A stretch of 64,000 nucleotides of DNA from Manduca sexta (Eukaryota > Arthropoda > Insecta > Lepidoptera > Sphingidae): NCBI RefSeq assembly GCF_014839805.1, contig NC_051138.1, positions 6,384,983 to 6,448,982 on the forward strand, written 5' to 3'. The notes under the pieces are model-generated. The model saw only the letters and a program-made list of their open reading frames with translations, ran no database searches and was not told the DNA's origin. Position 1 is the stretch's first letter; each line of letters begins with the position of its first letter. Of the stretch, positions 1 to 64,000 are shown one piece after another. A program made the translations under genes and the position numbers.

Positions 1-1865
1 GCGACTCTTAAAGTCGTTAGATACATAACAATTTCTATTAATATTCAAACATCAAAACGAAAAAAATCACATCAAAGCCATAAATCATACCATTAGATAT
101 GAAATTCTTGAGATGAAGGTTATTGTTGTATAATAGGATAATGTCATGGACTACGCTCCAAATATCCTTGCGATGCGAGGGAGGCATCTGTCCTCTCGTG
201 CGGCGTACAATATTACGCAACTTGTACATATACGGCTAATATTATTCTATGTCAATAGACATGTACGCGTATCATATAATATTAAATCACTGAGGGTTTA
301 TTTGCAATCATCTTTCATTGCATATGTGCACCTAATGATACAAAAATCAGCCCTTAACATATTATGTAACTATTTTAAAATGACTGTCGTCAAAAATATC
401 GTATATAATTTTATTGAAATTGGCATACATTATGTTTTAATTTATTTTGGAAAATGAACACAAAACGCTGCGAAAAGCAAGCTGTTGGCTTGTTTCCTTC
501 ATTGAGACAAATGCAAAATATTTTTGTTTCGTGTTTAAGAAATCTGAAACCAAAAGATCACCAAACTTTGTAATAAAGGTGGAGCGCGAACCCCGCATAT
601 GATTTTCATGTGTATTTATATTTTATACTAGTCGGCCTGGCAAACATTGTCCTGCCACAAATCGCATTTTATGTAAATTACCTTTCATGTTTTAGGTCTT
701 GACAACAGCGCCACCTACTAGGCCCAAAATTATCCTATGATTCAAACAAGAACTAGCTAATGTCTCTCATTTTTTTTAGAAATCATAGATTAGTATAAAC
801 GAAAAAATATTTTCATAAAAAATATCACAGTTCATTCATTTTAAAAATTATTCTTTGAATCAATCCCCGTCCTGATATTTAAACAAACAAACAACAAAAA
901 AGGAATCATTCAAGCTAGTTGAACCGTTGTCAAGTGATGCCCTCACATGCATATTTCAACTGATATTTATTTACATTAATTACACTGCAGTAGCATAGAA
1001 ACGCTTACGAATATATAAAAAGTTTATAAATAACTTTTCCTATTAACCGTGTTAATAATTACACGTGTCAACTTTATTAGCCACAGAAGTAATGTGTTCG
1101 CCTCTTGACTCTCGACGCAAGAGCCGCGGGGTTGGAATAAATACTTCTGGAATTTTCCAAGCGACCGTATTGCTCTAAGTCTAAAGATATAGTTACACTA
1201 TAAAAATAAACAATTCAGGTCAAGTCCCGCGATAAAATATTCTGTAGCATATTAAAACAATGTACAATGAAACATAGTTTAGTAGTAATAACCACTTGAA
1301 CTTTCGTGTGTAACACTCATAAAATTATCACGAAGTTACGGGAAAAGTTGAAAACAAGCTGTTAGTAAATTGATCCTAAAACCGTAGTGGCTTTTTGTAG
1401 CCAGCATTTAATATTATATGTATGTAATTAATTGTGCTGTGTATCGAGTTGTAACGGGAAAGTTTAGAAAGTTATTAATAAATATCAATCGTGTATGACT
1501 GAGTCTTCAAGCTGACGAGATCAGATGAATGTCAATATCTGAAAAGATTTTTCCGCAATGGAGATATTGAGTAGTCACTGTGCTTTATGGGTGTGTCCTT
1601 ACCCGAGAAGCAGCTGAGGAGATATATTTCAACTTGTCTTTAGTCAAATAATTGATTATATTATTATAAATAAGGGTCCGTTTCACATTGTTCAAGTAAT
1701 ACTATGTAAGCATATAAGATAATTAAAGCACATCTCTCTCTCTTTTGAGAACTAGTTCTTTGCGAACATGACTTTTGTAATTAGTCAGCCTATTTTATGT
1801 TCAATGATTAAAGTTTACTCTAACATTGTAAAGTAGGTCCTAAGTACAATTAATAATATCAATTA
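1..1865. other. AT-rich non-coding stretch, no gene recognised
   Basis: Both strands are broken by frequent stops. The longest open frames (about 60-100 codons, near 38-457) are rich in Ile, Tyr, Phe and Asn as expected from AT-rich noise and show no domain. A slightly GC-richer patch at about 630-720 resembles decayed insect repeat sequence, but no second copy was found here to prove it. Confidence 0.5.
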
Positions 1866-2063
1866 CTATCTTTACTCGCATCTGCGTCCGCGTGAAATGT
1901 TTTTCCGATAAAATTCACGCTTTATATGTTTCCGTGAGAAAAAGTAGCCTTTAGCACTCATAAGTAATGTAGCTTTCCATTTGTAAAAAGTAGCTCAATT
2001 GAAAATCTATTTAGTAGGTTCGCGCGTTCAATCAAACTCGTCAGCTTTATCTATTAATATAGA
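1866..2063 (-). mobile_element. Helitron-like non-autonomous element, decayed
   Basis: Read on the minus strand it begins A|TCTATATTAATAG at 2063 and runs to a hairpin-like CGCGGACGCAGATGCG near 1875-1890, ending at a mutated CTAT where better copies have CTAG. The internal text (GAACGCGCGAACCTAC near 2020) corresponds to the GAACGCGCTAATCTCAGGAACTAC segment found just inside the 5' end of the copy at 28360-28987. About 198 bp, no coding capacity. Confidence 0.6.
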
Positions 2064-2151
2064 TTCTATATTTATTGTTAGTGTATAGTTCTCTCAAGAA
2101 GTTCTACTTCAAAAGTAATAAGAAATTATTAAGTTATGTGTTATATTGCAG

Positions 2152-2309
2152 ATACCAGGAACATATTAATGTATATATTAATACATACATTGGTGCCGCG
2201 ATTACTACGTATCAGCCCATCATCGGTAATACTACGCATGCTGTGCTAATAAGAAGCCATCATATAATAATATATGATAATCAATACCATTGCTTAAATA
2301 CCATAGTAG
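2152..2309 (+). other. Possible cryptic exon (open frame between splice-like sites)
   Basis: A 158-bp open stretch lies between an acceptor-like TATATTGCAG ending at 2151 and a donor-like GTAAGA at 2310. It is open in the frame running from 2075 to 2341 (88 codons). The translation (YQEHINVYINTYIG...) matches no family I know and is biased to AT-rich codons, so chance is quite possible. Confidence 0.15.
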
Positions 2310-2394
2310 GTAAGAATATTCCCATCGATAGTCGAAAATAGGGTATTTTAGACATTCCTTTTTGAAAATCTTGTTTCCTTACATTTATATTCAT

Positions 2395-2560
2395 ATTCAC
2401 ACATTCACGCCTTTATCTCGAAACGGCTAGTTAGAGGCGCAGTTACGTCACAACACACACACAAGTTGATGCATCTACTTTCGTCGTGTATATTCTGTAC
2501 ATGCTGTGGGGATGATTCTATCGCCATATCGAGCACAAACTCAGGGCTGACACTGAGCAA
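2395..2560 (-). repeat. tRNA-headed SINE family A, 5'-truncated copy
   Basis: The plus strand shows the reverse complement of the family A body: the 3' tail (cacattcacgcctttatctc), the ATATGGCGATAG equivalent, and the AGCCCTGAGTTTGTGC equivalent near 2540. The tRNA-like head is missing. It is clearly diverged from the intact copies at 21151 and 36700. Confidence 0.65.
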
Positions 2561-2956
2561 GGTAGAAGGTAAGATTAAGAAATAATCACGAATCGCAACA
2601 ACAGATGTAACATCACTTGAAAGGTCTTTGGTTAATTAAATTCTGGAAAGAAAGAATACTAGTATTTAACACAAATTACTACATTACACGTACTTTTATT
2701 GATTTTTTAGGTAATTATTCTGGGCCATGGTGAAAACGGATATTTTCTGTCCGTAAATAGATTGACGTAAATCCGACGCGGGTAGTTGTTTCGACGCGTA
2801 TTCTTGTACAAATAATTGCTGTTATTTTGAATAGTTAAATATATTTAAAATAGCATGGCTATTTGTTATTTAAGGACAAGCTAGGTGTAATCTTATTGTA
2901 CCAGGCACATGGCACAAAATTCATAGAATAATTTTTGTTTTACAATTACTACGGAG

Positions 2957-3185
2957 TGCTTCAGTGGTATTGCGTGCACGGTACGACTTACACTGTAAGG
3001 TCTCGGATTCAAATACCGGGTTGGACAGAGGGATATTGGATTCTTCTCAGTACCAGCCCAGAATCTAGAATTTGTGCCTAATACGGTGATAGGTTTCTAT
3101 TACATTACCGGACGGAATACACACGACGAAATGTGAGTACACTAGTTGCTTCTCTGCCCACCCCTTTAAAGACAAAAGGTTTGAA
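2957..3185 (+). repeat. tRNA-headed SINE family A, diverged copy
   Basis: The head keeps a degraded A box and a B box (ggattcaaatacc, about 3004-3016). The family A body follows: CTCAGTACCAGCCCAGAATC, then a 'tgcctaatacggtgatagg' segment corresponding to TGCCCGATATGGCGATAGG in intact copies, ending near a poor match to the CCCCTTCGGGGATAAA tail. Many substitutions indicate an old insertion. Confidence 0.65.
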
Positions 3186-5414
3186 TATGTATACAAAACA
3201 TCGTTTACAACGACATTTCCACTAACATCAGATTGATTCAATTTAATATCATTTTATAACCATTTTTATTCATGCGCAATGAAATTTTCTTCAAATCTAC
3301 TTCATCTGAGAAACACTAAACGAGTAAATAAGTTCCTTATCCATTATTCATTATAAAATCGCGGGAGGAACTGAACTTATTATTATGCCTAATTATAATA
3401 TCCGGGGCGAGATCTCGTTAACGTCGGCACGTAATAAAAGCAAACGCCAGAACCACAATGCAGCACTAACTTACTGGAAGTGATGGAAAACGAATATTTT
3501 ACATCCAACTGCACAGACACATCTTTTGTTTTCATTTCTAGTTCATGTTCCTACCGCTGGGATTTTGAATGGCATTAACAGAATGAGTTTAGTTCGGACG
3601 TTCGTGGCTGCTTACCTATAACTTGCAATTATAATTTTATGTTGCTGTATAATTTATACATTATAGCGATGGAAAATTTCTGTCATATCGAAATTAAAAC
3701 ACCATCTTCAATCCTATCACGCGAAATTGGCATTTGTTTTAATTCTTTCAACAGCTAATACTAAAACCATTAGTGGCACTCGAATTAAAAAGACTTTCAT
3801 TCGGTTAAACGGTATTGAAGTGCCATAAAATGTAGTCGATTCCAGCAATTATTAGATATCTGGAGTAAAAAGTAATTTAGCAACCCCCGGTCGACGGCTT
3901 ATGCAAATGGTAATCAGTAAAAAATGGACCATTCTAATCGTCCGTAAGCTCTGTATCAAGCCACTTCAATAGAAATATTAATTAAATCGTCCATTCGACC
4001 ACTTAACCCGGTTCAAACTGCCATTGTTCTGTACGTGGATAATTTTTTGCCCGATTGCACGGAGCAATGATGGTAACGTATTTCGGCTAGTAGACATGTG
4101 TATACGTATTCATGTCATGTATGTATAATGTATATGTATATATTTACTACATATAAAAGAGTGTATATTTATTTGATGCTCTTTGTGAGCTGAAAATCCC
4201 ATATTTTGATATTAAAATTGGATTCGTGTATTCTGTGGGATAATATTTACTTAGTTGCTTGCTTCACAAAATACAACAACCGCCGTAATGGGGTAGATAC
4301 ATTAACTGTTTATTTAAACCTGAATTTATTTACTTGTTGAAATAGAAATACCGTGTTAATAATTTAAAGGTACAAAAAAAACTTCAATCGCAATGCAGAT
4401 TCACCTAAAATTGCCGCATCCTTTGAATTACGTCATCTCTGATTCTTTTAAAAGCATAATGACCCGATTTGCACACACTGTCACAAACAAGCCAAGCGTC
4501 AAAAGGGCTCTCCATCCAGCACTTAAATTGGGTGAGGTCTCGTGAAATTACAATTACGTGACATCACTTCGTTCGCTCAACGAGCAGAAAACAAAATACC
4601 CTCACCTCTGTGTTTCACGCATAGTTTTTTATTCAAACTCGTTTAAAAGCGTTTCGAATGAGGTGTTAAGAATAAATTACCTTATGAATACTAGCTGATT
4701 GTACACTTTTCTTGCTTAAAGGTAAAATTGTGTGATCTTTTAATCAATACTTTTTTTAGTATTATGATACAGTGTTGGATTTGTCTATAGGGCGTATAGC
4801 GTCATAATATTTTAAGATAGGAGCAGCACAAAAGGCTGACTTTTTGCAAATTTTATTCGGGACTTTTTGTGACATGTCTTAACTTATTAAACAAAAAAGC
4901 ACGTAATGTACGAATCAGTTGCAATCGGAGATCATTATGTTGCCCACGCTAAATAGGCACCCAGACGCGAGACATTCTAGACGGTGAGTAACTTAGATTT
5001 ACTTGGACACTCAAATTGCTCTGGATGCACTAAAATTACCATATTTATTTAAATAAATATTGATCAATTACATAATAAATATAAATTAAAACAAGTAGAA
5101 TACGAAATTTTAGTTGCTAAAATTCAATTTTACATTTTTTTTTTAAATTAAGACTCTTGATCAAGTCCGTAAATTGTCAAAAATAACGACTCAAAAAGTA
5201 TTCAAAGATAAAGTCGAATGTAAAGGCATCTTACAACATACAAACAAACGAATTGTAAGTCGACCTACATTCCACCGGACAATTCGAAGAACATTCCGAA
5301 AAGCTGCTGGACAAGCAAAGCGGAGGAACGGTTTCAAATTGTCTAACAGTGGACAGATACCAAGTGATGGATGGCTAGAAAGTTAATTGAACTATACAGA
5401 TAGCTATGTATTTA
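3186..5414. other. Non-coding stretch, nothing recognised
   Basis: About 2.2 kb with no open frame over about 60 codons except a 70-codon frame at 5174-5386 (basic, no domain). It contains simple AT-rich text, including an ATGTATA-rich patch near 4117-4150. No repeat shared with the rest of the window was spotted. Confidence 0.5.
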
Positions 5415-5810
5415 ATATCCTCGGTGGCGTAGTTGTAAGTGTACACGGTACAAGTACGACTGCCGCGCTGAGGTCCTGCGTTCGAATCCCGGGTCGGGCC
5501 AAAATAATGGTGACTGGGTTTTTCCATCTTAAAAATTACTCAGTCGCAGCTCGGAGTCAGGAAGTTGGCGGTGTGATACCCCCGTGCCTCGGAAAGCACG
5601 TAAAGCCGTTGGTCCTGCCCCTGATCTCGTTCCGGTCATGTCGGATTGCCGTCTCACCGAACTATGAGAGTGAAGGAACAGAGAGTGCACCTGTGTATTG
5701 CGCACACACTTGTGCACTATAATATCTCCTGCGTACCTGGCTGATCTCCGTTGAGTTTGGCCGCCGTGGCCGAAATTCGGCTAGGAGGGGATTCATTTTA
5801 TATATAATTA
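5415..5810 (+). repeat. tRNA-headed SINE family C (head of A, different body)
   Basis: The head (CCTCGGTGGCGTAGTTGTAA, then a B box GTTCGAATCCC at about 5481-5491) is nearly the same as the family A head. The body is different: it holds GCCTCGGAAAGCACGTAAAG (about 5586-5605) and ends with GGCCGAAATTCGGCTAGGAG. A second copy in reverse orientation is at 47675-47970. The open frame across it (5387-5722) is a by-product of the SINE. Confidence 0.8.
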
Positions 5811-6217
5811 TTTGCATTTGGTTTAAACATATCTTTTGAAACAGGGATAAGATGCATCGGATAAAATATTACCCACGTAGTGAAGGAAAAAAATAAGGAA
5901 ACAAATCCGCATACACCGAATAAAATATTTCTACTTAGAGTACGAAAGCCCGTGATGACAGTTCAGTGGAGTGCAACCCACTTTGTAACTCATAATGTTG
6001 ACGCTCGAGTCTTGCTTTTGCACACGAGAGCATACTTTTATCAGTTAACAGTGAAAATTGTATAAACAATGACATTACATGGCACTATTGTGTTTGAAGT
6101 TTTTTCGGTCTTTGTGCTACTTTAGACTCTAGTTTTTATTATTATTCAAAGGTTTATTATCATACAGAGTTTAGGTAGTAGGGATCTTTACCTATTAATG
6201 AGTGGACAATGAATACA
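5811..6217. other. Non-coding spacer, nothing recognised
   Basis: About 400 bp of AT-rich sequence between two repeats. A 61-codon open frame at 5880-6065 has no recognisable domain. Confidence 0.5.
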
Positions 6218-6545
6218 TATCATGGTTGCTAATTACACATTGAGGCTTAAAAGGGTTCGCGAACATTTTCCCTCCCTCTCCCTTCCAACCATCCTAGGAA
6301 AGCTCCTTCTCCTTCATTTTCTCTTCCTTCCTCCCTCTGTCCCCTCCCCTCTTCCTCCTGGGCCCTGTGACCGAATAGCCGTGGGTCGCCAGCGCACCGT
6401 CCGCTGCCACCCCCGGCGATAATAATAGGGCCCACCAAATCCTCACAGGGACTGCCGTGGTTGCTAAGCTAGGGGATCGCTTGTACACCATTAGCAGGGT
6501 ACCCCCGGTGACAACCACGGCAGAACTCCAAAAAGAAAAAGAATA
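6218..6545 (+). repeat. Interspersed repeat G1, C-rich, A-rich end
   Basis: It begins CATGGTTGCTAATTACACAT (6222), continues with TTCGCGAACATTTTCC, then a long pyrimidine-rich block (6269-6360), GGTACCCCCGGTGACAACC (6499 on) and an A-rich end (about 6529-6545). A second copy in the same orientation starts at 15501. The strand-asymmetric C+T block and A-rich end suggest the 3' UTR of a non-LTR retrotransposon. No reverse transcriptase is attached. The three overlapping open frames here are shadows of low-complexity text. Confidence 0.55.
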
Positions 6546-7261
6546 TATAAATGTACATTAAATGTTCAAGTCATACACGTAGAATACCATAATAGGATCA
6601 CAATTACACAGAAATACAATTAAAATTATTATAAATGTTTAATTGATTTTCACTAATGTATAGATTTTGCTAGCGGTCCCACCAGTAAAAAATCTTCGTG
6701 CAAATGAAAATAGGTATTTTTAATATGTTAAATAAAAATTCACCTTAATTCATGGTTTATCTTAGTCCAATAAAATTCTTTATTTAAATACTTTACAGTA
6801 TATTCTTTCCGTGTTCATAAGTTACCAAGCACGCCCATGTTACATACGTTTATATTACGTGTATGAAGAAGGGTAGTTTTACAAGAAAACACTAATATTT
6901 AGGTACGTAACTTTAGTGCCACGAGCGAAATTCTATAGACCAATTCCATACGTAAAATCTACTTTGCTATCAACTTTTACCCCCGAAAGCGTCAAGTTCT
7001 TCGGCAAATGTTATGAATAAATTGCACGTCCATTTGCAATTCTCTTGCACGCATCCGAGTACAACGTACAAAATATACAAAATGAACAACTTGGTTTAGT
7101 TAGACTAATATTATGTTTTAAAATGCATTCGTGGCATTTTTGATACCCAAAAGTTGTTTATATGTGTCACAACTCACAATTATACTATTATGTTAAGGTT
7201 TAGGGTATAAATGTAATCATTTGGGACCAAGATAACAACTCATATCAAAAATGTGTGTGTT
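6546..7261. other. Non-coding spacer, nothing recognised
   Basis: AT-rich, with no open frame of note and no internal repeat seen. Confidence 0.45.
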
Positions 7262-7515
7262 TTATACAGAAACACACATACTCACGCCTTTTATCCTCGA
7301 AGGGGTAGGCAGAAGCGCAACAAGTTATCGCCGTGGATATTCCGTCCCATAATGTGATAGGGTTTAGCCTATCGCCATATCGGGCACAAGTTCCAGACTT
7401 CGAACGGATACTTAGTGTATAAGTTTAATATCACTTTTACCCGACCCGGGGATCGAACCCCAGCCTTACCAATGCTAACCTACCGTAATACAGCTGCACC
7501 ACCTAGAGAGTCAGT
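7262..7515 (-). repeat. tRNA-headed SINE family A, near full length
   Basis: Reading leftwards on the minus strand: a head with a degraded A box (about 7490-7513), a B box as the complement of GATCGAACCCC (7451-7461), then the body (ATATGGCGATAGG equivalent at about 7366-7380) and the tail (CCTTCGAGGATAAAAGG equivalent at about 7275-7295). The order matches the intact copy at 36700-36964. Confidence 0.75.
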
Positions 7516-9887
7516 TAGTGTTTTTATTACATAAAACACATTACTCTTTAAGGCGTTTAATTTGTTCAAAGAACAAACATGGCTTACGAAATGTTCTTCT
7601 GCAAAGACCGAAACTACATTAGTAGAGTTCTAAATAGGGTTGAGTCTGAAACTGTAGCTCTTTGACTCAAAAGTCCTTACTTACAGAGACTAAACGCTTC
7701 AGATAGTTAAAGCAAAAATTACACTAACAAGTCTTACTTTGAGTATTGCTTATACTTCTAAACTCTGTTTATACTTCAGAATAAGATTATGAGCAAAGAG
7801 GTGTCTCAAGTTATTAAAGCCTCGATTACGTCACGATTGAAGTTTTTCTTAGCAACTTTAATCCAGAGTTTAGTGCGCAAACACTCGTACAGTAGGATTA
7901 AAAGGCGTGGAGACTTCGCCTGGCCTGTCTGTCACGAATATTAATTTTGAGACAGTATAGTATTATCTGATATTTTATTTAAACTCAAGTCTTAGAAATA
8001 GTAAGAATACTTCAGTTCTATAATAAAAATATAAGTATACAATTTTATAAGAGGAAGTTCCGCATTTTATCAATATTGAACTACTGCAAATATATTATAT
8101 TCTAGCATACTATTCGACATAATGTTAGAAAATTGCAACAACCAATCATTTAATAATGTTTTACATAGACAAAACAAAATACGTATCGATATAGAGGATC
8201 TTTATTGTTTCTGCGACAACTCTGTAGTCTATAGAAAAAATGTGCCCAAATTTGGCCTATTTGAATTTATCAACACTATTCTACAGCTTCTCTGTTCGGT
8301 GTTTGAGCAATTCCGTCTAAAATACGAGGTCATTGTCGGTGGCACCGACAGCGTAGGAGACCGAATGGTGGGGGTGGGGGGCACTAGCTGCCGAGGAGGG
8401 GGGCGGTCGGTGTTGGTAACGCCACTAGCGGGAGAGGGTAGCACCAAACCCATTACTGTAGTAGGCGAGAAGGAAATAGGACGCTTGTGTCGAGCTCTGC
8501 TTCAAGTAATTGTGTTTCATCTATTCTTCCCATTTCAAAGTGAAATAGTGTTATTGGTGAAATTTTACGCGTCCGGATGATGTTGCGTTACACGCGGCTT
8601 GTGTTAGCGGTTATATCGTACCAAGTATATCAAATACCAGTCTCTAAAGTCTAGGTCATGCTTGATTTACGACATTTAAAGTAGAAAATGGCTAAATGCG
8701 AAATGTGTTCTCTTTTCAAATACTCCTTTTGTCTTAACATATTTACAAAAAAAAAGCTTAGGTTTGTCCTCTTCAGATAGTCTTTCAGTTTGAAATTACG
8801 TTATAAACTCGCAAAAAAATATTTAATACGTAAAATGAACATACATAGTTAACCCAACCTTATTTGGCAACACATAAAACGAGACAAATAAAAAGGCTGT
8901 TTTATTACACCTATATTATACAACTGGAGGTCCGCTGTCGCCCTTTTCCTTATTCTGGTATTTAATTAAAAACGTTTATATTTATACCGAAAACGGGAAC
9001 AAATCTTCCAAAACCAACAGATGTGACGCTAAAGTACAAGTTGGGAATGTCAATAGATAAGTCTCGAGGCAATTACAGCGACATCGGACCTCAAAAGGTC
9101 GCGTTTCGACACTGCTCCTTTACACGCGCTCTGGCAGCGTGCTTTAAAACGCAGCGATTTTGTTTTTAAATCGCGATGCGTGCTCCACAAATCTATGTAT
9201 ATTTTTATATTTTTACCATTTGTCACTTCGCGTAAAAGCAATAGTATATTGATGACGAGAATAGAACGGATGGAACGTTCAGAGGTTCTCTTACGATATT
9301 TAACCGTAAAAGAACCTTTGAATTTCGTAGTTACCAGTTGGGTATTTATTTTTAAATGCCCCCGGCATTAATAGTAAAGGAAATTATAATCATGTGGTAA
9401 CCTATATATCTGTGATGCCTTCAAAAGAACTTCCATGGTATGTAGGTAAAATCTATTAATGTATAATAATAAAGGGAGGTTGACGAAAAACGTTATTTTT
9501 CTTTTTACTTGTTAAAGGTGCCGCCACTTTCGATGCATTGTACGTCATACTATTATTTAAATACTGGTGTCAGTTGCAGTGTAGTGTTTCACGGTAATAA
9601 GTTGATGGCGTCTTCTCACTGCCTTACGATTTTCCTAAAACAATGTTCAATTCCCCAGTAATAAATTCTATATATCTGTTTAACGGTCAAAGCCTTCAGG
9701 AACGGTAGGTCCCTAGGTACATGTGTTATCTTGTGCATGTAAGCAACTCTCGCCTAACGAAGGGTTAATTACTGATTTATACGGAATTTTCCATCTCTCA
9801 AAGGACGACAATACTAGGAAAGGTAAAGGTCAGACATAACAAGAGCCTACGATATTTTGGATGGATAATCGAGAAAAAAAGGAAGTT
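7516..9887. other. Non-coding stretch with a G-rich patch at 8361-8410
   Basis: No gene was recognised. A 152-codon frame on the plus strand (8122-8580) and an antisense 74-codon frame (8229-8453) overlap a very G-rich patch. The plus frame has no recognisable domain, and its Gly-rich middle comes from the G runs. The rest is AT-rich. Confidence 0.45.
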
Positions 9888-9892
9888 AAGTT

Positions 9893-10070
9893 TGTTGGAG
9901 ATTGTAACCTTCGTCGTGACTTATTATTTTTTATATGTTCTATTTTTAGAACTAATTGTATTTTGTTTGCCATAGTTACTTCCCTTTTAGTCCGAAATAA
10001 ACACTCATGTCAATAACATCTTTTTACTAACTTTATTTAATTACTAAGAACATATACCATATTTACAACA
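9893..10070 (+). repeat. Copia 5' LTR
   Basis: 178 bp, starting TGTTGGAG and ending TTTACAACA, matching 13546-13723 base for base as far as I can read. It contains an AATAAA at 9996-10001 and an AT-rich TATA-like run near 9920-9930. The left flank AAGTT is repeated after the 3' LTR. Confidence 0.95.
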
Positions 10071-10086
10071 CGTTATCAGCACGAAC
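10071..10086 (+). promoter_or_regulatory. Putative primer binding site of the copia element
   Basis: The bases right after the 5' LTR (CGTTATCAGCACGAAC) are where the tRNA primer anneals. Copia elements often use an internal fragment of a tRNA rather than its 3' end, which would fit the lack of the usual TGG start. The tRNA was not identified. Confidence 0.5.
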
Positions 10087-10173
10087 GCTTAGTTCTTAGT
10101 TTTTTTCACGTTATTTGGTAAAATAAAGTTGTATATATTTTTTGTGTGACTAGGAAATAGTAATAGTCTGAAA

Positions 10174-10785
10174 ATGTCACATGAATCTGGAGATGTTTCG
10201 AGTATGAAAAATTCCCCTGCGTCGATCACATCTTTTCCATTTCCTTGTTTGAGGATAAAAGATGGATATCCGACTTGGAAGTTCAAGATGCGAAATTACC
10301 TTATCCATGAGGATTTATGGGAAACAATTAGTGGATACCGAGATGGAGACACAACCCCTGCCTCTACAAAGGTACGCAAAGACGCAAAGGCATTAGCAAA
10401 GATATGCTTATCAGTAGAAGGTGCAGCGATAACCCATATAAGATGTGCGAAAACTGCATCTGAGGCATGGACTTGTTTGCAAAAAGCCTTTGAAGATAAG
10501 GGAATAGGACGAAGATTATTTTTGGAGCGTAGACTGTACAGGTTGAGTCTATCAGAGTTCCAAAATATTGAACTATATATTAACGCAGTTATGTCAACCG
10601 CACAGGATCTTGCGGATATTGATGTAGTCATAGAGGACAAGTCTATTGCTGCAATACTTTTGGGAGGTCTAACTCCAAGGTATGAACCTCTCATTATGGC
10701 TTTAGAAAATTGCAATGTAGACGTGACTACAGAGTTGGTGAAAACAAAACTGCTTAATGAAATGTCCAAAGATGTGGACCATTAG
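10174..10785 (+). pseudogene. Copia gag, N-terminal part
   Basis: This 203-codon frame starts at the first ATG about 100 bp after the LTR. Residues about 20-200 match the copia-type gag (UBN2 / DUF4219-like): an early 'YPTWKFKMRNYL' block, a 'LSVEGAAITHIRCAKTASEA' block, and a 'LGGLTPRYEPLIMALE' block near residue 170. Gag builds the cytoplasmic particle that packages element RNA. The frame ends by a one-base-type shift just before the zinc knuckle, which continues in another frame from about 10786. Intact copia elements usually carry gag and pol as one frame, so this is damage. Confidence 0.9.
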
Positions 10786-11372
10786 ACTCTGTTTTTCATG
10801 CGAAGAAGAAGCCTAAGTCAATGAAGAAGAATATAGTTTGTTATGAGTGCAAGACACCTGGACATAAGAGACCAGACTGTCCACAGAGAAATAAGAAGGA
10901 GAAAGGCAATGCGGTAAATACCAATGATACGATATTTACAAGTCTTAATACTTCTGGAAACCCAAGAAAGGACATAATTTATGTAGATTCAGGTTGTACT
11001 AGACACATGACTTCTAGACGGGACTGGTTTCAGAATATCTCGATACAGAATCAAGGTACTGTTACTGTCGCAAATGGAGAACAGATTAAGTGCTGCGGAA
11101 TTGGAAATATTTCAATAAACACGCCCGAGAACGTGGTCAACAATATTAGTGATGTTGCTTATATACCAGATTTGAAAGCTAGTTTGTTATCTGTATATAA
11201 AACTGTTGAAAAGGGTTTTATTTGTGTTTTTGATAAAAATGGATGTAACTTTTATAAATCTGATACTTTTAATTTTACAGGTGAATCTGTTGCTCATGCC
11301 TCGCCCTGTGGTGGACTGTACGTTTTAGATGGTACTGTAAATGTTTCCGAGAATGTGGCGGATAATTTTTGA
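10786..11372 (+). pseudogene. Copia zinc knuckle and aspartic protease
   Basis: The longest ATG-started frame is 10821-11372 (183 codons); coding similarity begins a little upstream. A CCHC knuckle CYECKTPGHKRPDC (C-x2-C-x4-H-x4-C) sits at residues 5-18 and binds element RNA. The protease active site is DSG in 'YVDSGCTRHMTSRRDW' near residues 55-70. This domain cleaves the polyprotein. The frame closes at a T run (about 11366-11370), and the integrase continues in the next frame, so a frame change separates the protease from the integrase. Confidence 0.9.
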
Positions 11373-12265
11373 CACAAGATGTGCACTCTGGTTGTCAGGA
11401 TAGTTATCAAATATGGCATAAGAGGTTAGGACATTTGTGTCGTATAGGCATGAACCAACTGAAAAATCACAAGGTAGGTATAAAGTATACAGGAGTAGAT
11501 AAAACTAGTTGTATCGCTTGCGTGGAAGGTAAACAAGCAAGAAAACCTTTCAAAAGGTTAGCGTTTAATAGGGCTACTTCCCCTTTGGAACTGATCCATA
11601 TGGATTTGATGGGACCGGTGTCTACAACTTCTTTTCAAGGAAATAGATATATGTTGACAATAGTAGACGATTATACGCGAAAAGTGTTTGCTTATTTTAT
11701 TTCTTCTAAAACAGAAGTCAAAGATATATTTTGTGTGTTTCAATGTTTTGTTGAAAATCAGTTAGATAAAACAATTAAAGCAATTAGGACTGATGGAGGT
11801 AAGGAGTTCGTGAATAAAGAGTTTGTTGATTATCTTGCTTCAAAAGGTATAGAACATCAAACAACGACGCCTTATAGTCCTCAGCAAGTTGGAGTAGCGG
11901 AACGCACCCATCGTTCGGTTACAGAAAAGGCAAGAACGTTGCTAGCTGAAAGTTCACTACCGAAAGCATTCTGGGAAGATGCATTCCAAGTTGCCATTTA
12001 CCTTAAAAATAGGTCTCCTCATCGAGCCTTAGGTGGACAAATTCCTTATGACAAATGGTATGGACGAAAAGGTGATCTTAGCCATCTAAAAGTATTTGGT
12101 TGTAGAGCTCTAGTCCATATACCTTCGTGTCACAGGAAGAAATTAGATGTCAAGGCACAGGAAGCAATTTTCGTCGGTTATTCTGAAAATCCAGGCACTT
12201 ATATTTTTAGGGACCCTGCTAACCCACGAAAAGTTATTATATCCAGAGATGCAACCTTTTTTTGA
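11369..12265 (+). pseudogene. Copia integrase
   Basis: A 298-codon open frame. The N-terminal HHCC zinc-binding region (gag_pre-integrase type) is visible: HKRLGHL near residue 18, then CIAC near residue 48. The DDE core follows: Asp in LIHMDLMGP (about residue 80), Asp in IRTDGGKEF (about 141), Glu in QVGVAERTHR (about 178). It would insert the cDNA into the genome. All three catalytic residues look present, so this is the best preserved part. The frame ends at a run of T (12257-12263), and the downstream linker reads on in another frame. Confidence 0.93.
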
Positions 12266-12764
12266 AAATTGCTTTACAGCGCTAAAGCAGAAGCAATCTG
12301 TCGCACAGTCAGAATCTATATTGTTATTTGATGAGCAAAAAGAGATTGAGTCTGAGTTTGATCATGACTGTCAATTCTATGACTGTGATGAGAATATCAG
12401 CCCGGCGGCTGAAGCAACTTTACCAGTAAATCTAGAAAGTGCAAAAGAGTCAGTGACTCTGGAAGAGCGAGAGTCTCTCAGTGACTTAAGGATGCCTAGT
12501 GTGGAAAAAGAGACAGCGAATTTGGAACAGGAATCGCACCCTGAGCGCAGATACCCTTCCAGAGACAGAAAACCAACAAATTTTTATAAAGCTTACAATA
12601 CGTCAATGGTAGATTCTAATGAACCTACGACATATTACGAAGCTACTCATGCCGATGATGCTGATAAGTGGCACCATAATATGGCTGGTGAGTATAGTTC
12701 TTTAATGAAACTCCATACATGGAATTTAGTAGATAAGCCTAAAAAAGGTTATGCCATGTAAATG
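12266..12764 (+). pseudogene. Copia integrase-RT linker and start of RT
   Basis: It is open within a frame running 12147-12761; only the part after about 12250 is in the element's coding register. An acidic linker (Ser/Glu-rich, about 12300-12560) leads to 'RRYPSRDRKPTNFY', a motif typical before copia RT, and then 'EYSSLMKLHTWNLVDKP', the first RT block. The frame closes at 12759-12761; RT similarity carries on for about 15 codons in a different frame. Confidence 0.85.
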
Positions 12765-13005
12765 GATTTACAAAATTAAACTACCAAACTCTATGGTAAA
12801 GAACTTATGATATTGGGAATTTTGTTGATGACATAAAAGTCTTCTTTAAATCTAATTTGACATTTGACACTGTCAAGAATTTGAATTTTTGAGAAGATTT
12901 GTCGAGATATTTTTCATTAAAAGATCTCTGAATTATATTCTTTCTATATTAGAAAAGTTTAATATGAAGGAGTGTAAGACCGTGGATACTCCATTAGTTT
13001 AAAAT
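12762..13005 (+). pseudogene. Copia reverse transcriptase remnant, largely deleted
   Basis: Only scraps remain: CKWIYKIK just after the frame change (about 12757-12780), the catalytic-type VDD (FVDD near 12821-12832), and a late RT block ending FNMKECKTVDTPL near 12959-12996. These lie within about 240 bp, whereas a copia RT needs roughly 700 bp. The fingers and most of the palm between the first block and VDD are missing, and the region between the last scrap and RNase H is also short. RT activity from this copy is ruled out. Confidence 0.85.
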
Positions 13006-13008
13006 AAT

Positions 13009-13476
13009 ATGGCAAGAAGAACGGATGGTCAAGTCATAAGAATGAAGAACCATTTAAAGGGTTTTTGTGACGCAGACTGGGCAAACTGTCCAATCGACAG
13101 AAGGTCATACACCGGTTATGTTTACAAGTTAAGTGGAGGTCCAGTATCATGGGAATCCAAGAAGCAACCTACTGTTGCGTTAAGTTCGGCCGAGTCAGAA
13201 TATATGGCATTAGCGTCTGCCACGAAGGAAGCGTGTTACTTACGTCGGTTTATATACGAGATAACAGGTATACTTTGTTCAATTAACTTAGCTTCTGACA
13301 GCCAAAGTGCCATTAATCTTGTTCGAAATCCTGTACACCACAGCAGGACGAAGCATATAGATACTAGGTTTCACTTTATTAGGGAAAAGGTATCTAATAA
13401 TATTGTTAAGTTAGAATATATAAAAAGTAACGATATGCCTGCTGATGTACTAACGAAGCACACAAACGATGTGTAG
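13009..13476 (+). pseudogene. Copia RNase H domain
   Basis: A 155-codon open frame. The typical copia RNase H motifs occur in order: GFCDADWANCPIDRRSYTG (about residues 19-37, with an active-site Asp), PVSWESKKQPTVALSSAESE (about 45-64, with an active-site Glu), SDSQSAINLVRNPVHHSRTK (about 96-115, with an Asp), then HIDTRFHFIRE and 'NDMPADVLTK' near the C-terminus. The domain itself looks intact, but it is cut off from a functional RT. Confidence 0.92.
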
Positions 13477-13533
13477 TTAACTTAGGTTTAGAAACTTAAT
13501 TATTTTATTTGTTTTGTTTCTGTCACAACTGCG

Positions 13534-13545
13534 ATTAAGGGCGGC
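13534..13545 (+). promoter_or_regulatory. Polypurine tract of the copia element
   Basis: A purine-rich ATTAAGGGCGGC sits directly before the 3' LTR, where plus-strand DNA synthesis is primed. The position fits exactly; the tract is short and interrupted by C, as is common in copia elements. Confidence 0.7.
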
Positions 13546-13723
13546 TGTTGGAGATTGTAACCTTCGTCGTGACTTATTATTTTTTATATGTTCTATTTTT
13601 AGAACTAATTGTATTTTGTTTGCCATAGTTACTTCCCTTTTAGTCCGAAATAAACACTCATGTCAATAACATCTTTTTACTAACTTTATTTAATTACTAA
13701 GAACATATACCATATTTACAACA
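13546..13723 (+). repeat. Copia 3' LTR
   Basis: Identical by eye to 9893-10070. It is followed at once by AAGTT (13724-13728), the second copy of the target duplication. Confidence 0.95.
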
Positions 13724-13885
13724 AAGTTTTTAGATACGGACTACACAATTCCTTTAAAATATTCCTTTTTCCTTCCTTTTAATATAATATCTAGTATTGC
13801 AATCTATAATTTACTAAAAATAACGCTTACTCCTTTGCAGTCACTGTTAAACACAAATATCCATAAAAATAATTTTTTAAAAAAA

Positions 13886-14252
13886 TTAAACCGCCTTCAA
13901 AACCAAAAAATAATTTCATATAACAAGTATATATTGGATACCAATTTTGGAGTCTGTGCCTAATTGAAAAAACATAACTAAATACGTCACAGGAAAGCTA
14001 AATTCGCGATTTCGTTTTCTTGGACGACATAATTATTCTAGTTTTTTTAATTTTAAAACCAAACTACCGAAGTGATGTTGAAATAAAATTTATGGGACCA
14101 ATCTGGAGAGAAATTCTTTCGAATAAAAAAAGAATTTTCCAAATCGGTTCATAAATGAGCGAGTTCTGAGGTAACAAAGATACAAAAAAACAATTTTAAA
14201 AAAAAAATTCACGTCGAATTGATAACCTCCTCCTTTTTTTTGAAGTCGGTTA
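13886..14252 (-). repeat. RTE-like or MITE-like repeat with inverted AACCG-CTTCAAAA ends
   Basis: The left end AAACCGCCTTCAAAA (about 13888) and the right end TTTTTTTGAAGTCGGTTA (to 14252) are imperfect inverted copies. The interior is non-coding, with blocks such as TTCCAAATCGGTTCATAAAT. Sequences starting AACCGACTTCAAAAAAGGAGG are very common in lepidopteran genomes, so this is probably a known family; I cannot fix its class from this copy. Confidence 0.5.
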
Positions 14253-14539
14253 AAAACTGAAAATAAATATAGATTACTGATAAAACATAATGGGATACAC
14301 CATTCCTCACCTAATATCAGACTATCTATGATTATGCCTTTAATAACTGTGAAAGAATCGTAACTACATATTTAACCGTCGGAATGACGCACAGTTCCAA
14401 AATATTTACCAGTGGCACCCAAATTAAGCTACGCTTATATCTTGGGCTAAAGTTAGTAAAGTTAAATGGTATTATACTATTAATGTGTAACAATATATTA
14501 CGGTTATATCATGGAGGTTCTATATTTTTTTGACTGCAT

Positions 14540-14768
14540 CAGTGACGAAGTCGTAAACGTATACGGTACGAGTACGAATATCGCGCTGAGGTCCTGGGTT
14601 CAAATCCCAGGTCGGGCAAAGTGATATTTGGGTTTGTTTGCTCAGTATCAACCTGGAATCTGTAATTTGAAAAGGGCGATAGGGTCGCTCCCATTATGGG
14701 ACAAAACATACTTGACGAATAGTAGGTGCCCTAGCTGCGGCTTTGTATACCCCATCGGGAATAAATAT
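14540..14768 (+). repeat. tRNA-headed SINE family A
   Basis: It has a head with a diverged A box (CATCAGTGACGAAGTCGTAA), a B box GGTTCAAATCCCA (14598-14610), then GGTCGGGCAAAGTGATATTT and the family A body, ending near CCCCATCGGGAATAAA (14751-14766). It is diverged from the intact copies by many substitutions. Confidence 0.75.
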
Positions 14769-15143
14769 ACACTTACTTTCTCTAGTCTGTGCATTACCTA
14801 AAGATTTACTGGTAGCAACTGCTATCGGTATTTAGGCGTCTTTATACTTATATACAGGGTCATTTTGACATCGCGTTACTAAATGAAACCATGTGGTTTC
14901 CAAGTAGATAAGCAACAGGGTGCACAGTGCATGCACTGTTGTATTTAGGTTTAAAGGACCTTGTAGCGAATGTAAATTTACACTTAACATCTTGTACCTC
15001 AGGGTGAGGAGCGCAGTGGACGCAGTACTTTCTGATTTAAAGTCTTCTATGGTGTTGCTAGTGTTTATGGGCGGTCGTATCACTTACAATCATGCGGGTG
15101 ACATGTTCGTCTCGTTATTCGACATAAGAGGACTACTACCTAG

Positions 15144-15302
15144 CAGTGCGAAGGGTCCATAAAACCATATTCCTGCCTAACATTTCGTAATTTATGTGAA
15201 ATCTAATTATCATTAGAACGATTCGTAGACCGCATGTGCATATTATTAGTAGTTATATGTTATGACGGGTTATCTTCCGGTAAATTTCACCCTTCGCCAC
15301 CA
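15144..15302. mobile_element. hAT-type MITE, 159 bp, related to the element at 18442
   Basis: The left end CAGTGCGAAGGGTCCATA corresponds to CAGTGGCGAAGCGTCCATA of the larger element at 18442. The right end AAATTTCACCCTTCGCCAC matches that element's right end. It is flanked by CTACCTAG (15136-15143) and TTACCTAG (15303-15310), an 8-bp duplication with one mismatch, as expected for hAT. No coding capacity; it is an internally deleted relative that depends on a transposase supplied elsewhere. Confidence 0.75.
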
Positions 15303-15500
15303 TTACCTAGGCCCCTAGAGCAGCTATTAAACGGTTGAGGTTATCAGCTTTGAAGTAAACTAAACTGCGCTGCATAAATAATTGATAGACACATACCCCG
15401 GAGGCAATTCTTGTACGCTCGGTCTCCAGACCAAATGCACGCCCTTGCACCTGGCGACACTTGTCGGAGCCCCTGGTCACACAATTAAGTGTGTATAACT

Positions 15501-15725
15501 CATGATTGCCAATTCACATTGAGGCCTTTGAGAGCTCGCGAACGTTTCCTGGGCTTCTTCCCTCCTGCCATCGTAGGAGTTATCCTTATTCTTCCCCCAC
15601 AATTTCTTCCCCCTATCCCTTCCCAACTTTCCTCCAGGGCCAGAAGTCGGTGAGCTGGGGGATTCAAATATCCCATTCATAGATTTCCCCCGGTATTGAC
15701 TACGAGGTCCGATACAAAAAAAAAC
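15501..15725 (+). repeat. Interspersed repeat G1, second copy
   Basis: It starts CATGATTGCCAATTCACATT, then GCTCGCGAACGTTTCC, a pyrimidine-rich block and TTTCCCCCGGTATTGAC, in the same order as the copy at 6218-6545. The A-rich end is at about 15715-15724. The 106-codon frame on the opposite strand (15477-15797) is a shadow of this repeat. Confidence 0.55.
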
Positions 15726-16619
15726 ATACTCGATGCGGGTGTTAACAATATACTGGCATTCAAAAGAGCTGTGTTGATAGAAAATAACGTTCGACAAGGT
15801 TTCATATTACTATGTGACATGCGCTGAACTGTCAATACAAACACTCCTGTGTATCGAACAAGTTTATATTATGCAGGTGTTATCTTTTTATTTTGTTCCC
15901 ATACGATGCATGTTTGTCAGTTACTTATATAATACGTTCTATTATTCGAATATGAAATAGTGAAGACTTACCCCCTCATTCATAGACGTTATTTATCTAA
16001 GGACGGAGCATTGCTGTGATAACAAGTCTGTTTCTCAACTTTGTTTATCTGACAACCAATTAGAATCAAGTTGTATCTCAATATTAGCTAATCCATACGG
16101 CCCTATTTTTACGCACTGCGAAGGCTGCCATGCCGTCAGCACTGAGAAAGACACAACGAAGATAGAGTTTAGATAAATAACGTCTATGCATAATGGGGTT
16201 AATGATTTGGTGTGTTTACGCGAATGTTGACATTTAAATAAAACTATTTTACGGAGTCTATCGCGATCTTTTTATACTATGTAATAGTCATCCGAAAAGT
16301 CCAATTTACAATATCTAACTGCATTTTACAATTATACAAAAAAATATATACATTTTCTTTAGTAAAGACTTGTGCACGTTTCGTGAACTATTAAAGATAT
16401 ATGGAATTTCTTTTATAATGACCTTAGTTTTTGTAGTTTTAACCCTGCTAACGTTAAATCTATTGAGCGAAGTCGAAAGCCCACATACCAAATCGTTATA
16501 TTACATAGTTGTCCAGATATTAATTTCGAAATAGGTACTTACGACATATTACTTATTTCTTTGGACTTCTTCGATACGGGCACGACTAAGTGACCGCACT
16601 GCACTTGATTGTAAATGTA
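15726..16619. other. Non-coding spacer, nothing recognised
   Basis: About 900 bp of AT-rich sequence without a recognisable coding frame. A short inverted pair (ATAGACGTTATTTATCT near 15982 and AGATAAATAACGTCTAT near 16171) could be the ends of a small MITE of about 210 bp. Confidence 0.45.
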
Positions 16620-16625
16620 GTGCGG

Positions 16626-16830
16626 TTCTATATAATGTCGACTGACGAGAGATATTATCCCTTAACACCTGACAATTATATCGGCCTGTTGGAACTGGAT
16701 ATACACAGGCTGATCCCGGAAGGCGACACACTTACGTTATACACTAACGTCATTATGCCGGATTTTATCACCGTGTGTACGGTGGTCGCTATCCATGCAG
16801 ATATAAAATTACCTATCCTGCCACTAGTAA
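16626..16830 (-). repeat. Interspersed repeat F (minus copy)
   Basis: It contains the reverse complement of blocks shared with 45910-46135 and 52155-52345: a GGTTCCAACAGGCC-like block at about 16684-16697, an AGATCAGCCTGTGTAT-like block at about 16702-16718, and a GGATAGCG-like block at about 16787-16797. The 92-codon frame over it (16590-16868) is not a gene. Confidence 0.65.
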
Positions 16831-17409
16831 CTTTGTATGTAAGTATACTAATGTATCTGTGGACTTAAACCTTAAGGTTGATTGGGAAAAAAAGCCTTTA
16901 AGTGCGTTGATTGATATGCAACAAATAGCTAAGGCAATTATTAATAAAAACCTGCGCATATTAAATAGAAATTACGATATAATCTTAAGTATTAGGCATT
17001 AAATATCCACATACCTATAAAAGTAAATATTCAAACGATACGTAAATACATAAACCCACGACTTCATCTTTAAATGCGTAGGACGCCGCGACTACATCTT
17101 CATTAGGATAATTGACAACTTTTTAAAAATACATCTATCGTTTTTTTTTTCATATTAATTTCTGATACATATAAAATATTTGACTAAACCAAACATAGGA
17201 AACTACCCTACGGTAAAGCTAACCTCTCACCTTATCCGATACAAATACTAAACCCAGCAAAATCTCGTATGTTTTTTCCGTTTATTAAATAAATGTTTTT
17301 TCATTTGCGCTAGTAGACTGCGAATGTGGATTATATCATAGGGATACACCCTCCAGCTCAGAATATTATTTTAAAACAAAAGAACGGCGGTCGGAGAAAA
17401 TCTCATTCC
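16831..17409. other. Non-coding spacer, nothing recognised
   Basis: AT-rich. A 75-codon frame (16775-17002) partly overlaps the preceding repeat and has no domain. Confidence 0.4.
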
Positions 17410-17818
17410 TACTGACATTACCCGCTATTCATTTATTTACAACGTTTCTCGCATACCACAATCCAGGCAAGGATTGGCAGCACACATCTGTTATTAAATG
17501 CATGCGGATATTTTCATATGTACATCACATTTTGGGACATTTCTGATCTCACATTAGTTTACGCTTGCGGCTCCATCTGTGTTAAATTCTGTTTTAGGAA
17601 TTAATAGTATCTACTGACATTACCCGCTATTCATTTATTTAGAACATTTCTCGCATACCAGAACCCAGGCAACGATTGGCAGCATCACATCTGTTATTAA
17701 ATGAGTACGCATATGTTCATAATATATACATCACATTTTGGGATATTTCTGATCTCACATTAGTTTACACTCGCGGCTCCACCTATGTTAAAGTCTGTTT
17801 TCGCAATTAAGAGTAGCT
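17410..17818 (-). repeat. Tandem duplication, two units of about 202 bp, Helitron-like content
   Basis: Unit 1 (17410-17611) and unit 2 (17612 to about 17818) both start TACTGACATTACCCGCTATT and share the whole order of blocks, with scattered changes. Each unit includes TTAGTTTACGCTTGCGGCTCC or its close variant, which resembles the reverse complement of the CTAG end of the Helitrons here. The simplest reading is a decayed Helitron-like repeat that was duplicated. Confidence 0.7.
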
Positions 17819-17984
17819 ACATCAGGCCAAAACGCAGTTTCATAATAGTGAAAGAATTTTTGAAATCGGATTTATATGCCAGAGAAGAGCACGATAAAAC
17901 AACACATAAAGCATATTTTCGGCTTTCTATACATTATATTTAATTTTTAGCTTTCTATACTTCATTGACGTATACACGTAGATG

Positions 17985-18433
17985 ACTAAATAAATAAAAA
18001 TAAAAAAGCCTTTTATTTCTTATCACTTAAACTAAAAAATATGATAAGATACTTAACTAATTTTATCTCTAAAAATATGCTTATATACAATTAATTGATA
18101 TCTAACTAATAAGAACCCTTCGTTTCGAAGGTTAAGGCCTTCTCTAGAGTTTTCCATTTGTCCCTATCTTTCGCCATGTTCAGCCAACTTTCACCCACCA
18201 CCTGCACTACATCATCTGCCCACCTGGCCGTTGGTCTACCTCTCTTTCTGGTGCCTGATGGTCCGGTCCAAGAAGTCAGTCTTTGAGTCCATCGATTGTC
18301 GGTCGACTTGGCTATGTGACCAGCCCAGCGCCACTATAATTTCTTTGAGTGGCACAGTGCATCTATAACTTTCGTCTTATCCTTTATATTTTTGTGAGGT
18401 ATTTTCTGTAGTCTTTTTACTTTCGAAATACTC
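17985..18433 (-). pseudogene. RTE-like LINE, ORF2 C-terminus and 3' tail
   Basis: Reading the minus strand from 18441: 'MERSISKVKRLQKIPH', then a stop codon directly before 'WRWAGHIAKSTDNRW', then 'SGTRKRGRPTARWADDVVQV' and 'DRDKWKTLEKAL'. The WRWAGHIA and GRPxxRWxDD motifs are typical of the C-terminal end of RTE-type endonuclease-reverse transcriptases in insects. A short A/T-rich (TAAA-type) tail follows at about 17985-18012. This is the downstream part of the same relic as 19742-20430; the hAT element at 18442-19733 separates them. Confidence 0.85.
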
Positions 18434-18441
18434 CTCTCCAT

Positions 18442-19733
18442 CAGTGGCGAAGCGTCCATACAAGCCGATTCCCACCGGCTTCCCTTTTAGGTTTTGTGAT
18501 ACTAAACAAAACATTTAATAGGCAAATATAAATTTACAACATATCAGACAGTGGACAATAATTATAATAGCTTAACTTATTAATTAATGATCACTTAATA
18601 ATGACATCTATCGGCGAATAGCCCGTTGTTTGTAAATTTAATCGATATCGATTACCTATTTTAACTAACGTTAGATGGCGCACCTTGTATTTAGTTCCCC
18701 AGAAATTCCGTTACCAAAGTGAAATTGTGACGCCACTGGCCTAAGGTAACCCGCTGTCAAGCGGCTTAATGTCGTAGTATGTTTTTTAATATAGATGGCA
18801 GCACTTTGTATGACTTTCTATGCCAGTGTTTGTCGGAATCGCGCGGAAGATATGGGCAAAGGGAACCCGAGCATTTCCGGCTTCACGTTAACCGACTTTG
18901 TATAGTTGTCACTTTTTACGTCCATTAAACGTCATAATTTATTATGCTACCAAGTTGCGGTGTTTGTAAATTGTCATATTCATTTTATTTTTTGATAGTT
19001 TTGTGATATTTAGTTACCAGCGCTTTGTTTATTTAGAAACTACAAGTAAATGTGTATTATAATGGAATTAACTACCTGTGATCAGTTTAATGTCTACCTT
19101 TACGTAAGTATATTATTAGTCTGTAATTTCACATATTAGTATGTAGATGGTTAAATATTAAAAGTAGATCTGAAAGTTTTTGATTTTAGACACAAAATGT
19201 GTGTTAGAAGAAAATAAATACTTACTTATTATATTTTACTGAATTTAAAACGATACAAGCAAAAGTTAACGAATAACCTTTCTTGATTATTTAAATTGAT
19301 AATTATATACGTTTATCATGTAAGTACCTTTAAACTGTTGGTCTGATTGGTGATCGTGATACCTATTTCTATATGAGGTAATCATATTTAAAGTTTTATT
19401 TTGGAAAAAAAAATACGGATGCTTATTTGGAGGTAGTGTGGTTATAATTTTAATACTTACTTTTGTTGCTGTTATAACAAATTAATAGGTAAGTACTTAT
19501 ATTTGTGATTAATGGAAGGAGAATTATCTACATTTATTGTTCGATTTTATAAATGTTTCAATTATTTACGCATAATAGGTAATTTAGTAGGTATGTTAAC
19601 GTTAGTCGATTTCGAATCAAGACTAATTCGTTGTTTTAGTTTTTGTTTTCCCATAAATTGCTCCCGATATCTTAACTGACGCAAATTTTTTCACACCGGG
19701 TTACCTTTTGAAAAATTTCACCCTTCGCCACTG
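18442..19733. mobile_element. hAT-family element, 1292 bp, inserted in the RTE relic
   Basis: Terminal inverted repeats CAGTGGCGAAG (18442-18452) and CTTCGCCACTG (19723-19733), 11 bp and perfect. It is flanked on both sides by CTCTCCAT (18434-18441 and 19734-19741), a perfect 8-bp duplication, which fits the hAT superfamily. Removing it and one duplication rejoins the LINE relic. No transposase domain is visible. A 14-codon ATG frame (19062-19103) runs straight into a consensus splice donor GTAAGT, preceded by GC-richer sequence (18650-18960), which may be a promoter and first exon. Confidence 0.9.
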
Positions 19734-19741
19734 CTCTCCAT

Positions 19742-20430
19742 ACTTCTTTGGCATGATCTAATTATGTTCTCTATTCGCTTGGTAAATTTCCAAGTCTGAC
19801 TGGCGTATGTCAGAGAAGGGAGAATGCAAGAATCCATGATTTTTTGTTTTATTCTTAATGCCATATCACTTTTCAATACTTCTTTAAGGCTCCAAAATTT
19901 CTTCCACACGTTTGTTACTCTCCTTTCTATTTCGTGTTCATTCCTGTTTATAAAATGAAATTTACTTACACAGGTAGATAAAGGAATCAGTATAGGATAG
20001 CTCTGTGTTTTCTAAGTACAAGGGAGTTTTGATGCCATTTGTCATAATAACGGTTTTGCTCCGGTTTATTTCTAGTCCAACCTTTTTACTTGTTGTGTTA
20101 AGTGTGTTGACCATTAATTGTAGCTGTGTGGTATTCTCACACATAAGGACAATATAATCAGCAAATCTTAAGTGGCTCATGAAATTACCATTTATATTTA
20201 TACCGAATGTATCCCTATTTGTTGATCAAATACTGACTGCAATACCGAAATAAAAATCGTTGGTGATATAGGATCTCCCTGTCTTACTCCTCTCTTAATA
20301 TGTATAGGTGGTCCGGTTGATTCTAATTTAATTCTGCTCTGAGAATTGGTGTAGAGATGTTGCAGAACTTTTATATATGCCATTTCAATATTCTGTGTGT
20401 GAAAAGCTTCCCATATTGAATGGTGATATA
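19742..20430 (-). pseudogene. RTE-like LINE reverse transcriptase relic
   Basis: The minus strand shows the second half of an RT: 'SIWEAFHTQNIE' (near 20420-20385), YIKVLQHLYTN, then RGVRQGDPISP (about 20300-20268), a hallmark RT block. In another frame come LRFADYIVLMCENTTQL (catalytic-type FADD changed to FADY), GLEINRSKT, and after a further shift 'ALRIKQKIMDSCILPSLTYA'. It would have primed on genomic DNA and copied element RNA. The upstream endonuclease and RT start are missing (5' truncation near 20430). The open pieces are 20198-20383, 19962-20180 and 19718-19909. At least two frame breaks, the lost catalytic Asp and a stop in the 3' part make it dead. Confidence 0.88.
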
Positions 20431-21139
20431 AACTACATAAATACTGTAACTGACTAAATAAATACTGGTACTAAATTATAATTCTAATTCGAAAAATAGA
20501 GTTTATCACTTTTTTCATTTTTTCATTTCGATGGCCTGGATTGTGTGTCAAAAGATGCTAAATAACAGGTTACAGGAATTAATATTAGCAAGTTTGAATT
20601 TTTTTAAAGAAAACCCCAGCAATTGGATAATATAATAAATATATCTTAGGGGCAATATAACCCAATAATTATTATACACTATACTATATACATAATAATA
20701 ATCAAATATAAGGAGTATGCAAAACATACGGGTTGGCGTATAACGATTTCCAATTATAATTTTTAACTAACCCGTAACATGGTACAACTTTTCTTTTATG
20801 TCGTATTATATGTTTCCAATATAATATATTGCTTAATGATGACGACAGCAACGCACGTAGCGACAAACAGTTGCAACAACTTGCAATCACGGTGTTTACA
20901 AATATTTCTAATTATAAATGCGAAGATTTGTGAAGGCGTTTAGATTTATCTAAGGTGTAAACACAGAAATTAGACCTTATTCTAGATGGACATAGTTTAG
21001 AATACTTTTCATTATAACCAGTAAGTCTTCTATAGTTGGAAACATATTTTATGGACGAAGCTGCGATAAATCTAGTTATCTCATAAAGTGATTGGCATTT
21101 CCTCGCGGGTTTGCCCGCAAGTAAAAGATTTAGCGGGAT
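20431..21139. other. Non-coding spacer, nothing recognised
   Basis: AT-rich sequence between the LINE relic and a SINE. A long minus-strand open frame (20912-21640, 242 codons) starts right of the SINE, crosses it in antisense and ends here. It matches no family. Confidence 0.4.
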
Positions 21140-21150
21140 AAAACTGTGGT

Positions 21151-21413
21151 GACTGCCTCGGTGGCGTAGTTGTATTGCATATCCGGTACAATAGCACTCT
21201 GAGGTCCTGGATTCGAATCCCGGTTCGGGCAAAGTGTTATTTGGGTTTTTCTGCTCAGTATCAGCCCGGAGTCTGGAATTTGTACCCGATATGGCGTTAG
21301 GCTCGCCCCCTATCACATCATGGGACGGAAAATACTTGGCGAAAAGTGGGTGCCCTAGTTGCGCCTCTGCATACCCCTTCGGGGATAAAATGCGTGATGT
21401 TATGTTTGTATGT
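21151..21413 (+). repeat. tRNA-headed SINE family A, full length
   Basis: A head with A box TGGCGTAGTTG (21162 on) and B box GATTCGAATCCC (21209 on), then CGGGCAAAGTGTTATTTGGG, the body with ATATGGCGTTAGGCTCGCCC, and the tail CCCCTTCGGGGATAAAATGC. It is flanked by AAAACTGTGGT (21140-21150) and AAAAGTGTGGT (21414-21424), an 11-bp duplication with one change. By eye it differs from the 36700 copy at about 10 of 263 positions, so the family was active recently. Confidence 0.9.
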
Positions 21414-21424
21414 AAAAGTGTGGT

Positions 21425-22188
21425 TATATATTTTGTCGGAATAAAAAGTACCCTGCGTCTTTCCCAATGATTCAAACTATCTTTATAACGGATTTCATTG
21501 AATTTTGTTCGGCAGCTTTTCAGTTTATCGCTTTCAAAAAGACAGACACGGCGGGGAACATGACGGATGCCGTACCTCATAAATACCGGTAAGCAAATAT
21601 TAATGAAAACCGCTGTACAACGTGTATCGTAGGCGGACATGTTTAATCAACAGTTTCAAGTTCAATTCAAATCAAATTACGCAACCGACGATCAGCGACG
21701 CATGTATCTGTGTCATGTCGTAATGTAGCAAAGCCCTTAATGCCTTTTGTCTAACCTACAGGTATGCATTTACACATACGGCGGATTAATAATTCTATCA
21801 ACAAGTTTAAGTTCGATTTAAATGTTTATGTTTTTTATGATTGCAGTTGAAGGAGACAAACGTACCGCTCGCCTATTGGTGAGCGATACGACTGAACATA
21901 TACAGTAGCAATACTATATAAATGTTATTTGTTGAATAATAAAGTATTTCATGGGACTCTACTACGCTTCTCATACTGGTACGTAAGATATTAAATGTCA
22001 TAATGCGCAGTAATTACTTTTATACTGTCCTTCAAACCATAACACAACAATGCACACACGCTGAATGGTTGCTATGTTTTTTTTTAATATTCGTATTTTT
22101 GAATTTTATCTAAGCTTAGTCGCCAGACTTGCTCTGCCGTCATTCTAAATGAATTCAGATTTAAACGAAACGCGGAGTGTTATTTATA
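21425..22188. other. Non-coding spacer, nothing recognised
   Basis: No repeat shared within the window, and no gene recognised. Confidence 0.4.
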
Positions 22189-23074
22189 TACTGATGGGCA
22201 AAAAATTAGGCCTCCTCTATTTTTACGGCTTATTGATTGTTTACATTTTATTTTAAAAATAAAATTAATAATAAGATGTTTCTGAAAGTTCATTTGTAAT
22301 CTTTTAAGAGGATACATGAATTAAATTGATGAGTGTAAGTGTGTCAAATACCGGATAAACCGTTTTTTGTAGAGACCTACATTTTTATTTTAAAAAATTA
22401 ACGGCCTGTCGCTATGAGGCTGTGTAAAATTATCATTATCTTCAGAATTTAGCAATAGAAATCCCGTGGTTACCGCTTTTCACGAAGAAGTAGTTCGAAT
22501 CGTGACGACAGACTGTAGTGAGCCAGCGAAATGTCGCTCGTACTTGTGCAGTTAGTCGATCAACGGTCCAATATGTCTACAAAAGGTATCTAGAGACAGG
22601 TGGTTATATCAGAAAAACTGCATCAGGTCGAAACAGGAAGACATCTGAACGTGAGGATCGATCTATAGTGTCAGCAAGCCTCAGAAATGGTCACCGTTCT
22701 GGTGTAATTTGCAGCAATTGCTCAATGATGTTCGAAATGTTTGTATGAGTGATAGGACAGTAAAACGACGTCTTAGGTAACGTGATATGAAATCGTATAA
22801 ACCTGCACTGTCCCAAACTCACCACAGCTTATAAGTTAGAGAGGTTAGTGGCTACATTTTGCTCGTGAACACCGTGAGCGGACTTTGGGACAATGAGAAT
22901 AAGTACTCTTTTCGGATGTCTTTACGTAGCAGTCGCCGAAGGGTAGATCGTATACCTGGAGAACGAAATGGTAGTATAAGCTTTAAATTAAAATCTTTAA
23001 GTCATTATAATCTATAAACACAGCCAAATCAACCCATTTAGTAGGTGGTTTAATTTTTTTGTCCATATTTATAC
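22189..23074 (+). mobile_element. Tc1-type DNA transposon relic
   Basis: About 880 bp bounded by TA and imperfect inverted ends: GGGCAAAAAATTAGGCCTCC (22197 on) at the left and the complement of GGACAAAAAAATTAAACCACC at the right (about 23043-23063). A transposase relic sits between. No intact frame spans it. The left and right ends differ at many positions, which indicates age. Confidence 0.75.
22510..22970 (+). pseudogene. Tc1-type transposase relic
   Basis: The first open piece (22518-22748, 76 codons) has an N-terminal helix-turn-helix, 'SQRNVARTCAVSRSTVQYVY', followed by 'RYLETGGYIRKTASGRNRKT' and 'EREDRSIVSASLRNGHRSG', the usual paired-like DNA-binding start and linker of Tc1 transposases. 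Later similarity is seen in other frames up to about 22970, with KPALSQTHH and 'RRRVDRIPGER' blocks, so the catalytic DDE region is frameshifted and partly lost. The intact protein would be about 340 residues; nothing functional can be made here. Confidence 0.8.
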
Positions 23075-23902
23075 GATAATATTATGTTTCGCGAGGAAAG
23101 GTCCAAATTCCATATCATAGCAAATTTTATATCAATTCATAACGCTACAGTTTGACTGATTATTTACACTAAACACAAATTAACTCGCGATCCCAAATTA
23201 TAGCAACGCGCCGCCTAAACTCGGTCAATTTGATTAAAAACATTAAGACCGGCGGAAATATTACTCATGATAATAGATAGCAATTTAAATTATAAAACCA
23301 ATTTATACCGTAAATAAACATTATGGTATCATCTAAAATCTAGAAGAATAGTATGCGACATCCTTTAAATGCGGAAAGGGGTTACTTTGATGACTGTTTA
23401 GCAAACATCAAAGATATATCCTTCGGTAACCCTCGCAACAAACGAGGGAATGTAATATTATCTTTGATGGATTCCCACTTGAGAACTTTGACGTCATGGG
23501 TTTCCAACCCGGAGGAACCACAACTACTTATCACGATAGTGCTAGCTATAAAAAGGTCAACTCTGGCCCACATTAATCTACTTTCAATCACCAAGAAGCT
23601 GGCCATCGGCTTACACAGTGGAGGCAGTCTTTGTTGCGACGCAAACTAAGACCTCGCAGCCACAAAGTGTATTAAGACCATTCTCCGGTAAAGGAAAAAC
23701 AATGCTGGGTACTATTTTAGTGTGTCCTATGAGTTCAGAATAAAATGTCGAAGTTTTGTGTAAAATCGGTCGCGTTTAATCTTCTCTGAACGTTGCAGAA
23801 ACCGTATTTTATAGTTTTACTAGGAGGAAATCACAAAACAGTCTTACTGCCATTAATAGAAATATGATGCCGTAAAGCATAAAACCAATAATAATATAAT
23901 AA
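23075..23902. other. Unrecognised stretch with a 98-codon open frame (23353-23649)
   Basis: The plus frame at 23353-23649 ('MRHPLNAERGYFDDCLANIK...') and its antisense shadow have more even base composition than the surroundings, but I recognise no domain. It may be a further transposon scrap. Confidence 0.35.
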
Positions 23903-24218
23903 TATATCAGCCCTGTATTATATACTTGCCCACTGCTGAGCACGGGCCTCCTCTACTACTGAGAGGGATTAGGCCTTAGTCCACCAAGCTGGCCTAGTGC
24001 GGATTGGTAGACTTCACACACCCTCGAAATTCCTATAGAGAACTTCTCAGGTATGCAGGTTTCCTCACGATGTTTTCCTTCACCGTTAAAGCAAGCGATA
24101 ATTCACAAAGAATACACACATATTTTTTTTAGAAAAATCCGATGTGTGCCCTTGGGATTTGAACCTGCGGACATTCGTCTTGGCAGACCGTTCCACAACC
24201 AACTAAGCTATCGCCACT
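23903..24218 (-). repeat. tRNA-headed SINE family B, full length
   Basis: On the minus strand: a head with A box TGGCGATAGCTTAGTTGG (near 24215), B box AGGTTCAAATCCC (near 24160), then the body with TTTAACGGTGAAGGAAAACA and CGTGAGGAAACCTGCATACC, CCTAATCCCTCTCAGTAGTA, and the end TATAATACAGGGCTGATAT (near 23905). Three other partial copies are at 33430, 55274 and 57754. It is followed on the right by a long T run. Confidence 0.88.
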
Positions 24219-24556
24219 TTTTTTTTTTTTTTTTAAATAAAATAAAACCAATATTCAATATTTTTCTTTTTTTTTAATTCAATATCCAAATTCAATGTTT
24301 AGAATTTTAAATACCAGTTTATGTAAATGATATAGTTAAGAATAACATTAGTTACATGTAATTGAGCATAATAACATAGCTTCTAAATAATAAATACTTC
24401 ATAATATTTTGCAAGGTAGGTAAGAAGAGAAGATATAGTCATATGATTTTCATAAAAAGTAAAAGATTGTTTTACATGTTATTGCTATTTATTGATAGTT
24501 ATCTTTCCTAGCAACACTGTTGATCTCAAATATTTACGATAAGCACATTTATAGGT
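24219..24556. other. Poly-T run and AT-rich spacer
   Basis: A T-rich run at 24218-24233 and another at 24263-24275, then AT-rich sequence with nothing recognised. Confidence 0.5.
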
Positions 24557-24640
24557 ATACTAATATACAAAGCTGATAGTTTGTTTATTTGACCGCGCTA
24601 ATCCAGGAATTACTAAAACGATTTTGAAAACTAAAACTCG
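24557..24640 (+). mobile_element. Helitron-like 5' end fragment
   Basis: TATACTAATATACAAAGC, then GTTTGTTTATTTGACCGCGC and TAATCCAGGAATTACT correspond to the start of the intact Helitron at 28360-28987 (read on its own strand). No matching 3' end follows closely. Confidence 0.5.
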
Positions 24641-26238
24641 TAAGTGCGTGTGTGTTAATACAAGAAATAATTAATGATAAAATATAATATAAATAGTTAA
24701 AAGAAATTGGCTCCATTCACTTATTTTAACATACATTTAACAACAGAACGCGTGAAGTCTGCATATCTCTGGATTTACTAGACTTTTGATGTGGTTTTCA
24801 ACTCTGTATGAGGGATTTATTTCGGTATAATATTTTAGTAAAACATTTCTAAACACTAAAGTGATAAACTTATAATATGAATATTTTCAATGTAATAACG
24901 GAATAGTCGGAACGCGGATCTGAGCGCTGCTCGAAGTTAAGATTTAATAGTGGAACGCGGAACTTTTGACCCATTTGGAACTTGTCATGCGAAGTCATGC
25001 CGCGAGGAAAAAATAGTAAGCCTATCTCTTTTTTGTTAGGAACGAGACAAACAAGTCGCTTGCCTAGTTCGAAAACTTTAAATTACAAAATTGTACTTGA
25101 TACTGCACAGCGTTCGTCACACCAAGACATTAACTCTTATAAATATAAATTGTACTAGGTTTCTGCTCATTTTATCAGCAATACAACTGCAGTTCTACCA
25201 AACTTCTCACTGGCATCAGAAAGCAGTCGTAGATGGTGGTACCTTTTCAAACGAACTATACGTTAAATGAATGAGTCCATACTGATGACAGCTACGGCGA
25301 CAAATACCCTGTATTATTATTCGGTCCGGTCTAATTATTTGTATTAAAACAATCATATTTTTGTAAAAACGGCAAATGACCGATAGGTATGATATAATTT
25401 GCCTTACTAATGTGCTATGAGTATTATCAATTACCTACCTAGTAATTATAATCAATTACCTAGCACTATGTTCTCCATTTAACACACGTTGTGCGTACCA
25501 CAATTCCGCTTACATCAAAGGCTCCTTCGAATTAACCGTAATAAAAAACTAGCGAATCTTGTAAATGAACTAAAAAAAGCCACAATATAAATTGCGTGGA
25601 ATGTCACGCGCCTAATAATATAACATTAAACGGATATTATACACTTCCCGAAGCAGAATCACGTATGAGATAACATTTTTCAAACACAATATCTGTGCAT
25701 ATGTTAGCCTCATATTACATTTCCCAACATTTCCCCAGTACGGTATCGCTACTCTACGACACAGTAGACACCCGCATAACATTCGCTGTTTTTGTTGTTT
25801 GTTACGGCTGCTGGTTTACTATTTACTTTGTTTGGGGTTTGTATATCCTAACCATACGACAAACGATTGACTTCGCTTTAACTCTGCACAAAAGTCTAAT
25901 TTTTCATTCGACCTTTTATCGATCTTGAGTTATCAAACCTTTTTATCGATGGAATTTTGTTGGAAATATCGTTGAATTAAATACTTTCTATGTTATGTTC
26001 TCTGTATTATTTATCGTTGATCTATAGTCAAAATTATAGTGTAATCCCTAATAATTGTGTATTATACGTGCCACAAAATTTTAGGAAATTGAATACCAAT
26101 TTAATTTGTGGTGTATTCAGCAGGAATTAGAGCAATATTTAACTCAGTTATCAATGAACATATTGTATTTCGTATAATTACGTACATATGTTTATAATTT
26201 CATAACAATAACAGTCTATTATATACCGTGTATTGTAA
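24641..26238. other. Non-coding stretch, nothing recognised
   Basis: About 1.6 kb. One 77-codon frame (25695-25928) is rich in hydrophobic and aromatic residues and has no domain. A short direct repeat of TCAATTACCTA-type text lies near 25427-25460. Confidence 0.4.
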
Positions 26239-27086
26239 TCTATACTTATAATAAATCTGTAGAGAGGTCAATTCTGTACATGAAATATATTTCCAAAATA
26301 ATAACTATCAGGGGGTGATTAGGGATCGATACTGATGCCAAAAATGCAATTAGTAAAATTTTTGTCGGTCTGTCTGTCTGTCTGTATAACCGTTATAGAA
26401 ACAAAAACTACTCGACGGATTTTAACGAAACTTGGTACAATTATTTGTCATACTCCTGTGCTGGTTATAGTATACTTTTCATCACGCTACAATTAACAGG
26501 AGCTGAGCAGTGAAGGGAAATGTTGGGAAAACGGGAGAAGTTACTCCATTTTTTAAACTTCCGTCGCGTGTGCAACCTTAATGGTTAAAGCTACACAGAA
26601 ATCATGTATGACGGAAATGTTCTCCTTAAAATTATGTAAAAAATATCCCACGACAGCATATGTCTATCTTTTATGGTTGACTCACAATAACACGTGTAAC
26701 TCCCGATAGCTTAGCAGTTCGAAGCTTTCTCATTATATTTGTCTACTCTTACGTTTATAACACTCTCAGTCATCCCTAATTAAAAAAAATAACATTATTA
26801 AATATTCCATAAAAAAGAATCATCGAAATCGGTATAGAAACACCAAAGTTATACATGAAATACGCTAATAATAAGCCATAATGCGTGAATACTGAATCAT
26901 GCTATAAGGATTATTTTTGTATATATATAAGGTCGCGAACGCACAGGCAGGCGGCTTGCTTGGCACCTAGAGGCTAGGGAATCACCTAGCGAGTAGCTTC
27001 GTAAAACGAACATTCTCGAACGTTCGCGACCGGCTCCATTTTTGAAGTCCGAAATCCACGCGGGCGAAGCTGCGAGCGGAAGCTAT
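26239..27086 (+). mobile_element. Helitron-like non-autonomous element carrying a heat-shock element
   Basis: It starts A|TCTATACTTATAATAAA (26239) and ends with a hairpin-type CACGCGGGCGAAGCTGCGAG followed by CTAT (27083-27086; CTAG in better copies). A TCTG microsatellite lies at about 26367-26385, with the block ACTACTCGACGGATTTTAAC typical of lepidopteran repeats. Unlike the other copies it contains a compact, GC-richer segment (26921-27037) with a TATA-like run, an 11-bp inverted repeat and four alternating heat-shock pentamers. Confidence 0.65.
27008..27025. promoter_or_regulatory. Four-unit heat-shock element (HSF binding site)
   Basis: GAAcaTTCtcGAAcgTTC: four perfect alternating nGAAn pentamers at 5-bp spacing, the arrangement bound by trimeric HSF. 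The TATA-like TATATATAAGG is at 26922-26932, and the 11-bp inverted repeat GGTCGCGAACG / CGTTCGCGACC (26931-26941, 27021-27031) brackets the segment. Binding and function are inferred, not shown. Confidence 0.6.
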
Positions 27087-28359
27087 TTGTAAATATACAT
27101 TTACACATTTGGAACTGAGTATAATAGTATATAATACTATATTATTAAATACTGACTTTTTTTTCACATACAATATTAATAGAAAATAACAACCTTTATT
27201 CGAAGGATTTAATTATTATTTTGTACCGGAAACATTGTATAACATAAATAACAAAACATCATTGTTTGTATTCTTTCCACTTCGTTGGAAAGGCGAAATG
27301 AAACGTAGTGTAGCGTTTTACTCTTTGTGCTCAGTCAGATAAAGAAATCTATCGTCGTTTGTTTAGGTTAAAACAAAAATTCCGTTTTAAATAATATATA
27401 CATTTTGTGGAAAAGCATTAAATTAAATTCTACTTGTCTATTTATATGAAAGATATTGCAAAATGTAAACCAAGTTTTAGAAATAATAATCATTAATTAT
27501 AATCAGGCTTCATTCAACTTGTAAATAAATCACACTGAACTCTATTATAAGACCTGAAATTGTATATAAAGTAACAGAAATCAAACATAATATTAAACGC
27601 AAAGATGTTTAATATTCGTGAAACTAAAACACATCACGACAATACGCTTTAAATTATTAACCATTTTAACAAACACACTACAATATTCCATGCAATAAAA
27701 TAAACAAACACGATTATAATTCAAATACGACGAGAAATGTTAGACTAAATCCGGCAAAGCGTCGAATAGATGCGTTTTATGCAATTGCGTTCGTCAGCTA
27801 GCTTCGGACATCGGCCGAAATAGATCCCATATGCTATTTGATTAGGTTTGGCTATCGTTTATATACGCCAGTCACGAGAAACTCAGCTTCTGGCTCCATC
27901 ACTGAAGCGGTTGACAGAATAAATAAGGTCCACACTCCACAGCAAAGTAAATAAACATTGATTTGTCACGTGTAATTTAAATTAGTGTTGAATACAAACA
28001 TTTTGAGTACGTTGTTTAATCTCTGTAGATGATTAATGTTCACTCGAGAAGGCATATTTTAATCAGCGGTTTATGGCGATGTTCTCTAGTATAATTTACT
28101 CTCTCTAGTATAATTTACGAATGCACGGATCGATTTAAAGGATTTCTTAAAGAAGAGAAGAAGAAGAGATTCCTTAAAGAAGCAATCTTTAATAAAACTC
28201 CATAATTTAATTTTCTCATTGGATTCCCTCTACCTAAAAGGTCGATCAATACTAATTATTCTGGCTGTATAAGTGTTTGAGGGTGGTGATCATATACCAT
28301 CAGTATCTACTTAATTTGACAATCGTCTGCTACAAAGCTGTATAAACTTTATTTATTCA
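27087..28359. other. Non-coding stretch, nothing recognised
   Basis: AT-rich. Short local repeats are seen (for example two TCTCTAGTATAATTTAC units at about 28083-28120). No coding frame. Confidence 0.4.
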
Positions 28360-28987
28360 CTAGCTTTTGCCCGCGGCTCCGCCCGCGTTAAAAAGCTTTT
28401 CAGCCTAAAGTTTTCCGTTATAAAAGTAGTAGTTTCCCGGGAGCCTATGTTCTTCCCAGGGTCTCAAACTGTCTCCATACAAAATTTCATCTTAATACGT
28501 TGGGTAGTTTTTGAGTTTAACACGTTCAGGCAGACAGATGCAGCGGGGGACTTTGTTTTATAATATATTTTTAGAACTTTTTAAGAGGAACAATCCCGTC
28601 ATACATTATTGTTGCATAACTTTAACCGTTTCCGCAGCGCACGCAACGGAAGCTCTCAAAACTAATAATTATTCCCCGTTTTTGCAACATGTTTCATTAC
28701 TGCTCCGCTCCTATTGGTCATAGCGTGATGATATATAGCCTATAGCAGTCCACAACCAAGGACTATTCAACACAAAAATAATTTTTCAGTTCGAATCGGT
28801 AGTTCCCGAGATTAGCTATCACTGCTCCGCTCCTATTGGGTATAGCGTGATGATATATAGCCTATAGCACTCCAGGAACAAAGGGCTATCCAACGCAAAA
28901 ATATTTTTTCAGTTTGGACCGGTAGTTCCTGAGATTAGCGCGTTCAAACAAACAAACAAACTCTTCACCTTTATATAATAGTATAGA
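28360..28987 (-). mobile_element. Helitron-like non-autonomous element, complete ends
   Basis: On the minus strand it runs A|TCTATACTATTATATAAAGG (from 28987) to CGCGGGCGGAGCCGCGGGCA-AAAG-CTAG|T (to 28360). The hairpin just before CTAG and insertion between A and T are Helitron hallmarks. 628 bp, no Rep/helicase, so it depends on an autonomous partner. A 122-bp unit is duplicated inside it (28701-28944). Confidence 0.8.
28701..28944. repeat. Direct tandem duplication of a 122-bp unit inside the Helitron
   Basis: TGCTCCGCTCCTATTGG starts each unit (28701 and 28823). Both units run through GCGTGATGATATATAGCC to GTAGTTCC(C/T)GAGATTAGC with the same spacing and only scattered differences. Confidence 0.85.
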
Positions 28988-31900
28988 TTTGTGTTAATAC
29001 TGAAGACGGCATAATTCAATATTACAGGCGCAAACTTTACACCGAGTGTCTCATGTAAACAAGTGAATTTATCTCATTTCGCCGCGATGGTTCAAACTAG
29101 TGGCTTTATCAACCGAGCATATCTTTTACCCAGGTGTTGAACGAAAGGTCCGGCTTTCTTCGACTCCAAACTTAATGTACTATTCACAACTTTGTTCGAC
29201 GTCGTTTCTATCGATTTTAGATTAAGGAACTTTGGAAGCCTGTAAAAACATTCTGTAATAAATTTTCGTACTTTACGTAGGCAGCCAGCACAGGGTGTTT
29301 CAAAGTTGTAAAAGTTCTTAAGAATGATCTTGACGTCGATTTGTGTAACGTTACCTGTTATTACAATGCGTCGGAGTTTTGCTTTTGTACACTTTGTAGA
29401 CATAAAACGAAATAGTGACACCAATGTTGCCTTAATGTCAATATATTGGTGTATGAATTTCTCGAATCAAATATGTCAACAGCCGTCGTAAACAAAAGAA
29501 GTCTATCATTAAACATTTGAAAATGCCATAAAACCTCATAACGTTACAAAATGCAATAAATACAAAACTCCTTACCACGTTATTAGCCACCGAAGTAATT
29601 AATGCAAATGAAAAATGATTAAATTTGATTTTAGACGTGGAAACGAAGTAATAAACACGAGAATGTGCCGAAGTAATAACCTTCTGTTATTTACAGACGT
29701 AGCGCCACGAACGGCAAACGTAAACACGTAACAAACAAATTTTAAATAAAATGTAACATAAACCATGTGAAATAACACAAAACATTAAATCTTTTACGAC
29801 TTTAATAACAGCTCTTTTGTCATATTAAAGAAAATTGCAGCGTGTACAATTTTTTTAAATAAAATAACCTTACCAGTTTTATGCTTTCGCAGACTCGTTA
29901 CATACACAAAGTGTAACAAACCAGTTTGGATGATTTGAGCTGGGATAATTACTGTTTCAACTACGGAGCGCACTAATGAATATTCGGAAATGAAACCTAA
30001 GTTTACGATGCCAAAATTCAAATTTGTATAAATCAAATCTCAACCTAAGTGGCTCGTCACTTCATTTTTTCCCAGCCACAAATTCTATTCAATCTGTAGA
30101 TAAAAAGCTTTTTAAAATCAATCAATGTAAACTTAAATCGAACGTTCCCTTTCATCCCGTTTTCTATTAAACACAAACACATTCAATATGAAGGCTGCAT
30201 TATAAATTTGTACCAATGTTATGAATAAAAATAAAGTTCACTAACTACGGCGACGTTTTATGTTCAACACGGAGGCAGAGTGTATATTAATGACAGTGTT
30301 TCTTCGCTGCTCGTTTCCGTTCTTTTGTGATAGTTCAGTTTCTCTCCGCTTTTTGAATGGGCACATACGTGAGTTCACAATTGACGGCTGTATTAAAGTG
30401 TTTTGTGGCATTTGTATTACGAACAGGGGCGAGTTTGATTATTTAATGAACTACACGTCAAATAACAAAGGCATCGTAATAGTACATACTAATTCTTTAA
30501 GATCACAAAAGGAACTATTTAAATAAAAGGAGCACAGTACAAGCGTTTATGTTTAAACAGGGTCATTTTGATAATACGTTAAAATAAGTTACTCGGTCTG
30601 TTAATATACTATAAAAAGTTTCGATTAAAAAAAATATCAATAAAAAGTAATTTAAATTTAACACGCCTTAATGTCACTACTGTAACAGAATTTGCCGCAG
30701 CGGCAACATCACACTTTCAAACAGAAATAATCTCACGCACACGCTATATTTACATTAAACTAGAAAATGATAAAAAAATCAGAAGAGTAAACCTAGAATT
30801 TTTGATGACTATATTAATTACTCATGGAGAATTTTTGGCATAATGCTGCAAAAAATAAATATGTTGTTTAATTTATTAATTCAATGTCAAGATGTCCTGG
30901 TGTAAACAATTGGTAGTTCTATTAAGGTTAAACGTTAGTATAAAAAATCTTCTTTGATAATCGCAATACCACATAGAAGATAAACACAACTTCAGATGTG
31001 GCCAGTCTGTTGGTTAACATACCCGGTCGTTCCGCCCGGGGGACAAATCCCAGACCTTCTGCATTTCTGGGAATATATTAAGATGTCGATGCCAGGTTGA
31101 TGTGAGCTAATACAAAAAAAGTGATAATATACAGGTATAGAAGTTTTAATACACGTAGAATAAATTATAAAAGTTGTCTATGACTCTATTGAACTTCACG
31201 TATGATTCAATATTTTTCTATACATTTAGCAGTTTTTATACCTAAACACTCGTGTATTTATGGGAATCTAACAATAAAACCCAAAACATTTTTACGTAAT
31301 AAAAACTACAGTTCATTCAGCGCCTCCGCGAATTTTGTGTGTTTTCAACTACACCGAATAAAATCATTTATTTTATTCACGCAGAGCCAAATAAAAACAA
31401 CCTAAACTCTGTATTTTAAAATACTGCGGCAAAAATTCTTTCTATATTTACATATGTATAGTTCAAATTAATGTAATAGAAAGGCCATTATTCTACATGT
31501 TAAGAGGAACCAATCCCAGCCTCCACTCGCCTCATAAAGATAGGAATATGACGCGAAAGTCGATAAATTTGGTCAATAGCCATTATACGACGTTTTAGGC
31601 GTGCGAAAATATGGAAGTGTGAGGGGACTTCACGACTCTTTGATTTAGGGCGGGATGTCAAACACTTACGACGAATGGAAGAGACATGCTCGCACTTTTA
31701 TTTTATACTCAGTAAACTTACTGTACTAAAGCTGATATTTGTGTCATCAAACAACTAGACAGGTTGTATAGTGCATACTTTTGCAATAATCATCATTGCC
31801 TGTATTAAATGATGTATAATAGCTAATAGAAACGAAACTTCTCGAGCGAGCTACTATGGCAGCTTTTACGAAATGGGTACTATGGTCGCTATACCCAAAT

Positions 31901-33429
31901 ACTAAAACACAATGTATTTTTTTTTAACTAAATCAATAGACAGGCGAGTCGCACGACTAATAACTGACACTAAGCGTATCGACTGCCGAGATACAGGAGT
32001 ACTTACTATCAAACGGAAACGCAAATCGCATAACACTGAGAAGAGCCATTGGCAATACATCGATCTCGTCACCCCGAGCCTCATTAGTCTTGGTGTCAAC
32101 AACAATGTTCTTCAAACTAGAATATAATATATATACGCTTGTTTAAAGGCAGAACAGAATTCATAGATAATATAATTGCACGTCGTATCTAACACGCAAA
32201 CGTGAATATAAGCCAACTACCACGTAATAGGTATTGCAAATTATTATGCATAAAATAAATGAATTAAGGTATCCTTTTAGTGGAATTGTTATTTTTAATT
32301 ACCTACTTTCATTAACATAAAAGATACCGTTGGACAATAAATACATAAATTCAACTCCCCAGCAGACATGATGGATGATGTCATAATAATGAAAAACGGC
32401 ACTGCCTAGCGCTGATTACATTCGTTCTCGGTAATTATTATCGCAATTGGCACAATGAAACAAAGTTTCCACTGGTGCCGTAATTTTTCGCATCTATTTT
32501 CAGCGTGCATAATAATCCAACTTTTCGTTTGAGCACTACTTCAGATATACCTACAAGAGCGTACTTTCATTTCAGTTTTGTTAATTAAAAATGTGAGCTT
32601 TGTGCACACACGCCTGAAGATTCAAACATGAATGGAAAGCGAAATACACACAAATAAATCATTTAGTAGCTTCCTTCTATATCCGCATTGTACTTTAACT
32701 GTAACTGGTTTTATTTATAAGAACTAAAGGCTGGTTGAGGTAATAGCGGAAAACTTCATTTGGGCCTAGGTTAAGTAATAATTTGTCTATCTGGATCAGT
32801 GAGTTTTTTAGAGGCCCTCAAAAAACGATTCCGCTAACATTCTTTATACTACTTCATTGCTGACCTTGTGCTACAAAATATGGCAGAGTAAAAACATTAG
32901 GTTTAATTCACAATAAACCTAATACAGATAAAACATTTCTGTTAAAGTTTATCGTAAATTTTGATCAATACAACTGTCCAATTGTGGTCAAGATACATGC
33001 GTAATTTTGATGAATATAAAAGCATTACTTTGATCAGTTTAAATTTTATTGTTTCGTTTAAACGAAGTCACTTCTAGCTATACAAACGTCCGCGCTAGCA
33101 GTAGGGGCACTAGAGCCCGACGCGTACACCGCAGCTGGCAGCCATCCGAGCGGACATACCCACACACACAACCTAACGAAATAGAAAATACCATTATTCT
33201 TCTCGCAAGACAAGGAGGCGTTCAAGCAATGTTATTTACAACCTGGCTTGTTTATTGCTTTACGTGAATATTGTGACTTTACTAGGGTCGTAGCTCATGT
33301 GGACAGTGCGAGATTAAGGTCTCACTAACAATTCAGACAATACGAAAGGTTAGACAAACAAAAGCGAGCTTAAATTGGAAATAATACCTGAATTCTTTTT
33401 GGGTATCTATTTAAAAACCTTTTCTAAAA
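28988..33429. other. Long non-coding stretch, no gene recognised
   Basis: 4.4 kb. Several short frames (29092-29424 minus, 110 codons; 29794-30036 minus; 30260-30526 plus, 88 codons) lack recognisable domains, flanking splice structure or support from repeats. A possible SINE-like scrap with a degraded B box (GGGACAAATCCCAGAC) is at about 31000-31060. This probably belongs to an intron or intergenic DNA. Confidence 0.4.
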
Positions 33430-33655
33430 TCATGTGTGTATTCTCTGTGAATTTATCGTTCGCTTTAACGGTGAAGGAAAACATCGTGAGGAAACCTGCA
33501 CATCTGAGAAGTTCTCTATAGGAATTTCGAAGGTGTGTAAAGTCTGCCAATCCGCACTAGGCCAACGAGGTGGACTAAGGCCTAATCCCTCTCAGTAGTA
33601 GAGGAGGCCCGTGCTCAGCAGTGGGCAAGTATATAATACAGGGCTGATATTATTA
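33430..33655 (+). repeat. SINE family B, head missing
   Basis: It starts inside the body (CATGTGTGTATTCTCTGTGA), keeps TTTAACGGTGAAGGAAAACA, CGTGAGGAAACCTGCACATC and CCTAATCCCTCTCAGTAGTA, and ends ATAATACAGGGCTGATATTA. This is a 5'-truncated insertion. Confidence 0.85.
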
Positions 33656-36600
33656 TCTATTTAAAAAAAATACTTACGTAATCGCGTTACGAATCGTTTT
33701 TGAAAATCAAGCTATAAACGATAAAAATAACAACAACGAATGTAATTATTACGACAAAATATTACCTACATTCACAACAAAAAGAAATATTACCGCTGTT
33801 CAATCCCTACAGTCATGATGATCATTATTTACTCATTATCGTTGCTGAAGCCAGCCCGGCTCACGTAAACTACAACAAAAACCTCAACACAGTAAATAAT
33901 ACAACGGTAGATCCATAACATAATATAAAACTACAATAAATGCTTTAAAATCAAATGTAGTTATACTAAACATATTACTCAAAATAAGGAGCCTCACATT
34001 TTCGGTGTAAGTACGTAAAATAGGCCAATACCAAAAAAAATATCTTCTAAAATCAATATGTTATATGCGCGCCCATAATACGACTTTATCTTTTATTCAA
34101 TCTTTTATTCTATCCATATTTCAATATCAACGGTCTACGATAATAAAATGAGGCAATCATGGAGAATCGAATTTATTGGGTGCGTAAAATGAATAAGAAT
34201 TTATAAGTGTGATATTTCATGTCCAGACTCGTTTCGTTGGTCCGCGGCAATCTTGGGGCATTGGCATTCAAATTGATGGTGAGGGTACGTTTCACCATTA
34301 GAGGGGACTTATTAATTCCCCTTTCGACAGGCCGACCGAGGAGGCAATAAATTCACCTCAACCAAAGGGATGACCAATTTCAGAACATTTACGAGCCACA
34401 AATTACGCGACCGCTGAAATATACTGTGCTACGGTCCGCAAAGAACGCAAGCCAACCGTCAGAAGACAAAGCCCAAATGTTAATTTAATGTTGAGAGCTA
34501 CAGAAAATTGCTGGAGTCCTCCAAATGAGAGAAATATTGGACCGTGTCCGTGAAAAGGTTCAGATACTAATTTTATGCAGGGTAAATGAGCTGGGGGCAT
34601 CCCGTTGAATCGATATTCATTTGGTTAAACGTACCGTTAATTTTCCAGGAAAACGATATCATGAATATTACTAGGTTATTTATTTTTTAAGCTTATAATT
34701 TACGTGATAAAATTTTGTTTACTCGTTTGTTTCGTTTGAATTCAGTGAAAAGTTACAATAAATTTATTAGAATTAAAAACGATTATTATAATTAGATAGA
34801 TATCATAATATATTTTTTCACCAACTTTGTAAAAACGTCGAGTCCATAACATAGTATGGGAGCTATGATATTATTAAACAAAGTAAACAAAACATTCGGC
34901 AAGTTTACTGTTTTAATGGTTGTTTTATTTGTTCGCGATATATCCGAGCCAGTTGGGTAACGCTGTGCTGGCTAACTGTTTTATCACTTTATTGCATGAG
35001 ATCGCATAAACTTACGAAAACGATAGTAGTAAAATGTTATTGCAGGGTAAACACTTCAAGTATAGCACAGACAGATAAATGTTGTGTTTATATAGCACGT
35101 AACCGTACTATGGAATAATATGTGTGGCAACGTAAGCCGTAGACGAACAGTAAAACAGCCACTTGACGTTTATAAATCGTTTTAGTGTGTAATGCCTTAT
35201 TTATAACTCTCCAAGTAGACTTTACAACGTCTGTAACGCTGAGCTAATGGTATTACAATAGAAAGAAAGAAAAACGTTTATTTTTTGGAACAATAATAAC
35301 AATTTTAACTAAAAATAACAATAATGAATAAAGAATAAAAAAAATAATATATTATAAATTCTAAATATTGCACCAACAATAGGTCCCCATTCAGCTATAT
35401 GCTGTAGTTACTAGTTAGTAATACTGTAGCGCTGGTATTCAATCGGAAACCCGGATGGCGTTCAGGTGTTAGTCGGCAAATATACAAAAATATATTTGTC
35501 GACTAAATAGAAAGAATATACAAAAAAAAATTGATTATGTGTACTAAGAAGAAAATGTTAAAAATAAATTGCTTTTCAGCATATGCTTTCCTTTTTCAGT
35601 TCGAGTAACACTTGTTTCTCATCAATTACTTTGCTTCACACTTGCCAAATTACACCAGCTTGGCGGACTGGTTTCATCGAGGCGATTGACCCCTACGTAT
35701 TAAATTAACCAGAATCAACAATAGCTCTAGGTACTTATTCTAAGCAAATTAAACGGTACATTGTGTGATTATGTTACTTTTGTTAGCACAAAAAGATTTT
35801 GATAGACAGTCCATTGCCGCCATTCTCGTGTCGTCTTGACAGTGTATGTGCGGCGCCTAATTCCTTGTATTATTCTCCGCCTCCCACTTCGACTTTTGGA
35901 GAATTAACCCACAAATGATAATGACACTGTCAAAGTTGTACGCTACGGTCACGTGAAGTTTCCGATAAGTATAATGGATGCAATTTACCGCCTCTCCCGA
36001 ATGATCCGAAACTAAAATACTTTTTATAAATATTGCCAAGCTTAATATGAATAGAAATTATTTTAGAGTAATATTAGCTCATTCAATTTCCTCGTTCTGT
36101 GAAATTAGTATCCGCATTGGTTTACACTTTCAACCAAATGAATACATCCGCCGGTTAGTGTTTTTTAACCTTATAAAAGTTGAGCTTGTAAAGATATCAA
36201 GTTATTATTACTTCGCAATAAATCTGACATATCTAACCGTACTTAAGATACAACAACACAATACAAAACACCCGTTTTCCCTTACAAATAGTAACAATAA
36301 ATCAATGATAAAAAACGGTCACCATAACTGAAAAAGTAAAACCGTTTCCATAACACGCCAGTGCCTCCAACTTTAAATCACCAGTGCAAAAAGTAGACCA
36401 GTACTGTTGCTATGTTATCAGGGAAAACATTTTAGGGTATTAAGGATAACATTTTACACTCGATGAATATTCAAGGGCTGATTTGACCGCACTCGAAGTT
36501 CTCATGGTTACTAAAAGTCCACGAACAGACATTTTGAGCTCTGTAATTTTAAACAATAATAAATGATGTCATATAATTTATTAACTACGAAAAACAGAAG

Positions 36601-36688
36601 TCAGTCCGGTACGTGTACATTACCATTAATCCGTATTGAGTTTTGCATCATATAAATATTACATGATATTTATTATAATATTATTTAT
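33656..36688. other. Non-coding stretch, nothing certain
   Basis: 3 kb. A segment at about 35261-35290 (AGAAAGAAAGAAAAACGTTT followed by an AT-rich tract) looks like the reversed tail of a LINE, but no coding part is attached. The open frames at 34403-34600 and 36047-36331 have no recognisable domain. Confidence 0.4.
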
Positions 36689-36699
36689 AATATTACATG

Positions 36700-36964
36700 A
36701 CTGCCTCGGTGGCGTAGTTGTATTGCACGTCCGGTACAATAGCGCTCTGAGGTCCTGGGTTCGAATCCCGGGTCGGGCAAAGTGATATTTGGGTTTTTCT
36801 GCTCAGTATCAGCCCGGAGTCTGGAATTTGTGCCCGATATGGCGATAGGCTCGCCCCCTATCACATCATGGGACGGAACATACTTGGCGAAAAGTGGGTG
36901 CCCTAGTTGCGCCTCTGCATACCCCTTCGGGGATAAAATGCGTGATGTTATGTATGTATGTATA
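36700..36964 (+). repeat. tRNA-headed SINE family A, full length, youngest copy
   Basis: The best-preserved copy: A box TGGCGTAGTTG (36711 on), B box GGTTCGAATCCC (about 36758-36769), the full body and tail ending ATGTATGTATGTAT. A 9-bp duplication AATATTACA flanks it (36689-36697 and 36965-36973). About 96% identical by eye to the copy at 21151-21413. Confidence 0.92.
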
Positions 36965-36973
36965 AATATTACA

Positions 36974-38494
36974 GTGGGTTTATAAACTTCTTTCTCATAA
37001 TTTCATTTACTAACGCTACGAACTTATGTTTTGTCTCTGTGCTACATGCGACATAACAGCCTTAATAATATTATATGAATCATATCATAGATGTTAAGTA
37101 TTAAACATGTTTTTAGAAGTCTAACGGAAAGGACAATATCGTTTCGATACAGTATCTTATTATCGTCTCAATGCTGGACACGAACCTTTACTGAGAAGTG
37201 TTTAGGAATAATAATATTCATTGTTATTTAAACCAGATTAATAGAATATAAACGTCCAACACTTTACACAAAGCAATTCTGTAAAGTCCGACCTAGATTT
37301 TAGAGACACAATTCGTGGATTCCGCTCCGCGACAACGCACCGGCGCATACCGCTTTGCTTATCCAACAGTTCTTGACGAAAATAAGACCATTGTGACTTT
37401 TCAGCGACTATGTCTGTTGTTCTCTAGATATGCGACTTTTATATAAAACTCAAAAGAACCTTTAAAAGACAACATTTGTCAAAAGATAAAATCTCACCCC
37501 AAACTTAATACGTAAACTAAAGAAATGCTTTAGCGGTTTTTCTACCAATGAAAACTTAAATAAATAAAACCACTGGGTGAATAAGATCGCTTGGAGGTGA
37601 TAGTATACAAATAAAAGATTACAGTGATATTCTTTTGCTAAATAAAAGATTTCCTTTTTGTCACATTACGATAGCGAATACCTAGAGATTAACGAAAAAT
37701 ATTACCGTGAGTATTTTAATTAAAAAGACAGCCGATCTCACCTACAAAGCAGAATTAACTATAAGAAGACAATGTTCGTAGATTCATTGTCTAACTAACC
37801 AATGTGTAACTTATCTCAACTCTAAGTTCCGTACTCCGGCATCAATAGGTATTATAAGTAACTTTCCCTTTTCTATTCAGTTTGGCCACAAATGACCCTT
37901 GGAACTGGCCCGCAACATCGCTGTCACCGCCGCCCGCGTCGGAAAATTGGATTTAATTAGGCCACAGTAAAACAAATCGACTCTGACACTGTGTGTTAAA
38001 GTCATACTTTTTTTTTGCGGGGAACGTACGATTATTAGTATCGCTCAGCTTCGGGGCGATTGAACAGTAATGTTGCGGTTATCAGTCTTAAAATACAACA
38101 TTGTGACACCTAGAAAGTTGTAAACATAGAACTATCGCTGGCCCTAATAAATATTTTACTGTAATTATTAATTACTGTATTTGTCATAACAGTATATTGT
38201 TTTCCAAAATTTGAAAGTAGTGTGATTTTAACACAGTTTAATCGAACTGGGAGTACATGGATGGATAGATTGTTTAGGCTAGAGAAACTTGACGCAATAA
38301 TTTATTTTCTCTAAGTGCTTTCTGAATTATTATCCTTGTTGTAACTGCCTGTTGTATATATTTGTGTTATAAATTAACATTTTGTTATACAGGTAATAAG
38401 ATCTAATGAGAAGAGAAGCAATAATAAATTAATATAAAAATTAGAATTATAAAACCTGAAAATATAAGAAAAGTAAAAAATAATTATTCCTTAC
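36974..38494. other. Intron following TMTC coding exon 2 (3' side), nothing else seen
   Basis: Directly downstream, on the minus strand, of the donor GTAAGG at 38489-38494. No further TMTC exon was recognised between here and position 1, so the 3' part of the gene may lie outside the window or in short exons missed by eye. Confidence 0.5.
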
Positions 38495-39302
38495 CTTAAA
38501 GTAAGATTCCTCGTGGTGAGTGGCTCTCAAAAAGTCATAGAATATGCAGAGAGGCAAAACCATTATAGCCGGTTCCTTGCACAAAGTGGCGGCTGCAGCG
38601 AACAAAAGTGTTCCTCCTAAGGTGAACCACTGCAAGAGTTCACACGTATCTCCACTCGCATTATCACTGTACTGACACTTAACCGATCTCAAAGTTCCGT
38701 TAACTTCACAAGTATCTAACATTTTCATCGGGCCAGCTTTGCCAGCCTTCAACAATCTACGAAAATTCATCATAATGTGCTGCATCAAGCCGTGACAGCT
38801 CAGGCGAAATGATTGATCATTGGATGATGGCTCTCGGGGCTCTACATGCTCTTTGACTGAATGCCGACACTGTCTTCTGTGCCGTTCCTCGCGCAGTCGT
38901 ATATGCTCGCTATATAAAAGAAAACTTAAGAGGAATAGGTTGCAAGCGACTACGTCCGCCCGCCCGACCACTCCGGCCACGGCTTCCGTGTGGATAGGGT
39001 GGGCCGCAAACGTGAAGCCGGCCACTACAGTACCCACTCTTCTGCAATAAGAGGGTAATAGCCGCCGCCCTGTAGTCACTACTAGAGCCGTGGCGGTGCA
39101 GTGGAATATTACGTTGAGCAAATGGTAACTCCACGGTCTGAATCCACTGAATATGTAATTGAGTCGATATGTAGCGACGCACAGCGGCCGGTACGACCCG
39201 TGCGAACCCGGGTCCGTAAGCGGCGTTCCCCAAAAATCGTTTTCGAATAATGCCATTATTGGAGTGTGGCCGATGACATCCGGATTTGAGAGGATCGCCC
39301 GC
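38495..39302 (-). CDS. TMTC-family protein O-mannosyltransferase, coding exon 2
   Basis: TMTC proteins are ER multi-pass enzymes (GT-C fold) that add O-mannose to cadherins; TPR repeats form the C-terminal half. This 808-bp exon encodes residues 31-299: 'RAILSNPDV', then FENDFWGTPLTDPGSHGSYR, a family signature, 'LNYIFSGFRPWSYHLLNV', then AAHPIHTEAVAGVVGRADVV, the most conserved family block, and CKEPAIMVLPLCIFYDFL. Membrane segments are visible near 'LNVIFHCTATALVV', 'ADVVACNLFLLSFLLY' and 'LGGTLLFAAAATL'. A poorly conserved loop of about 85 residues (Arg/His/Ser-rich) separates the last two. The acceptor TTATTTTTCGCAG is at 39303-39315 and the donor AAG|GTAAGG at 38489-38494; the 3' intron phase is 0. 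Which paralogue (TMTC1 or TMTC2 more likely) is not settled. The frame is intact, without stops. Confidence 0.93.
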
Positions 39303-42051
39303 CTGCGAAAAATAATAAAATTTTATGTTTATACTTTTAAAATGTGTTTGATATATTATTCTGAGCTGTTCTGGATAATTTTATAGCAGAATATATTTTG
39401 ACTTTCGTACTATAAGATAAAAAATAAAATGTACTTTAGGATTGGCCTGCTTCATAGTACTGTTATGGAAGCCTACCAGGTTTATGGTGGCAATTTCTAA
39501 TACGAAGTACATATTTTCTAACATCAAATCCTAATCGAAACATGAAATGGAATTTAATTTTGAAAAAATAGATGATAGCCTATAACTAGGTTCACTAGGA
39601 AGACACTAGAATGGAACATAAAATGGGTACATACGCAGTGTCAAAAACATTACCCTTCCTTGCTTTGCCATAGTCGGATATTAAAAAAAACACTTATCAA
39701 TTACATCCAAGTTCATAGACAAATAATTAAAAATCCATTATAGCTATGGAAATCAATATCTTTCAAGTTCGTAGACTAATTACATACGCATACAAGTAAT
39801 TATAGATTTCTCAACCAGCATATGAATCGAAAAGAATTCGTAAAGCAGAAATTCTCACCGAATAAAGCCTTAACCTACAGTTTTCGATTCTTGGAATAGC
39901 CACCCGGGTTGCAATCTTACAGTAGTTACAAAAGTTTTAAAACTATAACCCCGTACGTTTGTACAAGGAATCCGGAAAGCAAACCTGCATCTCTCCATGG
40001 CAGTAATATTTACTCAATAGGACCATGTATTATAATACAGTTACATGACTTAAAAAAACAATATTCGGACATAACTTACAATAATAATGTACCAACCAAC
40101 TTTCGGATACAATACGTAACTAAGATTTATGTTAAATCATTGTAACTTTGATTGTTGTGTTAATTAATTAATATTTTATAACATTTAAAATTAAGTTTTA
40201 TAAATGTATACAAACATAAAAATATATAATAGCAATAATAGTATCGTCCCTGGACAAAAAAAAACAATACTTTACTAATAAAATTATGCACTTTACGTAT
40301 CTAAAATTGGCGAAAATCCTCGAGCATAATTTTCGAATGGCCAAAGTGCTTATAGCGACTACTAATAACTTTGTAGGTATGTACGACGTTCAACGCCCTT
40401 AATAACGTATATTTTTCATCAGCTTTGATTAAAAAACTTTCACTGCCCAACTTTTGCTCAGTCCTGCTTTACCTTTTTCAATATAAAGGAGCAATATTTG
40501 CCATTCCGCAACTATAATATATATGATTAAATATATTACTCTTTTTATTGCTATCTACTATCTGATTTACCTATGTGGTTTTTTACATTTGGTAGAATTA
40601 TTTGAATATTATTAAATATTTTATATTATATTAAATTATTAATAAACTTTGTTTTTGGGACTTTGAAAATGATCAAATTAATTTAAATTTCTAACTACCC
40701 TCGTTAGTGAAAGTAATACAAGACACCTTTCACGAATAATCATAACTACACATAAAAATACATAACCAAAGGGATTTTTTTATTCACAATATCAACTTAA
40801 ACTTAATATACAAACTTATAAAAAAATCCACGTTTATAAATTTAATAGAAAAGAACAAATTGGAGCAACGGAGTGGAACTGCTTAATTTAAATAAAATAT
40901 TACTTTCTTACCTGGCCGGGTATCCCTACCTCCCCAATGTATCCCAAACGATTGGCCCTATGCCCTGACCGTTACCTTCCCTGGATACCTCAATGCAATC
41001 TAAATAATCGACATGTTTCAAAGCTATCCATCGTGCCTGTGAAATTGATTTTGTGAACCGTATATTGACGTTTTCCGGTTGATGTGCGAAATAGCTAACC
41101 AACCTCGGTTGATTGGTCTTCAAGGAGAGCTCGCTCAACTGTGCGGTACAATTTGAGACTTATTAGTTCGAATTTCAAATTTAATTTAGGCTTCGAACAC
41201 GTGAAATTGGTAGGTGATAGAAATACATACATAGAAATATATACATCGATATATATGTATGTACTTAGCGTTCCGAACATTTGCTGTGTTTAACTGAATT
41301 AAACTGCAAACCATTCAAACTGACTTTAGTATGGTCAATATTGATAGCCTGTGGTTGTGTTTGAAGTGGCGCTCATGATATAAAAACTCGAGTGTAAACC
41401 TCGTTTTGAATAAAAAATATTAGTCAAATAAGTAAAATTATTTGTTGTTGAAGTGAATAAATAGGTTATAACAGTGACGTTTTGTTTGTCATTTTAATTC
41501 AGATTCTGAACAAATAGTTTATATGGACGTTCATATAGTACATGTATACATCAATTATATGTCACAATTTGCGTGGTAAGTTTATTAGCGGTCATAAACT
41601 AATTTATCGCTGAAAGTGAAAATTGGTCTGGCACACATAATTATTTCAATGTTAAAAGGACATCTATCAACTTTTCACTTACTTTCAACTGTAATCCGTT
41701 TTCGTAATTTTTTTCAAGTCGCAAACACTCCAACCTCATAATCACAGCCCCAGTGGTTTTATATTACTAAGTACTCCGTTATTATAATATTTTTTTAGGA
41801 TCTATATTCCTTGAAGCGAAAACAAAAAAAAATAATTTTATTGTTGATATTACATATAGAAAAATAATGAAAATTATGACGGTGGAAAAGGTCCGTACCC
41901 TACGTACAAAGGCAGTTCGAGTAGGCCTACACTAACAGTGGACTACGCAACAACTCATCCTTTTATCTATTGATCCCTCATACATTTGATCCCTTCATTT
42001 TAGATTTGAAGTAGAAAGCCAGTAAAATAGCCAATTGAATAATATATTTTT

Positions 42052-42125
42052 ATGGCACCAAAACCGTGCTTACTATGCGAAGAAGGAAAAATCATCTCTA
42101 ACATTCAGCCATTGTATTGCAAATT
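42052..42125 (+). other. Possible small first exon with CxxC motif, antisense in the intron
   Basis: An ATG frame of 24 codons plus two bases (starts MAPKPCLLCEEGK, ends near YCK) runs into GTGAGTAAG at 42126, a good donor. CxxC and a later Cys hint at a zinc-binding start. No downstream exon was identified, so this may be chance. Confidence 0.15.
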
Positions 42126-44756
42126 GTGAGTAAGACGCCTTTTCCTTTACTTATTTGCATAAAAAGTTCTTGGAATATTTTGTTTGCAAATGACTTTCGT
42201 TTTGGACTTTCGCCTTTTAGTTTCTGCGTGAAATATATTTACACAAATGGCCAAAATATTAATATAAACGACTAGTTATAAATTTAATTCACACACGAAT
42301 AGTTTGTGTATTTGTGTTACATTGTGGGATAGGGTTCTTTGTTTCAATAAATGTCAGGTGAGACTAAAAAATACATGCATACACATCTGTTTGAACTAGG
42401 GTTTGAACAAACATTTACGATACGAAAAAGATCAGTTTATTTCACAACCTTCTTTGCCTAAACGTTCTTTGTACTGAAACGATTCCATAATAAGATACAC
42501 TTAAAGGACAATGTCTAATATAACACGCTTTAACGGCATAAAAACGAAACGAATACCTCAGGGGACTCCAGTTATGGGCCAGTTTATAGCTGCTGGCTTC
42601 GTAACCGGTACCGGCTCGTTTTCGCATTGAAGCTCAAGTATCAGTATTTATATCAACGATTTTTAGTACCGCGAGTTCAAAACCACAGCTCACTGAACGT
42701 CCAAATATAATGGAAACACTCCGAGCGTTATGTCCCTCATAAAAATCCGTATGATCAACATTAAGTACCATACATAGTACACACACATCTATAAACGATG
42801 TTGTATTTTGTATTATGTGGTTATAATAAATATTAATTTAATCTGTCAAGACCTGCAAAAGTGTGAATAAGCTCTTTTTTATTTTTTTAAAATGTTGTTA
42901 AATAAAATATTGTTATTGCGAAGTCCACTAATTATACGTTCGCCTGTAATTCTTATAAGCGTATTAGAGGTAGTCTAATTGGTCGCGCACCGATATCATA
43001 ACAAAATATCTACCTAAACAGTACTAAACACTAAACTATAAGTACATAAACTTTTCTTTTCGCCCTACCTCTATATAACATGTTAATACTATCCTTTATA
43101 TTATAATATGAAAAAGAAACAGCATCATAAAACCGTGATGGTTGAACATAAAAAACTATTTTAATATATGAAGGTCTAAAATTTTATATCAATGCCTCAC
43201 AAAACAATATTGGCCCGTATTGGTTTTCTTAACCGATAAAAACAACTCGCTCTGGGAAAATCGAAACTAAGATTGAGATAAAGTTGGGGGTAACGGAACT
43301 TTTTGTAGGGGAAGTTGGGGGCAGCTGCGGCGTGGCATCGTCACGTAAGACCTCAATTAGGGACCACTGGGGCGGTTTGGACCGGCACATCCAGCACAAA
43401 GTTCATCGATTTTATCACTATTATGCCATCGAAACGTTTCGTATATAATTTCGATTAACGTCAAACGCACACAACCGTTCCCCGTCTACCACTGATTTTC
43501 ATACGGATGACTCTATCCAGTGAAAATCGTCTTTTACTTTGTTATCTAATTAGCGCGTGTTCTCTCGTATATTTATCAAACTCTCAAAAAATAAAAATCT
43601 GTACCGTATAAAGCACGAAATTATTGCGAGTAATTATGAAGGTAAATTCATTGTTCAATTTAATAGTTTTGTGATACCGAGTGTAGACGGTCGTCTGTGT
43701 TCGCCTTAATATTAACAGGAGCATATTATAGGATATATCGGTCATATGAAGACTTTACTTTTATATGATAATTCACAATATTATATTATAGTCATCCAAA
43801 TCTACACTTCATGTGGAAAAAAAAATATATATTAATTTATTAAATTTAATGAAGACTTTAGGGAAATATCAACAAAACTACATAACACTATGTGACTAGA
43901 TCTATCTACAAAAAGCATGACGTATTAACTTTCCATAATGTTAGCAACATTGAAATGGCTTCTAAAACCTGTCTGATCATGAGATAGCAAGTCAACGATA
44001 AAGATGAATAACGTATTTTGTTAGAATTCTTGCCCTTTGACTGATATTCCGGACTTTATCCACTGTCCTCAATCGTCTTGAATTTTGAGACCACGCGTTA
44101 CGATTTCAATCAGCTTCTTGCTACGTTTCTTTTATTTCGTCTGCCTACAAATAATTGTTATATTCTTTAAAATTACCTTTTGACGAGTACTCATTGTTGG
44201 AATATATTATTTCGAATTCTGTCAATAAAACATTATCCAATATCGCAATTAAATTATTCGAAGGGAAAACATAATCAAGTATTATTTTCAAAAAAATTAA
44301 ATCGCAAACAGAATTCATAAAAAATATCTGAAGGTGCGTCGTCATATCGATAAAGCCACACATAATACATACAAGATAAATTTTGCATTTTTTCTTGCAT
44401 ATCTTCAAATATAATGTTACCATCTTATTTTAGACGTTGAACACGCTGACCTTTTAAAACATAAACTGGATAGACTCCGAATAATATTCCCTGTGAAGGG
44501 TTTTTATTATCCCCCTGAATTTCATGCTCAGAATTACGAAAAGGTCGCAAATTAAAAATGTTTCGGTACTCCTGAGAATATGAAAACAAATCAAGTTTCA
44601 GCGACCTTTCAACTTCTTTAATAGGCTGTTATTGGCCACTTCAAAATATTTTATATTCATTATTTAAGTACTTGTTTTTTACCGCGATTTCGTTTGCATA
44701 GTATAGCAAGATTACTCTAGTAGTTGATGTGAAATAATATATTAACTTAAGGTCCT

Positions 44757-44951
44757 TTCACACGTACCATAACCACATCACATCGAAGCAACAAATTGTG
44801 GTTGCGATGTGGTCGACATCGCCCACACAAAATTTGGACCGAGTGAATGGAACTATTCATTTTCATACTAATTCTATTATCTTAGTCAAAACGTATCTTC
44901 AGGTAGACCACTTTTGTCGCAGTGATGTTATTTCGTTGTGGTACGTGTGAA
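44757..44951. mobile_element. MITE with perfect 13-bp inverted ends
   Basis: TTCACACGTACCA (44757-44769) and its exact complement TGGTACGTGTGAA (44939-44951). The inner parts (AACCACATCACATCG and TGATGTTATTTCGTTG) pair in part, giving an imperfect palindrome of 195 bp. No coding capacity. The superfamily is not settled; no clear target duplication was read. Confidence 0.7.
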
Positions 44952-44999
44952 TGAACAACAAAAGTAACGACTTTTTCTATTAATATTATTGCGAAAGTT

Positions 45000-45184
45000 A
45001 ATAAAGATGTTAGATGTTTGTTAGAAGTAAATGCAGGGTTCTTTATTGTATTTGGATGAAATTTGGCGTACAGACAGTCTAAGTACTACATATACTAGAT
45101 ACCACAGGTCATTTTCATCCCAGAGGCTGTAGTGTGGAAGTTTTATTCCAGGTTTACGCGGGCGGAGCTACGAGCTATGCCTAG
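45000..45184 (+). mobile_element. Helitron-like 3' end fragment
   Basis: It ends ACGCGGGCGGAGCTACGAGC-TATGC-CTAG|T (45184), the hairpin plus CTAG signature, with the hairpin partly decayed. The left boundary is uncertain. Confidence 0.5.
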
Positions 45185-45909
45185 TATAAATAAGTTTCAA
45201 TCCACCCAAACTTATTTACGGTACAAAATTTAACAATATGCGTGTACACAGAACAGGGGTTCATTTAATATTTATCGTGTACTTGAAGTTGAGAAAGGCC
45301 GTTGCCGTAAAACAGGGGTCAGATTATATCCTGATAAGATCGAGATTGTTAGGTTTGTTCATTTTGATTTGAAAAAGGTAATTATTTTTACTACGTATCT
45401 ACAAAATACTTTATATTCATATTTTATCATAATACCAGACATTTCGGCTGTATATTATTTAAAAGGACAACCATAAAAAAACATTATCTAGAGCGAATTT
45501 TTAAAGCATCACATATTAGACATACGAAGTCACTTAATTTTGATTGACCCCACCTCTGAAACGAAATAATGATCAGTGCAGCCAGGAATAAAATTTCCGA
45601 CTGTGGTACAATGGACCAGGGCCCAAGTTTAAACCCATAAATTCACACAACATAAACATTGAAGTATATAGAATAATTCAGATCTCCGATAATGCATTTC
45701 CACTTAACCTACGGTTTAAGGGGGTCAAAGGTAAACCTAAATTATTCAACATGACAAAGTCTTGGTGTTTAACAAATAGCGCGGGTTACTTTTTTGCCGC
45801 CACTCTGATTCCCGCAGGAATGTTATTGAGCCGATAATTGGTGGAATACTCGATTGTATATATTGATGTTTATTTGATATTTTTTTCTATCACAAATAAA
45901 TATTGACTT

Positions 45910-46135
45910 GCTGGTGGTAGGATATATTTTATATCCGCCCGGATAGCGTACACAAGGTATTAAAATCCGCTATTGGGGCTCAAGTAAGTGTCGCGTTCCG
46001 AGATCAGCCTGTGTATCTATATCCGGTTCCAACAGGCCGGCATAATTATGTCCAAAGGATAATCATACCTGGTCAGTCTGCATCTTTTGGATCCTACTCC
46101 ATTTACCATTAGGTGCAGTGGAGTCACTTAGCTAT
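45910..46135 (+). repeat. Interspersed repeat F (plus copy)
   Basis: Blocks in order: CTGGTGGTAGGATATATTTT, CCGCCCGGATAGCGTACAC, AAGTGTCGCGTTCCGAGATC, CAGCCTGTGTATCTATATCC, GGTTCCAACAGGCCGGC, then ATTAGGTGCAGTGGAGTCAC near the right end. The same order is seen at 52155-52345 and, reversed, at 16626-16830. Probably the tail of a LINE or a SINE body; the class is not determined. Confidence 0.7.
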
Positions 46136-46420
46136 ATGCACAGAAAGTGATGGGACGTGAGTATATTTTTTTTTTAAACGAGCACACTTTTTTTCATTTG
46201 AGTTTAATCTATATATTGTGTTAAATGTGTCGCATCTTAATTAGTATTGGTTGATCTTTTTTGTTATCGTATTGTTTTTATTGCAATTAATAAAGGTCGC
46301 AAAATCAATGTAAAGATGGTAATAATTCTGAAATGTGTACAAAACTTAAAATATTATATATGGAAATATACTTCTTGTCCCATGTAACACTCCATTGGTT
46401 AGTAAGTTAATTAACTAAAT

Positions 46421-47060
46421 ATGGAGGCGCCACGTATACGGGCCTCCAAAGGGGCGGCGCGGCGGAGCGAATACTAATATAACAAAAAAATAAAAAAGCG
46501 GGGGAATTATTGGGACGGATCGTCCCGGCCGAGTCCCTAGACCCGGTGCGTTGGACCAGGCAATGACCCAGGCGTTTGTGGACTGTATTTTGGGTCCCCT
46601 TCGGAGGGGCTGGTTCGTTGCGGGCGTTAGTTGCCAGCCGTATAAGGATTTAGGAGGTTCAAGCAGTGCTCGCCTTACCTGTACGATGCTTCATCAGGTG
46701 GCGCACGCGATCCCGGCGATGGCGTCGCTGTAGATACACGACGCGCATGCGATAAGGGCTTGAAAACACTCTAAATAACCTCGCCAACATTACATGCACA
46801 AGCATTCGGTCCCAAGGGTGTTATTTTACGTTTAAAAGAGAGCTTCATGAACAGTTCATGCGTATTTTTACGTATTTACGACAACCAACGCAATGGCTGC
46901 AGCGCAGCGGCGACGAGTACCGATGTCAATATGGCGAAAGAATATGGCGTCCGCGCGGTTGACTCTGCACGGGGCGCGTGCGACAGATAGGGTAGGCGTG
47001 CGTGTGTGAGGGAGAAGGAAATAGGGAACGAAGGAACTAGGACTAGACTGCCAACTAATA
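46421..47060. other. GC-rich island inside TMTC intron 1
   Basis: A markedly GC- and CpG-richer block in AT-rich surroundings: GGGGCGGCGCGGCGGAGCG (46452 on), CCCGGCCGAGTCCCTAG (46524 on), and GCGTCCGCGCGGTTGACTC (46947 on). A 60-codon frame (46551-46733) and a 65-codon minus frame (46876-47073) have no recognised domain. It could be a transposon fragment or an internal promoter. Confidence 0.4.
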
Positions 47061-47674
47061 ATCGCGATTTCATTTATAAAAAATGTGAAGTCATCCTAGC
47101 GGAACCAAAATAATTAATTAAGTAAGTAAGTAAATTAATTTTGGTAATGCCACCTCAAGATGTCTGAGTACTAGAGATTATTTTATTACTAAACATAAAT
47201 AATACTATTATGTATCTTGAAAATCATGTAGTCCTCGTCTTATCACTAACTAAATAGTATTTGAGTTTAATTTAACAAGGTTTTAACAAGCCCGCATAAC
47301 TTCCAAAACTTCACCGTAATTTTCCTGAACAGAAATCTATCTGTATACCTACTTTTATGGACTAAAAGTATTGTTTTCATGTAGAATATACAGTCTAAAA
47401 AAAGCCTCTGGTAGTAATTTCGTCAATTATGCGTGTAAAATGTTAAAGTTTTACTTTTCATAAAAATAATTAGACAACCATCGTGCCATGAACGTGATAT
47501 TTTTTATATAACTGGACAAAATTAGTTGTATCGAAATGTGTTTATTAACTTTATTTTACCTTCTTTGTCGGCAACATTCTTTTTTGTGTATATTCGTGAC
47601 CTTTCCAATGAAATGTCATTCCCTTCCTTCTAAAATGAACAGTTATATAAAACTTTGAATCCTTCCTAGACAAA

Positions 47675-47970
47675 TTTCGGCCACGGCGGTCAATCTCAGC
47701 GGAGATCAGACTGGAATGCAGGAGATATTATTGTGAACAAGTGTGTGCAGGTGCATCTCTGTTTTTTCACTCTCATAGTCCGGTGAGACGCAATCCGACA
47801 AGACAGGAAACATTTCATGCACAGACCTAATGGCTTTACGTGCTTTCCGAGGCACGGGGATATCACACCGCCAACATCCTGATTTCGATCCAGGACGATC
47901 CCAAGACCTCAGCGCGGTAATCATACTTGTACAGCGTACATCTTACAACTACGCTACCGATGCAGTGAAA
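47675..47970 (-). repeat. tRNA-headed SINE family C, reverse copy
   Basis: Same order as 5415-5810 on the opposite strand: the complement of the head at the right (CTACGCTACCGATGCAG ending at 47966), the block complementary to GCCTCGGAAAGCACGTAAAG (about 47833-47852), and the complement of GGCCGAAATT at the left (about 47677). Diverged from the plus copy. Confidence 0.8.
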
Positions 47971-49911
47971 ACTTAAGTGTTTTTATAAAGAAAACATGTT
48001 GCTTTTCATGATCATTTTAAAATAAAAATTATTAAATTCTAATTGACGTCTTATTGGTTAAATTTACCCAATTTCAGTAAAATTAAACCTTGAAAAACGT
48101 GAACGGGTGAAAAATTACTTATGGTCTTCATGAAAACTGGGTAAGCAAGTTTTTAAACGTATGACAACATCATGTTTTACATAAGAAAATATCGGTATGA
48201 CTAAAAATTATCTTTATGTAATGTTACTAAGCATTAGAATAATGTTTTTTGGCGACAAGCGCAGTCAAATGCCATCCAATGTTTTGTAATTCAGACTTCA
48301 AGACGTTTTGATACTGGTTGCGAGAATTCATTTCGCAGCCTCACAATACTAGACGCTTGCTCGTCTCGTCTTTAATAAAAATATATATTGCAAGATCAAA
48401 CTAATCACGTCAGGATCCCGATTTATCCACATTTATTCCTACTTTTCCTTCATAAAATAAGACAATGCATTTACAAATAGAAATCTTTCTATAAATAAGT
48501 CGCCGATAAATAGCTTAGTCTGTGCAAAAGAAATGAGGAAGATTTTATCCTGCCTCGGAGGCATAACCTAGTTTAAAAGGTTTACAAACTATATTATTCT
48601 GTTTAAAGAATAATATTATTCCATATGACATAGGTATTTTTAACAAGGATATAGGATATATAAGATAGGAACTAACTTTCTAAATTTCTTTATAAACTTA
48701 AATTCCGGCATGTAGCCTTATATAATGAAAAAGCACGTAAGAAATTATAGTCATTTTCAAGCAATCGGACGCTACTATAAATTAGTATGAGTTTAACAAG
48801 ATATGCGTAAATTTGTAATCATAATATAACGCCAATTTAACTTCAACGTGACCTGGTGGATTAATTTTTTCAACAATAGACGCGCAAAGGGTAATAATCT
48901 TTACCCAACACCTGAAGCGAAAATATATTTTTATATTCTAGTAGCTAAATGGAGATACAGGGTACAATGAAGGTCAAAGCGATTTCACCCTGCTGTTTTT
49001 ACTTACACTTTTTCTACAACAAATGCTTTATTACAAGTACGTTTTATTCGTTTTCGCCGTAAATATGTATAGGTATACGCTGTAATCATATCTGTTTAAA
49101 TCACCAATGAAATGTCTCGAAAGTCGAATGTCCACTACTGTCCACTATTAGATATTCAAATAAACGTTCTTTACAGATTTTATCTCGTTTTTTTTTTATT
49201 CAATTCTCACTCCTGAAGTGTCGAAGACCCTTCCTATAAAACTGGCAGCGTGTCTATATATTTCTTTAAATCGTAGGTGTTTGTAGCCGGTGGTGAAATT
49301 TTACATGACCCACTTACTCCTTTCCTGGCCTTGCTTAGAAAAATAATCATTCGTATTATTCTGAACAGTTGTATGTTTCATTAATTGAAGTGATCACTGG
49401 CTATTTTCACTCTGGGGAGTGTACCGCCAACCTACGATAAATGAAAAGGGAAACTATGCACCCGCTAATAATCAGGAAATCGTACATTTATCGTCAAACG
49501 TTAACGAAAGGGGGGTTAGACTACGATTACCGACAACGCTCTAGCCACACGGATAGCAGCATATTATCTGATCATTCACGTCGCGTTGATTTTCTGTGCT
49601 TATAACCTTGCGCGAGACGCATCCATGTAGACTAAACTGTAGATGTGCCTTTACCAGTTTTCCTTATGATAATTACTATAGAAATCACACTGTATTATAT
49701 AATTTAAATTATGTCCAATATTTTACTTAATGTTAGGTGTGGTTGCCTGTAAATGGATCGAATAATTTAAGAGCTTTTTTTAATGTGTAGCCCACTAGCG
49801 GTACAAATCATAGTAACACCTTTTTCGGTACACAAGGGTTGACAAAGTAAATTTAGGTACATGTCGCCAGCTATGAATTCTCATATAATACGAGAGCTAC
49901 CTAGCAAGAAT
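47971..49911. other. Intronic AT-rich sequence, nothing recognised
   Basis: No coding frame or shared repeat noticed in about 1.9 kb. Confidence 0.45.
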
Positions 49912-49938
49912 TAATACGTTAACATTGTTAACGTATTA
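49912..49938. repeat. Perfect 12-bp palindrome with a 3-base loop
   Basis: TAATACGTTAAC, then ATT, then GTTAACGTATTA. It could form a tight hairpin or be a dyad site; no function can be assigned. Confidence 0.6.
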
Positions 49939-50174
49939 GTTTCGTTTAAGCAATTTTTGTATAGGCATTTTAATAGCAATCTAGAGTACCATCATGATCG
50001 TTAGTCACAGGATGTCCCCGGTTCAACATGGGCCTCTCAAAAAATGTCCATATTCGCTCTAGAGCATACTTGAAATTTAAGTTTTTATCCGAGATGTGAA
50101 TATTAGGCGCATTTAAATTTGAATAATAATGATTATGTTAAAACGAATGTTAGTAATTACATAAAAAGTATTTT

Positions 50175-50310
50175 TTCGGTTTTTATCGCATTTTTTTAGA
50201 TAGTGATTTTCTCGCATCAGTGTCGTGACATGGTCCGACAAGGCTGAAAGCTGCAGTCTTCGAAACGTCGGGAGAAAATCATAATATAAAAAATCGCGAT
50301 AAAATCCGAA
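50175..50310. mobile_element. Short hairpin repeat (MITE-like)
   Basis: Outer arms 50175-50198 and 50287-50310 pair at 21 of 24 positions. A second inner pair GATTTTCTC (50205-50213) and GAGAAAATC (50272-50280) is perfect. The centre holds GGCTGAAAGCTGCAGTCTTC and GAAACGTCGGG. Confidence 0.6.
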
Positions 50311-51256
50311 ACACTGTTTTATTTCGATGCGAATATTAAATCGTGTAATCATAGGCAAGAGTGTGTCAAAATGTAAAGAAAACAATAGCCCGTGTCTTTT
50401 TAATGTGTGGTTTCTTCTAACGAATACTAAATGCGATAACTTACTCGATACGAATACTGTACTTTAATGCGTAAATTCCTCTTTATACTATAGAAGCTTG
50501 TAATATACAAAATCCTTGTTTGCTCGACCTTGTAAGAAAATAATAATGAGCGACCGTATTCATACTAAACATAATACTTTATGAATCCAATGGAGCCCCG
50601 AAGTTAATCAATCATAAGGAAAATTCATTTGAGCAGCACACAAAATAATGAAAGGAATATTTAAAGCAATTCTTACGAAACTTTATTGTGTTAAGAATGG
50701 TGTCAATCATACTATAAAACTTGCTTACACTACCTGGATTTAACATAATTTAGGATTGTCGTTTCCTTTTAGCAAAGGAAACACTCAATACTTACTGCAT
50801 TTAGAGCTCTGTTAGTGTACCTAATGCTTTGTGAAAAGTTTATTTAGAATAATATCCCCCTAAATCCGCTACTTACTCCCTAAACCCACACAGTTCTAAA
50901 ATGCTTTTTTTGTTTTACTTATAGCTTAGGATAGCTGTTTCTCCACTGGAGCTAGGATATAAATGCAGTGTTACGTGCAGCGTACTCTATAATATCGAAC
51001 GAAGGAATATAGCGCATCTTTTGGTGGTAGTCAAAATTATGCCGGCCTGCCTGCCTTTAAAACTAAGAGAATTTAGGATCATACTAGTCTAGTGCGAGAA
51101 TTCAATGGGATACAAAATATTATTAACTGGACTACTTTTCCACTAGACTCCGAATTCAAATAAATCCGATAAATTATATTTATGTATTGACGTTATTCTT
51201 GTCACTCGATACATCTATAAAAATGTACCCAACAAAATCAAACGCGGTAAAACTCA

Positions 51257-51561
51257 TTAAGGTTATAGCTTAAGGTCCATTTTTCATACATTTTGTTTCA
51301 CCTTTAATCTGGGTAACTAAACAAGTATTGACAAGTAAAGAATTTAAATTCGCGTCTAGTTAGTGATTAGTTCTCGCAGTTGAAAGAAAAACGTAAAAAT
51401 AATTAATATGCATGGATATTTCGGCCTTTAAAATTTCGTCGTATTAAATTTTAAAGAACTAGACGTGAATTTAAATTCTTTACTTGTCAATACTTGTTTA
51501 GTTACCCAGATTAAAGGTGAAACAAAATATTTAAAAAATGGACCTTAAGCTATAACCTTAA
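51257..51561. mobile_element. Long-palindrome MITE bounded by TTAA
   Basis: The left arm (51257-51361) and right arm (51457-51561) are near-perfect reverse complements over about 105 bp, with only a few mismatches (near 51285-51292 and at 51351). The outermost bases are TTAA on both sides, then GGTTATAGCTTAAGGTCC and its complement. The loop is about 95 bp. TTAA ends suggest a piggyBac-mobilised MITE. Non-coding. Confidence 0.85.
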
Positions 51562-52154
51562 GAAGCATGGATGTCATTTATTTTCAAGTGTCAGTATTCA
51601 CTCGGACCTTACCGCATGTTTTACTATATTCCATTAATCAAAGCCATTGCTGTTTTATGCTTAAATTTTATTTCGGTTTAAATTTTTTATAAAAATGCAT
51701 AAGGTTTGTCCGATTCGATTATCGTATGCCGTAATATCTTATGTTTCTGTGATTAAATAAACATCATTGATAAATTAATATTTCCTTTAATGTTTTTTTA
51801 ATACAATAGAATTAATTTATGTTAGTTGTAAAGTAGTGTTCGATAATGTACAACGCCCGAAATAAGAATACCAACATGCAATCATACACCCAAAGCTTTC
51901 TTGCCAAACACATGTCAAAAACAACACCGACTGTCTCCAAGATATCGCCGCAGTAACTACTGTTTGACAACATGATGATAGCGTACCTACAAACGTCATT
52001 TCTAGGTAAATTGCATACGGAAATTCCGCAAGTCACTTCCTTTGGGGTGAGTGCGAGGTGACGACGATTTGTTGCCCCACACTATCGAGTTGACAGTCAA
52101 CCAAATACCATTTATTTGTATTTAAATATTAGTTCGTTTAAATTTAAGTTGTGG

Positions 52155-52345
52155 TTTTATTTGTAAGCCAGATAGCGACCAACGTACACAAAAAATACTT
52201 GTAGCCCTCAGAAGTACGTCGCGTTCAAGGATCAGTCAACGTATATCCAGTTTCAAACGCGCTGACATAATTGTGTCGACTGGCGAGGAGTAATCGTCTC
52301 TTGTCACTCTACACTTTATCCGAACCCTACTTCAATTAAGGACAC
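52155..52345 (+). repeat. Interspersed repeat F (second plus copy)
   Basis: Shares GCCAGATAGCGACCAACGTACAC, split by small changes, then GTCGCGTTCAAGGATCAGTC, GTATATCCAGTTTCAAACGC and GACATAATTGTGTCGACTGG with the other copies. More diverged at its right end. Confidence 0.65.
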
Positions 52346-53240
52346 TTTATTTATCCCGTTTCCGTGCCCCTATAAACATAAAAATAAAGTTCAAGTTAAA
52401 TTAACGACGATATCCAATATACAACGTATGTAGTCAAAATCAGTCAATTTTCTATCTTAGATTCAAGCGTCCGTCTAATTTTAAATAAGTGTTTTTTCCT
52501 ATAACGACGGACGAGTTATCTATTCCCACGTTCCCTTACGTTGTATAAATATGGAGGCTGAATAAAATATTTGAATACTTACATTTATTTTACTTGCATT
52601 TTCTATATTTAATATTATGATAATGGACATTTGAATATTATAACTTTGAAAAAATTGGTCATTGATTTTTCTATCTCCAGTAAAATGAAACCGACGATAG
52701 ATAAAATTTAGAATATCACCATAAAATTGTCGTCACTTGCTATAATATGATTAATTTATAATCAGGTGCCTCACCTTTAGTTATAAAAAATAAAATAACA
52801 AAGAAGCTATTAAAAGTTATTTTATTTAAACCCAAACTTTAGACGTTCAGAATTTCATTTTATTTTTAGGTAATTTATAAAAGACCTCTTTTCCGCTTTA
52901 ATTATCTCGGATTAAATGGCTTGCAAACATGAGTGATAAGAAAAGAAAAAGCGGAACGATATTCCTTCTATTATTTCTAATTACAAACCAAAAATATGTG
53001 CTTCGAAGTTTAATTTAAAGTTACGTATTCAAAGAAATCGCTTCAATAGTTTTTAAATACTTGTAGTATCGGTTCGCATTGAAAAACTTAATTATAATAT
53101 TACAATGTATTTCTAAGACAATAATTGATGACATATTTACCTACCAAACGAAATTTAGTTCCGTCATATATGAATCCGAAAGTTGGTAGTATAATTTCTA
53201 AACAAAGGCAACTAAGTTATTATTCTAATAAGGATCTTAC

Positions 53241-53329
53241 CGGTCATCGTAAACGAACCCGGCGTCGAGCGTGTTGTAATAAAGTAAAAAGGCCAGCAGC
53301 ACGCTCGCTGCCGTCACCCAATGGTCCAT
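53241..53329 (-). CDS. TMTC-family protein O-mannosyltransferase, first coding exon
   Basis: Reading down from ATG at 53329, 29 codons plus two bases give MDHWVTAASVLLAFLLYYNT followed by LDAGFVYDD. This is the typical TMTC start: a short N-terminus, the first membrane helix (about residues 6-18) and the luminal Tyr-Asp-Asp motif; acidic residues in this first luminal loop are thought to be catalytic in GT-C enzymes. The donor is CG|GTAAGATCC. Joined in phase to 38495-39302 it gives YDD-RRAI, as expected for the family. The exon probably extends 5' to an acceptor TGTTTTTGTTCCAG ending at 53373, so 53330-53372 would be 5' UTR and at least one upstream non-coding exon would exist. A 6-residue upstream ATG frame (53369-53349) lies in that leader. 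Confidence 0.93.
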
Positions 53330-53598
53330 ATTGACCTTTCTCTTCTACGTCAGCGTTGAATCGACCACATTTCTGGAACAAAAACATTATCAAATCTATG
53401 CTAATTTTGTAAGTATGTGACGATATTATGATATAATCATTCATGGATAAAAGTAACTAAAAAGCTAATGTTATATTGCGTTATGCTAAGAATAAACTGG
53501 GCAATTCTAAAGGCGAAAAAATATACTGTTTGCTCGCGGTTTCACCGGATTTGATTCGTGATCGGTGTGTTCGGCGTGTTTCTAATGACGCAGTTTTA

Positions 53599-53715
53599 TC
53601 TACACTATTATATATCAACGGGTTTGTTTATTTGTTGGAACACGCTAATCTCAGGAACTACTGGTTAGAATTGAAAAATTCTTTTAGTGTTAGATAGTCC
53701 ATTTATCGAGGAAGG
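53599..53715 (+). mobile_element. Helitron-like 5' end fragment
   Basis: A|TCTACACTATTATATATCAA, then GAACACGCTAATCTCAGGAA, CTACTGGTTAGAATTG and GTTAGATAGTCC correspond to the 5' part of the Helitron at 28360-28987. It lies in the probable 5'-UTR intron of TMTC. Confidence 0.65.
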
Positions 53716-53759
53716 TAATGTAACATCACACTATAATAAATACATATATAGAAAGAGAA

Positions 53760-53955
53760 TTAATGCGACTCTGTTCGATTCGGCTCGACGAGCCTGGTCG
53801 ACGCCGTTGTAAGGTCGCTACCATCGCTTCGGAACGTGTTGCGGTATGAGCGCAGTGCGGTGGCGGTGCGGTGCTGTGGTTCCAGCTTTGTAAAAACCTG
53901 ACAAGGCACAATATACCGTGCAGCGCCGCGCGGGTTGCGGTCACATCGGCAAATT
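53760..53955 (-). promoter_or_regulatory. Candidate TMTC promoter / 5' UTR, GC-rich block
   Basis: A CpG-rich block (for example CAGCGCCGCGCGGGTTGCGG, 53921-53940) 430-630 bp upstream of the first coding exon, in otherwise AT-rich DNA. A leader exon is expected here because the first coding exon has a 3' splice site before its ATG. No TATA box or start site can be named with confidence. Confidence 0.4.
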
Positions 53956-55273
53956 TGATCGACGTATTAAAACTGACTTATTGTCGACCAAATATTATAT
54001 TTAACTCTCGACCACGATGTACCAAAGACTTATGAAATTTTAGAAACAAGAACAAATATAATGCTCTTTTTAACCGAGCTTTAATTAACCCCTAACTTCT
54101 GAGTGGTGCGACGACGGCCTGTTGCGTTGGGTCGCCGCGCTGCACTTTAATTATGAATGAAAACAGTCATCAAGGCTCTAACGATGTTCTAAGTACTACT
54201 ACTGGCGTCATTTAGGTGTGACAGGAGAACAGATTTCAACAACAAGTAACAATTAGTATTACCAATAAAAAACGTATACCGTAACCGAACCAACTACCAA
54301 AACAAACAAAAACATTTGAATAAAGAATATTAAACACAGAAACTGAAATTATCCCGTTAGCCGCAGAATATTATATTCAAAGGCGTAGTTACAAATCACA
54401 TTGAAAAGCTGTAAAAGTTCTTTCATTTGAAACATTATTCATGTCATGTCACCGCGGCCAGATTTAGGTTACGTTCCATCTAGCTTTCATTGTTGTCAAA
54501 CATATTTTCATTATCAAATGGATATTTATACACCTAAAAATTCTAATACCACAAGTATTAGTCAAGACACAACGTTTCACTAGTTTGCTATTGATGAATA
54601 GGTATAAAACACTGTATATTTTTTTATTGCCAGTATTTGGCTAACCAAAACTACCTATGGTAAAATCCGTTTCATGTTGAACTTTCCGTCAAAATAAATA
54701 ACGGGACGTAGATGCAACATAGCGCATTCAATGAGAGAAATATACCTAGATTGCAAAAACTAAGCTATATTCTATAACAAGTTAATATTTAAATATCCAA
54801 ACACCGATAATTTTATCAGTGTCTATTAAAAAAGATTTTAATTACTGATTTTAAATATTAACGTCGGAGAGCTCATTGGACGTTTTAATTGAGAACATTT
54901 TTCGTGTCGACTCAATCATGCGTCTCTGGCTTCCCATGTTCTCATAAAAATTGCAACAGTTAATAGATTCATGTTCAAACTGTACATTTTACTACTTATC
55001 TTCGCAAAATTAAAATATTTTGTGAAACTTTGAACTTAATACATGAAGCCATCCGATGCTGTCTCATTGAAGTGAAAGACGATTCTGAATATTCCGTTTT
55101 TTTTAATTCCCACAGAAGATGGCTTTATAGACTTTTCATTAATGCTTTTAGAAAGGTTAAAAGTATAAACGTCAACGATCTGCAAGTTGCTGACGAGATT
55201 AAATATTTGTTTGTTATCCGATGAACGAAAAGCAGAACAATGTTAATTACACCTTTAAAATGTCATAATAATA
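53956..55273. other. Upstream non-coding DNA, nothing recognised
   Basis: A second smaller GC-richer patch lies near 54103-54150. A 64-codon frame (55030-55224) has no recognised domain. Confidence 0.4.
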
Positions 55274-55377
55274 TAAGCCAACGTGGTAGACTAAGGCCTA
55301 ATCCCTCTTAGTGGTAGAGGAGGCCGGTAGCCAATAGTGGGACATTATATAATACAGGGCTGATATTATAGTTATTA
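55274..55377 (+). repeat. SINE family B, tail only
   Basis: It starts CCAACGTGGTAGACTAAGGC, continues CCTAATCCCTCTTAGTGG and ends TATAATACAGGGCTGATATT plus a few AT bases. Strongly 5'-truncated. Confidence 0.8.
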
Positions 55378-55698
55378 TCTATATATATATATATATATAA
55401 AATAAAGTGGTTTTAGTTACAGTATTTATAACTCACGAACGGATGAACCGATTTGGCTGAAAATTGGTGGAGAGGTAGCTTAGAACCAGGAGACGGTCAT
55501 AGGATACATACATACATTTTTATCCCGTTCCCACGGGAACGGGACGTGACATGACACATAGTATAAGAAGGCAAAATTTGCTATTGAGATAGTATAAGAC
55601 CCTGGGAAGGTTATAGGCTACTATCCCGGGAAAATATATAGTGGGACTTTTATCCCGTAAAACTCCTTTACGCGGGCGAAGCCGCGAGCAAAAGCTAG
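55378..55698 (+). mobile_element. Helitron-like non-autonomous element, 321 bp
   Basis: It starts A|TC at 55378 with a TA microsatellite, has the ACGGATGAACCGATTTGGCT block, a palindromic CCCGTTCCCACGGGAACGGG (about 55524-55543), and ends TTACGCGGGCGAAGCCGCGA-GCAAAAG-CTAG|T at 55698. Hairpin, CTAG end and A/T insertion site are all present. Confidence 0.85.
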
Positions 55699-57753
55699 TA
55701 TATTATATAATCTAACTGCTAGTAATGGCCTTTCTTTAACTACTAGAGAAATATACAAAGATCTGTGCCTTATTTCTTCTTTGTGTCTACATTCTAAACA
55801 CCGTTTGTAATTAATATTTTAATAATTATAATATTTTAGTCTTCCGAATATAAGACATGGAATAAATAAGAATATAAGGTTTCGGTCGCCTGTCCCAGTG
55901 TCATTGGACTTGCTTGCGTGCTAGAAGCTGTATTTACAGGCAAATTCAAAAGCGCCTGCAAAAGGCTCCGTCGCGAAGGTGGGTCTCACAACCGGGACAT
56001 CTATTCAGACGAACCGTGTGCGCTACTCAGAAATATTTTCCATATCTCAATTATTAAGAAGGTTTTTTATGAAATTTATAATTATCAAAGATTATAGATT
56101 TTTTCCTAAAACTTAAAAAGGTACGACTAAAAATACTTATAGTCCTCTATCTACTAAAATCTAGTAATGTATTTGACCTCTAAATGTGTACTCTACTTAA
56201 ACATTTATATTAAACATTTTGTATAGAAATGTTAAAGTAATCTAAACCTGACAATAATCTATAAAAATATATTCAGCTTTATATAGCATACATTCTGAAT
56301 GTCAGAAAGACTGATTGAGAAATATACTCAGCGCCTAAGTCGTTTGTCGTAAGAATTCTTGCTGAAATTAAGATCGGAGTAGGAGCCCTGTGCACAGCGA
56401 AAATCGTCACAAAGTAGGCCCAGCTTTATTACGGTTGTCGAAGTGAAGCTATAATTTTGTTCATTTTATCTCTGTGACATTACGGCTGCCGACCTAATTG
56501 ACTTTGTTGGTTAATAGTAGGTACGCTCGATGGAAATTGGTACATTACCTTCACATAAATATGAAAATGACAAAGGAAATTGTCCCTGACACGGCAGCCG
56601 AGATACAAGTTTCATTTTTCTCGAAGTTCCTTTGTTATTGTTTTTTTCTTTATGTAAATACAATTCAATACTTAAATCGAAAAAAAGAACTACTCTACGT
56701 GGAACAACGGAAAGAACTTAAACACTATGTACTTACTTAAGAACAAATAATGGGTTTAATTTCCAATTATGTGTCTACGGCATTCGGCATCTATAATACC
56801 AATTAGAAAAACCCTCAATGCAATCCCAGCTATGGCATTTTAATATACATTGTTTACTGATTTAATAAAATGCTATACTATTTTTATATTCGCGATACTG
56901 TTGTTAAATAAAATTGTAGAAATATAATTGTTGGTAATAAGTATTATACTAATCAGTCAAGCAGTTACAATTCCTGCTAGTCGACAGCTCCCTATACTTG
57001 GATAAAGTAGATCAAATATTAGTCAGTGAACATAATATTATATTTTTAAGTCTTTAATCATTTAAATTATTTGTGTGAAAAATTTAAATAATTAATACAT
57101 ATTTTGTTTTAAATACTTCTTGAAAATTAAATGCACCAATTGAACGCACCATTTAATTGACGGATTAACCGAAATGTTTGCAAAGGAATATCATGACTCG
57201 TAAATATTTTAATGTTCAATATAATTAATTAAATACACCGAACAATTTATTGAATCTTATTTATATATATTTTAAGGTTGACCAAACCACATTCTATCGG
57301 GATCCCGTGTATTACAAATACGCTTTGCTACGTAGATAATCTAATAGGAGTAATAACTCTTTGTTCGTTTATTTCGAGATGAACCGGCTTGGAGCAAATA
57401 AAGTCTGGCCTGCCGACCGAGAGTAGACAAAGGAGCCGATCAAGTAAATAGCGGCGCACCGAACTTACCACATTCTTTCAAGTCATTGCATTTGGCTTGA
57501 TTATAGAGATACATTAAAGGAATTCCGATATAGACTGCTCGTTTACAATGCTGTTCGTATAACATACTTTTACCGCGATGTAAGTTTACGCACTATTTTA
57601 AGAATTGATATAGCAATATAATTACTGGGCTTTATATAGGTAATTTACGTCAAGGAAGACTACACTATGAAATCGACAAATGCTGAAGCAAGCAGTGTTA
57701 GTAACCTAAATGTTTTGTTTGTGTACTAAAAATGCTTCTCAGCAATAAATTGA
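55699..57753. other. Non-coding stretch, nothing recognised
   Basis: About 2 kb. An 80-codon frame at 56498-56740 has no domain. Very AT-rich near 57040-57270. Confidence 0.4.
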
Positions 57754-57935
57754 CTGAGAGGGATTAGGCCTTAGTCTACCACGCTGACCCAGTGCGGATT
57801 GATAGACTTCACACATCCTCGAATGTTCCCTATAGAGAATTTTTCAGGTATGCAGGTTTCCTCACGATAGTAGAGGAGGCCCGTGCCCAACAGTAGGACA
57901 ATATATAATACAGGGCTGATATATTATTATTATTT
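57754..57935. repeat. SINE family B copy with inverted 5' part
   Basis: 57754-57867 is the family B body on the minus strand (complement of CGTGAGGAAACCTGCATACC down to CCTAATCCCTCTCAG). 57868-57935 is the tail on the plus strand (AGTAGAGGAGGCCCGTGC to AATACAGGGCTGATATATT). The two parts meet at the point where they adjoin in a normal copy. Confidence 0.85.
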
Positions 57936-58698
57936 ATTAATAAATTGACAGTATTTACGCGACACCTAAGTCTCACGCGGCACCGCTCATGTTACATCCG
58001 TTTTTAGGGGAAAAAGAAGTCTGTAGCACTTAGCAATAATATAACATTGGAAGAATTCAGAGAATCGAATCAGCAATATCAATGATTACCTCGTGTATAC
58101 AAGATTCAAACATACGTTACCTAAATTTAATAGTGTAAATAACAAACAAATTTATCTTGGATGAACCCAACATAACCCACGCCAACCGCGAACACCGTGA
58201 GACTGGCAGGAAATGCTGAATCCAATAAACCTCAAGCCCAATACTAAGTGGTGAAAATAAAACCAAAACAGTTACACATCGGGATCACAAACACTCTCAT
58301 CTCTCCACTACGTTGCGTCTTTCACACAAGATTAACGCTCAATTCTAAAGGTAAACGCCGTTTCAAAAGCTATAAATTTCCCGACGCGGCTCGTTTCGCC
58401 CACGAGAACGCACAAATTTATCGGAAATTAGTATCTACTACAAACTCAACCGGAATGAATAGACACGGTTGTGTTACCTCAGCAGAATGTATATTACCCA
58501 GTATTAGATGTATATGCAAAAAACTCCCTTAGTCCCGCGTTACGTAGGCACATTTTGACAAACCCTTCGGATCGTATATTTTATATTTGTCAACGGTGAT
58601 AAATAATTCATTACATTTTCGCGAATGCAAACAATTGTTATAAGAAGCCTGTTTTAATTCGATGTCGTGTTACATACATCCTTTATTCTCGTTTATAT
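57936..58698. other. Non-coding spacer, nothing recognised
   Basis: A 94-codon plus frame (58248-58532) has no recognised domain and no splice context. Confidence 0.4.
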
Positions 58699-59536
58699 GG
58701 TTCCGTACCTCAAAAGGAAAAAAGAAACCCTTATAGGATCACTTTGTTGTCTGTCCGTCCGTACGTCTGTCAAGACCCTTTTTCTCAGGAACGCGTTAAG
58801 GTATTAAGCTGAAACTTATATCAAATACTCAGGTCTATTGTCCCTTGGAGCTGTGAAAAAATCAAACTTCTAAGCCGATGCAATCAAAAGATACAGCCGT
58901 TTATGTCGCAAATTTTCGAAACTCGCAAGGGAATTAAAACCTACTGGGCACTTCCCGTGAACTTAGAATTTTGAAATTTGGTACGAAGCAACGTCTTATA
59001 GTACAGATAAAGGAAAAATTGCGGAAACCGTAAATTTTTACTTACATCATAAAATAAAAATATTTTTAATAATTTTTAAGTTACTACTACCCCTTTCCTC
59101 ATGAACGCGTAGAGGCATTAAATTGAAATTCATATCAAATACTCAGGTCTATACTTAATACCTCTAAACTGTAATAAAATCAAACTTTATGCCAACGCAA
59201 TCAAAAGAAATAGCAATTTAAGCCGCATATTTTCTAATTCGCAAGGGAATCGAAACCTAAAGGGTTACTTCCAGTCGACCTAGAATCTTGAAACTTGAAG
59301 CAAGAAGCAAGGGTTTACAGCACATATGAAGGAAAAATTCCGAAAACCTTAAATTTTTAGACCTATGTCATTAATTCATACTCCTCCAGCTGTTCATATT
59401 GTAATGTTTTGGATTTGATTTTGTAATAAAAATACCACAACTATGACTCGATCGTCGCGATGAGTGATTTTTTTCTTACTTACAGGTTTGTACGGAACCC
59501 TCGGTGCGCTAGTCCGACTAGTACTTGGCCGGTTTT
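58699..59536 (+). repeat. Non-coding repeat with inverted GGTTCCGTAC ends and two internal units
   Basis: GGTTCCGTAC (58699-58708) and GTACGGAACC (59490-59499) are exact inverted copies; beyond the right one comes TCGGTGCGCTAGTCCGACTA and TTGGCCGG. Inside, two diverged direct units (about 58775-59070 and 59090-59360) share AACGCGT, ATCAAATACTCAGGTCTAT, GCAATCAAAAGA, TTCGCAAGGGAAT and AAGGAAAAATT in order. This text type is widespread in insect genomes; the class is not fixed here. Confidence 0.65.
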
Positions 59537-60289
59537 GTTTATCTATAAGGAATTTACTGATTTAGAAAATAAAATAATTGTTCTGCGTAATGTATTTGAT
59601 AACCTAGTTTATGCCTGCCTGAGGCTCTCTATCAGTCAAACTTTGGGTGATACAGAGATGAGACGATGTGGGTATACAAATAAAAAATGGGAGTAAAAGA
59701 GTTGTTTACATCTTTTAATATGTTCGTTCGTACAAATTCTACTATAACAGTGTTAGTAGACGAACAATGCCCCTTTATATGGGTAGGTCACTTATCACCG
59801 CCCATGACCACCCACAACTCTTGACAAATCATGGGTACGTTCCCAACCTTTAAGGAAAATAATAGGGCTCAGGGGTTTTGGCCTTACGGCAATCTTAACT
59901 ACCACTTTACGCCGGTTTACGGGGGACAGTTGTAACTAAATTATAAACGGCCGATCCACGAAGACAAAGCAGCGGTTACCCGTGTTCAGAGCTTACTAAT
60001 AAAAATATCATACTATATTTATACACCACCAAAATATCAGTTAGATAAAAAAGTTCGCGGAAATTCAGGCCTGTCACTATGTCGCCAAAAAACTCAAAAG
60101 CTATTTGAATATTCAAAGCTTTTAATAGAAATATCGTTTACAGCGCAATAAGGCTGTTTTCCACGTGACAGGTTACATGTAAACAACGACAAAATTCTAT
60201 TTCGAATATTTCAAGCTTTTCAAAATCATCAGAGTTACGAAAAATATCGACAAAGGAAGCGACTGTGAAAGATCTGGTTTAATTTAAAG
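59537..60289. other. Non-coding spacer, nothing recognised
   Basis: No coding frame with a domain. Confidence 0.4.
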
Positions 60290-60543
60290 ATCATAAACAC
60301 GCTCATGCCCTTGATCCCCAATGGGAAACGCAGATTCGTAACAAATGCACCCACTTTCCACAGCATTTTTACTGTCCCATGGTGTGATAGAGAGCAAGCC
60401 TATCGCCATATCGGGCACAAACTCCAGACTCCGGGCTGATTGCGTAGAAAAACCCATTATCACTTTGTCCGAGTCTGAGATCGACCCGAAACCTCTGTTC
60501 TGCATTTGCACTGTAATGCAACTTCACCATCGAGGCAGTCTGC
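60290..60543 (-). repeat. tRNA-headed SINE family A, near full length
   Basis: Minus-strand head near 60543 (complement of GACTGCCTCGATGGTGAAG), degraded B box near 60485, then the body (complement of CAGCCCGGAGTCTGGAGTTT near 60438-60419) and tail near 60300. The open frames on both strands here are shadows. Confidence 0.78.
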
Positions 60544-62209
60544 TATGAATTTGTGCCATTATATTGCGTTATGAAAACGGTAGAAAAAACTTGGCATCAA
60601 TTGACCTACGTTTGACACACAATGGCTGACTCAGTAGGTGATTTAAGATAAATTTCAATAATACTGTTAGACTGATTGATAATTCTAAAAATATCGCAGA
60701 ATAGTAATTACCATCAGTATGCGCTTATAGGAAATATTTCGAAAGATCCTTTGCGATGCCATCCCGCTACAAGATAGATAATATTCACTGCTTTGATACT
60801 TGAAATTTGAACTCAATAAATGACACCGATTATTCCAAAATAGCTCAGCAGCGGTGAAAAGCAGAAAATTGTCGATAACAAAAAAATATCTTGACTTTTA
60901 ACTTCAAAATGTTTTATATATGAAGAATAGAAACGTACAAAGCAAAAGTCCACACAGTGTACCTAAAAACATTATACATGAATTATTAATGAGTTATATT
61001 GTGATGTAAGGGCCAAGACTCATGACGTCCGAGAAAGGTTTGCATGTCGCAATTATATTTTCACAAATAAACTTAAGGGGAATTAATGCTTTCCTTCAGT
61101 TTCCCTTCATTCTACTTAAGGCGCAGCTATATTTATTAGTTGTACTATTAGGAATAAAAAATATATATAATACATTCAGTGCCTAAATCAAAGCTCTCAG
61201 AGTTATTGAAATCTGGTAAAAAACAAGCATGAGTAAATTATGTGTACAAATAAAGCTTAAAACGTGACTACCTTTCATGTTGATTTTTCTTAGCGCGTGG
61301 TAGGAACCAATTAGCATTCTAATTCAAGAATATTTTATTTATAACTGTTTATAAGGGGGAACTTTGCACAACAAAAGGTTTAAAATGTTATTCTTCGTAT
61401 TTAAATGTTTCATCAGTTTCTAGTAGATGCCTTGCATTTTTCTATTAATTAAATCGCGATTAACGTAAATACAATGTGTTTATATATTTATGAATATGAA
61501 GTTAGGGCGCTCCCTACTCATTTACTAATTAGTGATTAATAAATGGTAAAAAGGTTTCTAATCAAACGAAAAAATAGTTTCTTTAAAATTAAAAGCGATG
61601 TTAAAATTTACGAAAATATTGTAGGATGAATTAAAATAGAATACAAAAACATTTTGAATACGCAACAGAATATCGTAATATTATATGAAAAGCAATTTTA
61701 TAACAATATAGAAATTAAAGGTTTAAAAAAAAGTTTAGTTGCGTCATAAACAGTGTTCTAGTGGTACGCTAAAATAGCGTTATAGAATAAACGAGTATAC
61801 ATTATACCTTCGTTTATAGCTGTCAAATTTATATAGGCAAGAAAGTGTGACAGAAAGACATATAAAGCATGCATGCGGCTAATTAATATAGAAAATGTCT
61901 ACACTACTTACAGAAATGAAACACTTTTTTTAACGCACAGTCGGTTTATCTTTTTTCTTTTTACATATTTTTTGTGACCAGTCTGTTCTGTATATCAATA
62001 AATACCTAGAATTGCAATAACCGTCTAAAACGGCATAGCAGATGGCAGTCTGTTTGTTCAAAGGTAATAATTTCAAGAAATATACGCAAAAAAATATTTT
62101 ATCTTGGAAAAAATGTGGGTCACACTCCGAGGAGGAAACCTTGATGAGCTGATAGCAAACCCTAGTATTTTATACATGCCTATTTAATAACCTATTATTG
62201 ATTAAGGAA
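60544..62209. other. Non-coding stretch, nothing recognised
   Basis: AT-rich; no coding frame with a domain and no repeat shared within the window. Confidence 0.4.
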
Positions 62210-62715
62210 TCTATACTTATATCTCAACATATCTAACTATATATAACTCAATGGTGACTGACTGACATACTGATCTATCAACGCACAGGCGAAACCACTG
62301 GACGGATCGGGCTGAAATTTGGCATGCAGGTAGATGTTATGACGTAAGCATCCACTAAGAAAGGATTTTGATTAATTCTACCCCCAAAAGGATAAATAGG
62401 GAATGAAACTTTGTCAATTTTAAATTGATTGGGCTAAGACTTTGCATGAATATAGCTACTATGACATAGGCATCCCTTAAGAAAGGATTTTCATAAATTC
62501 CACCCTTAAGGAGATAAAATAGGGGATGGATTTTCGACTGATTGAATTGAAATTAAAGATTGGGGCTACTATGATGAAGACGTTCGCTTAAATAGGAAAT
62601 AAAATTAGTTTGAACTTATCAGTACCTGGAAAATATGTAGCAAGACTTTTATCATAAAGTGGACTTTTGTCCTGGAAAACTCCTTCACACGGGCGAAGCC
62701 GCGAGCAAAAGCTAG
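62210..62715 (+). mobile_element. Helitron-like non-autonomous element, 506 bp
   Basis: It starts A|TCTATACTTATATCTCAA and ends CACGGGCGAAGCCGCGAGCA-AAAG-CTAG|T. Inside, a block around ACTAAGAAAGGATTTTGATT and TTAAGAAAGGATTTTCATAA is duplicated about 122 bp apart (near 62355 and 62477). Confidence 0.8.
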
Positions 62716-62716
62716 T

Positions 62717-62912
62717 TATATAATAAAGTCCCCTTTTTTGACTATCTGTATGTTATCGATTTTCCCAAAACATTCTAAACGATTTTTTATGAAATTTGGT
62801 ATAATAGTTTAAGACCCAGGGCAGGTTATACTTTCTATCCCGGGAAAATATATAGGGGGACTTTTATCTCGGAAAACTATTTCACGTGGACGAAGCCGTG
62901 AGCAAAAGCTAG
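62717..62912 (+). mobile_element. Helitron-like 3' part, directly next to the previous element
   Basis: It ends GTGGACGAAGCCGTGAGCAA-AAG-CTAG|T at 62912. The text TAAGACCCAGGGCAGGTTAT then TATCCCGGGAAAATATATAG matches the 3' half of the element at 55378. There is no TC start of its own next to the preceding CTAG. Confidence 0.7.
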
Positions 62913-64000
62913 TAGTCAAAAATATGTATTGACTCAAAAACGGGTAGAGCATAGTGAAATTTTCAGACTAGTCCAGTAGATAATTCTATGAAGCTTGGTA
63001 GAGATTGGACTACCAGAATTAGTCATTAGTCATATGACTATAAATAATTACTGCTACCCATACGAAGGCGGGGCAGGTTACTATTTAATAATATTTAAGT
63101 GTTGATATTTTCAAAAGTTAGCGTTATTCATGTCCGACAGTATAGCCAGTAGAGATTTCCACAAACAAACGGCAGTAAGAAGAAAGAAATTACCGGAAAA
63201 GTTCTGTGTATAACGTTTCACTTGCGAGTTCTCGTTTTGAACCGAAATATCCCAACATTTATTTACAACAACGTTAACGTAGGAAAGGCAAATAATCTTA
63301 AGTGTAACATTTAAGAGAAGTGACGAAGAAGTTATTTAGTTTTCATTAATTCTAGTTTTGGATTATTGCTATTTTTTCATTAAGAAATTGTAATTCTAAA
63401 GCTACGATATTATAATAGAAAAGTTAAATGTCATCCTGTAGATTATTATTTTCTCTATGTGCGAATAATTAGCTTGGCGAGTTAAATCACACTGAATTAA
63501 CCTGAAATTACTAATGGTATTGCACGATACAAAAAAAGAATAAAATAATTTATATTATGCATTAAAAGTAATATTTTTATATGACTACATTAATTGTATT
63601 ACCTTTGGAAATATCATTTCAATTAAAAAATTACATTTTTACTGTAATGTTACTTCACTTCCATTTAGATTTTTATTAATATAAATTTAATAATACTAGA
63701 TAATATGCATTTACGTAGAATTTTACGGCAGGCGCACTACAATAAACACATGCTTTATCATATCGCGCACGTTTCCTTGCTATTACACTCTACGTCTATT
63801 TTCAAAACTAATTCACAAAAGTCACTCATGACCCAAACCATATTTGCACACTAGAAGCGCAAGGTTTTTGTTCGAAACATTTCTGTGTTTTATCCTCAAA
63901 CCAGAATATTGAAGACGCCTATGAACCGTGAAAACATACAAATGTCTAAAAATATATATTTTTAATTAAGTTCCTAAAAGCTCTATATTAAAATCCGAAA
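62913..64000. other. Non-coding stretch to the window end, nothing recognised
   Basis: AT-rich, with no coding frame or shared repeat noticed. Confidence 0.4.

Follow-up and report, generated by a model that had tools for sequence, protein, structure and literature searches.

Heat-shock elements (HSEs) carried by Helitrons have been described in Caenorhabditis, where 61.4% of the HSEs of C. elegans, counted with a looser motif, lie in Helitrons (Garrigues et al. 2019, PMC6927752), and where these HSEs show HSF-1 binding, a gain of HSF-1 and Pol II and induction nearby (PMC6927752). In their wider genome scan the same authors found the enrichment in three Caenorhabditis species alone, and they suggest that it could be peculiar to that genus (PMC6927752). 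Lepidopteran Helitrons are known from other angles: Hel-2 (BmHel-2/OnHel-2; Coates 2015, PMC4344730) has been described with a (CTGT)n tract downstream of the 5' subterminal repeat and with a membership threshold of 65% identity to its consensus, and Lep1 Helitrons (PMC4038834) with a conserved 5' body and acquired sequences that vary towards the 3' end. Among other transposable elements, ONSEN/COPIA78 of Brassicaceae (PMC5059998) contains heat-responsive elements. Heat shock elements are also mentioned in a Bombyx promoter/enhancer paper (PMC4455783). No published insect Helitron with HSEs was found in the literature at the level of titles and abstract openings, which is weak evidence of absence. 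In this report, we describe such an element from Manduca sexta, in which the HSE lies in a cassette in whose place a sister subfamily has another.

The element resembles the Caenorhabditis Helitrons in being non-autonomous and in holding most of the HSEs (61.4% there and 795 of 1111 perfect four-unit sites here, figures that are not strictly comparable because the motifs differ; the present array would not match the cross-species motif NGAANNTCCNNGGAN as printed in PMC6927752). It differs from them in its insect host, in the exchangeable cassette with its HSE-less sister, and in carrying one perfect array per copy, whereas high-density clusters of up to more than 100 are a mark of the Caenorhabditis elements and are absent from the element studied here. 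With Hel-2 it shares, by description, the 5'-TC and 3'-CTAG ends, insertion between A and T, (CTGT)n near the 5' end, a 3' hairpin and the lack of coding sequence; in contrast, its consensus is 845 bp long against 339 bp for Hel-2 (PMC4344730), and Hel-2 is not known to carry an HSE cassette. Like Lep1 Helitrons, it has a conserved 5' body and variable sequence towards the 3' end, but the exchange is internal and the last 53 bp are kept (PMC4038834). It is, like ONSEN/COPIA78, a transposable element with heat-responsive elements, predicted ones in its own case; unlike that plant LTR retrotransposon, which is itself heat-activated, it has no long open frame (PMC5059998).

The window, that is, the whole 64-kb stretch of DNA that was analysed (G000:C24:6384983-6448982, in a genome of 470 Mb and 4056 contigs), contains at 26239-27086 on the plus strand a non-autonomous Helitron of the structure 5'-TC...CTAG-3' (CTAT in the window copy), inserted between A and T, as determined from copy alignments and flanks. 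The preliminary description had placed the HSE segment inside an element with Helitron-type ends, and the Helitron identity stands; the range first given, 26921-27086, is to be corrected to 26239-27086 for the element on the evidence of the copies. The window copy is 848 bp long and the consensus of 28 copies 845 bp. In alignments of 29 other copies the element begins at 26230-26239, with 27 of the 29 starting at 26236-26239, and ends no earlier than 27085; a start at 26308 was ruled out, since the aligned copies place it at 26239. Helitrons have 5'-TC and 3'-CTRR termini; an exact TC start was found in 28 of 30 copies, which had been cut at a fixed 3' motif, and 27 of these 28 end in CTAG, the remaining one being the window copy with its CTAT. 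All 39 distinct 3' flanks (one flank was seen twice) start with T, and the 5' flank ends in A in 22 of 28 copies and in TATC-type repeats in the other six; insertion between A and T without target duplication is as in Helitrons. The 3' terminus (27034-27086, plus strand; 53 bp with a short hairpin and the CTAG end) is 94-100% identical over 52-53 bp in L054, L077 and L080-L083, and the hairpin predicted for it is short, with a 5-bp stem in the CGGGCGAAGCTGCG region. Near the 5' end lies a (CTGT)4 microsatellite (26370-26385, plus strand), a mark of Hel-2 in its published description (PMC4344730). No open frame of at least 110 aa was found in 26239-27086, and the element is therefore taken to be non-autonomous. 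Its features fit the lepidopteran Hel-2 type as published. Three further Helitrons of the window, near 28360, 55378 and 62210, lack the HSE segment, as had been observed before: within that segment they match over no more than its last 28-40 nt (at 28361, 55670 and 62686). The one near 28.5 kb additionally has 184 nt of body in common with the element, at 72%.

The HSE itself, GAAcaTTCtcGAAcgTTC at 27008-27025 (no strand assigned), was identified by direct reading and by an array scan. It consists of the four perfect alternating nGAAn units previously reported, and is the sole four-unit perfect array in the 64 kb, an HSE being defined by three or more such units in 5-bp register; the window scan found no other perfect three-unit match within the element. 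A fifth unit at 27028-27030 is imperfect on direct reading, with GAC in place of GAA, and the site accordingly fits 14 of the 15 fixed bases of a five-unit array (four perfect units and two of the three bases of the fifth). Among order-2 Markov sequences of 64 kb with the trinucleotide make-up of the window, 55 of 3545 (1.6%) contained a four-unit array in either phase, close to the earlier estimate of about 1%, so the presence of the array in the window is by itself only mildly surprising. Dinucleotide shuffles of the window gave a four-unit array of the given phase in 1 of 100 cases, and random 139-nt sequences with the dinucleotide make-up of the segment gave one in 147 of 4,282,000.

A genome search with 26900-27086 yielded 1417 first-look candidates, and the best 40, which were scored, all matched at 99-100% identity over 186-187 nt and were spread over 20 contigs; the segment is multi-copy. 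Both ends were found for 37 of these 40 copies and the HSE was intact in all 37, a proportion ascertained by the query, as the copies were chosen via similarity to the HSE module. For the same reason, the near-invariance of the module (2/6845 variable sites) was discarded as evidence. Divergence from the consensus was 0.12-1.42% (28 copies), and outside the query region the mean interior divergence was 0.95% (109/11,451 sites, 37 copies). The HSE-bearing family is young, with the reservation that the 40 scored copies are the best-matching of 1417 candidates and that older copies are missed. Single copies showed further peculiarities. One (L073, G000:C1:4146790-4147660) has lost consensus 239-690, up to the left margin of the inverted repeat described below, but retains HSE unit and 3' end; two family HSEs at G000:C3:5602853 and 5603051 lie 198 bp apart in opposite orientation, apparently in tail-to-tail elements. 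Tandem units of about 158 bp with long open frames occur near another copy (L055, about 5000-7000 in minus-strand coordinates), and on the plus strand of L071 two apparently related frames, one of 1189 aa (from 268) and one of 1183 aa (from 6041), flank a further copy.

Exact-word counts show how much of the HSE content of the genome belongs to this family. The perfect four-unit pattern GAANNTTCNNGAANNTTC has 990 sites in the genome against 48 for the backwards-read control pattern, and the opposite-phase pattern TTCNNGAANNTTCNNGAA has 121 against 47. The exact HSE 18-mer of the element occurs 795 times (410 + 385) in the 470 Mb and its reversed control not at all, so that the number of copies with an intact array, which the preliminary description had left to be counted, is in the hundreds. 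This one word makes up 795 of the 990 sites of its own phase (80%) and 795 of the 1111 sites of both phases (72%), a total that counts overlapping arrays twice. Among the first 50 listed of the 990 sites, 33 were the exact word and three were one-off variants that all proved, once fetched, to lie inside family members; two of the remaining 14 were fetched as well, and neither matched the family. From the 37 copies examined, and from the body word found beside 9 of 11 HSE sites on contig C1, it appears that all 795 words sit in the Helitron. At 845 bp each, 795 copies would take up about 0.14% of the genome, which corresponds to an enrichment of the kind described in Caenorhabditis (795/990 sites in about 0.14% of the sequence); because exact-word counts overlook diverged copies, they are lower bounds for the family size. 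The element thus supplies most of the perfect four-unit HSEs of this genome. Two sites of TTCTCGAACGTTCGCGAA, in which the fifth unit is GAA, were seen at G000:C5:3831663-3831685 and G000:C11:8536377-8536394, the former overlapping an exact family word and forming a perfect five-unit array. The opposite-phase arrays appear, by eye, to prefer the spacers TTCTAGAA, TTCCAGAA and TTCTCGAA, as if many were real HSEs, and two of them (C11:4730630 and 4731201) lie 571 bp apart.

A body 18-mer (consensus 451-468), picked with the same CpG number as the HSE 18-mer, occurs 1595 times in the genome (823 + 772; control 0). On contig C1 the family HSE follows 250-400 bp downstream at 9 of 21 body-word sites and is absent at 12, and conversely the exact body word is missing at 2 of 11 family HSE sites. 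With a divergence of about 1%, point mutation is unlikely to account for 12 losses in 21. We fetched 271 bp at 8 of the 12 sites, and none of these stretches contained a perfect three-unit HSE. In five, the last 53 bp of the element (from consensus 793) are preceded by another cassette, about 105 bp long, and in four of the five the left junction at consensus 665-667 is visible as well (L077, L080, L081 and L082, with junctions at 665-667 and 793). The right junction alone can be seen in L083, whose fetched stretch starts inside the cassette, and in a second element in L054, which by eye has the same alternative cassette on a shorter body. The other three of the eight lead into Helitron-like sequence of another kind, which resembles parts of consensus 238-405 at 70-78%. 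The body word is common to at least two other element types; this leaves the size of the true sister subfamily only roughly known and makes the word unusable as a retention control, for which the 18-mer CTAGCGAATCACCTAGCG inside the cassette was chosen. These junctions define an exchangeable cassette of about 125 bp (consensus 668-792; 26909-27033, plus strand) that unites HSE, TATA-like run and inverted repeat, and a sister subfamily that has another cassette at the same place, no HSE and the same last 53 bp.

We consider it probable that a young, high-copy Helitron of the Hel-2 type gained its HSE through an internal cassette exchange and then spread it to about 800 places; the anatomy, the copy number, the youth, the cassette difference and the genome-wide HSE enrichment are all observed directly. 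The Helitron would have acquired a five-unit HSE, four units of it perfect, by swapping an internal 125-bp cassette near its 3' end, presumably in this direction, and rolling-circle transposition, with Rep/helicase presumably supplied by another element, would have carried the cassette to its present places. The HSE most likely arrived with captured DNA and would be dispensable for transposition. Indeed, the HSE-less relatives have also spread, so the HSE was not required for spread; the idea that it drives the spread was rejected because these relatives are equally common (12/21 sites on C1; 1595 against 795 words), and, given their abundance, nothing indicates that the HSE was selected for.

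The same observations would also fit another possibility, namely that the HSE is real in sequence and functionally inert, its copies silenced and the cassette a mere passenger of a transposition burst. Since the family is only about 1% diverged, intact HSEs need no selection, just as the spread of the HSE-less relatives needs no HSE. Against it, four perfect units in a row make a strong binding site for HSF. The precedent of C. elegans points both ways: genes with Helitron HSEs show repressive marks and low expression there, and yet many of these HSEs are bound despite the repression (PMC6927752). We regard a wholly inert cassette as possible but rather unlikely. In the main reading, each copy would be a strong potential site for HSF trimers; most copies would probably be silent or neutral passengers, and a minority near genes may act as heat-inducible enhancers or start sites. 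By analogy with C. elegans, binding of HSF trimers and heat responsiveness may be expected of some gene-adjacent copies. The proposal in the preliminary description of a mobile stress-response module in an insect is borne out as far as the carriage of the HSE by a Helitron to hundreds of places is concerned (795 exact copies), and its heat-response part is putative.

The remaining features of the cassette bear on two further explanations. A TATA-like run, TATATATATAA, lies at 26920-26930 (no strand assigned; by sequence and motif scan), two bases off the 26922-26932 first given for it, and its promoter role is putative. It is followed by an 11-bp inverted repeat, both arms of which are exact on direct reading at the positions first reported: the left arm GGTCGCGAACG at 26931-26941 and the right arm CGTTCGCGACC at 27021-27031 (both plus strand), the right arm overlapping the last HSE unit and the left arm being paired in single-strand folds. 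It is conceivable, and in our judgement improbable, that the GAA/TTC array is a palindrome by-product in a hairpin unit bounded by this repeat, either a Helitron 3' signal or the relic of a small inverted-repeat element. The inverted repeat fits such a structural reading equally well. Within the array, GAACGTTC is itself a palindrome; the plus strand, folded as single-stranded DNA, forms a multi-branched structure closed by the 11-bp stem; and as RNA the minus strand gives a better fold than 195 of 200 shuffles do (z -2.6). However, the fold of the single-stranded DNA is nothing unusual (z -1.0; matched by 26 of 200 shuffles), direct reading showed no target duplication next to the inverted repeat, palindromes alone do not impose four units in exact 5-bp register, and the sister subfamily spread with another cassette, so the hairpin of the HSE cassette is not needed for transposition. 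As for promoter function, the motif scan found no initiator-type match at the expected plus-strand place (the minus-strand place being at the edge of the scanned stretch), and only base composition speaks for a promoter reading of the segment. Between the TATA-like run and the HSE lie 77 bp, a gap that differs from the spacing of classical hsp promoters and that speaks against a captured promoter. That the Helitron picked up its cassette, with HSE and TATA, from a host hsp promoter is very hard to credit, for although HSE and TATA-like run occur together in a region GC- and CpG-richer than the AT-rich body, and lepidopteran Helitrons do acquire sequence near their 3' end (PMC4038834), no source locus appeared among the 40 scored near-identical family copies, where a diverged source would not be visible.

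Searches outside the genome were confined to viral, phage and prokaryote sequence and so have no bearing on other Lepidoptera. The exact HSE 18-mer and a body 20-mer had no match in viral contigs, and a 17-mer had 21 matches there, which aligned over no more than 25 nt at the HSE end and were taken as chance; the Helitron 3'-end pattern was found in neither viral nor prokaryote contigs, the HSE-repeat pattern was missing from prokaryote contigs, and phage records gave no match. Protein searches with the minus-strand frame through the segment gave no candidate in one case and 14 in another, none with E<=10, and Rfam had no match on 25800-27600. Of a first set of six literal DNA words sought in papers, one turned up once, in a mycovirus paper; a second set of six had no match. 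Elsewhere in the window, a Copia-type LTR retrotransposon at 9893-13723, with integrase, GAG-pre-integrase and SH3 domains, has terminal 178-bp direct repeats that are 100% identical and is probably a very recent insertion; an imperfect palindrome of about 305 bp lies at 51257-51561, with 81% identity to its own reverse complement; and a coding-like stretch of 291 aa at 38447-39322 on the minus strand, without a match in Pfam, presumably resembles TMTC proteins.

The principle of Helitron-borne HSEs was already known from Caenorhabditis; what is new here is the other phylum, the single array per copy and the swappable cassette. Copies with and without a transcription-factor site usually differ in much else, and it is thus hard to test whether transposons rewire or litter a genome. 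Because the two subfamilies described here have body and 3' end in common and are told apart by a 125-bp cassette, they amount to a matched natural experiment, in which about 800 HSE-bearing copies stand beside HSE-less ones that by extrapolation number in the hundreds. We propose, tentatively and with less than even confidence, that one Helitron family has through a swapped cassette become both the main source of perfect HSEs and a recruiter of new genes into the heat-shock response, an independent and recent case outside nematodes with an HSE-less twin as its built-in control. Such a finding would widen the published picture, in which the enrichment of HSEs in Helitrons has been seen only in Caenorhabditis.
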